Positions 1 to 35,741 of a stretch of DNA of 35,741 bases are shown one piece after another. Where the stretch lies: NCBI GenBank assembly GCA_902760755.1, contig CACWHK010000020.1, forward strand, positions 1 to 35,741, written 5' to 3'. The DNA comes from an uncultured Lachnospiraceae bacterium. GTDB taxonomy: Bacteria; Bacillota; Clostridia; Lachnospirales; Lachnospiraceae. The first letter of the stretch is position 1. Each line of letters starts with the position of its first letter. The translations under genes were made by a program, and so were the position numbers. The notes below the pieces were generated by a model. That model searched no databases. It saw nothing but the letters and a program-made list of their open reading frames with translations, and was not told the DNA's origin.

Positions 1-603
1 GCTCTGGCTCATGTCGTTCATCAGCACCACCTGGGGCTCCAGAGCCAGGATCTGCTCCTTCAGGCTGTGATCTGTTTCAAATGCACCGCGTACGGTCAGT
101 GTTACGGTCTCAGAGGTCATGTTCTTAATTCCCCGCGCAGTCATGCAGCTGTGGTTCCCGGTGATCAGAACGGCCACATCCTCAGTACCTGCGATCTTTC
201 CGATAATCTCAGCGATATCGGCTCCGATCCGCTCCTGCAGCTGCAGACGTTTGCAGACCATATCCGCAACCCGGGCGATCTTGCTGATCCCGATGACACG
301 GTCCGTCGGAACATACGCCACGGAGATCTTCATATCGTACATCAGCGCCATATGGTGCTCGCAGTAGCTGAAGGCACTGATGTCACGCACAAGAACGATG
401 TCCTTCTTCGTTCCCTCCGTGATGGGGAAGGTCTTGTTGAACATCGCAGCGATCTCATCATTGCTGTACTGAATCCCCTCGAAGACCTCCTGATACATCC
501 TTGCCACACGGTCCGGTGTCTCCACCAGGCCCGGGCGGTCCGGATCCTCACCGATCGCCTCCAGGATTCCTCTTACATGCTCCCTGATCTTGTCTAAATC
601 CAT
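1..603 (-). CDS. folE: GTP cyclohydrolase I, FolE (3' end cut by window edge)
   Basis: Converts GTP to 7,8-dihydroneopterin triphosphate, the first step shared by folate and 7-deazaguanine (queuosine precursor) synthesis. The minus-strand frame is open from the ATG at 601-603 to base 1, giving 201 codons without a stop, so only a few C-terminal residues can be missing (the family is usually about 185-220 residues). The zinc and active-site residues are visible: Cys81 with His83 and His84 (CEHHM), and Cys153 in the CMTARG motif. A GAGGAG ribosome site precedes the ATG, which lies 2 bases after the queE stop, so the two are translationally coupled. The position behind queD and queE says this copy serves preQ0 synthesis at least in part. 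queC is not in the window and may lie further left. Identity is very secure. Confidence 0.95.
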   Translation of the reverse strand, partial: MDLDKIREHVRGILEAIGEDPDRPGLVETPDRVARMYQEVFEGIQYSNDEIAAMFNKTFPITEGTKKDIVLVRDISAFSYCEHHMALMYDMKISVAYVPTDRVIGISKIARVADMVCKRLQLQERIGADIAEIIGKIAGTEDVAVLITGNHSCMTARGIKNMTSETVTLTVRGAFETDHSLKEQILALEPQVVLMNDMSQS

Positions 604-605
604 TG

Positions 606-1298
606 TTATACTCCTCGCTTTTCCGGGTTCCAGATATACTTATGCAGCTGAAGCTGCAGACGTACATCATTCATTTTATATTCCTTCATATAGTCCACGA
701 TTTCCTTCGGATGGATCCTTCCGAAAACAGGACTTATGTAAACCATCGCGTGATCCGTTTGCTTTGAAGTTCCGATCAAATGCCGTTCTTCCAGCTTGTC
801 CCTTACCCAGTCCAGATCCTGCCGGTCGCTGACCACGCATTTAACGGTATCCTCAGGGCGGAGCAGCTCATAATTCTCCCAAAGCATATGCTCTGCCATG
901 CCGCTGCCGGGACACTTCAGATCCATGGTGTAGCTGATGTTCCCCGGGATGTCGATCACGGAACGAAGCGACACGGCTCCGTTGGTTTCCACCTCGATCC
1001 GAAGGGCACCGTCCTGTCCCAGTTCCCGGAGCAGTTTTTCGATTCCCGGAGCCAGAAGCGGTTCTCCGCCGGTGAGCGTCACATTTGTCACGCCACAGTC
1101 CCGGATCCAGGTATGAAGTTCTTCCGCGGTAAGCAGCTCGCACTCCACCTCCGGGTCACAGGACCAGCGGGTGTCACAGTAATTGCAGCAAAGATTACAC
1201 CCCGCAAACCGGACGAAGCAGCTTAGCTCTCCGGCCCTGCGGGCCTCTCCGTTGATGCTGACGAACCGTTCCGTCACATGAAACTGATTCACTATCAA
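606..1298 (-). CDS. queE: 7-carboxy-7-deazaguanine synthase QueE (radical SAM)
   Basis: Radical SAM enzyme that contracts 6-carboxy-5,6,7,8-tetrahydropterin to 7-carboxy-7-deazaguanine on the route to preQ0 and queuosine. It is 230 residues, the normal family size. The Fe-S cluster motif CX3CX2C is at Cys34, Cys38 and Cys41 (GCNLCCNYCDT), and the SAM-binding TGGEPLL motif follows near residue 75. The N-terminal VNQFHVTERFVSINGEARRAG segment matches the family's substrate loop (FxSIQGEGxxAG type). It lies between queD and folE in the same direction and its stop is 2 bases before the folE start. The 63-base gap from queD holds one copy of a palindromic intergenic repeat. The family assignment is firm. 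Confidence 0.95.
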   Translation of the reverse strand: MIVNQFHVTERFVSINGEARRAGELSCFVRFAGCNLCCNYCDTRWSCDPEVECELLTAEELHTWIRDCGVTNVTLTGGEPLLAPGIEKLLRELGQDGALRIEVETNGAVSLRSVIDIPGNISYTMDLKCPGSGMAEHMLWENYELLRPEDTVKCVVSDRQDLDWVRDKLEERHLIGTSKQTDHAMVYISPVFGRIHPKEIVDYMKEYKMNDVRLQLQLHKYIWNPEKRGV

Positions 1299-1324
1299 AC
1301 CCTCTCTGTCATTTACGTCGTTAT

Positions 1325-1358
1325 AAGATCCTTCACCCCTACGGGGTTCAGGATGACA
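1325..1358. repeat. Family A intergenic palindrome, copy 1
   Basis: Runs GATCCTTC, then a CCCCTACGGGG hairpin core, then TTCAGGATGAC, in the queD-queE gap. It belongs to a set of about ten related copies in this window, all in intergenic spaces: a GGATYCTTC left arm, a variable hairpin and a TCAGGATGACA right arm. Confidence 0.75.
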
Positions 1359-1361
1359 TCG

Positions 1362-1781
1362 TTACGCCTCATAGGTTGCGCAGTTATTCGGGGTTTCATA
1401 TACCCGAACGGCTGATACCGGATAGCCGGCAGACTTCATATAGTCAAAGAAATACTTTGCGAAGTTCTCCGCCGTCGGTCGGAAGGGGAATTCCAGGATT
1501 CGGAAGTTCTCCTCCTTCAGGGCAGCCAGGGTAGTCTCCCTGAGGCTCCCTTCCTCGATCAGAAGGCAGTGATCCAGACGCTTCGTCTCTCCACGGAGCA
1601 CGTCCTTCACATCCGAGAAGTCCAGCACCATCCCGCGGCACTGTCCTTCCTCCTGCAGCTCCTCCTTGCAAAGCTCCACCTCCACGGTCCAGCGATGGCC
1701 GTGCAGATTCGAGCATTTCCCGTCGTATCCCTTCAGAAAATGCGCACTGTCGAAGCATCCTTTCACTTGAACCTTATACAT
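1362..1781 (-). CDS. queD: 6-carboxytetrahydropterin synthase QueD
   Basis: Makes 6-carboxy-5,6,7,8-tetrahydropterin from dihydroneopterin triphosphate, the step between FolE and QueE. The chosen start is the ATG at 1779-1781, giving 139 residues. It has an AAGAAGGGA ribosome site 5 bases upstream, and the family's N-terminal strand (MYKVQVKGCFDSAHF) starts there. The longer frame from 1853 adds 24 unrelated residues that would be read through a terminator hairpin. Zinc ligands His14, His27 and His29 (SAHF, HGH), the catalytic Cys23 and the late YETPNN glutamate motif are all present. It is the first gene of queD-queE-folE. A terminator-like hairpin ends only 18 bases before the start, so expression may be controlled by readthrough. 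Confidence 0.94.
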   Translation of the reverse strand: MYKVQVKGCFDSAHFLKGYDGKCSNLHGHRWTVEVELCKEELQEEGQCRGMVLDFSDVKDVLRGETKRLDHCLLIEEGSLRETTLAALKEENFRILEFPFRPTAENFAKYFFDYMKSAGYPVSAVRVYETPNNCATYEA

Positions 1782-1799
1782 TCGATTCCCTTCTTTCGT

Positions 1800-1830
1800 A
1801 AAAAAAGCGGACAGTCCACGACCATCCGCT
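1800..1830 (-). terminator. Rho-independent terminator or attenuator between thrC and queD
   Basis: Read on the minus strand, an 11-base-pair stem (1806-1816 with 1820-1830; two G-U pairs) closes a 3-base loop and is followed by an uninterrupted run of T. It lies 70 bases after the thrC stop and ends 18 bases before the queD ATG. It can end thrC transcription, but no promoter fits between it and queD. It may therefore act as an attenuator for the queD-queE-folE genes. Confidence 0.8.
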
Positions 1831-1865
1831 AAAAACAATTTCTGCTTTTTCAATAGTCCCGGTTT

Positions 1866-1893
1866 TGTATAGTTGGAGGGTACAAATGAACAA
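1866..1893 (-). promoter_or_regulatory. Possible weak promoter for the queD leader
   Basis: On the minus strand TTGTTC (1888-1893) and TATACA (1866-1871) are 16 bases apart, just after the thrC stop. Initiation here would give a leader of about 60 bases ending in the hairpin at 1806-1830. Both boxes are imperfect, so this is only a candidate. Confidence 0.3.
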
Positions 1894-1900
1894 CTGTCTA

Positions 1901-3388
1901 TTAAATTCCGAGGAAGCCCTTAACCACGGCCTCCATCTCTTCCTTCTCGCACACGGTCTTATGCAGCACCGGTGCACTGCGGATATCTTCGATGGCCTGG
2001 GGAACCTTTACTCCGGAAAGCTCGCTGAGCTTATCCACAAGCTCGAAATCCTCCTTACTGTCATAAGCCGGATCGATGGCGGTCATCACGCTTCTCGTAA
2101 ACTTGTACGGGCTTGCGGTAGAGGCGATCACCGTCGGTGTCTCATCTCCCGTCTCTGCCTTGTACATGTCATATACCGCAGCCGCAACGGCCGTATGGGT
2201 ATCGAGGATATAGCCATCCTCCTCGTAGATCGTCTTTATGGTCTTTGCCACGGTCTCCATATCCGCGAAGTTTCCGTAGAACTGAGCCAGTGCCTGCTTC
2301 ATCTCATCCGTGATGGTATATTTCCCTGTCTCGGAAAGCTCCTTCATCAGTGCTGCATTCTTCTCTGCATCATTTCCGGCGATCCGGTAGATCAGACGTT
2401 CCAGGTTGCTGGAGATCAGGATATCCATGGACGGAGACGAGGTCAGGATGAACTCGCGGTTCCGGTCATAGACACCTGTGGTAAAGAAGTCATACAGCAC
2501 CTTATTGTCATTGGAGGCGCAGATAAACTTATTTACCGGAAGACCCATAACGGATGCGTAGTAAGCAGCCAGAATGTTTCCGAAGTTTCCGGTGGGAACC
2601 ACGATGTTGATCTTGTCCCCGGCCTTGATCTCTCCGGACTTCACCAGCTGTGCGTATGCATAGTAGTAGTAAACCATCTGCGGCACGAGACGGCCGATAT
2701 TGATGGAGTTTGCGGAGGAAAACTGGAAGCCCTTCTCTGCCAGATACTCGCCTAACGCTTCGTCGCTGAACATCTTTTTAACGCCGGTCTGTGCATCATC
2801 AAAGTTGCCCGTGATGCCTGCCACAAATGTATTCTTTCCGCGCTCGGTCACCATCTGCTTCTCCTGGATGGGGCTGACGCCGGACTTCGGATAGAAAACT
2901 GCGATCCGGGTTCCCGGTACGTCCGCGAAGCCTGCCAGTGCTGCCTTGCCGGTATCACCGGAGGTAGCCGTCAGGATCACGATCTCACGGTCCATATGAT
3001 TCTTCTTTGCGGATGTGGTCATAAGGTATGGCAGGATGGAAAGTGCCATATCCTTGAATGCGATGGTCTTTCCGTGGAACAGCTCCAGGAAATGTGTTCC
3101 ATGGTGCTTTACCAGCGGTGCGATCATGGGATCATCAAACTTGGTATCGTAAGCTCCGTGGATGCAGTACTTCAGCTCCTCCTCCGTAAAGTCGGTGAAC
3201 ATGCGGCTCATAACCTCGTATGCCACGCCGCAGTAGTCCATCTTCGCCAGCTCCTCCAGCGGAAGATCAAGCGCCGGGATCTCATCCGGTACGAACAGAC
3301 CGCCCTCATGGGCGAGCCCCTGCAGGATCGCCTGCGATGCCGTTACTGCCTCATCCTTATTTCTCGTGCTTCTGTACAAAAAACTCAT
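1901..3388 (-). CDS. thrC: Threonine synthase
   Basis: PLP enzyme that converts O-phospho-homoserine to threonine. The start is taken at the ATG of MSFLYRSTRNKDEA (3386-3388), which has GAGGAGAG about 9 bases upstream. The longer frame from 3412 would begin in front of that ribosome site and adds only 8 residues. The product is 495 residues, normal for the long ThrC class. The PLP lysine is Lys112 in the AFKDMALS motif, preceded by the N-terminal YRSTR segment typical of the family. The SGDTGKAA and VPTGNFGN phosphate-binding motifs follow. It lies 54 bases after a 3D-domain protein in the same direction and may share that gene's promoter. It ends at the hairpin terminator at 1800-1830. Confidence 0.95.
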   Translation of the reverse strand: MSFLYRSTRNKDEAVTASQAILQGLAHEGGLFVPDEIPALDLPLEELAKMDYCGVAYEVMSRMFTDFTEEELKYCIHGAYDTKFDDPMIAPLVKHHGTHFLELFHGKTIAFKDMALSILPYLMTTSAKKNHMDREIVILTATSGDTGKAALAGFADVPGTRIAVFYPKSGVSPIQEKQMVTERGKNTFVAGITGNFDDAQTGVKKMFSDEALGEYLAEKGFQFSSANSINIGRLVPQMVYYYYAYAQLVKSGEIKAGDKINIVVPTGNFGNILAAYYASVMGLPVNKFICASNDNKVLYDFFTTGVYDRNREFILTSSPSMDILISSNLERLIYRIAGNDAEKNAALMKELSETGKYTITDEMKQALAQFYGNFADMETVAKTIKTIYEEDGYILDTHTAVAAAVYDMYKAETGDETPTVIASTASPYKFTRSVMTAIDPAYDSKEDFELVDKLSELSGVKVPQAIEDIRSAPVLHKTVCEKEEMEAVVKGFLGI

Positions 3389-3442
3389 TTGTTGTCTCTC
3401 CTCTATAGTCATGTGACTGAATCTATGGTTTTCGTTCTTCTC

Positions 3443-4285
3443 TTACTGCGGAACCAGATATACATCCATGTACCGCACACCGAAATCATTTGCCTGCTCA
3501 TGGGAGTTGAAGTAAATGTCGATACGGTTTCCGTGGATTCCGCCTCCGCGGTCCTCTACGGTGTAAAGCTGTCCGCCCACCAGCATCTTGGTTCCGAACT
3601 TAAACTCCTTCGGAGCCGCTATGGTGTGATTTGCCTGAACCATGGCCCCGCTGGCCGTAATACCGTCGGACTTCTCACAGCACTTCACGCACGCACAGTA
3701 GGCCGTGATCTTCCAGTTGCCGAGATACTCCGCTCCAACCTCCTGGGGATCCAGATAGATGGGTGCCGCAATGGAGCCCGGGTAGTAATCCACATTTCCT
3801 TCCGCAACGTTGACCGGCGTCACCACATTCGGGTCCGAGGTGATGGAGGACGTCTCGGAAATGGTGCTCACCTTGTAACGCTCATGCTGCCGCATCAGAT
3901 TCGATACATATTCCTTATCGATCTTCATGATGCTTTCCAGTGCCTTCTGTCTTCGTCCCTCGTCGGTATTGGTAGCCTCCAGCTCCGAATCTGCCTCCAC
4001 CTCAGGGATTACCTCAGGGGACGCTTCCGTCGCAAGCTCCGGATGAATGGTTTCATAGCTGATGGCTGAGAAGCCCTCCTCGTAGGTCGGAGTCTCATAC
4101 AGCTCTCCGCCCACCACGATCCTTCCGTAGGAGCCGTTCTTATTGATGAATCTGGAGATTGCCGTGGCAGAAAGTGCCACAACCAGTGCTGCGACCACGC
4201 CGCCGTAAAGCAGGTACTTCAGCTTCTCTTTTATCGGCTTTTTTTCATACTCATAATCGTCATAGTCATCATATTCGTCGATCAT
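3443..4285 (-). CDS. Membrane-anchored 3D-domain protein (probable cell-wall enzyme)
   Basis: Predicted envelope protein of 280 residues from the ATG at 4283-4285, which has a perfect AGGAGG upstream. The longer frame to 4321 has no ribosome site. The N-terminus is acidic (repeated DDY), followed by a single membrane segment at about residues 25-45, an acidic linker, and a C-terminal 3D (Asp-Asp-Asp) domain from about residue 185. That domain carries ITAYCACVKCC, TIAAPKEFKFGT and VEDRGGGIHGNRIDIYF, the pattern of the MltA/YabE/YuiC-like fold. Such domains are found in lytic transglycosylase-like proteins of spore formers, so peptidoglycan cleavage is likely but not shown. It has its own sigma-A promoter at 4364-4392. 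The domain is secure; the exact substrate is unknown. Confidence 0.85.
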   Translation of the reverse strand: MIDEYDDYDDYEYEKKPIKEKLKYLLYGGVVAALVVALSATAISRFINKNGSYGRIVVGGELYETPTYEEGFSAISYETIHPELATEASPEVIPEVEADSELEATNTDEGRRQKALESIMKIDKEYVSNLMRQHERYKVSTISETSSITSDPNVVTPVNVAEGNVDYYPGSIAAPIYLDPQEVGAEYLGNWKITAYCACVKCCEKSDGITASGAMVQANHTIAAPKEFKFGTKMLVGGQLYTVEDRGGGIHGNRIDIYFNSHEQANDFGVRYMDVYLVPQ

Positions 4286-4363
4286 ACGCTCCTCCTTTCC
4301 CCAAAGGTGCAGGTTACGCATTTCGCGCCCGTTTCGTCATACGGGCATAAAAAGACTTATAAC

Positions 4364-4392
4364 ATTATAGTCCATCCCCATACTTCGGTCAA
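4364..4392 (-). promoter_or_regulatory. Sigma-A promoter of the 3D-domain protein
   Basis: On the minus strand TTGACC (4387-4392) and TATAAT (4364-4369) are exactly 17 bases apart. The leader of about 75 bases contains a 6-base-pair GCCCGT/ACGGGC hairpin before the AGGAGG site. Confidence 0.85.
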
Positions 4393-4401
4393 GAAAGACT
4401 T

Positions 4402-4430
4402 GTGCCCCGCAGAAAACTCCTGCGGGGCAC
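4402..4430 (-). terminator. Hairpin at the end of the dapA-dusB operon
   Basis: A perfect 11-base-pair stem GTGCCCCGCAG/CTGCGGGGCAC with a 7-base loop, 107 bases past the dusB stop and just upstream of the next promoter. The following minus-strand tract (AAGTCTTTCTTG) is only moderately T-rich, so termination may be incomplete. Confidence 0.65.
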
Positions 4431-4536
4431 ATCTCCGGTATAGCCGTCGGTTGTACAGGTTGCTATACGAGCCGGAAACAGGATTATATGCCTTTTATCC
4501 AAAAATGATTATGCAATTTTACGATATGTTTTCGGG

Positions 4537-5487
4537 CTACCGGATGCGTTCGATCAGGGCAAGGAGCCCCTCCCGATCCGTCACCTGATTCACTTCTCTC
4601 CGGATGGATGCGGATCCCGGCAGCCCCTGGGTGTACCAGGCCACATGCTTTCGCATCTCGCGGATGCCGATATATTCGCCCTTCTCCTCCAGCATCCGAA
4701 GAGTCTGTCTGGTAAGATATTCCCGCCGTTCCTCTGCCGTCGCGTGGGGAAGTATGGTTCCATCCTTAAGATACGCCTTCACCTCCCGGAAGATCCAGGG
4801 ATTCCCCTGAGCTGCCCGGGCGATCATCACACTGTCGCAGCCGGTCTCCTCCAGCATCCGCGCCGCATCCTGTCCGCACCGGACATCTCCGTTCCCGATG
4901 ACCGGGATGGAAACCGCTTCCTTTACCTCACGGATCACGGACCAGTCCGCGGTCCCCTGATAATAATCCTCTCTCGTTCTGGCATGGACGGCGATGGCTG
5001 CAGCCCCTGCCTGCTCCAGTCGCTTCGCCACCTCCGGTGCCGTACGCTCACCTCTGGCGAAGCCTGCGCGGATCTTTACCGTCACCGGCACCTGCAGTCG
5101 CTCTGCCATGACCCGGACCACCTCGGCAGCAAGCTCCGGCTCCTTAAGAAGCGCGCTTCCCTCTCCGTTGTTCACGATCTTCGGCATGGGACAGCCCATG
5201 TTGATATCAACGAAATCGAAGGGATACTGCGTAAGAAGCTTCTCGGCCTCTCCCGCCATCAGCTCCGGTTCCCGCCCGAAAAGCTGCACACCCACCGGAC
5301 GGTCTCCTTCTTCGGTTGCCAGCAGGGGCGGCGTGTTCTTACTTCCGTAGTAAAGCCCCTTGGCGCTGATCATTTCCGTGGTGACTATATCCGCGCCGCA
5401 CTCTCTGCAAAGAAGACGAAATGGCAGGTCGGTTACGCCTGCCATTGGTCCTAAAAATAGTTTTCCGGTAAAATCACTGCTTGTCAT
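4537..5487 (-). CDS. dusB: tRNA-dihydrouridine synthase (DusB type)
   Basis: FMN- and NADPH-dependent reduction of uridines in the tRNA D loop. It has 316 residues with a TIM-barrel fold: [13 protein letters not shown] at the N-terminus, the catalytic Cys99 in [30 protein letters not shown] with its FMN/tRNA-binding histidine, IPVIGNGDV and [13 protein letters not shown]. The ATG overlaps the last 14 bases of coaX and its GAGG site lies inside coaX, so the pair is translationally coupled. It is the last gene of the dapA-dapB-DUF6145-coaX-dusB run and is followed by a hairpin at 4402-4430. Confidence 0.93.
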
Positions 5488-6238
5488 AAATGATCCTCAG
5501 TCCATGAAGCGTCAGCTCCGGATTATAGATATCGATCTCATCGGTTGCTTCGGAGATCAGCTTGCCGAGTCCTCCGGTGGCCACAACCTTCAGGTTCTCC
5601 AGCTTGGACTCTTCCTTCAGCTTCCGGATGATATACTCGGTCTGACCGATATAGCCGTAGTAGATACCTGCCTGCATACTGGAAACCGTATCCCGTCCCA
5701 GGATGGTGTTCACCTTACGGATCTCAACCTCCGGCAGCTTTGCGGTGCCGGTCCAGAGAGCATTTGCAGCCAGACGGATACCGGGAGAGGTAACGCCTGC
5801 ATAGAAGGTTCCGTCCTCCAGCACCAGATCGTGGGTGGTTGCGGTTCCGAAGTCCACAACGATCACCGGTCCGCCGTACATTTCATAGGCAGCCACGGCA
5901 TCCACCAGACGGTCTGCACCCAGCTCCTTCGGATTCGGGATGGAGATCTTGATCCCCGTCCGGATCCCCGGTGCAATAATGAGCGGCTGTGCATCAAAGT
6001 ACTTGATGATACCGCTGACCAGGGAGTGCATGATGTCCGGCACAACCGAGGAGATCACGCAGTCGGTGATATCCTTCATCTGGAAGCCGTTCAGTGACAG
6101 CCACTCTCCCAGGAACACACCGTACTCATCCGAGGTACGGGAGGTCTGGGTGATCATACGGAACTGCTTCACCAGCTCCTTGCCGTCGAAAAGGCCTACC
6201 GTGATATTTGTATTTCCTACATCGATCGCAAATAACAT
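5474..6238 (-). CDS. coaX: Type III pantothenate kinase
   Basis: Phosphorylates pantothenate, the first committed step of coenzyme A synthesis; CoaX enzymes resist CoA feedback and need a monovalent cation. It has 254 residues in an ASKHA fold: [17 protein letters not shown] is the phosphate-binding loop with Asp6, [11 protein letters not shown] the pantothenate site, [15 protein letters not shown] the second phosphate loop, and TGGLG lies near the C-terminus. An AGGAG site precedes the ATG by 8 bases. It lies 69 bases after the DUF6145 gene (the gap carries a family A repeat) and overlaps dusB by 14 bases. It is probably co-transcribed from the lysine-riboswitch promoter. Confidence 0.95.
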
Positions 6239-6270
6239 GTTGTTCTCCTGTATCGTGTAATACTGTTATG

Positions 6271-6301
6271 ATTCTTCGAGCTTCGCACTCAATATGACAG
6301 C
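6271..6301. repeat. Family A intergenic palindrome, copy 2
   Basis: GATTCTTCGAGCTTCGCACTCAATATGACAG, a diverged copy in the 69-base gap between the DUF6145 gene and coaX. Confidence 0.65.
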
Positions 6302-6307
6302 CTGAAC

Positions 6308-6631
6308 CTACTCATTGAGGAAGAAAGCTGCGTAATACTGCTCCAGCTGTTCGAAGAGCTCCCGCTTCTCCGCCCGCATCTTCTTTACCAGAAGATGGGC
6401 TCCGATCTCGTCGTACAGGATGTCTCCGTCGTCTGCTTCCGTGGTGATGGTCAGGTTCCCCTTCTCATCGAAGATCAGAAGGATCACGCCTCCCACGTCC
6501 TCGGTGAAGAGCACGCAGGTGATTTTCAGCTCCTGCTTCACCAGCTCCGGAAGCCCGTCGAAGTCCGGGTTCAGATAGAATTTCTGGGTGTACTTCGACG
6601 CACTGCAAAGTACGATCAGATCCTGATACAT
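6308..6631 (-). CDS. Small conserved protein, probably DUF6145 family
   Basis: A 107-residue protein of unknown function, ATG preceded by AGAGGAG. It starts MYQDLIVLCSASKYTQKFYL and ends in a charged helix (MRAEKRELFEQLEQYYAAFF). No signal peptide or membrane segment is visible. It reads as an alpha/beta domain of strands (KITCVLFTEDVGGVILLIFD) followed by helices. I recall proteins like this as the Clostridia-specific DUF6145 family, but this is from memory of the pattern, not a search. It lies 12 bases after dapB and upstream of coaX, inside the lysine-riboswitch operon. No function can be assigned from context. Confidence 0.75.
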   Translation of the reverse strand: MYQDLIVLCSASKYTQKFYLNPDFDGLPELVKQELKITCVLFTEDVGGVILLIFDEKGNLTITTEADDGDILYDEIGAHLLVKKMRAEKRELFEQLEQYYAAFFLNE

Positions 6632-6643
6632 AACAAACTCCTC

Positions 6644-7408
6644 TTATGCCTGTTTAGCAGCGATCACATCGCCCATATCATACAGTCCCGGCTCGCGGCC
6701 CGCCAGATACTTGGCAGCGCTGATGGCTCCGTTTCCGAAGATGCTCCGGGAGTATGCGATATGGCGAAGTTCGATCACTTCATCCGGTCCCGCGAAGATG
6801 ATCTCATGGGTTCCGGGGATGGTCCCGCCGCGCACGGCGGAAATGCCAAGCTCCTTCTTATCTCTCTTCTCACGTCTCTGGCTGCGGTCGTAGATATATT
6901 CATACGTTCCGCCTGCAGCTTCATTGATGGCATCTGCCAGCATGATGGCAGTTCCGCTGGGTGCATCCAGCTTCTGGTTGTGATGACGCTCCACGATCTC
7001 AACATCGAAGCCTGCATCCCCGAACACCTTGGTTGCATCCTTTAACAGACTGATCAGGGTGTTGATGCCAAGGCTCATATTTCCGGACTTAAGGATCGGA
7101 ATCTGCTGAGACTTCGCTCGTACATTTGCCAGCTGATCCTCGGAAAGTCCCGTGGTGCAAAGAACCACCGGAAGGTTCCTTTCCGCTGCGGTTTCCAGCA
7201 GTGAGTCAACGATCTTTGCGTTCGAAAAATCAATGATCACATCTGCGTCCTCTTTCACATCCGAAAGACTTGTATAGATCGGGTAGGTTGCATCTCCGGG
7301 GACGATATCCACGCCGGCTACGATCTCCGCATCCGGGTCGGAAGCTACCAGCCCGGTGATCACCTTACCCATACGGCCGTTAGCGCCGTGCATGATAATT
7401 CTGGTCAT
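6644..7408 (-). CDS. dapB: 4-hydroxy-tetrahydrodipicolinate reductase
   Basis: NAD(P)H-dependent reduction in the diaminopimelate/lysine pathway, directly after DapA. The start is the ATG of MTRIIMHGANGRMGK (7406-7408) with GAGAGGAT upstream, giving 254 residues. The frame continues upstream to 7480, but those 24 residues (including VILSKAKDPE) are only the translation of a family A repeat. Motifs seen are the nucleotide loop GANGRMGK, the catalytic EIVERHHNQKLDAPSGTA segment and the C-terminal ISAVRGGTIPGTHEI motif. It follows dapA by 49 bases and is followed by the DUF6145 gene after 12. Confidence 0.95.
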   Translation of the reverse strand: MTRIIMHGANGRMGKVITGLVASDPDAEIVAGVDIVPGDATYPIYTSLSDVKEDADVIIDFSNAKIVDSLLETAAERNLPVVLCTTGLSEDQLANVRAKSQQIPILKSGNMSLGINTLISLLKDATKVFGDAGFDVEIVERHHNQKLDAPSGTAIMLADAINEAAGGTYEYIYDRSQRREKRDKKELGISAVRGGTIPGTHEIIFAGPDEVIELRHIAYSRSIFGNGAISAAKYLAGREPGLYDMGDVIAAKQA

Positions 7409-7426
7409 AATTGTATCCTCTCTTTC

Positions 7427-7454
7427 AGGATCCTTCGCTTTGCTCAGGATGACA
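7427..7454. repeat. Family A intergenic palindrome, copy 3
   Basis: AGGATCCTTCGCTTTGCTCAGGATGACA between dapA and dapB. Its translation creates the false N-terminal extension of the dapB frame. Confidence 0.75.
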
Positions 7455-7457
7455 GGC

Positions 7458-8345
7458 CTACGCCAGGCAACCGTACTCAATCATAGCCTTCTTCAGGTGC
7501 TCTGCGTTCTTAGCTTCCATCTCCGTCAGCGGCATACGTACAAATCCGTTGCAAAGACCCATCAGCTCCACTGCCTTCTTTACAGGGATCGGATTTACCT
7601 CACAGAACAGTGCGTGGCAAAGCTCCATGGCCTTCAGCTGAAGTGCGCGGGACTCTTCGATGTTGCCCTCCAGGAAGCTGTGTACCAGACGGGAGGTGTC
7701 CTCCGGGATGATATTTGCGGTTACGGAGATGACACCGATTCCGCCAAGTGCAAGCAGCGGAAGGATCTGATCATCATTTCCGGAATAAATGTCGATACAA
7801 CCGTCAGCCATGGCAGCCAGATCAGCGATCTGGGAGATATTGCCGGATGCCTCCTTGATAGCCACGATGTTGTCTACGTTCTTTGCCAGCTCTACTGCAG
7901 TTGCGGGCTGGATGTTGCAGCCCGTACGACTCGGTACATTGTACATGATGATCGGAGTGGATACTGCTTCTGCGATCTCAGTATAGTGTCTGATCAGTCC
8001 CTGCTGGGTTGCCTTATTGTAATACGGTGTTACGATAAGCAGTCCGTCAACGCCGCTCTGCTCTGCCTCCTTGGACAGCTTCACTGCGGTATAGGTTGCA
8101 TTGGATCCGGTTCCTGCGATGACCGGAATACGTCCGTTTACCTGCTCTGCAACAACTGCGATGCACTCGGAGTGCTCTTCCTCTGTCAGCGTGGATGCTT
8201 CACCGGACGTTCCGCACACGATGATGGCGTCTGTACCATGCTCGCAGTGCCAGTCGCAAAGCTTCCGCAGCTGTTCGTAGTCCACCTCCAGATTCTCCTT
8301 GAACGGTGTAACAAGTGCAACTCCTGATCCCTTGAAAATAGCCAT
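7458..8345 (-). CDS. dapA: 4-hydroxy-tetrahydrodipicolinate synthase
   Basis: Condenses pyruvate and aspartate semialdehyde, the branch point into lysine and diaminopimelate synthesis. It has 295 residues in a TIM barrel. Lys164 in VAIKEASGN is the Schiff-base lysine, Tyr135 in IIMYNVPSRTG is the catalytic tyrosine, and CGTSGEASTLTEEEH binds the substrate. An ATAGGAGGAGCTG site precedes the ATG. It is the first gene of the operon. Its leader holds a complete L-box lysine riboswitch with an intrinsic terminator that ends just before the ribosome site, so lysine should shut transcription down. Confidence 0.96.
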   Translation of the reverse strand: MAIFKGSGVALVTPFKENLEVDYEQLRKLCDWHCEHGTDAIIVCGTSGEASTLTEEEHSECIAVVAEQVNGRIPVIAGTGSNATYTAVKLSKEAEQSGVDGLLIVTPYYNKATQQGLIRHYTEIAEAVSTPIIMYNVPSRTGCNIQPATAVELAKNVDNIVAIKEASGNISQIADLAAMADGCIDIYSGNDDQILPLLALGGIGVISVTANIIPEDTSRLVHSFLEGNIEESRALQLKAMELCHALFCEVNPIPVKKAVELMGLCNGFVRMPLTEMEAKNAEHLKKAMIEYGCLA

Positions 8346-8360
8346 AATCAGCTCCTCCTA

Positions 8361-8399
8361 TAAAATAAAATTTCGGGACAGTGAGCACTATCCCGAAAT
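8361..8399 (-). terminator. Expression-platform terminator of the lysine riboswitch
   Basis: On the minus strand a stem of 13-14 base pairs built on ATTTCGGGA/TCCCGAAAT (8370-8383 with 8386-8399) with a small loop is followed by TTTTATTTTAT. It sits directly before the dapA ribosome site, the usual off-state terminator of an L-box. Confidence 0.92.
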
Positions 8400-8424
8400 A
8401 AACTCCAAAATCAAATAATAGGGT

Positions 8425-8610
8425 TTAGTCCGAAGTAGCACTCCACCGGATTCTTCCCATTCCGGTGACAGTCCTGCAGTTGTTCACTACAGGCCCAGCG
8501 GATCCGTTCTGACCGGCGGATTCACTTCGGCGGCGTTCCCTTTTGCATCTCGTCGTTGGCTGTCAGGGCCTCGGGGATGTGACTCATGATTGCCGCGCCT
8601 CTACTTAACG
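8425..8610 (-). promoter_or_regulatory. Lysine riboswitch (L-box) upstream of dapA
   Basis: Read on the minus strand, the leader has the conserved L-box blocks in order: AAGTAGAGGCGCG with ATGAGTCAC near the 5' end, AAGGGAACGCCGCCGAAGTG, then TGAACAACTGCAGGACTGTC, and finally GGAGTGCTAC near 8435-8444. These match the lysC-type aptamer as I know it (AGAGGTGCG, AGGGGAGCGTCGCCGAAG, GGCTGTCA, GGAGGGCTA). The aptamer starts at the predicted transcription start of the promoter at 8616-8644 and is followed by the terminator at 8361-8399. Lysine binding should favour termination and lower expression of dapA, dapB and probably coaX and dusB. Confidence 0.95.
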
Positions 8611-8615
8611 GTTGC

Positions 8616-8644
8616 ATTATAGCATTCGCGAAGATACGTGTCAA
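8616..8644 (-). promoter_or_regulatory. Consensus sigma-A promoter of the lysine-riboswitch operon
   Basis: TTGACA (8639-8644) and TATAAT (8616-8621) on the minus strand, 17 bases apart, both perfect consensus. The predicted start, about 7 bases downstream, coincides with the 5' end of the aptamer. Confidence 0.95.
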
Positions 8645-8663
8645 TGAGAGTTTTTCCAGTTAC

Positions 8664-8716
8664 GGCGCTGCGTCCTTCGCCGCCCATGCTTTTTCGAGGA
8701 CCGGCTCGCGCCTGTA
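8664..8716. repeat. Family C GC-rich element, single copy
   Basis: CGGCGCTGCGTCCTTCGCC...CCGGCTCGCGCC, close to the element at 35484-35533. It fills the gap between the BlaI-type gene and the dapA promoter. The ends (GGCGC/GCGCC) are complementary. Confidence 0.6.
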
Positions 8717-8730
8717 TGGCAAAAAACTAT

Positions 8731-9114
8731 CTACTCATTCGTGTTTAACTTGATTGATTCACGTATCTTCTTAGCATCTTTTTTTGCGATTTTCTCTCCC
8801 TCGAGTACGGCGTTGACGGCTTCTGAGATGTCTCCGTTGAACCAGAATCGAAGGAGCTTCTTGGCCATCTCCTTCTGGTAGGTGGTTTCGTCAACGAGGG
8901 GGATATAGTATGTTACTCCTCTTCGAACTGTATCCACAAATCCTTTATCCTTCAGCTTCTTCAGGAAGGTGTAAACGGTGGTTTCTTTGTAAACCATGCC
9001 GTAGTCTTCGGCCAGCATATTGATCACGTTAAATGCAGTCGCGTTGTCTCCGAGGTTCCATACACAGCGCATGGTCACCATTTCGCATTCGGACAGGGCG
9101 CTTCGTTCGTACAT
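8731..9114 (-). CDS. BlaI/MecI/CopY-family transcriptional repressor
   Basis: Small winged-helix repressor of 127 residues from the ATG at 9112-9114, which has GGAGGAA 6 bases upstream. Longer frames start within or before that site. It shows the family layout: MYERSALSECEMVTMRCVW (helix 1, with the usual LSxxExxVMxxLW pattern), ITVINMLAEDYG-type and ETTVYTFLKKLKDKGFV recognition helix, a wing with RRGVTYYIPLV, and a C-terminal dimerisation helix. BlaI relatives control beta-lactamase, copper or other stress genes. Here there is no BlaR1-type sensor protease next to it, so its target is unknown. Its own promoter is not obvious in the GC-rich 100 bases upstream. Confidence 0.88.
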   Translation of the reverse strand: MYERSALSECEMVTMRCVWNLGDNATAFNVINMLAEDYGMVYKETTVYTFLKKLKDKGFVDTVRRGVTYYIPLVDETTYQKEMAKKLLRFWFNGDISEAVNAVLEGEKIAKKDAKKIRESIKLNTNE

Positions 9115-9222
9115 AGTCAGTTCCTCCATGGGTATAGTCGAGCAGGAAGGGCTTGTCCCTGCCTGCTCGCGCACCGCCCGCGCACGGCGTAAGCCGGTTC
9201 CATCCTCTTCGCGGGCGTGTGC

Positions 9223-9254
9223 AAAAAAGCGGGTGACTCATCGGAGTCACCCGC
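9223..9254 (-). terminator. Terminator of the ABC exporter operon
   Basis: Perfect 11-base-pair stem GCGGGTGACTC/GAGTCACCCGC with a 4-base loop, followed on the minus strand by six T. It lies about 120 bases after the last permease gene. Confidence 0.92.
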
Positions 9255-9298
9255 CAGAGTTCTGAACACTATTGTACACCGCTTTGTGCAAGAATCCA

Positions 9299-9321
9299 TA
9301 GACAGATTCTATATTTGTCTA
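9299..9321. promoter_or_regulatory. Dyad TAGACA-N11-TGTCTA, possible operator
   Basis: Six-base inverted arms separated by 11 bases, in the 3' region of the ABC operon and about 185 bases upstream of the BlaI-type start. TGT/ACA arms recall BlaI/MecI operators, but the spacing and the lack of a mapped promoter make this weak. Confidence 0.25.
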
Positions 9322-9327
9322 ATTCCT

Positions 9328-9360
9328 CAGATCCTTCGGTCTATGGCCTCAGGATGACAC
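9328..9360. repeat. Family A intergenic palindrome, copy 4
   Basis: CAGATCCTTC...GGCCTCAGGATGACAC, just after the stop of the last ABC permease gene. Confidence 0.7.
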
Positions 9361-9373
9361 AGCCGGCAGCTCG

Positions 9374-10210
9374 TTATGACCCGGTTCCGTTGTACTTTCT
9401 TGCCCCGTACATCCAGAACTTGACGCTGAGCAGGAAGAAGATCACGCCGATCACCGGGGAAAGCCAGGTAAGGATCGGGATCTCATCCGGCCGAAGGATC
9501 ACAAGGCTCGGATAGTACGCGATGAACGCGATGGGTATGATAAATGTGAAGATAAACCGGAACACCGAGTTGAAGATGGTAATCGGGTACTTGGCGAAGT
9601 CCTTCATCTTCAGGGCTAGGTCCAGGATGAAGAAGGAGTTCGTAAGCCAGAAGCAGGTAGCTGCTGCCGCATTCTGCATGGCGATCATGATCAGGGACGC
9701 CGTGATCAGGAATACGATCAGCTGGCACAGAGCCCAGAAGGTAAAGGGCAGTGACATGTGCGCCCATGCATAGGCTATGGTACCGATCCCGAAGGCCAGC
9801 TGGCCCAGCCCCTTCACATCAAAGATCTCCGACTGATAGTAGAAGAACAGATTGATGGGACGGAAGCAGTACTTGATGAAGTCGCCGGAGTACACGTTCA
9901 TGCGGAGACTCCAGTTGTTATCAAACAGGCACTGCACCGGGGTCAGGGACACCAGCGAGAAGCCGTACAGGAACAGCATTTCATAATAATCCCACCCGTT
10001 GATGGACGGGAAGTTCCGGAACAGGATCCAGAAGCTGATGAAGCCGGTCACGTTCGTTGCGATCATTCCTATGGTGGAAATGATGAAGTCGGAACGGTAG
10101 CTCATTTTACTTTTCAGGTCCTGTACCAGGATCTTGCGATAGATCCTGAGGTAAAACCGCAGTCCCCTCTTACGGGTCACTTCGCGGGTCAAAGCTTTCG
10201 TTTCACTCAT
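9374..10210 (-). CDS. ABC-2 type permease, DUF990 family (second subunit)
   Basis: Integral membrane subunit of an ABC exporter, 278 residues. A basic N-terminal tail (VTRKRGLRFYLRIYRKILVQDLKSKMSYRSDF) leads into about six membrane segments, beginning with FIISTIGMIATNVTGFISFWILF. The amphipathic start, the MSYRSDF motif and the pairing with a second permease fit the DUF990/ABC2_membrane_6 family. A GGAGG site precedes the ATG, which lies 4 bases after the other permease gene's stop. The cargo is unknown; the family is generally tied to export or multidrug-type transport. It is the last gene of the three-gene operon and is followed by the terminator at 9223-9254. Confidence 0.85.
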   Translation of the reverse strand: MSETKALTREVTRKRGLRFYLRIYRKILVQDLKSKMSYRSDFIISTIGMIATNVTGFISFWILFRNFPSINGWDYYEMLFLYGFSLVSLTPVQCLFDNNWSLRMNVYSGDFIKYCFRPINLFFYYQSEIFDVKGLGQLAFGIGTIAYAWAHMSLPFTFWALCQLIVFLITASLIMIAMQNAAAATCFWLTNSFFILDLALKMKDFAKYPITIFNSVFRFIFTFIIPIAFIAYYPSLVILRPDEIPILTWLSPVIGVIFFLLSVKFWMYGARKYNGTGS

Positions 10211-10214
10211 AATA

Positions 10215-11015
10215 TCAACCTCCGTTTACCGTAATCCGGCGGATCGATCGGTTCCAGAAGAGCCGGCTCACCACCCCCAGGAAGAGACACCAGAAGAGCT
10301 GGAGCCCCATCATCCAGAGCACATTTTCCGTCGGTTCCTTGCCGATCAGGATGGTCAGCGGTGTGTTGTAAATGGACTGGAACGGCAGGAAGTATACCAC
10401 CGTCTTCAGTCCCTCCGGGAAGAAGGCAACCGGGATCGTCGCTCCCGAAAGAAGCAGTACGATCACCTGCTTCATGATGTTGATCCCCCAGATGGACTCC
10501 GTGAAGATGCAGATCGTCCCCACGATAAAATCGATATAGTAATTGATGATGACTGCCATGGCGGCAGCACCCAGGAACTGAAGCAGATTCAGTCCCAGCG
10601 GGATGGTATCTCCCGTCACGATCCTTACAATGATGAAGGTCGGCAGGAAGGTCACCAGAAAATGTGCCACCAGCGTTCCGGAGTAGGACCAGAAGAGATA
10701 ACTCCGGTACTCCATGGGCTTCAGCAGGTTCAGGACCATCTTCCCGCTCTGGATATCACGACCGATCTCCCACACGGAGTACATTTCCATGAAGGTGAAC
10801 ATGGCCGTGGCCAGTACCAGGTAGATCAGGGTGTCGGAGAAGGTCATTCCGTTCACCCGGTCCGTTCCGGCCGAAGCATAGATTGCCTTCCACAGGAAGT
10901 AGATCAGGATCAGATACAGCAGGTTGCCCACTACCATGATAAAGAGGGACAGCCGGTACTGCACCATTTCGATCAGGCCTGCGCGAAGGAAGGTTAAGTA
11001 TTTCCTAAGCTTCAC
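10215..11015 (-). CDS. ABC-2 type permease, DUF990 family (first subunit)
   Basis: Membrane subunit of 266 residues, starting with GTG (11013-11015) that overlaps the ATPase stop by the GTGA arrangement. MKLRKYLTFLRAGLIEMVQYRLSLFIMVVGNLLYLILIYFLW is the typical cytoplasmic helix plus first membrane span of this family. YSVWEIGRDIQSGKMVLNLLKPMEYRSYLF is the conserved coupling loop (xGxxxxxLLKPxxYxxY). About six spans are predicted. It presumably forms a heterodimer with the next permease and is driven by the ATPase encoded just upstream. Confidence 0.87.
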   Translation of the reverse strand: MKLRKYLTFLRAGLIEMVQYRLSLFIMVVGNLLYLILIYFLWKAIYASAGTDRVNGMTFSDTLIYLVLATAMFTFMEMYSVWEIGRDIQSGKMVLNLLKPMEYRSYLFWSYSGTLVAHFLVTFLPTFIIVRIVTGDTIPLGLNLLQFLGAAAMAVIINYYIDFIVGTICIFTESIWGINIMKQVIVLLLSGATIPVAFFPEGLKTVVYFLPFQSIYNTPLTILIGKEPTENVLWMMGLQLFWCLFLGVVSRLFWNRSIRRITVNGG

Positions 11016-12088
11016 TCTGCACCGCCTCCTTCCGAAGTATTCGCATCTGCAGAAGCTGCATTCTTTTCTTTCTCCCGCTCCGCAGCCGAGTCCTCGTAGA
11101 TCTTCCGGATAACATCCTCCGTGGAGATCTCCTCCAGCTGCAGGTCGCGGACCTTATAGGAATTCTGGATCTGTCCGAGAACATCCATCACCTTCCGCTT
11201 CTCTTCGTCCACAAGAATGGTGATCCAGCCCTCGTCCTCTGTCATTCCCACGGAGCACATGGGAAGTGCTGCAGCGATCTCTTCCTTCTCCTTCTTCATA
11301 TCTCCCGAGAGACGAAGCTTCAGGGTACGGTAGGAGCCGAAGAACTTCTTCAGGTGCTCGATATCATTGTCGTAGAGCATCTTGCCGTGATCGATGATGA
11401 CGATCCGCCGGCAGAGGGCATCCACGTCGCCCATATCGTGGGTTGTAAGTATGACCGTGGTTCCCTTCTCCTGATTCAGTGCATGGATCAGGGTACGGAT
11501 CTTGGACTTCATGGATACATCCAGACCGATGGTAGGCTCATCCAGATATACGATCTTCGGATTGTGCAGGAACGCAGCCAGGATGTCGCTTAAGGTCCTT
11601 TGTCCCAGGGACATCTGACGTACCGGCTTATGCAGCAGGTCCTCGATATCCACCAGAGACCGGTAGAGCGTCAGCATATCCTCATAATCCTTATCCGGGA
11701 TCATGTAGATATCCTTCAGCAGCTTTAGGGACTCGATCAGAGGCAGGGCCCACCAGAGCTGGGAACGCTGTCCGAAGACAACACCGATCTTCTCCGCATT
11801 CTTTGTCCGATTCTTATAAGGAATCGTTCCGTCCACAAGGATCTCGCCTCTGGTCGGTTCAAGAACACCTGTCATCATCTTGATGGTTGTGGACTTGCCT
11901 GCACCGTTAGGGCCCAGATATCCGACGATCTCGCCCTTCTCGATTTCCAGCGATACGTTGTTCACCGCAGAGACGATCTTATAGTCTCTGGAGAACAGGT
12001 CCTTCAGGCTCCCCTTCAAACCCTCGTGACGGTTCAGAACCTTGAAGTCCTTGCAGACATTCTTCATGATGATCACTTTTTCAGCCAT
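11012..12088 (-). CDS. ABC transporter ATPase for the DUF990 exporter
   Basis: A 358-residue nucleotide-binding subunit. Walker A is GPNGAGKST near residue 60, the Q loop GQRSQLWW near 106, the signature RQMSLGQRTLSD near 155, Walker B IVYLDEP and the H-loop LTTHD follow. LFSRDYKIVSAVNNVSLEIEKGEIVGYLGPNG at the start is the form seen in NatA-like and DUF990-linked ATPases. The C-terminal 100 residues are a charged accessory domain (MKKEKEEIAAALP, KDVLGQIQNSYKVRDLQLEEISTEDVIRKIYED). A GGAGGGAGACC site precedes the ATG. It is first in the operon and divergent from the AraC-type gene. Confidence 0.92.
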   Translation of the reverse strand: MAEKVIIMKNVCKDFKVLNRHEGLKGSLKDLFSRDYKIVSAVNNVSLEIEKGEIVGYLGPNGAGKSTTIKMMTGVLEPTRGEILVDGTIPYKNRTKNAEKIGVVFGQRSQLWWALPLIESLKLLKDIYMIPDKDYEDMLTLYRSLVDIEDLLHKPVRQMSLGQRTLSDILAAFLHNPKIVYLDEPTIGLDVSMKSKIRTLIHALNQEKGTTVILTTHDMGDVDALCRRIVIIDHGKMLYDNDIEHLKKFFGSYRTLKLRLSGDMKKEKEEIAAALPMCSVGMTEDEGWITILVDEEKRKVMDVLGQIQNSYKVRDLQLEEISTEDVIRKIYEDSAAEREKEKNAASADANTSEGGGAE

Positions 12089-12222
12089 GGTCTCCCTCCT
12101 TTTTACCCTTGAAGCCGTTCACCAAAAACAGCTCCGATCGTCGTAAATAATGCTTGCTTTTCTTTACAAACACAAGTATATTGTATGTAGATGGGAAATA
12201 CCACCCGTTTAACGCCATAATT

Positions 12223-12260
12223 TTATAACAATCTTCTTCGCATCTGGAATATTGTTATAA
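12223..12260. promoter_or_regulatory. Inverted repeat in the exporter/AraC divergent region
   Basis: Perfect 10-base arms TTATAACAAT and ATTGTTATAA separated by 18 bases, in an AT-rich 246-base gap between two divergent start codons. The right arm contains TATAAT, a possible -10 of the AraC-type gene. A regulator binding here could control both directions. Confidence 0.45.
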
Positions 12261-12334
12261 TTCCGTGGAAAATAAAGATATTTGGTTTTATATAAAAATA
12301 TTTGTATTATCGCCCAAAAGGAAGGAATCCGAAG

Positions 12335-13258
12335 ATGAATCGCGAAGCCATGGGACTGATCGTAAAACGGGATGACGGGTCGGAGATCGTCAATTATGAC
12401 AATCCGGCCTTTCCTTCTTATATCTACGACGGATGGGGCAAGCCCAGGGTCACCTGGGAGAAGGTGCCCCATTTTCATGAGGATATCGAGCTGATCACCG
12501 TGAAGGAAGGAAGTATGGCTTATTCCGTGAACGGGCGGGAGATCCAGCTTGGCGAGGGGGACACCATCATGGTGAACTCCAATCAGATCCATTTCAGCAT
12601 CTACCCCCAGGATGTGCGGTACGTGATCTGCGTGATCCACCCCAGTGTACTCATGTCCTCCGTGGCCGTGGAGATGCAGTTCGTCCGCCCCATCATTGAA
12701 AATGCAGAGCTTCCCTATCTTCGATTCCGCGGACTCAACGAGTACGCGCGGGACGTTTACCGGCTGATGACCGGGATGCCTGACATCCGGCATGATGCCT
12801 TCCGGATCACCATGCATTTCTTTCAGCTCTGGGAGTATATCCGGAAGCAGGCCAGCCATTACCTGCCCGAACAGGAGGAATACGCCTCGGACCCGAGGAT
12901 GCAGCTTTTCAAATCCATGATGGCCTTTATCTCCTCTTCCTATACCGGAAATATAACCCTGGCGGAGATCGCTGCCAGTGCGAACATCAGCAAGTCCCTG
13001 TGCAATTCCCTGTTCCATCAGTATGTGGGGGAATCTCCCATCAGCTATCTCTGTCACCTTCGCTGCCGGAAGGTTGCGGAATATCTTCGTTCCAGCTCCA
13101 AGAGCCTGACGGAGATTGCATCCCTTGTAGGCTTTAACGGTGTCAGCTATATGTCGGAGACCTTCCGGAAGTTCTTCGACTGCTCTCCCCGGGAGTACCG
13201 GAAGCAGTGGGCAGTACCGGTGCCGGATCCGGTGCAGTATGTATTAAATCAGAACTAG
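12335..13258 (+). CDS. AraC-family transcriptional regulator with cupin sensor
   Basis: A 307-residue regulator from the ATG at 12335, preceded by AAAGGAAGGAA. The TTG-started frame from 12302 lacks a ribosome site. The N-terminal half is a cupin: VPHFHEDIELITVKEGSMAYSVNG and LGEGDTIMVNSNQIHFSIYP are the two beta-barrel motifs that bind a small ligand, often a sugar. The last 100 residues are the double helix-turn-helix of AraC/XylS: ITLAEIAASANISKSLCNSLF then SLTEIASLVGFNGVSYMSETFRKFFDCSPREYRK. It is transcribed away from the DUF990 exporter, so it may regulate that operon and itself through the dyad at 12223-12260. The ligand is unknown. Confidence 0.9.
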   Translation: MNREAMGLIVKRDDGSEIVNYDNPAFPSYIYDGWGKPRVTWEKVPHFHEDIELITVKEGSMAYSVNGREIQLGEGDTIMVNSNQIHFSIYPQDVRYVICVIHPSVLMSSVAVEMQFVRPIIENAELPYLRFRGLNEYARDVYRLMTGMPDIRHDAFRITMHFFQLWEYIRKQASHYLPEQEEYASDPRMQLFKSMMAFISSSYTGNITLAEIAASANISKSLCNSLFHQYVGESPISYLCHLRCRKVAEYLRSSSKSLTEIASLVGFNGVSYMSETFRKFFDCSPREYRKQWAVPVPDPVQYVLNQN

Positions 13259-13271
13259 GGTGTTATTACAC

Positions 13272-13292
13272 TTTTGTGACATTTTTCTGACA
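13272..13292 (+). promoter_or_regulatory. 11-base-spaced direct repeat, candidate OmpR-type box
   Basis: TTTTGTGACA (13272-13281) and TTTTCTGACA (13283-13292) repeat with an 11-base period, about 85 bases upstream of the secreted-protein start. PhoB/OmpR-type regulators bind tandem half-sites one helical turn apart. The response regulator encoded two genes downstream is of this family. A weak extended -10 (TGTTATCCT) follows at about 13322. Confidence 0.5.
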
Positions 13293-13377
13293 GATTTGCG
13301 GGGAACTATCGCACCGGCCATGTTATCCTTTGATCAATCCGCCGGATATGCGGAAAAAATCTTAGGAGGAAGTCAAA

Positions 13378-14133
13378 ATGAAAAAGTCCAAAAAAGCCCT
13401 TGGAATCGGTGTTATCACCGCCCTCTCGCTCTCCTGTATAATCCCCGCGGCTGCATTTGCAAAGACAGAAACAACGCAGATGACAAATGGTATCGCCTTC
13501 TCCCGGACAACTGCGGATGACGATACGGTAATCACGAATGAAAACGGTGATCCGGTCTGGAGCTTCTCCTTCGAGATCGATCCGGACAGCGGTGAGATAA
13601 GAATTCAGGGTGATGGTGTGAATGAAACCATCAAGTCAGCGGATATCGACAAGTTCCTGGACGATCTGGACGTAAAGGGAATCGTTGACAGCCTGGACAA
13701 CAGAGACGTGGATTACAGCAAGCTGACCGACGCTGAGCAAAAGGAATTAAAGGAGATCTATCAGAAGATCGATGATATCCTGGCGAAGGTGATCGATGAT
13801 GTGACCATCGACATGAGCGAGGAAGAGTTTGAGAAGCGCTGCGCTCCCTATGAAGAAGAGATCGAAGCTCTGCAGAAGCGTGCAGAGGAGCTGGAGAAAA
13901 AGGCCGGCTGGAGCGACTTCGACAGCTTTATCGCCTTCTCCAACGGTACGGAGGGAAAGACCTTCTCTTCCATCGACAGCTTCCTTGAGAATATCGACGT
14001 CAACGAACTGCTGAAAGACCTGGAAACTGAGTTTGCAAGTATTTCCGACGAGGATTGGAAGCAGCTGGAAGAGCTCGGCAAGGACCTGTCCAAGGATCTG
14101 GAGGACCTCCTCGAAGACGCGATCGATGGCTGA
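13378..14133 (+). CDS. Secreted acidic protein of unknown function
   Basis: A 251-residue protein with a clear Sec signal peptide: MKKSKKALGIG, hydrophobic VITALSLSCIIP and an AAAFA cleavage site near residue 28. The mature part is very acidic and low in basic residues. It opens with a beta-rich segment (TVITNENGDPVWSFSFEIDPDSGEIRI) and continues as helices (YSKLTDAEQKELKEIYQKIDDILAKVIDD, YEEEIEALQKRAEELEKKAG). It has two DIDKFL/SIDSFLENIDVNELL-like repeats around residues 85 and 205. I do not recognise a family. An AGGAGG site precedes the ATG by 7 bases. It lies just upstream of a two-component system in the same direction, separated by a hairpin, and may be its output or its sensed envelope partner. 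Confidence 0.8.
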   Translation: MKKSKKALGIGVITALSLSCIIPAAAFAKTETTQMTNGIAFSRTTADDDTVITNENGDPVWSFSFEIDPDSGEIRIQGDGVNETIKSADIDKFLDDLDVKGIVDSLDNRDVDYSKLTDAEQKELKEIYQKIDDILAKVIDDVTIDMSEEEFEKRCAPYEEEIEALQKRAEELEKKAGWSDFDSFIAFSNGTEGKTFSSIDSFLENIDVNELLKDLETEFASISDEDWKQLEELGKDLSKDLEDLLEDAIDG

Positions 14134-14187
14134 TAACCCCATTAACTCTCTATAAACATCTTCTCACTTTTATTTAACCCCTTCACA

Positions 14188-14210
14188 ACCTGCCCCTGCC
14201 CGGGGCAGGT
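14188..14210 (+). terminator. Hairpin between the secreted protein and the response regulator
   Basis: Nine-base-pair stem ACCTGCCCC/GGGGCAGGT with a 5-base loop, followed by ATTTCGGGTTT. The T tract is poor, so this may be a weak terminator or a processing/stability hairpin that sets unequal expression of the two genes. Confidence 0.5.
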
Positions 14211-14250
14211 ATTTCGGGTTTCATGAAACAGTACACTTAGGAGGAATCAC

Positions 14251-14940
14251 ATGGGAAAACTGATCTACGCCGCAGATGACGAACCGGACATCCTGGATGT
14301 GCTTCGGGAATTCTTAAGGAGTGCAGGCTTTGACGTCATGACCTTCCCCACGGGAGATGCCCTGCTGGAGCATTTCCGTGTGCAGCCCTGTGATCTTGCA
14401 GTGCTGGATATCATGATGCCCGGACGGGACGGTCTTACGATCTGTAAGGAGCTTCGGTCCATCTCGGACATCCCCATCGTGATCCTCACCGCAAAGGAAA
14501 GTGAGGCGGATCAGATGCGCGGCTATATGTTCGGCGGCGATGACTATCTGGTGAAGCCCTTCTCTCCTTCCCTTCTTGTGATGAAAATCCGCGCCCTGCT
14601 CCGTCGGAGTTCCGCAGAAAAGACCGAGGCCGAGGACCGGCAGTTCGGGGACATCACCCTCTCCGCCTCCGCCCATGACGTTCTGGTGGGAGACTGTCCT
14701 GCCGGACTTTCCATGACGGAATATGCGCTGATCGAGTGCCTCATGGATCATAGCGGAAGTGCCGTTGCGAGAAATACCCTTCTGGACCATGTCTGGGGGA
14801 TCGACAATGATGCCGTGGAAACCCGTGTTACGGACGAAACGGTCCGCAGGATCCGCCGGAAGCTTTCTGCTGCCGGCAGCACCGTACGGATCACCGCTGT
14901 CTGGGGCTACGGCTATAAGCTGGAGGAGGGTGCGAAATGA
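14251..14940 (+). CDS. OmpR/PhoB-family response regulator
   Basis: A 229-residue two-component response regulator. The receiver domain (about 1-118) has the acidic pair Asp9/Asp10, phospho-acceptor Asp53 in LAVLDIMMPGRDG, the switch Thr in VILTAKE and Lys in DDYLVKPF. The winged-helix DNA-binding domain (about 132-226) ends with the standard VWGIDNDAVETRVTDETVRRIRRKL and VRITAVWGYGYKLE. An AGGAGGAATCAC site precedes the ATG. The stop overlaps the start of the kinase gene by ATGA. It probably binds the 11-base-spaced repeat upstream of the secreted-protein gene, but that is inference. Confidence 0.95.
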   Translation: MGKLIYAADDEPDILDVLREFLRSAGFDVMTFPTGDALLEHFRVQPCDLAVLDIMMPGRDGLTICKELRSISDIPIVILTAKESEADQMRGYMFGGDDYLVKPFSPSLLVMKIRALLRRSSAEKTEAEDRQFGDITLSASAHDVLVGDCPAGLSMTEYALIECLMDHSGSAVARNTLLDHVWGIDNDAVETRVTDETVRRIRRKLSAAGSTVRITAVWGYGYKLEEGAK

Positions 14941-16148
14941 AGCATACCAGATTCAAGATCGCCGGCCTGGTCGGCGGAGCTGTGCTGATGACGCTTCTGA
15001 TCATCCTGATCCTGCTGCAGGTCATTTCCGCGAGACAGGCGGAAAGCAAAGCCACCGCAGCGCTGGAGGCCCTCTACTCGGACGGACCCATCACCTATGA
15101 TGTTCAGTACTCCCCCAGTCTGATCGAGCTTCCGGACGGATTAAACAGCAAAACCGACGGCTTTATGGAGTATACCACACTGGAACGGCATCTCATCGAG
15201 TGGTGCCGGGAGCATGAATCCTCCGAGGTCCGGAAGGTGAAGCTGGATGATCGTACCCTGTATGTACGCATGGGCGAAGTCAACGGAGCAAGCTTTGTCA
15301 CTACCCTCATCACCGAATTTGCAGGTGAGGATGACATCTCCTTCATCACGGAGCTGTTCCCCTTCCTGATCCAGAACACGAATACCTACGTCATCTCCTA
15401 TGTGGATATTACCGGAGAACTGGCGACCATCCGGAGCATTTGCTATTACTTCATGATCGCAGCCGGAATCCTCAGCATCCTCGGCACCTTCGCCGGGTAT
15501 CTCCTGGGGCGGAAGCTGGAGCAGAGCAGCAAGTCCGAGAAGCAGTTTTTTGAGAATACCTCTCATGAATTAAAAACACCCCTTACCGCCATCCGCGGCT
15601 ACGCCGAGGGAATCGAGACCGGGGTGATCACCGATTATAAGAGGACCGGACAGGTCATTTCCCGGGAAACCGAGAAAATGAGCCGGCTTATCGAAGAGAT
15701 CCTTCTCTCCGCCAAGCTGGAAAGCGGGTCCATGCCCCTGCACCGGGAGTCCGTGGCACTGAACGAGCTGGTGGAGGAGTGCCTTATGCCCATGGAGGGC
15801 GCGGTAGCAAGCCGGGGCCTGCAGGTAGATCTAAGCCTCTCACCGATGACGATTTCTGCCGATCCGGACCGGCTGGAGCATGCCTTCTCCAATCTTCTTA
15901 CAAATGCCGTAAAATACGCAAAAAGCCGTCTTTCCATTCAACTGGAAAACGGCCTTCTCACGATTCAAAATGATTGTGATGCCATCACGGACGAGGACTT
16001 AAAGCATCTCTTCGACCGCTTCTATACCGGAGCCAACGGGAATACCGGGATCGGGCTTTCTCTGGCGAAGGAGATCATCGAGCTGCACGGCGGAAGGATC
16101 AGGGCCGAGCGGACGACGGACGGAATCCGGTTCCTGGTGTCATTCTGA
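14937..16148 (+). CDS. Sensor histidine kinase
   Basis: A 403-residue membrane sensor. Two membrane spans (about 9-31 and 167-190) flank an extracytoplasmic domain of about 135 residues that has no motif I know. The kinase core follows directly with almost no HAMP: phospho-acceptor His210 in NTSHELKTPLTAIRGYAEG, the N box FSNLLTNAVKYAK near 310, a D-box-like position with weak LTIQNDC, and GNTGIGLSLAKEIIELHGG. The start overlaps the response-regulator stop by 4 bases. It converges on the rRNA methyltransferase gene with only 11 bases between stops and no terminator, so the transcripts may overlap. Confidence 0.93.
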   Translation: MKHTRFKIAGLVGGAVLMTLLIILILLQVISARQAESKATAALEALYSDGPITYDVQYSPSLIELPDGLNSKTDGFMEYTTLERHLIEWCREHESSEVRKVKLDDRTLYVRMGEVNGASFVTTLITEFAGEDDISFITELFPFLIQNTNTYVISYVDITGELATIRSICYYFMIAAGILSILGTFAGYLLGRKLEQSSKSEKQFFENTSHELKTPLTAIRGYAEGIETGVITDYKRTGQVISRETEKMSRLIEEILLSAKLESGSMPLHRESVALNELVEECLMPMEGAVASRGLQVDLSLSPMTISADPDRLEHAFSNLLTNAVKYAKSRLSIQLENGLLTIQNDCDAITDEDLKHLFDRFYTGANGNTGIGLSLAKEIIELHGGRIRAERTTDGIRFLVSF

Positions 16149-16159
16149 GGAAGGAGACA

Positions 16160-16951
16160 TCACTGCGTCCTCTGCCGGTAGGCTTCGTACGCAACCACAG
16201 ACCCGCTGACTGCTGCGTTCAGTGACTCCACCTTCCCCTCCATGGGGATCCGGAGCAGCCGGTCTGCCGTCGCAGCCACTTCCTCCGAAAGACCGTTCCC
16301 CTCATTTCCGATGAGGAAGGCTATGGGACCGGTCAGGTCTGCCTGATAAAAATCCGTACCGGACAGGTGTGTTCCGTAGACGATCACGCCTGTCTTTTTT
16401 AATGCTTCGATCTCTGCCGGAAGATCCTCCACCACCCGGACCGGAACCCGGAAGATGGTTCCCATGGTGCTGCGCACCACCTTTGGACTGTAGGGATCTG
16501 CGGAGCCCTTGCTGAGCAGTACGGCAGTGGCACCGACAGCCTCCGCGGTGCGGATCAGGGTACCTACATTTCCGGGGTCCTGCAGACCGTCGAGGATAAG
16601 ATAAAGAGGGGCCTTGCCCGAGGAGACAGGGGACGGTTCTCTGTCTCCCGCTGTCTCTGTCTCCTTCAGGAATCTCACCACTGCCAGCATGCCCTGAGGT
16701 GTCTCGGTGTCGGAAAGCTTTCGAAGTACCGGTTCGGACACCGTCTCCACACGGTCACACCAGTGCTCCAGCTCCGGATACTCCGCAAGGGCAGCCTCCG
16801 TCAGGAAGAGGCACTTACGCTCCGCCTCCGGAACCTCGCGGATCATGCGGATCCCTTCCACCACAAAGCAGCCCTCCTCCCGACGGAAGGAAGCCTTCTT
16901 CTTCAGCTTCTCCACGTATTTCACGGTATCGTTGGTCAGTGATGTGATCAT
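16160..16951 (-). CDS. TrmH/SpoU-family rRNA 2'-O-methyltransferase
   Basis: SPOUT-class methyltransferase of 263 residues that most likely methylates a ribose in 23S rRNA. An N-terminal substrate-binding domain (about 1-95; SLTNDTVKYVEKLKKKASFRREEGCFVVEG) precedes the knotted catalytic domain. That domain has motif 1 LILDGLQDPGNVGTLIRTAEA, motif 2 IAFLIGNEGNGLSEEV and motif 3 RIPMEGKVESLNAAVSGSVVAYE. A GGAG site precedes the ATG. The linker between domains (about residues 97-112) is encoded by an inserted copy of the family B palindromic repeat, read in frame without breaking the gene. Exact target nucleotide is not known from sequence. Confidence 0.9.
   Translation of the reverse strand: MITSLTNDTVKYVEKLKKKASFRREEGCFVVEGIRMIREVPEAERKCLFLTEAALAEYPELEHWCDRVETVSEPVLRKLSDTETPQGMLAVVRFLKETETAGDREPSPVSSGKAPLYLILDGLQDPGNVGTLIRTAEAVGATAVLLSKGSADPYSPKVVRSTMGTIFRVPVRVVEDLPAEIEALKKTGVIVYGTHLSGTDFYQADLTGPIAFLIGNEGNGLSEEVAATADRLLRIPMEGKVESLNAAVSGSVVAYEAYRQRTQ
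16622..16664. repeat. Family B palindrome inside the rRNA methyltransferase gene
   Basis: GGAGACAGGGGACGGTTCTC plus CTGTCTCC, with a further CTGTCTCTGTCTCC tail. It encodes the linker residues [12 protein letters not shown] in frame. Confidence 0.8.
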
Positions 16952-16975
16952 AGCTTTCTCCAGTAATATGTCATG

Positions 16976-17009
16976 GGATTCTTCACCCCTGGGGGTTCAA
17001 AGTGACAGG
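16976..17009. repeat. Family A intergenic palindrome, copy 5
   Basis: GGATTCTTCACCCCTGGGGG followed by TTCAAAGTGACAGG, in the gap between dnaE and the rRNA methyltransferase gene. It abuts a family B copy. Confidence 0.7.
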
Positions 17010-17035
17010 GAGACAGAGAACCGTCCCCTGTCTCC
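17008..17035. repeat. Family B palindrome abutting the dnaE stop
   Basis: GGGAGACAGAGAACCGTCCC then CTGTCTCC. The dnaE stop codon begins at the very next base. Confidence 0.8.
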
Positions 17036-20000
17036 TTATCGTCTCTTCGCTTCCCGTACAAGCACGGAATTCTCTCCGTATTCCAGCTGCAGCTTCTTCA
17101 GCAGGCTGTCATCCACATGCACGGGCCGGCGGATCTCCACACGCTTTTTCTCTTCCTTCAGCTGGACATAGACCGGAGTCCGTCCGGGGCTTTCCCGAAG
17201 CAGCTCCTCCAGCTCCTTCTGTATGCTGCGAAGCCCTGCCAGATTCGGAGCCAGCAGCCAGAGCTCCTTCGACTCCTCCTCCAACTGCCGCTTCAGCACA
17301 TCAAAGGACTGGATCTCGGATGCCAGAAGCTTCCCTTCCTCCTCGGAAATGGAAGCGCGTCCCCGTACCATGATCCCCTTATTATTCTCCAGGAACATCC
17401 GGCAGGAATCATATACCTTCGGGAATACCACCACCTCGATCTGTCCGTACAGATCCTCCAGTGTCACAAAGGCCATGGCCTCATTGTTCCGCGTCATCTT
17501 CACATTGATCTGCTCGATCATACCGCACATGGTGTAGTTCATATTATCCTGTGCGGTGGTGGTACCGGTCTCTTCCTCCGGCACAAAGTCCAGGGTGCTG
17601 GCAGTTGCATACCGGTCCAGAAGATCCTTATAAGCATCCAGCGGATGTCCGCTGACGTAAATGCCGAGAACCTCCTTCTCCTTCTGCAGGATCTCCTCCT
17701 TCGGGAATTCCGGCAGATCCGGGAAGATCTTCTTCGTCTTTACCACCTCTTCCTCTCCGAGGAAGTCCATGAGGGACATCTGTCCCGACATGCTCTGCTT
17801 CTTCTCCGCATTCACCTGATCCACGATCTCCGGGAACATCAGGATCATCTGCCTTCGATTCTGGCCGAAGCTGTCGAAGGCTCCCGCGTAGATAAAGCTT
17901 TCAATGGTCCTCTTATTCGCTTCCTTGTTGGAGAGCCGGCGGATAAAGTCCGTCAGATCCTCGAAGGGGCCGTTCTCTTCCCGCTCCCGCAGGATCTCGT
18001 CCACCACGGTATCTCCCACGGAACGAACTGCTGACATGCCATAGCGGATGCCTCCGCTGTCCACGGAGAACTCGCCGCGACCTACATTTACGTCCGGCGG
18101 AAGCAGCCGGATTCCCATCCGCTTCACTGCCTCGATATAGTTGGCAAGCTTCGCACTGTTGCTCCGGACGGAGGTAAGAAGCGCTGCCATAAAGTCCAGC
18201 GGGTAGTAGCACCGAAGGTAGGCAGTCTCATAGGCCACAACGGCATAGGCCGCTGCATGGGACTTGTTGAAGGCATAGCTTGCGAAGGCTGCCATCTCAT
18301 CGAAGATCTTATTTGCGATCTCCTCCGGCACACCGTTTTTGATACAACCGGGCACACCCAGCTCTTCATTTCCGTAGACGAAGTACTCCCGCTCCTTCGC
18401 CATCACGTCCGCCTTCTTCTTGGACATGGCGCGACGCACCAGATCGGACCGTCCCAGGGAATAGCCGGCCAGCTTCATAACGATCTGCATAACCTGCTCC
18501 TGATAGACGATACAGCCGTAGGTGGGCTTCAGGATATCCTCTAAAAGCGGGGTGTCGTAGGTCACCTCTTCGGGGTGGGACTGGGCCTTCACGTATTGCG
18601 GAATAAAGTCCATGGGACCCGGTCGGTACAGAGAAATGCCGGCGATGACATCCTCCATGTTTCTCGGCCGGAGCTCCCGCATGAAGCTTCGCATACCGCT
18701 GGACTCCAGCTGGAAGACGCCCTCGGTCTTTCCTTCGGAGATCATTTCATATACCTTCGGGTCATCCATATCCAGATGGTCGATATCGATCTCGATCCCG
18801 AGGCGCTCCTTCACGGAAGCCACGGCATCCTGGATCACCGTCAGTGTCCGGATGCCCAGGAAGTCCATCTTCAGAAGCCCCAGCTCCTCGATGGTGGTCA
18901 TATTGTACTGTGTGGTTACCGCGTCGCTGTTCCGGGACAGGGGAACATAGTCCACGATGGGTTCCCGACCGATCACGACACCGGCCGCATGCATGGAAGC
19001 ATGCCGCGGAAGCCCCTCCAGCTGACGGGCCATATCCACCAGATATTTTACATCTTCATTTTCTTCGTAGAACTTACGGAAGTCCGCACTCTTCTCCAGG
19101 GCCAGGCCGATGGTCATGCCAAGCTCCATGGGGATGGACTTTGCCACGAGATCGCAGGTCTTGTAGGGGATATCCAGCGCACGTCCCACGTCGCGGATGC
19201 AGTTTCTTGCAGCCAGGGTTCCGAAGGTCACGATCTGCACCACCATCTCCTCACCGTACTTCCGGGTGACGTAGTCGATCACCTCCTGCCTGCGCTCGTC
19301 CGCGAAGTCCACGTCAATATCGGGCATGGTCACACGTTCCGGATTCAGGAAACGCTCGAACAGCAGGTCGTAACGAATGGGATCGATGTTCGTGATGTGC
19401 AGCGAATAAGAGACAATACTTCCGGCCGCGGAACCACGTCCCGGACCCACCATGATGCCCACACTGCGGGCATATTTGATAAAGTCCCAAACGATCAGGA
19501 AGTAGTCCACGAAGCCCATGCTGGTAATGACAGACAGCTCATGCTCCAGACGCTCTCTTAGCTCCGGAGTCACGGGGTTGTAACGCTCTGCAAGACCGGT
19601 CTCGCAAAGCTCCCGAAGGTAGCTTTCCGCAGTATAACCCTCCGGCACATCAAACCGGGGAATCTTATGCTCACCGAAAACAATATTCACATTGCAGCGG
19701 TCTGCGATCCTCTGGGTATTCGCCAGCGCTTCCGGTGCATAGGGGAAGAGGGCTGCCATCTCCTCTTCGCTCTTCAGGTAGTAATTCCCGCCCTCGTAGC
19801 GCATGCGGTTCTCTTCCTGCACCTTCCGGTTGGTCTGGATGCAGAGCAGGATATCGTGGGCTTCCCAGTCCTCGGCATAGATATAATGGGAATCATTGGT
19901 GCAGACCAGCGGAATCCCGGTCTCTCCTGCGATGCGCATTACCCCCTGGTTCACCATGCTGTCCTCTGCCAGCCCGTGGTCCTGCATTTCCAGAAAATAG

Positions 20001-20509
20001 TTGTCCGGTCCGAAGGTATCACGGTACCAGAGAGCCGTCTTCACGGCCTCCTCGTACAGGCCACGACGGATATTTACAGCCACCTCGCCCTGCATGCAGG
20101 CGGATAGACAGATCAGTCCCTCATGGTACTTTGCCAGCACCTCCCGGTCCACCCGGGGCTTGTAGTAGAAGCCCTCGGTGAAGCCCTTGGACACGATCTT
20201 GCAGAGATTCCGGTAGCCCTCGTCGGTTTCCGCCAGAAGGATCAGATGGTAGTACCTCTCATCCTCCTTCCCCACCTCCCGGTCAAACCGGGAGCCCGGA
20301 GCCACGTAAACCTCGCAGCCGATGATGGGCCGGATCCCCTCGGCCTTGCAGGCCTTGTAGAAATCGATGGCGCCGTACATAACGCCGTGGTCCGTGATGG
20401 CAAGGGAATCAAAGCCAAGCTCCTTCGCACGCTTCACCAGCGGCCTCACCTTGGCTGATCCGTCCAGCAGACTGTATTCCGTATGCACATGTAAATGTGT
20501 GAATGCCAT
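17036..20509 (-). CDS. dnaE: DNA polymerase III alpha subunit, DnaE type
   Basis: Replicative polymerase of 1157 residues, typical of the DnaE1 class (no internal exonuclease, so not PolC). The N-terminal PHP domain starts MAFTHLHVHTEYSLLDGSAK with metal-binding His6 and His8. The C-family polymerase core has GPGRGSAAGS at 356-364 and the catalytic aspartates in PDIDVDF (396-402). The fingers region includes GIRTLTVIQDAV and PGPMDFIPQYV, and a helix-hairpin-helix segment (YAFNKSHAAAYAVVAY) precedes it. GQMSLMDFL near 920 resembles a clamp-binding motif, and an OB domain follows at about 990-1070. An AGAGGAA site precedes the ATG. It is flanked on both sides by repeat elements and is probably transcribed alone. 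Confidence 0.96.
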   Translation of the reverse strand: MAFTHLHVHTEYSLLDGSAKVRPLVKRAKELGFDSLAITDHGVMYGAIDFYKACKAEGIRPIIGCEVYVAPGSRFDREVGKEDERYYHLILLAETDEGYRNLCKIVSKGFTEGFYYKPRVDREVLAKYHEGLICLSACMQGEVAVNIRRGLYEEAVKTALWYRDTFGPDNYFLEMQDHGLAEDSMVNQGVMRIAGETGIPLVCTNDSHYIYAEDWEAHDILLCIQTNRKVQEENRMRYEGGNYYLKSEEEMAALFPYAPEALANTQRIADRCNVNIVFGEHKIPRFDVPEGYTAESYLRELCETGLAERYNPVTPELRERLEHELSVITSMGFVDYFLIVWDFIKYARSVGIMVGPGRGSAAGSIVSYSLHITNIDPIRYDLLFERFLNPERVTMPDIDVDFADERRQEVIDYVTRKYGEEMVVQIVTFGTLAARNCIRDVGRALDIPYKTCDLVAKSIPMELGMTIGLALEKSADFRKFYEENEDVKYLVDMARQLEGLPRHASMHAAGVVIGREPIVDYVPLSRNSDAVTTQYNMTTIEELGLLKMDFLGIRTLTVIQDAVASVKERLGIEIDIDHLDMDDPKVYEMISEGKTEGVFQLESSGMRSFMRELRPRNMEDVIAGISLYRPGPMDFIPQYVKAQSHPEEVTYDTPLLEDILKPTYGCIVYQEQVMQIVMKLAGYSLGRSDLVRRAMSKKKADVMAKEREYFVYGNEELGVPGCIKNGVPEEIANKIFDEMAAFASYAFNKSHAAAYAVVAYETAYLRCYYPLDFMAALLTSVRSNSAKLANYIEAVKRMGIRLLPPDVNVGRGEFSVDSGGIRYGMSAVRSVGDTVVDEILREREENGPFEDLTDFIRRLSNKEANKRTIESFIYAGAFDSFGQNRRQMILMFPEIVDQVNAEKKQSMSGQMSLMDFLGEEEVVKTKKIFPDLPEFPKEEILQKEKEVLGIYVSGHPLDAYKDLLDRYATASTLDFVPEEETGTTTAQDNMNYTMCGMIEQINVKMTRNNEAMAFVTLEDLYGQIEVVVFPKVYDSCRMFLENNKGIMVRGRASISEEEGKLLASEIQSFDVLKRQLEEESKELWLLAPNLAGLRSIQKELEELLRESPGRTPVYVQLKEEKKRVEIRRPVHVDDSLLKKLQLEYGENSVLVREAKRR

Positions 20510-20528
20510 ATGGTTCCTCTATTCTTTC

Positions 20529-20558
20529 AGATCCTTCGCCTGCCGGCTCAGGATGACA
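20529..20558. repeat. Family A palindrome, copy 6
   Basis: AGATCCTTCGCCTGCCGGCT then CAGGATGACA, first of three copies in the 181-base gap upstream of dnaE. Confidence 0.75.
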
Positions 20559-20563
20559 TATAC

Positions 20564-20596
20564 CTGTCATTTCTGAGCACACAGTGCGAAGAATCC
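20564..20596. repeat. Family A palindrome, copy 7 (inverted)
   Basis: Opposite orientation to its neighbours: CTGTCATTTCTGAG ... GCGAAGAATCC. With copy 6 it makes a head-to-head pair. Confidence 0.7.
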
Positions 20597-20605
20597 TTTT
20601 ACTTT

Positions 20606-20698
20606 GTCATGGGATCCTTCACCTTCGCGCTGCCGCTTGGTCGATTCGGCGCTGAACGCATGCCACCGGCATGCAGCGCCCCTTCGGGGTTCAGGATG
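20606..20698. repeat. Family A palindrome, copy 8, with internal insert
   Basis: Arms GGATCCTTCACC and GGGGTTCAGGATG enclose an extra hairpin. That hairpin has GGCGCT/AGCGCC outer and GCATGCC/GGCATGC inner stems (20648-20680). The right arm supplies the last codon and TGA stop of the DUF5662 gene. Confidence 0.7.
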
Positions 20699-21275
20699 TT
20701 TTATTCTTCTTGTATCTCCTGTAAGCCTTCATATATCGTCTTACGTAGTCGAAGGTCGCATCCTCCCCCTCCTCCGCCAGCTTCTTCAGAAGCATTTCCA
20801 GCTTCTTTGCGGTGTAGGGATGCAACATGGTCTTGCTCCGTCCGCGGTAGAAGTAGTTCAGCGCGGAGGCGTCCGTGTAGGCATCGCCCTGGTAGATCTT
20901 GCTGGCAGCAACCCGATCGCAGAACATTTCCACAATATAGTTGTCGGGCATCTTCATTCCCACCATGCCGGGCACGCTCCGGTCCGCGGAGTAGTCCACC
21001 CAGTACTCCAGGTGGTGCTTGTTCCGGCCCTTATGGTGGAGCCAGGCGGTGGTGAGGCCCTTGTCCTCCCGCTCCGCGTCATTGGGGCTCCGGTTGCCCT
21101 GATAATACTTCACACCCATCAGAAATTCGGAGGGTCCGTACTTTGAAAGATCGTGCAGGATCCCCTGGCGGTACAGGCCGCAACGGAAGCAGTTCTTCCC
21201 CACCTCCACCTTATGGCGGGTGATGGTCTTTAGGTGATTATATGCATTTGAAAGATACTTCTTTGTGTCTGACAT
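20691..21275 (-). CDS. DUF5662 family protein (HD-like)
   Basis: A 194-residue soluble protein of unknown function, with GGAGGGAGAG before the ATG. It resembles the DUF5662 family. It has histidine-rich motifs that could bind metal: ITRHKVEVGKNCF, GILHDLSKYGPSEF, WLHHKGRNKHHLEYW and MPDNYIVEMFCDRVAASKIY, an arrangement reminiscent of HD-type phosphohydrolases. The C-terminus is very basic (YVRRYMKAYRRYKKNK). The final Ser codon and TGA stop fall inside a family A repeat (TCCTGA), so the repeat appears to have set the present C-terminus. No operon partner is apparent. Confidence 0.8.
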   Translation of the reverse strand: MSDTKKYLSNAYNHLKTITRHKVEVGKNCFRCGLYRQGILHDLSKYGPSEFLMGVKYYQGNRSPNDAEREDKGLTTAWLHHKGRNKHHLEYWVDYSADRSVPGMVGMKMPDNYIVEMFCDRVAASKIYQGDAYTDASALNYFYRGRSKTMLHPYTAKKLEMLLKKLAEEGEDATFDYVRRYMKAYRRYKKNKTS

Positions 21276-21360
21276 GGAGCTCTCCCTCCGTGCGGGTATC
21301 GGTTCATCGCACGTAATCCATTATACCAAATATGGCCCCCTTTTACAAAATAAAACGCAT

Positions 21361-21395
21361 CAAAAAAGGTGCAATCCTCTGAAGGATTACACCTT
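21361..21395 (-). terminator. Terminator of tRNA-Thr
   Basis: Thirteen-base-pair stem AAGGTGTAATCCT/AGGATTGCACCTT (one G-U pair) with a 4-base loop, then TTTT on the minus strand, directly after the tRNA. Confidence 0.92.
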
Positions 21396-21401
21396 GTTTT
21401 G

Positions 21402-21474
21402 AGCTCCCGACGGGACTCGAACCCGTGATCTATTGATTACGAATCAATCGCTCTACCGACTGAGCCACGGAAGC
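21402..21474 (-). tRNA. tRNA-Thr (anticodon CGU)
   Basis: A 73-base cloverleaf on the minus strand. Acceptor GCTTCCG/CGGGAGC, D arm GCTC-AGTCGGTA-GAGC, anticodon stem ATTGA/TCAAT with loop TTCGTAA (anticodon CGT, reading ACG), T arm with GGGTTCGAGTCCC, discriminator U, CCA not encoded. It has its own promoter (21506-21534) and terminator (21361-21395), so it is an independent single-gene unit. Confidence 0.96.
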
Positions 21475-21505
21475 GTCTTGCTTGATAATTAAATCAGCAA
21501 AGGCG

Positions 21506-21534
21506 ATTATAGCATAAACAACCTCCAATGGCAA
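21506..21534 (-). promoter_or_regulatory. Sigma-A promoter of tRNA-Thr
   Basis: TTGCCA (21529-21534) and TATAAT (21506-21511) on the minus strand, spacing 17. Confidence 0.88.
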
Positions 21535-21572
21535 GAGACATTTAAACCTTTCTATTTAGGGTATTTCACGCG

Positions 21573-21602
21573 AAAAAAAACAGCGCCGGGTGGGCGCTGT
21601 TT
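21573..21602 (-). terminator. Terminator of the TerD-like gene
   Basis: Ten-base-pair stem AAACAGCGCC/GGCGCTGTTT (21578-21587 with 21593-21602) and a T run on the minus strand, 10 bases past the gene's stop. Confidence 0.93.
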
Positions 21603-21611
21603 CAGAAAACG

Positions 21612-23657
21612 TTATTTGTTCATAAGAGCGATCATCTTCTCGAAGTCGTACTCCCGGATCACCTCCGCGCCTTCCGGTACGTCGATGATCTTATCGGTGA
21701 CAACCACCTCAGCCCCCGCCGGATCGGTGACAAGCTCGGTTGCCATCATCCGGAAGAACTCGTACACATTCATCACATCGGTGACGTGGAAGTAATCGGT
21801 AAGGAAGCGCATGTCTGTATCTCCGGCCACGCGCGCTCTGCTGTCTCTCGCCATGTTCAGCCAGATAAAGGTATTTGTGGTAAGATCCAGTCCGAACAGG
21901 TAGGCAAATGTGCTGGCACAGTTCACCAGAAAGGCGGACTGCACGGTCTTTGGCTCATAGATGAAGCCGGAGTCCTTGACGTCGCGCAGCATATAGCCTG
22001 CCTTGCAGAAGCACTCGTCGAAGTTGCTCCCCGAGAATACATTGTCGCAGAAGACCATGTACCGGAAGTCCGGATATATCTGACGGAACCGCTCCAGGTT
22101 GATGTCGAAGTACTCCGAACCGCCATGAAAACCACTGGTCTCATCGCCGGAATAGGTCACGGCCTCAGACTGTGCTTCGGCCATGGTTCTCCAGGAGAAT
22201 TCCCTCCGTCTTCCCTTCGTATCAATGGCGAAGCAGGAAAGATCGATATCGTTCACCTTCTCCCAGTAAGTGAAGGCGCGAAGCTTCTTCGTCTCTCCGA
22301 TGGGAATCCTTGTTCCCCGGGTCAGTACACCGAAGCCACCCTGGGATGCGGTCTCCTGCAGGGGCAGTGCGTAGCGCTGCATATCCGGGTCGATATAGAC
22401 CTTACCCAGACGTCCTGCCAGGTGTCGCTGCAGGATATTCCGCAGCTCTTTCGCCAGCATCCCGGCCTGTCCCACCGTGATATGGGACTTCCGACGGCGC
22501 ATCTCCTCCTCCGTCTCCTGATGGATCCGGAGCTTGTTATACTTTGTAAACCGGAAGGTTCGGGCTGCCTGATTTCGCTCGTAATTCGAGTAAGCCAGGA
22601 GCAGCTGGAGCAGTACGATGATATTGTCCGAATCCACATTTCGTACCACATACCCGAAATCCTCCAGGTCTTTGCAGCGGCTTAAAATGTAGTTCAGATT
22701 CCGGAGCACTGCACCGGAGCCCTTCTCCTTTTTCAGAAGCTCCATGGCAGCAACGACCTCACCCTCTGCCATGGCGCGCTCAAAGGAAGAATAAACCGAT
22801 TGGTTGTCCCGTCCGCGCATGGCATCCAGGAACTCCTGCTCCGCCACATTCTTTGCCTTAAAATGCAGATGATGCAGCAGTCCGTTCCATGCCTTCTTCT
22901 TTTCGAAGCAGGCCTTCAGATTACAGCGTCCCAACGAGAACAGCTTATGGATCAGAGCCGTGATAAGCTTCCGGTCCTGATTCCGAAGATTCAGCTGACT
23001 GAGATTCTCGTTCTGATATTCCTTAAAGTTCAGTACATCCACAAACCGGATCACATCCGAAAGATTCAGAAACTCTGCAAACTGCAGACTTCTGGTTTCC
23101 AGAAGGAGCAGGGTTGCCGTATCCTTAGAGGCCACGGTCTGCACCTTATGGTCATAGGTAAGGATGTACTCCCTTATCATATCAAACTGAGACTCGCTGA
23201 CCGGACGTGTGCCCGCCAGCAGCTGATCCGTTGCCTCGGCCAGAAGCTTTGCAGCCTCTTCCTCCGTTACGATACGGAAGTCCCGAATCTTTGCCTTCTC
23301 GTTAAATGCGGTCCGTTCCATCTGCTCTTCGAAGAGGGAATGCCCTGCCTCGGAGAAATCACCGATGCCGTAGGTAACAAAGTAGTGGAGCATCTGGTCA
23401 AAGATCAGCTGATCCCTCGACAGCTTACGGACACTTTCCGGGAAGCCCCTGTAGAAGGGGGCCGGAACATCCTCCCCCAGCTGCTTTGAGGCAAATGCGA
23501 TCATATCCGAACGCACCAGGGCCTCGCCCTCCGTGATCCGGATATTGAACAGATTCGCAAGCGAAAAAAGGGCCTCGAAGGGATGCTTCTCCTCCGTACC
23601 CTCTTCGCAGACCAGAATATGCTTTTCAAACAGGTATTCCTTAAAAATCTCCTTCAT
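21612..23657 (-). CDS. Large protein with helical N-terminus and TerD-like C-terminal domain
   Basis: A 681-residue cytoplasmic protein without signal peptide. Residues 1-120 (ALFSLANLFNIRITEGEAL, VPAPFYRGFPESV, FDQMLHYFVTYGIGDFSEA) and the all-helical 180-415 (AWNGLLHHLHFKAKN, AMAEGEVVAAMELLKKEKGSGAVLRNLNYILSRCK) look like HEAT-type repeats. Residues about 458-605 match the TerD tellurium-resistance/stress fold: LRAFTYWEKVNDIDLSCFAID, AVTYSGDETSGFHGGSEYFDI, YMVFCDNVFSG and FIYEPKTVQ, the pattern of acidic Ca-binding loops. From memory the whole layout resembles the MXAN_6230/SCO0854-type proteins, here without the RING finger. There are no other ter genes nearby. Its 5' side holds the permuted tRNA-like RNA at 23785-23933. 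AGGTGA is the ribosome site. The TerD call is fairly sure; the function is not known. Confidence 0.72.
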   Translation of the reverse strand: MKEIFKEYLFEKHILVCEEGTEEKHPFEALFSLANLFNIRITEGEALVRSDMIAFASKQLGEDVPAPFYRGFPESVRKLSRDQLIFDQMLHYFVTYGIGDFSEAGHSLFEEQMERTAFNEKAKIRDFRIVTEEEAAKLLAEATDQLLAGTRPVSESQFDMIREYILTYDHKVQTVASKDTATLLLLETRSLQFAEFLNLSDVIRFVDVLNFKEYQNENLSQLNLRNQDRKLITALIHKLFSLGRCNLKACFEKKKAWNGLLHHLHFKAKNVAEQEFLDAMRGRDNQSVYSSFERAMAEGEVVAAMELLKKEKGSGAVLRNLNYILSRCKDLEDFGYVVRNVDSDNIIVLLQLLLAYSNYERNQAARTFRFTKYNKLRIHQETEEEMRRRKSHITVGQAGMLAKELRNILQRHLAGRLGKVYIDPDMQRYALPLQETASQGGFGVLTRGTRIPIGETKKLRAFTYWEKVNDIDLSCFAIDTKGRRREFSWRTMAEAQSEAVTYSGDETSGFHGGSEYFDINLERFRQIYPDFRYMVFCDNVFSGSNFDECFCKAGYMLRDVKDSGFIYEPKTVQSAFLVNCASTFAYLFGLDLTTNTFIWLNMARDSRARVAGDTDMRFLTDYFHVTDVMNVYEFFRMMATELVTDPAGAEVVVTDKIIDVPEGAEVIREYDFEKMIALMNK

Positions 23658-23695
23658 ACCACGTCACCTGCCTTTCATTCACATTTCTTTCCCAG

Positions 23696-23730
23696 ACAAC
23701 AATTCAGCATCCGAGGATGCTGAATGTTGT
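23696..23730 (-). other. Strong hairpin between the tRNA-like RNAs and the TerD-like gene
   Basis: ACAAC/GTTGT (5 pairs) plus ATTCAGCATCC/GGATGCTGAAT (10-11 pairs) with one bulged T. It starts one base after the second rod (23732-23793). No T tract follows, so it is not a standard terminator; it may cap the RNA or protect the downstream message. Confidence 0.65.
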
Positions 23731-23731
23731 A

Positions 23732-23793
23732 GGTTGATGATATTGCCGGATTCTCCAACCGAAAAGAAGTAAATCCGACTAGCTATCAAAACC
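23732..23793 (-). ncRNA. Second Y-RNA-like rod without tRNA module
   Basis: Read on the minus strand it folds as GG(TT)TTGAT/ATCAACC, then an internal loop AGCTA opposite AATATC, then GTCGGAT/ATCCGGC. A TTACTTC bulge on the 5' strand follows, then TTTTC/GGAGA closed by a GGTT loop. The 5' strand repeats that of the first rod (GAYAGCTAG...ATTTACTTCTTTT, 20 of 26 bases identical). The pairing partners differ, so the helices are kept by compensatory change. The two lowest pairs share bases 23792-23793 with the first rod. It may be part of the same transcript. No separate promoter was found. Confidence 0.55.
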
Positions 23794-23933
23794 CTGACGA
23801 TATCGGTCCATTATTTTGGGGCGATGCTCTAACCTTTGAGCTACAGCCGCAAGCAGCTGACGGGATTCGAACCCGCAACCTTCGCCGTGGTAACAAAAGA
23901 AGTAAATGAACCTAGCTGTCAGGGAATATGATC
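23785..23933 (-). ncRNA. Circularly permuted tRNA-like RNA on a long stem (YrlA/Y-RNA-like)
   Basis: On the minus strand the tRNA 3' half comes first: GGCGA (23886-23882), variable AGGTT, T arm GCGGG-TTCGAAT-CCCGT, acceptor CAGCTGC, U73. After two T residues, one of them U73, the 5' half follows: GCGGCTG (from 23850), TA, D arm GCTC-AAAGGTTA-GAGC, A26, TCGCC (23824-23820). The acceptor pairs 7/7 (G3-U70), the anticodon stem 5/5, and the invariant bases (T8, A14, G18 G19, A21, T54 T55 C56 A58) are present. The flanks extend the stem: TTTTG/CAAAA, GGTTCATT/AATGGACC and CCCTGAC/GTCAGGG, with AGCTA opposite GATATC and a TACTTC bulge. The tRNA acceptor end is therefore closed and the RNA ends pair, as in bacterial YrlA-type Y RNAs. 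A true permuted Gly(ACC)-like tRNA gene is the alternative. Confidence 0.7.
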
Positions 23934-23939
23934 AGTTTC

Positions 23940-23968
23940 ATGGTACCACAAAATACCGGTTCTGTCAC
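23940..23968 (-). promoter_or_regulatory. Candidate promoter of the tRNA-like RNA
   Basis: GTGACA (23963-23968) and TACCAT (23940-23945) on the minus strand, spacing 17, with an extended TGG before the -10. The predicted start near 23933 falls exactly at the base of the folded rod. Confidence 0.5.
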
Positions 23969-24030
23969 TATACCTGTGGTCTACGAACAGGGAATTCTTC
24001 GCAAACCGTATCCAGTACTGAGATCACGGA

Positions 24031-24669
24031 TTAAAATCCGAGATTGTCATTCACCACGATCACATGAATACGATCCTTATGCCGCGAGAACCGTGTGATC
24101 AGGAACTGACAGCAAATGGTATCCGGTGACTTGCAGTCCATGCAGGCACCGGTCTTTGCACAGGGAGTGGAAAGGCCGAACCGCTGGGCGTTGATGGGCG
24201 CTGCCACATTTCTGGCGCGCTTCATGGCACTGTCCAGATCGCTGCAGATCTTATTGATGCCCACGATAAAGAGCACTTGTCTCGGGCCCTGGGCAATGGC
24301 GGACACGCGGTTGGAATTGCCGTCGATATTGACGATGATACCGTCCTCCGTCATGGCATTTGCACTGGACAGGAAGAAGTCCGCATCATAAGCAGCCAGC
24401 ATGGCCGCACGCTTCTCCTCCGGATTCTTCGCCTTATCGCGGTCGATAAAGTTGTAATCGCCGTCCTTTAAGGCCTCCACCAGACCGATCTCATTGGCGC
24501 TCATGGCACCTCCCATGGACACGCTGGCGCCCTTCGGAATGATCTCCAGCGCCTTCGCCAGAGCCTCCTCCTTCGTTGCTGCATAGTAACCGGTCATGTT
24601 ACGGGATTCAAGGCCCTTTAGTACCTTATCCGCCAGCAGTTCATAGCGTTTCGTGATATTCTCGTTCAT
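24031..24669 (-). CDS. LUD-domain (DUF162/LutC-like) protein
   Basis: A 212-residue protein of the lactate-utilisation LUD family. It begins YELLADKVLKGLESRNMTGYYAATKEEALAKALEIIPKGASVSMGGAMSANEIGLVEAL, the standard LUD opening, followed by DADFFLSSANAMTEDGIIVNIDGNSNRVSAIAQGPRQVLFIVGINKI. The C-terminal CAKTGACMDCKSPDTICCQF is a cysteine-rich segment seen in single-domain LUD proteins of Clostridia and may hold a metal or cluster. An AGGAGG site precedes the ATG. The next gene upstream is an Ldh2-type dehydrogenase in the same direction, so a role in oxidation of lactate or another 2-hydroxy acid is plausible, but there are no lutA/lutB partners here. Confidence 0.88.
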   Translation of the reverse strand: MNENITKRYELLADKVLKGLESRNMTGYYAATKEEALAKALEIIPKGASVSMGGAMSANEIGLVEALKDGDYNFIDRDKAKNPEEKRAAMLAAYDADFFLSSANAMTEDGIIVNIDGNSNRVSAIAQGPRQVLFIVGINKICSDLDSAMKRARNVAAPINAQRFGLSTPCAKTGACMDCKSPDTICCQFLITRFSRHKDRIHVIVVNDNLGF

Positions 24670-24726
24670 GATTCCTCCTTGTTTTGTGTGACAATCACTC
24701 AGACATCTGATCCGGACCTTCTGTCG

Positions 24727-24753
24727 GGATTCTTTGCGTTGCGCAGAGTGACA
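24727..24753. repeat. Family A palindrome, copy 9
   Basis: GGATTCTTTGCGTTGCGCAG then AGTGACA, in the 126-base gap between the LUD gene and the dehydrogenase gene. Confidence 0.65.
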
Positions 24754-24756
24754 GGA

Positions 24757-24794
24757 TGATTCTTTGCGATTCTGCGCTTCGCTCAGACAATGAC
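24757..24794. repeat. Family A palindrome, copy 10
   Basis: GATTCTTTGCG ... GCTTCGCTCAGACAATGACA, a tandem neighbour of copy 9. It ends against the stop codon of the dehydrogenase gene. Confidence 0.65.
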
Positions 24795-24795
24795 A

Positions 24796-25908
24796 TCAGT
24801 CTTCAAACGGGAAATGATAGTCCAGTCCCAGCTCATCCCGGATGGCAGTGAGGTCCTTCTGCACGCCCTCGCTCACCGGTACACCCTTGTCCTTCCGGAA
24901 CTGCCATACGTCGTATTCCTTCTCGCCCGCAGTGTAAATGCGACTCTCCCCCGGCGCCTTCTTCGATGCCCGAAGTGCCCGGCAGATCTCTCCTGCGGTT
25001 TTCTTAAACTCCTCGCGCCCCACAAAGGCATCCGGATCGATGACGAAGAAGAAATGTCCCAATCCGTACATTTTCGGCTTGCCGTTCTCATCCACGCCGG
25101 AAAGCGCCTTCATAAACTGTCCGCCGGACAGTGCTGCGGAGAGGATCTCCACCACGGCCGCGTAGCCGTAACCCTTATAGCCTGCCAGCTCTTCTCCGAT
25201 GCCACCGAGAGGTGTGAAGGCCGCGGTTCCTGCCACCAGATCCTTCAGGATCCGGGCACTGTCCGTCAGAGCCTCCCCGTTCTCGGAGATCACCGTGCCT
25301 GCCGGCGTCGGCTTTCCTTCTCTTGCATAATACTCCACCCGTCCCCGCTGGATGATGGATGTGGCGCAGTCCAGACAGAAGGGGAATTCCTCATCCGTGG
25401 GAAGCGAGAAGGTGAGCGGATTCGTCCCCATCATATTCTCCACGCCGAAGGTGGGCGCGATGGACGGCCGGGCATTTGTCCCCGTGATCCCCACCAGGCC
25501 TTCCTTACTCGCCATGGAGGTCCAGTAGCCTGCAATCCCATAATGTGTGGAATTCCGGATGGCTCCGCCGGCCATGCCGTACTGCTTTGCCTTCCCGATC
25601 AGGCGCTCCATCATATGGTAGCTGGCCACCATGCCCATACCGTCATGGGCATCCATCACCACCGTGGTGGGTGTTTCCTTCACGGTCTCCAGCTTCGTTA
25701 CGGGAAGCAGCGTTCCCTTCTTGATCCTGTCAATATAGATCGGTTTAAACCGATTACAGCCATGGCTCTCGATTCCCCGCCGGTCCGACTCCAGGAGCAC
25801 GTCCGCACAGATCTTCGCATCCTCCTCAGGCACCCCATATCCCTGAAAAGCATCGATCATGAAGCGGTTCATCAGATCCCATGACACAAATGGTCTAGTT
25901 TCCTGCAT
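24796..25908 (-). CDS. Ldh2-family (malate/L-lactate/ureidoglycolate) dehydrogenase
   Basis: NAD(P)-dependent 2-hydroxyacid dehydrogenase of 370 residues, of the Ldh2/YbiC/AllD fold that is unrelated to classical lactate dehydrogenase. Typical motifs are ADVLLESDRRGIESHGCNRF near the N-terminus, the catalytic His in IRNSTHYGIAGYW (about 130), GTNPLTFSLPT, CLDCATSIIQRGRVEYYAREGK, FTPLGGIGEELAGYKGYGYA and FFFVIDPDAFVG. AGGAGGAGGA precedes the ATG and an extended -10 promoter lies at 25940-25948. The exact substrate cannot be told from sequence. The neighbouring LUD protein points to lactate or a related hydroxyacid. Confidence 0.88.
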   Translation of the reverse strand: MQETRPFVSWDLMNRFMIDAFQGYGVPEEDAKICADVLLESDRRGIESHGCNRFKPIYIDRIKKGTLLPVTKLETVKETPTTVVMDAHDGMGMVASYHMMERLIGKAKQYGMAGGAIRNSTHYGIAGYWTSMASKEGLVGITGTNARPSIAPTFGVENMMGTNPLTFSLPTDEEFPFCLDCATSIIQRGRVEYYAREGKPTPAGTVISENGEALTDSARILKDLVAGTAAFTPLGGIGEELAGYKGYGYAAVVEILSAALSGGQFMKALSGVDENGKPKMYGLGHFFFVIDPDAFVGREEFKKTAGEICRALRASKKAPGESRIYTAGEKEYDVWQFRKDKGVPVSEGVQKDLTAIRDELGLDYHFPFED

Positions 25909-25939
25909 AGGCTGTCCTCCTCCTCATAAATGTACCCCT

Positions 25940-25948
25940 ATTATACCA
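25940..25948 (-). promoter_or_regulatory. Extended -10 promoter of the Ldh2-family gene
   Basis: TGGTATAAT on the minus strand, 32 bases before the ATG. The -35 region is poor, as is usual for extended -10 promoters. Confidence 0.7.
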
Positions 25949-26013
25949 TAATCCGGGGTTATTTTTCCACCGCTTCCGGCCGGGTAATGGCGGCATTTTA
26001 CGGCAACTCTCTC

Positions 26014-26042
26014 TTGACTATCCTCCCCGTACCCCATACAAT
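26014..26042 (+). promoter_or_regulatory. Sigma-A promoter of the HD-domain nucleotidase
   Basis: TTGACT (26014-26019) and TACAAT (26037-26042), spacing 17. Confidence 0.88.
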
Positions 26043-26074
26043 AAATCTATCAGAACAAAGGAGCAATTACCTGT

Positions 26075-26662
26075 ATGGAATCACATTTTTTTGCTACGAT
26101 CTCACGTATGAAATACATCGAGCGCTGGGCTCTCATGCGCTCCTCCCGGCCGGAGAATCTCTCCGAGCACTCTTTGGAGGTATCCATGATCGCACACGCT
26201 CTGGCGGTGATCGGAAACACACGCTATGACCGAAATGTGGATGCGGAGAAGGCTGCGCTGATCGGGCTCTACCATGACGCCTCCGAGATCATCACGGGAG
26301 ACATGCCTACGCCGGTGAAGTACTTCAACGCAAATATCCGCAATGCATACAAGGACGTGGAATCCATCGCAAACAATCGGCTTCTTTCCCAGCTGCCGGA
26401 GGACCTCAGGCCCGCCTACGAGGACATCTTCAATCCGAAGAAGGAGGATCAGCTGCTGCACCGTCTGGTGAAGGCAGCCGATAAGCTTTCGGCCCTGATC
26501 AAATGTATCGAGGAGGAGCGGTCCGGTAACCAGGAGTTCCACTCCGCAAAGGAGAGTACGGAACGTTCGCTGAAGTATATGGCAGAGGAGCTGCCCGAGG
26601 TGAAGGACTTCCTCCGGGACTTCCTTCCGTCCTACGGAAAGACGCTGGACGAGTTAACATAA
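26075..26662 (+). CDS. YfbR-like 5'-deoxynucleotidase (HD domain)
   Basis: A 195-residue HD-domain phosphohydrolase of the YfbR type, which dephosphorylates deoxynucleoside monophosphates. SRMKYIERWALMRSSRPENLSEHSLEVSMIAHALAVI is the family opening with the first metal histidine. ALIGLYHDASEIITGDMPTPVKYF carries the HD pair and the EIITGD-PTP signature. ADKLSALIKCIEE holds the last aspartate. An AAAGGAG site precedes the ATG and a good promoter lies at 26014-26042. It is a single plus-strand gene; the repeat cluster and bidirectional hairpin at 26675-26831 separate it from ftsH. Confidence 0.92.
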   Translation: MESHFFATISRMKYIERWALMRSSRPENLSEHSLEVSMIAHALAVIGNTRYDRNVDAEKAALIGLYHDASEIITGDMPTPVKYFNANIRNAYKDVESIANNRLLSQLPEDLRPAYEDIFNPKKEDQLLHRLVKAADKLSALIKCIEEERSGNQEFHSAKESTERSLKYMAEELPEVKDFLRDFLPSYGKTLDELT

Positions 26663-26674
26663 CTTCGAACCAAA

Positions 26675-26722
26675 GAGACAGGGGACGGTTCTCAAGGAGA
26701 CAGGGGACGGTTCTCTGTCTCC
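26675..26722. repeat. Family B palindromes, tandem pair
   Basis: Two direct copies: GAGACAGGGGACGGTTCTC (26675-26693) and GGAGACAGGGGACGGTTCTC with CTGTCTCC (26696-26722), just after the YfbR-like stop. Confidence 0.8.
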
Positions 26723-26731
26723 CGAAAGAGA

Positions 26732-26787
26732 CCAAAAAAAGAAGTCGATACGTGTGACATTTCCCATGGCACGCGTATCGACTTCTT
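26732..26787 (-). terminator. Strong terminator at the end of the ftsH operon
   Basis: An 18-base-pair stem (26739-26756 with 26770-26787; AAGAAGTCGATACG/CGTATCGACTTCTT plus TGTG/CACG) with a 13-base loop, followed on the minus strand by seven T. It should also slow plus-strand transcripts from the YfbR-like gene. It sits between oppositely oriented family B repeats. Confidence 0.93.
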
Positions 26788-26800
26788 ATTCTATACTGTC

Positions 26801-29140
26801 TTAGGGAGACAGAGAACCGTCCCCTGTCTCCTCAGTCTCCTCCTCTTCTGCTCCTTCGAAGTCATCCAACTCCTTGGATACTACCGCATCCTCCTCATCG
26901 GACTCCTCTTCCTCGGGTTCCTCGCTACGTACCTGTTCCTGCTCTCTGGCGAAGGTTTCCCAGGGCTTCGGCGTATCATCCTCCGGCTCCTCAACTTCCT
27001 CTGCCGGTGAAGTGTAGCCTTCCGTCTCTTCGGGTTCCGAGGGTTCGTAGGGCGCTTCCGCTACAGGCCCTTCAGACTCTGCAGGTGTTTCTTCCGCAGG
27101 CTCCTCCGGCTTAGACTCCGGTGCATAGGGGCTTCGGAACACACCGTAGTGTCCTTCCTTCTGCTTCTTCGCCTTCTCCTTCTCGGCAGCCTCGCGCTCC
27201 TTCAGCTTCTCCTTCTCCTTATCCTTGTCGGACTTCAGGAGAGAATCACTGAGAAGCCGCTTCCCCACATCCACCTTCCGTCCGGAAACCTTCTCGTAGA
27301 TCTCCACGAATTCCTTACCGGTAATGGTTTCATGGTCATACAGGAATGCTGCGATGGCATCCAGAATGGCTTCATTCTTCTTCAGGGCCTTGAAGGCTCT
27401 TGCATAGGCACGCTTGATGATGCCGCGCACCTCGTTATCGATCTTGGTGGCTGTCTCATCCGAGCACTGCTGTACGGCCCGGCGATCCAGATACTCTCCG
27501 GTAATGCCCTCCAGCTGTACCATACCGAACTTCTCGGACATACCGTACATGGTAACCATCTTGCGGGCCTTCTCAGTAGCCTGCTGGATATCCGAAGCTG
27601 CTCCCGTGGTAACGGAGGGGAACTTCAGAGCCTCAGCCGCACGTCCCGCACAGGCGATGACGATATCCGCCTCCAGCTCCATCTGGGTTTCCAGAGACTT
27701 CTCCTCGTCCGGTACCTGCCATACGTAGCCGAGAGCTCCGTTGGTCCGGGGAACGATGGTGATCTTCTGTACCGGTACGGTGTTCTTCTGCAGCACAGTC
27801 ATCAGAGCATGTCCTGTCTCGTGGTAAGCCACCAGACGCTTCTCCTCATCCGACAGGATCTTGTTCTTCTTCTCTTTTCCGGCAAATACAAGCTCTACCG
27901 AGTCGATCAGATCCTTCTGGGAGACGTACTGTCTTCCCTTCCGGACTGCCAGAAGTGCTGCCTCGTTAATGATATTTGCAAGATCCGCACCCACGGCTCC
28001 GCTGGTGGTAAGTGCCAGCTCGTGCAGGTCCACGGTCTCATCCTGCTTTACATTCTTTGCATGAACCCGGAGGATATCCTCACGGCCCTTAAGATCCGGA
28101 CGCTCCACAACCACGCGGCGGTCAAATCGTCCCGGACGAAGCAGGGCCTTATCCAGAACCTCCGGCCGGTTGGTTGCAGCCAGGATGACGATACCCTTGG
28201 AGGTATCAAAGCCGTCCATCTCGGAAAGCAGCTGGTTCAGGGTCTGCTCCCGCTCGGAATCTCCGCCCATATGACGGGTATCACGGCTCCGGCCGATGGC
28301 ATCGATCTCATCAATAAAGATGATACAGGGTGCCTTCTGATTGGCCTGACGGAACAGGTCCCGCACACGGGAAGCTCCGACGCCGACATACATTTCCACG
28401 AACTCCGATCCGGAGATGGAGAAGAAGGGAACATGCGCCTCACCGGCTACCGCCTTCGCAAGCAGGGTCTTACCGGTTCCCGGAGGACCTACAAGAAGTG
28501 CGCCCTTCGGAAGCTTCGCGCCGATGGCCAGATACTTCTCCGGCTCATGCAGGAAGTCCACAACCTCTGCTAAGGATTCCTTGGCTTCCTCCTCACCTGC
28601 CACGTCATTGAAGGTAACTCCCGTCTCCTTCTGCATGTCATAGACCTTGGCGTTGGACTTGCCGACGCCCATGATCCCGCCGCCCTTGGAGGCGCCGCGC
28701 ATGATCAGCATCATCAGGATATAGAAGGCTCCGATCATGATCGCATAGGAAAGCACCGTACGAAGGATCGCATTTCCGCCCTCATCGATCTGGGAGAACT
28801 TCACCCCGGACTCTGCCAGGCGGTCCACCAGCTTCAGGTCATCCGTACGGACAACGTAGTAGGTGATCTCCTTGGTCTTGTCCGGCTGCTCCTTCGGCTT
28901 GAAGTAGATCTTGGAGCTGTAGATTTCAACACTCTCCACCTTCTTATCATTGATCATGGTGACAAACTTGTCATAGGATACCTCCTGCTCGCCGGAGGAT
29001 TTAAACTTATTGAACTGCTGCCAGAAGATCAGCGTCAGAATGACGGAAATGATCAGAATGATGATGGTGCTGGTGAGCCCCGGCCGTCTCGGACGGTTCC
29101 CGTTGTCATTATTGTCTCTGTTGTTATTGTTGTTTTCCAT
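26801..29140 (-). CDS. ftsH: ATP-dependent zinc metalloprotease FtsH with acidic C-terminal extension
   Basis: Membrane-anchored AAA+ protease that degrades misfolded membrane and regulatory proteins. Membrane spans are at about 22-40 and 126-148, with an extracytoplasmic domain between. Walker A GPPGTGKT is at 218-225, Walker B IIFIDEID at 273-280, and the second region of homology [19 protein letters not shown] at about 324-342. The zinc motif HETGH is at 440-444 and an Asp ligand lies in [17 protein letters not shown] near 500. At 779 residues it is over 100 longer than usual. After a lysine/glutamate coiled stretch near 650 the tail (about 670-779) is almost all Glu, Pro, Ser and Asp. Its last residues ETGDGSLSP and the stop context come from a family B repeat. 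It is last in a long operon. Confidence 0.95.
26804..26831. repeat. Family B palindrome forming the 3' end of ftsH
   Basis: GGGAGACAGAGAACCGTCCC then CTGTCTCC, inverted relative to the pair at 26675-26722. It encodes the final FtsH residues TGDGSLSP directly before the TAA. Confidence 0.8.
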
Positions 29141-29203
29141 CTTGTTTCCTTGTCTTCCTTAAGGAGCTGTCAAGAAATTAATTGAACAGATCCTAAGCAC
29201 GGC

Positions 29204-29236
29204 ACGGGCTGTAAGACATTTCTGCTCACAGCCCGT
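29204..29236 (-). other. Hairpin between glyA and ftsH
   Basis: Nine-base-pair stem ACGGGCTGT/ACAGCCCGT with a 15-base loop, 14 bases after the glyA stop. There is no T tract on either side, so it is more likely a processing or stability hairpin than a terminator. Confidence 0.5.
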
Positions 29237-29249
29237 CGTACATTTCTTA

Positions 29250-30485
29250 TTACTGATAAATCGGATATTTGGAAGTGATCGACTCAACCAGTGCCATGGC
29301 AGCTGCGTTGTCGCGATCAATGATCGCTGCCTTGAAGGCATCTGCAATGGTGAACATATCTTCCTTTACTGCTCCGCGTGTGGTAACCGCCGGGGTTCCT
29401 ACACGGATACCGCTGGTTACGAACGGAGACTGGGGATCATTCGGAACGGTGTTCTTGTTGACTGTGATGTGAACCTCATCCAGAAGCTTCTCAACCTCCT
29501 TACCGGTAAGACCCATCTTCTGCAGGTCAACCAGCATCAGGTGATTGTCGGTACCGCCGGATACGATGTCGAAGCCGCGCTCCATCAGTGCACCTGCCAG
29601 TGTGGATGCGTTCTCAACCACACGGTCCATATAAGCCTTATACTCAGCGGAAAGAGCCTCCTTAAAGCAGACTGCCTTTGCTGCGATCACATGCATCAGC
29701 GGGCCACCCTGGATTCCCGGGAATACGGACTTATTGAAGTTGTACTTCTTGTTCACCTCTTCGCTGCAGAGGATCATACCGCCACGGGGACCGCGCAGGG
29801 TCTTGTGTGTGGTTGTGGTTGTGATATCTGCATAGGGGATCGGGCTCATATGATTTCCGGTAGCTACCAGACCTGCGATATGTGCCATATCCACCATAAG
29901 AACTGCGCCAACCTCGTCAGCGATCTCACGGAACTTCTTGAAATCGATCTCACGTGCATATGCGGAAGCACCTGCCACGATCAGCTTCGGCTTGCACTCC
30001 TTTGCGATACGGAGAACCTCATCATAATCGATCCGTCCCTCGGCATTGACACCGTAAGGCACGCAGTTGAAGTACTTACCGGACATATTTACCGGACTTC
30101 CGTGGGTCAGATGTCCGCCGTGATCCAGGTTCATACCCATAAATGTATCGCCCGGCTGCATTACTGCGAAGAAAACAGCCATATTTGCCTGTGCACCGGA
30201 GTGAGGCTGAACATTTGCATATTCAGCGCCGAAAAGCTTCTTGGCACGCTCTCTTGCAAGCTCTTCCACAACATCCACATAGACACATCCGCCATAGTAA
30301 CGCTTTCCCGGATAACCCTCTGCGTACTTGTTGGTCAGATGGGAGCCCATGGCTGCCATAACCGCCTTTGAGGCGATATTCTCAGATGCGATCAGCTCCA
30401 GGTTCTGGTTCTGACGGTTGTACTCATCCGTCATTGCCTTGGCAACCTCGGGATCGGTGAGCAGGATCTCTTCAAAGTTAAACAT
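29250..30485 (-). CDS. glyA: Serine hydroxymethyltransferase
   Basis: PLP enzyme that interconverts serine and glycine and loads one-carbon units onto tetrahydrofolate. The start is the ATG of [14 protein letters not shown] (30483-30485) with AGAAGGAG upstream; the longer frame to 30536 has no ribosome site. The product is 411 residues, standard size. Lys228 in [15 protein letters not shown] is the PLP lysine. [38 protein letters not shown] and MAHIAGL are the expected motifs. It follows the sirtuin gene by 54 bases and precedes ftsH in the same operon. Confidence 0.96.
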
Positions 30486-30539
30486 GTTTTTTCTCCTTCT
30501 ACTTTTATTCTCACTGCACATGCAGTTAATGTACATGAT

Positions 30540-31265
30540 CTAGACGGTGATCTGTCCCAGGACTTCACCGATCTTTCCGTTGATGACGATGTCCGCCATC
30601 TTGTCTCTTGAGGTTTCGGACATGTTGATCACCACCAGATGCTTGCCGTGGAAGTAATCAATAAAGCCCGCTGCCGGATAAACCACCAGAGAGGTTCCTC
30701 CGATGATCAGCATGTCGGCCCGCGCGATATGATCCACGGATCTTCTTATCACGTCACCGTCCAGTCCCTCCTCGTAGAGAACCACGTCCGGGCGGATGGT
30801 ACCGCCGCAGCTGCACCTCGGCACTCCCGTGCTCTCTGCGATATATTTAATATCATCGTACCGCTTCCCGCAGGACATGCAGTAGTTCCGGAGGGTGGAT
30901 CCGTGAAGCTCCAGGACCTCCTTACTTCCCGCTGCCTGGTGCAGTCCATCGATATTCTGTGTGATCACGGCCTTCAGCTTGCCCTTTTCTTCCATCTCGG
31001 CCAGCTTCAAATGTGCCGCATTCGGCTTCGCCGTGGTGATGATCATCTTATCCCGGTAGAAATCGTAGAACTCCTCCGTCTTCCGCATGAAGAAGGAGTG
31101 ACTTACGATGGTTTCCGGCGGATACTTATACTTCTGGGAGTAGAGCCCGTCCTGACTCCGGAAATCGGGGATCCCGCTTTCCGTGGAAACTCCGGCTCCG
31201 CCGAAGAATACAATATAGTTTGACTCATTGACTGCCTGCTGCAGGCGTTCGATCATTTCATCCAT
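30540..31265 (-). CDS. NAD-dependent protein deacylase (sirtuin, CobB/SIR2)
   Basis: Sirtuin of 241 residues that removes acyl groups from protein lysines using NAD. FFGGAGVSTESGIPDFRSQDGLY is the NAD-binding motif, ITQNIDGLHQAAG follows, and the catalytic His is in VLELHGS. The zinc ribbon has Cys in CMSCGKRY and CSCGG. GTSLVVYPAAGF is the second nucleotide motif. The gene lies 23 bases after cdaR and 54 bases before glyA, so it is probably co-transcribed with both. Confidence 0.94.
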   Translation of the reverse strand: MDEMIERLQQAVNESNYIVFFGGAGVSTESGIPDFRSQDGLYSQKYKYPPETIVSHSFFMRKTEEFYDFYRDKMIITTAKPNAAHLKLAEMEEKGKLKAVITQNIDGLHQAAGSKEVLELHGSTLRNYCMSCGKRYDDIKYIAESTGVPRCSCGGTIRPDVVLYEEGLDGDVIRRSVDHIARADMLIIGGTSLVVYPAAGFIDYFHGKHLVVINMSETSRDKMADIVINGKIGEVLGQITV

Positions 31266-31288
31266 GTAGCTTATCCCCCTTCCGTAAC

Positions 31289-32593
31289 CTATTCAGGTTC
31301 CTGCGAACTCTGGTTTCCTTCTCCGGAAGGCTCCTGGCCCTCCTCCGTGGTTTCCTGCTTCTCCGTGATGGTCAGCGTTGCCTTGCCCAGCACGGTAACC
31401 GTCGTACTCTTCGGCATGGCGTAGGTCAGCTTCATCACATGCTCTCCCGGTGTCAGATCCGTTGCATCCACGGACAGCTGCAGGGAATCCTTCTCCACAC
31501 CCGAGATATCCTTGCTGAGGCCCTTCAGTCTCAGCTTAAAGCCCGGGGATGTGGTAAGTGCATATTCATAGTTCACATTCATGCCCATGATGGCGATATC
31601 CGGGGCACTGACCTCGATCTCCCGCTCCACCTGCTTCTCCAGGATGACATTTACCGCCACCTCCGTATTGGAGTCCGCAAGGAACAGTCCATCGGGGATA
31701 TAATTGGCAAGCTGCAGATTCATTTCCGCATTCTCATTCAGGCCATCCACGGACAGGTCGTTGATATAAAGGGCATTGATCTCCTTCAGGCTGTCCTCCG
31801 GGCCGGCTATGGTGATCTCCTGCGGATTGTAGTTGATATCAACCACGGAATAACCGCTCTCCGGCGTTCCCTGTCCCTTCAGGACGATGGGAATGGTCTT
31901 GGTGGGGCATACCGAAAGGAGCACCGTGGCCTTCTCCACACTCATCTCGATAGGCCGGTCAGCCATGGATTCGCCGTAGGCATTGATGCACATGGGCGTC
32001 ACCTGCTGTTCCAGATCCGCGCTGACGCCTCTTGCATCGATGGATGCCCGAACCTCCGTTACACGGTTTATAATGGACTCCGGACCTGTGATCCGGATGA
32101 TATTCGGTGTAACCATGACAGAGCCTATGGCGTAGCCCTCAGCCACTTCTCCGTTGGGTATCGCCTTAATGGGAAGCTCCTTGGAGATCTTGTCCTCGAT
32201 GGAGAGGTTCATGATATTATCCACGCAGTTGATCTCGATCTTGCCGCCCACCTGGGAATCCTTTGCTTCCACCACGATGGTTACCGTGTTGGTGAGGGAC
32301 AGCTCCGCAAGATTGGCGGTTGCTTCAAAGTCCGCTGCCGTAAGGGGATCCACCACCGAACGGGGACCCTTGATCACGATATCCACGGTTTCTCCGTCCA
32401 GGACGTTATAGACCTTGCCCATGTTCTCGATGGCTGAGCCGTTGACCTGCTTTACCTCGATATTATGGATGGTCTTCGTGGTGGAGTAATCCGCCAGATT
32501 CATGACGATTGCCCAGAGAAGCACGGCCAGCAGGAGGGATATGATCTTCAGTCCGATATGATTAAACAGACTCTTTCCGATCTTGCTTTTCAT
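31289..32593 (-). CDS. cdaR: YbbR-domain regulator of diadenylate cyclase, CdaR
   Basis: Membrane-anchored partner of CdaA that tunes c-di-AMP synthesis. The start is the ATG of MKSKIGKSLFNHIGLK (32591-32593) with GGGAGGT upstream; the longer frame to 32683 lacks a site and reads through cdaA. The 434-residue protein has one membrane span (IISLLLAVLLWAIVMNLA, about 15-32) and then extracytoplasmic YbbR repeats, about four, each marked by segments such as VDIVIKGPRSVVDPLTAADFEATANL, IIRITGPESIINRVTEVRASID and EITIAGPEDSLKEINALYINDLSVD. The C-terminus is a short Gln/Glu/Ser-rich tail. It overlaps cdaA by 32 bases. Confidence 0.93.
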   Translation of the reverse strand: MKSKIGKSLFNHIGLKIISLLLAVLLWAIVMNLADYSTTKTIHNIEVKQVNGSAIENMGKVYNVLDGETVDIVIKGPRSVVDPLTAADFEATANLAELSLTNTVTIVVEAKDSQVGGKIEINCVDNIMNLSIEDKISKELPIKAIPNGEVAEGYAIGSVMVTPNIIRITGPESIINRVTEVRASIDARGVSADLEQQVTPMCINAYGESMADRPIEMSVEKATVLLSVCPTKTIPIVLKGQGTPESGYSVVDINYNPQEITIAGPEDSLKEINALYINDLSVDGLNENAEMNLQLANYIPDGLFLADSNTEVAVNVILEKQVEREIEVSAPDIAIMGMNVNYEYALTTSPGFKLRLKGLSKDISGVEKDSLQLSVDATDLTPGEHVMKLTYAMPKSTTVTVLGKATLTITEKQETTEEGQEPSGEGNQSSQEPE

Positions 32594-33452
32594 CCGTCTG
32601 ACCTCCCTTCTTCCATCTTCTTCGCCGGCTCTCGATCTGCTTATCCTGCAGGAGCTCCAGCTGTTTACGAAGGGAATCATCATTCAGATTCCGTACAAGC
32701 TGTCCGCGGTAGGCTACGGACACAGCACCGGTCTCTTCGGAAACGATGATCGTCATACTGTCCGTATTCTCGCTGACACCCAGACCTGCACGGTGCCGGG
32801 TTCCCAGCTCTTTATTCACATCACTCCGTTCCGTGAGGGGAAGATAACAGGTTGCAGCCACAACCCGGTTCTCCCGGATGATCACGGCACCGTCGTGAAG
32901 CGGTGTATTCTTCTCGAAAATGTTGACCAGAAGCTGTGTGCTCACAACCGCATCCAGACTGATACCGGTCCGCTCGTACTCTCCGAGGGGCGTATCATGC
33001 TCGATCACGATCAGGGCTCCGGTCTTGGCCTTGGACAGCTCGGCAGCCGTCCGTACCAGCTCATACACGGTCTTATCGGAGAATCTGCTCTCCTTCTCGT
33101 CCCGTTCATCGAAGCTGAATAAGCGGTTAAAGAGCCGCTTTCGTCCCAGCTCGTCCAGCGCACGCCGAAGCTCCGGCTGGAAGAGGATGATCAGGGCTAT
33201 GATCAGTACGCTGGCAATATTCTTTGCAAGCCAAAGGATCGTATTGAGACGCAGCAGCGCGGCAATCCCGAGAAACAGAAGTAACACCAGGATTCCCTTC
33301 AGCAGCGTCCATGCACGGCTTGTCTTGAACCAGACCAGAATATGGTACAGCAGATATGCAATTATGATGATATCCAGCACATCCGTCCAGGTTATATGTG
33401 GCACATAGAACCAGTCAAAGTATGTGCGGAAAAATGTTCCGATACTACCCAT
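32562..33452 (-). CDS. cdaA: Diadenylate cyclase CdaA
   Basis: Makes the second messenger c-di-AMP from two ATP. It has 296 residues with three N-terminal membrane helices (about 25-45, 50-68, 73-92) and a cytosolic DAC domain from about 100. The catalytic DGA motif is at 187-189 (TPLHDGAVII) and RHR at 219-221 (GTRHRAGLG). The C-terminal 20 residues are basic and overlap the cdaR start. The usual third gene, glmM, does not follow cdaR here: a sirtuin, glyA and ftsH do, and two membrane proteins of unknown function precede it. Confidence 0.96.
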   Translation of the reverse strand: MGSIGTFFRTYFDWFYVPHITWTDVLDIIIIAYLLYHILVWFKTSRAWTLLKGILVLLLFLGIAALLRLNTILWLAKNIASVLIIALIILFQPELRRALDELGRKRLFNRLFSFDERDEKESRFSDKTVYELVRTAAELSKAKTGALIVIEHDTPLGEYERTGISLDAVVSTQLLVNIFEKNTPLHDGAVIIRENRVVAATCYLPLTERSDVNKELGTRHRAGLGVSENTDSMTIIVSEETGAVSVAYRGQLVRNLNDDSLRKQLELLQDKQIESRRRRWKKGGQTDEKQDRKESV

Positions 33453-33482
33453 CTGTACGCTACACTCCCAATCAGTTCATGT

Positions 33483-34856
33483 CTAGCCGAGGTCTTCGAA
33501 CTCATCCTCCGGCAACTGAACCTTCTTCTTTTTCCCCGGTTTCTTCTCACGGATCCCGTCATCCTCCGGATCAAACTCCGGCTCCGGCGGAGCCACGGGT
33601 TCCTCATATCTTCTTCGCTCGATATTCTCGGCTCTGGCCCTACGCTCTTCTTCCACGCGTCTTGCGGCCACAAGCTCGGACCGGTTGATCCGCTCCGGCT
33701 TCTTCTCCGGCACTGCCTCTGCCTGTTCTCCGGCTGCCTCAGCTGCATTTGCTGCATTTGCTTCTGCTTCCGGTGTTGCTGCCGGTGCCGCTGCCGGGAA
33801 GGATTCTTCTCTCGGGAACGGTCTGTCCGCTGCTACTGCAGCTGCTGCCGCTGCTTCTTCTTCCGGTACCGGAAGCTCTGCAGGGCGTCTTTGTCTCTCG
33901 GGACGATGCTCGCCCCTCATATTCTCCTCCACCGCTTCTGCCGCGGAGCGTTTCTTCTTTTTCTTCTTCGGCGCATCCAGCTTCGGAACGGCCTTTACGT
34001 AGTAATAGTATTCATCATCTTCAAACTGTACCCGTTCCGTATGCGGGAAGTCCAGAACTCCCTTACAGGTTTCGATCACCAGACAGAACAGGAAGCCTAC
34101 GAAGGATCCGGTGAAGGCTGCAGTGGTATCTGCAGACTCCTTGAAGATCGCAGCCACTGCAATCGTGAAGATCACGCTGAAGATCACGCCTGACAGGATT
34201 GCTGCATAGTGGGAGAACGGGAAGGACAGCTGATAGATGATGGATGCTGCCACAACCGTAAGGGCAAATACCAGCATCAGCATCTGCATTTCCTTATTCT
34301 TCAGGAAGTTCTCCACGAAGTACTTCAGGATCTCAACCTTCGAATCATCCTCCGCTGTTACCAGCTGTACCTGGATATCCTGCACGGTATTTGCAAAGTA
34401 GTACAGGGCCACACCGAAGGCTGCCGGGATGGATCCGCGGATTCCGGTGATCACCAGGATCAGCAGGGGTGCCAGGTACGGCATGCCGATGGCATAGCAG
34501 ATCGGTACCAGGAAGATGGCGTATGCGTGCTTCGGGAAGAACCGGATGTACACGCAGTACATGAACATGAAAACAACCGAAAATGCAAGGCCGACTTCCA
34601 GATTCACCACGAAACAGTTATAACCGATCATGGCTCCCGCCGCGAATACCAGGAATGTATCCGGCAGTACCGCACAGAGTACGGAGATCAGGAAGATCAC
34701 CAGCTTCCGGTCAAAGAGATCCACATAGTGGAACATGGTATGTACATTTGTAAAAACGAGATAACACCAAATCAGGCGAAGCACCGGGAAGATGATCTCC
34801 TGATACTTCCGGATGAAGTCCCGTATCTTATTCTTTATGCCAAACAGCGTGGTCAT
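33483..34856 (-). CDS. Polytopic membrane protein with charged, alanine-rich cytosolic tail
   Basis: A 457-residue protein of no family I recognise. The first 265 residues hold about eight to nine membrane spans (e.g. LVIFLISVLCAVLPDTFLVFAAGAMIGYN, MYCVYIRFFPKHAYAIFLVPICYAIGM, MLMLVFALTVVAASIIY). From about 275 the tail is cytosolic and low complexity: a KKKKKKRS cluster, Glu/Ala/Pro runs (EEEAAAAAAVAADR, EANAANAAEAAGEQAEA) and a final RREE/KKPGKKKKVQ region ending in acidic DEFEDLG. The start overlaps the previous stop by 4 bases (ATGA). Its position directly before cdaA suggests a link to c-di-AMP, cell wall or turgor physiology, but that is inference. Confidence 0.75.
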   Translation of the reverse strand: MTTLFGIKNKIRDFIRKYQEIIFPVLRLIWCYLVFTNVHTMFHYVDLFDRKLVIFLISVLCAVLPDTFLVFAAGAMIGYNCFVVNLEVGLAFSVVFMFMYCVYIRFFPKHAYAIFLVPICYAIGMPYLAPLLILVITGIRGSIPAAFGVALYYFANTVQDIQVQLVTAEDDSKVEILKYFVENFLKNKEMQMLMLVFALTVVAASIIYQLSFPFSHYAAILSGVIFSVIFTIAVAAIFKESADTTAAFTGSFVGFLFCLVIETCKGVLDFPHTERVQFEDDEYYYYVKAVPKLDAPKKKKKKRSAAEAVEENMRGEHRPERQRRPAELPVPEEEAAAAAAVAADRPFPREESFPAAAPAATPEAEANAANAAEAAGEQAEAVPEKKPERINRSELVAARRVEEERRARAENIERRRYEEPVAPPEPEFDPEDDGIREKKPGKKKKVQLPEDEFEDLG

Positions 34857-35347
34857 TCTTTCGTTCCCCTCTCGCCAATGATCTGATCAAGCTCCGGATC
34901 ATCTCCTCCGATGCTCTTATTTACCTGAACCTTCACTTCCTTCACTTCGTTGACATACTCATCTCGGATTGCCATCTCGATCAGACGTTTCAGGTTTCGG
35001 TTGTACGCGATCAGTCCTTTCTTCGCGTACTGATAGCGGACATTGTAGATCAGGAAGGCCAGGACGTAGATGACCCCGAGGAACCCGACGTAGCCGAGCA
35101 TCAGTTTCCCGATCACACTGAAATAATCCATGTTGTTGATCTCTTTGAGCAGATTCTCGAACTGATAGAATGCGTACGCAGCCACTGTCAGCCAGTAGGT
35201 CAGCGTAGCGACCAGAACGGCGCGAATGCAGCCAAAGCGGACGTAGTCTTCGCGGTAGTAGTGGGCGAGGACAAGGTCGCCGTATTCTTCATTTTTCTCG
35301 TAAATGCTGACCTTCGTCATAAGACGGATCTTTTTTTCGTCCAGCAT
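34853..35347 (-). CDS. Small membrane protein, first gene of the cdaA operon
   Basis: A 164-residue protein of unknown family. After a charged cytosolic start (MLDEKKIRLMTKVSIYEKNEEYGDLVLAHYYREDYVRFG) there are two membrane spans at about 41-62 and 83-102, then a basic cytosolic C-terminus (YNRNLKRLIEMAIRDEYVNEVKEVKVQVN). AAAGGAGAAC precedes the ATG. It overlaps the next gene by 4 bases and the two probably work as a pair. It appears to be the first gene of the run down to ftsH. Confidence 0.75.
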   Translation of the reverse strand: MLDEKKIRLMTKVSIYEKNEEYGDLVLAHYYREDYVRFGCIRAVLVATLTYWLTVAAYAFYQFENLLKEINNMDYFSVIGKLMLGYVGFLGVIYVLAFLIYNVRYQYAKKGLIAYNRNLKRLIEMAIRDEYVNEVKEVKVQVNKSIGGDDPELDQIIGERGTKE

Positions 35348-35387
35348 AGAAGTTCTCCTTTTTATAAGAACACATACTTGGTTCTAT

Positions 35388-35416
35388 TTTATGTTATCTC
35401 TGGGTTAAAATAGCAA
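35388..35416 (-). promoter_or_regulatory. Candidate promoter of the cdaA-to-ftsH operon
   Basis: TTGCTA (35411-35416) and CATAAA (35388-35393) on the minus strand, spacing 17, about 40 bases before the first ATG. It is an AT-rich block next to a GC-rich repeat. The boxes are imperfect. Confidence 0.45.
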
Positions 35417-35434
35417 GTAATTTCTACCGAAGAA

Positions 35435-35660
35435 ACGGTGCTGTGCCCTGTCCTACGGATGCTGTTGGAGTATGAGCAATCCCCGGCGCGCGTCCTTCGC
35501 CACGGATGCTATTTTCGGGGCCCGGCTCGCGCCTTAGTCACGGGTGCCCCCAGCGGCACATAGGCTTCCCGCTTCGCCGTTGGCTCGCGGATTGCCAAGT
35601 GCCGGGACCCGTGATGACCCCGAAAACAGCACCGTGTCCGGACTGTGCGCGCCTTGGGGA
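35435..35660. repeat. Large GC-rich inverted-repeat region (family C pair)
   Basis: No gene is visible from 35348 to the window end. This part is a nested palindrome: ACGGTGCTGT (35435-35444) pairs with ACAGCACCGT (35626-35635), CACGGGT with ACCCGTG (35539-35545 with 35607-35613), and a family C copy at 35484-35533 faces an inverted copy at about 35604-35653. The copy at 8664-8716 is related. It looks like a MITE-like or structured repetitive element. No transposase is present. Confidence 0.6.
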
Positions 35661-35723
35661 GGACGAAACCCACGCATTACCTAAATGCATCCGCGGCAAG
35701 GGAACAGCACCTGTGATGGTAAG

Positions 35724-35741
35724 AATAAAAAAACCGGCACA
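35724..35741 (-). terminator. Right arm of a terminator belonging to an off-window gene
   Basis: At the extreme right the minus strand reads TGTGCCGG followed by seven T, the 3' arm and tail of an intrinsic terminator. It would end a minus-strand gene to the right; its other arm is outside the window. Confidence 0.55.

Follow-up and report, generated by a model that had tools for sequence, protein, structure and literature searches.

Y RNA-like rods, some bearing a permuted tRNA module, travel with the gene of a TerD-like protein in Lachnospiraceae and phages

A rod bearing a tRNA with swapped halves and a second, shorter rod lie ahead of the gene of a 681-amino-acid (681-aa) TerD-like protein in an uncultured Lachnospiraceae bacterium, and RNAs of this kind travel with that gene among its relatives. 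We judge it likely that the locus encodes a Y RNA ribonucleoprotein with a protein other than Ro, bound at the rod, whose tips present parts of tRNAs. The DNA analyzed, referred to as the window, is the 35,741-nucleotide stretch of contig CACWHK010000020.1 (assembly GCA_902760755.1); L and G numbers are our labels for loci and genomes.

Results

A permuted tRNA-like module on a rod

Features of the locus are collected in Table 1. On the minus strand, RNA 1 runs from 23924 to 23792 in the order rod, tRNA 3' half, TT, tRNA 5' half, and rod, which bears out the succession of swapped halves noticed in a sequence-only reading of this DNA. It can fold as a rod that carries the tRNA with its anticodon-stem strands outermost. 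Recounting yielded 7/7 pairs in the acceptor (one G-U), 5/5 in the T-stem (one G-U), 4/4 in the D-stem, and 5/5 in the anticodon stem (TCGCC with GGCGA), the acceptor and anticodon-stem counts being those already reported. The 20 bp of flank pairing in three helices claimed in the same reading are reached if the anticodon stem is included; the flanks proper contribute 15, of which 7 make up the outer helix and 8, one of them G-U, the inner helix, with an asymmetric AGCUA/GAUAUC loop between the two.

Table 1. Features of the Y RNA-like locus in the window
Feature	Position	Strand	Details and evidence
RNA 1, YrlA-type Y RNA bearing the permuted tRNA-like module	23792..23924	-	YrlA, A6, R2
RNA 1 rod, 5' side	23905..23924	-	outer helix 23918-23924, AGCUA loop 23913-23917, inner helix 23905-23912; A6
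RNA 1 rod, 3' side	23792..23812	-	inner helix 23805-23812, GAUAUC loop 23799-23804, outer helix 23792-23798; A6
Conserved UACUUC after inner helix	23899..23904	-	mostly invariant or nearly invariant columns in A3 and A6
Permuted tRNA-like module	23820..23886	-	anticodon strand, T-arm, acceptor 3' strand, TT, acceptor 5' strand, D-arm, anticodon strand
RNA 1 tRNA 3' half		-	anticodon-stem strand GGCGA 23886-23882; T-arm 23876-23860; acceptor 3' strand 23859-23853
RNA 1 tRNA 5' half		-	acceptor 5' strand 23850-23844; D-arm 23841-23826; anticodon-stem strand TCGCC 23824-23820
RNA 2, short Y-stem hairpin without tRNA module	23732..23791	-	R1 59.6 bits, E 7.2e-11 (RNA 2 is among the 20 R1 training sequences)
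Terminator-like hairpin between RNA 2 and 681-aa gene	23702..23725	-	scan: 1 found, shuffles mean 0.6
681-aa partner gene	21612..23657	-	predicted helical N-terminal region and TerD-like C-terminal region; related to NF041916 (MXAN_6230/SCO0854 family)

The free energy of RNA 1 differed weakly from that of shuffles (minus strand, 171 nt, z -1.55), and the plus strand of a similar stretch (149 nt) scored z -2.50. Free energy alone is unconvincing for RNA 1, whereas the comparative evidence is strong. ARAGORN called no ordinary tRNA at this place, and a DNA search found the locus to be single-copy in its own genome. The single promoter-like site reported by a scan ahead of RNA 1 on the minus strand is a 9/12 match, and such sites are no commoner here (1 found) than in shuffles (mean 1.0). 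TT joins the acceptor strands, leaving RNA 1 without a free acceptor end able to carry CCA. RNA 1 is not a permuted tRNA gene, since a short loop closes its acceptor end.

At curated Rfam thresholds, the window contained solely a lysine riboswitch (8428-8611, minus strand, 117.7 bits) and one tRNA, identified by ARAGORN as tRNA-Thr (CGT; 21401-21474, minus strand); the latter lies downstream of the partner gene and is also found in L041. With an open threshold, the Rfam YrlA model (RF02553) matched 23822-23884 with 40.6 bits (E 1.1e-7 in 451 bases), below its gathering score of 69. TROVE-linked RNAs at L136 and L137 were likewise below this cut-off (39.9 and 39.8 bits). In the alignment, RNA 1 shares with the YrlA model the order T-arm, acceptor hairpin, D-arm, and, as in YrlA, the RNA ends form a closing stem; the permuted order as such is thus no novelty, being an arrangement already represented in Rfam. 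Unlike YrlA, RNA 1 has its own rod sequence (AGCUA/GAUAUC and UACUUC), belongs to arrays, and lies beside a partner gene that is not TROVE.

Conservation of the tRNA-bearing form

A scan of genome contigs with a profile of protein alignment A1 detected 191 relatives of the 681-aa protein, of which 80 loci were kept, going by title mostly from rumen and gut Lachnospiraceae and other Clostridia. Alignment A6 comprises 31 tRNA-bearing rows, namely 29 of 35 script-listed candidates, the window, and L008 (left out were L065, L082, L108, L149, L151, and one misplaced L103 duplicate). The paired segments are conserved in these relatives: 29 of 36 pairs showed changes on both sides, 95.9% of 1061 cells were paired, and the covariation score was 0.585 versus 0.207 in shuffled alignments. 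Of the 15 pairs that make up the two rod helices, one was invariant, and in the other 14 both partners varied.

The covariance model R2 represents the tRNA-bearing form and was built from the window and relatives; on RNA 1, a training sequence, it scored 116.3 bits. At 54 bits or more, 43 matches were obtained in 83 sources, covering 35 of the 80 loci (29 with a training row), the window, and L008, with most places being training rows. Among the matches outside training, R2 scored 123.6 bits on an extra copy in L048, 114 in L103, 96.7 on an extra copy in L046, 91.3 in L096, 90.9 in L065, 89.4 in L108, which has a long acceptor-loop insert, and 82.1 in L082. Structure is conserved both in the rod and in the tRNA module.

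A family of short rods

RNA 1 and RNA 2 have a common rod, made up of an outer helix, an asymmetric AGCUA/RAUAUC loop, an inner helix, and UACUUC, and repeated rods with the core GCTAR-N5-YTTACTTC are located upstream of the gene in most of the 80 loci. Twenty hand-picked short rods form alignment A3, the source of covariance model R1. In A3, 90.0% of 270 cells were paired, 12 of 14 pairs had changes on both sides, and the covariation score was 0.716 versus 0.272 shuffled; removal of one faulty row left 238 of 256 cells paired and still 12 of 14 pairs changed on both sides. R1 produced 93 matches in 743,783 bases, nearly all on the same strand as the gene and up to about 650 nt upstream of it, the exceptions being L106, with its match 3' of the gene, L069, with one lying 2.5 kb upstream, and L103, whose array extends to 1.5 kb upstream. 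Among these matches, which are model-aligned and hence biased toward the model, 91.9% of 1265 cells were paired, and 13 of the 14 pairs had varied in both partners.

RNA 2 recalls YrlB (RF02565) in being shorter, lacking a tRNA module, and lying beside a YrlA-type RNA, by analogy with the Salmonella operon rsr-yrlBA-rtcBA as given in PMC7790460. However, RF02565 had no significant match over RNA 2 (14.4 bits, E 6.8) and none at E <= 2 in nine further loci with short hairpins, and the assignment of these hairpins to YrlB was rejected on these searches. The terminator-like hairpin that follows RNA 2 has near-identical counterparts in L041 and L042.

Linkage to the partner gene and the search for Ro

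An R1 or R2 match was present in 69 of the 80 loci, upstream of the gene in 66, 2.5 kb away in L069, and downstream in L096 and L106. The 11 loci without a covariance-model match include three that cover at most 2 nt upstream of the gene and one that covers 212 nt; in L077 and L080, a rod with a T-arm was recognized by eye, and L055, L067, L070, L086, and L088 showed no rod in the 420 nt inspected. The RNAs often occur several per locus, forming arrays. In 29 of 63 loci, a promoter-like site preceded the first core by no more than 80 nt, compared to 9.6 in base shuffles.

Among 200 genomes of the family, the protein was encoded in seven (in pieces in G092 and G194), and R1 matched in six, all of them among those seven; two of the six (the window's genome and G073) had supplied an R1 training sequence. 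The seventh, G194, encodes a distant relative of the protein adjoining an R2 match of 73.4 bits (L007). On G092:C278 (L006, L008, L010), the partner gene is interrupted, with a transposase-like open reading frame (ORF), assigned by eye, between its pieces, and both RNAs remain upstream.

TROVE was found in none of the 34 genomes with the protein or a relative, including the window's own genome and, with a distant relative, G194, nor in any of 19 phage, plasmid, or viral records, some of them fragmentary. This search spanned 37 genomes; G265 and G304, which encode distant protein relatives only, contain TROVE, and G020 has no protein match. Because TROVE was not found in the window's own genome (88% complete) or elsewhere among these 34 genomes, the partner is probably not Ro. 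Of the two genes named as candidates in the sequence-only reading, neither rsr nor rtcB was found in that genome.

The partner protein

No Pfam family matched the 681-aa protein, PF02342 (TerD), TROVE, RING, and nuclease families included. NCBIfam NF041916 matched residues 284-607 of this protein (P0001) with E 1.3e-25 and 89.7 bits, under a cut-off of 600, and also most scanned phage relatives, with the exception of L169; the matches fall in the C-terminal half of this MXAN_6230/SCO0854 RING family. Pfam found no RING in the 681-aa protein. An hhalign comparison aligned TerD to residues 445-548 (probability 69%, E 4.4e-5), and TROVE weakly (probability 15%, E 0.0018). By profile comparison, the earlier label "TerD-like" appears fair for part of the C-terminal half, although Pfam did not detect TerD.

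AlphaFold modeling with 73 sequences (pLDDT 88.5, pTM 0.87), which superseded a poor model from 6 sequences (pLDDT 69.1), predicts a helical N-terminal part and a beta-rich region from about residue 450. Foldseek retrieved no PDB chain at E <= 1e-3 for this model; among the matches listed, the query-length TM score was at most 0.14 and Ro60 was absent. Phage proteins matched over the full length, the best being A0A8S5LVH0, "Putative tellurium resistant like protein" (E 3.5e-40, TM 0.79, BFVD). Neither a TROVE domain nor a Ro60 fold was found in the protein by Pfam, by Foldseek against PDB at E <= 1e-3, or in the weak hhalign comparison.

Variable tips of the rods

Some rods carry a T-arm alone at the tip (e.g., L043.2 and L047.2). 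ARAGORN called native-order tRNAs in or beside the array in L115 (638-711, called tRNA-Ile) and L103 (3063-3135 and 3460-3531, both unassigned); these tRNA-like sequences occupy array places where other loci have the permuted form. Rods of L050 and L053 and the phage rod of L155 contain GACUGUUAAUC, with a short hairpin at the tip or adjoining the rod, and the same letters occur in the TROVE-linked L136 and L137. We take this sequence to resemble the anticodon arm of tRNA-Asn.

Tip classes were also assigned by script, which misplaced the right arm in many tRNA-bearing RNAs (21 of 151 permuted, versus 43 R2 matches of at least 54 bits in a somewhat different set of loci), and its tip-class counts were therefore set aside. 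Its count of T runs (19/151) is affected by the same misplacement. An anticodon arm was scored in 14 of 117 hairpins without T- and D-arm, against a mean of 3.6 in mononucleotide shuffles, a count that is merely suggestive since several of the 14 are unlike anticodon arms.

Relation to known Y RNAs

R2 matched 175 of 299 genomes of the phylum at E <= 0.001, and tandem tRNA genes reach 50.6 bits with this model. Scores of at least 60 bits were obtained in five of the 299: the window (116.3), G427 (78.7, L171), G265 (74.5, L136), G304 (69.8, L137), and G202 (62.4, L174). The matched RNA adjoins TROVE in G427, G265, and G304 and RtcB in G202. Given these matches beside TROVE or RtcB genes, we assign RNA 1 to the bacterial Y RNA superfamily, and together with the Rfam YrlA match and the conserved rod they support the proposal of the sequence-only reading that it is a Y-RNA-like tRNA mimic. 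This screen was incomplete, with stricter filters, and Rfam YrlA found two more RNAs in the window's own family (L016 and L020).

Rfam YrlA matches occurred in 68 of 100 genomes of the wider family. To judge by the 16 loci L015-L030, at 14 of which ordinary tRNA genes were present, a good share of them are tandem tRNA genes, and these were discounted. L016 and L020 have no tRNA gene at the YrlA match. In both, L016 (G013, 1501-1611; YrlA 38.5 and R2 26.6 bits) and L020 (G046, 1501-1604; YrlA 36.8 and R2 53.8 bits), a YrlA-type RNA lies between an adjoining RtcB gene and a Band 7 gene, identified by Pfam in L016 and by eye in L020. They resemble the window locus in having a YrlA-type match without adjoining TROVE, but differ in their lower R2 scores and in their neighbors, since neither a TROVE nor a TerD-like gene was found among the ORFs in flanks of about 1.5 kb. 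These RtcB/Band 7 loci indicate that the TerD-like protein is not the sole possible non-Ro context. In L012 (G020), a YrlA-like RNA (1501-1596; YrlA 45.7 bits; R2 40.6 bits, in the range of tandem tRNAs) has no ARAGORN tRNA gene, and the DUF2828/DUF7788 gene just downstream of it (1774-3096) possibly encodes another Y RNA partner.

Phages, RNA repair genes, and tRNA clusters

Nine viral contigs encode the protein (38-51% identity; two pairs are apparent duplicates), all nine with R1 upstream; R1 was weak in the viral L149 and L151 (E 0.011), and R2 scored 73.4 bits on L149. In distant phage relatives, R2 matched beside the gene in Rhodococcus phage Weasels2 (L162, 66.7 bits), Rhodobacter phage RcXuper (L159, 52.3 bits), Synechococcus phage S-CRM01 (L169, 51.3 bits), and Ruegeria phage RpAliso (L168, 46.1 and 38.1 bits). 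Compared to the tandem-tRNA level of 50.6 bits, solely L162 is well clear, L159 and L169 are just above, and L168 is below; ARAGORN called no tRNA at any of these four places, and a transfer-messenger RNA (tmRNA) call in RcXuper ends 8 nt inside the start of the R2 match. Among 16 distant relatives (L007, L121, L122, L124, and L158-L169), five had R2 matches of at least 46 bits beside the gene, and 11 had none in flanks of 1.5 to 3 kb.

In RcXuper (L159, 613-1176) and RpAliso (L168, 1-549), a permuted-family tmRNA is located just upstream of the Y-RNA-like match, beyond which come the TerD-like gene, then a (tRNA) nucleotidyltransferase gene, and then tRNA-Tyr. The nucleotidyltransferase gene is next in both phages, and one is annotated as acting on tRNA.

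In the searched flanks, rtcB was found at four of 80 bacterial loci (L047, L097, and, with rtcB on both sides, L043 and L044), against a rough expectation of 0.4 that assumes two copies per 3 Mb; L043 and L044 share one arrangement and possibly count as a single case. Irrespective of position, RtcB was encoded in 26 of the 34 genomes. On a Variovorax sp. WDL1 plasmid (L164, 1-4551), a gene for an NF041916 RING protein lies three small genes from a divergent rtcR, and R2 had no match beside it. Several loci are in or beside tRNA clusters. In L060 (1067-6952), the partner gene is inside a cluster of 28 tRNA genes, and six tRNA genes lie downstream in L062. A neighborhood screen found no gene family at more than nine of 87 loci (80 bacterial and seven viral), and hence no wider conserved operon was seen.

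Discussion

The RNAs and the TerD-like protein probably constitute a ribonucleoprotein that presents parts of tRNAs; from sequence and comparative data, we infer its expression, binding, and function. By analogy with Ro, which binds the Y RNA stem, the 681-aa protein would bind the common rod. The variable tips, which may be a permuted tRNA body, a T-arm alone, or, occasionally, a tRNA in native order or a hairpin resembling an anticodon arm, would present tRNA parts to tRNA-handling enzymes and might gate, tether, or decoy such enzymes during tRNA damage. Phages that carry tRNA clusters could use this particle to shield or manage tRNAs that anticodon nucleases of the host attack. For the Ro system, PMC8394870 and PMC7790460 describe tethering of Rsr to PNPase by YrlA and a possible inhibition of anticodon nuclease by the tRNA-like domain. 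The two systems have the RNA superfamily in common, and rtcB or rtcR is near some of the loci studied here, as in Ro-type loci. In contrast to Rsr/Ro60, the protein described here is TerD-like with a predicted helical N-terminal part, without TROVE by HMM and without a Foldseek PDB match at E <= 1e-3.

Among other explanations, a cis-acting leader, through whose hairpins the mRNA of the protein would be regulated, in translation or termination, by the protein itself or by tRNA levels, fares best, and we regard it as unlikely. The usual position of the RNAs just upstream of the gene on the same strand would suit a leader, as would the terminator-like hairpin that separates RNA 2 from the gene in the window and recurs in L041 and L042. 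However, the RNA lies 3' of the gene in L096, L106, phage Weasels2, and L007, and that of L106 has its own TTGACT/TATAAT-like promoter and a T run at its end. Moreover, related YrlA RNAs are known as separate small RNAs, and arrays of rods with differing tips are unlike a single leader.

Neutralization of the protein by the upstream RNA repeats, as in type III toxin-antitoxin pairs, appears quite improbable to us. It would fit repeated, related RNA motifs ahead of a protein gene, the terminator-like hairpin that separates them in the window, and carriage of the pair by phages. Yet the RNAs are related to Y RNAs, and the 681-aa protein has no match to a nuclease family and is far larger than type III toxins. 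Finally, the view that the halves of RNA 1 are decayed remnants of two tandem tRNA genes, which match the same models with up to 50.6 bits, can be dismissed considering the R2 scores (116.3 bits in the window, a training sequence; 82 to 124 bits at seven untrained places; at least 54 bits in 35 of 80 loci, 29 with a training row), the covarying rod, the acceptor that closes on TT, and the A6 pair counts, which contradict it.

Beyond the ribonucleoprotein reading of the window locus, a broader proposal is that of a second kind of Y ribonucleoprotein, in which a TerD-like helical protein would take the place of Ro, with one protein per array and interchangeable tRNA-mimicking tips, serving bacteria and phages as a tRNA-decoy display in tRNA damage and repair; we consider the case for it evenly balanced. 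Y RNAs with a permuted tRNA module are already known, and phage YrlA is mentioned in PMC7765460. As far as searched, three things are new: a partner other than TROVE, arrays whose tips are interchangeable, and the family of short rods, for which no significant Rfam match was obtained where tested. No link of TerD, MXAN_6230, or SCO0854 to Y RNAs was found in a literature search that stopped short of the main Y RNA papers, so that a published link is possible.

In the literature consulted, bacterial Y RNAs are treated as partners of Ro/TROVE proteins. If the proposed ribonucleoprotein is real, a Y RNA module can persist beyond its protein or exchange it for another. These RNAs occur beside the gene of a little-known protein in many rumen bacteria and several phages, and tests can start from a defined protein and RNA motif in named strains. 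The tips would represent a natural series of tRNA mimics on a single scaffold, and their carriage by phages with tRNA clusters makes a role in tRNA attack and repair directly testable.
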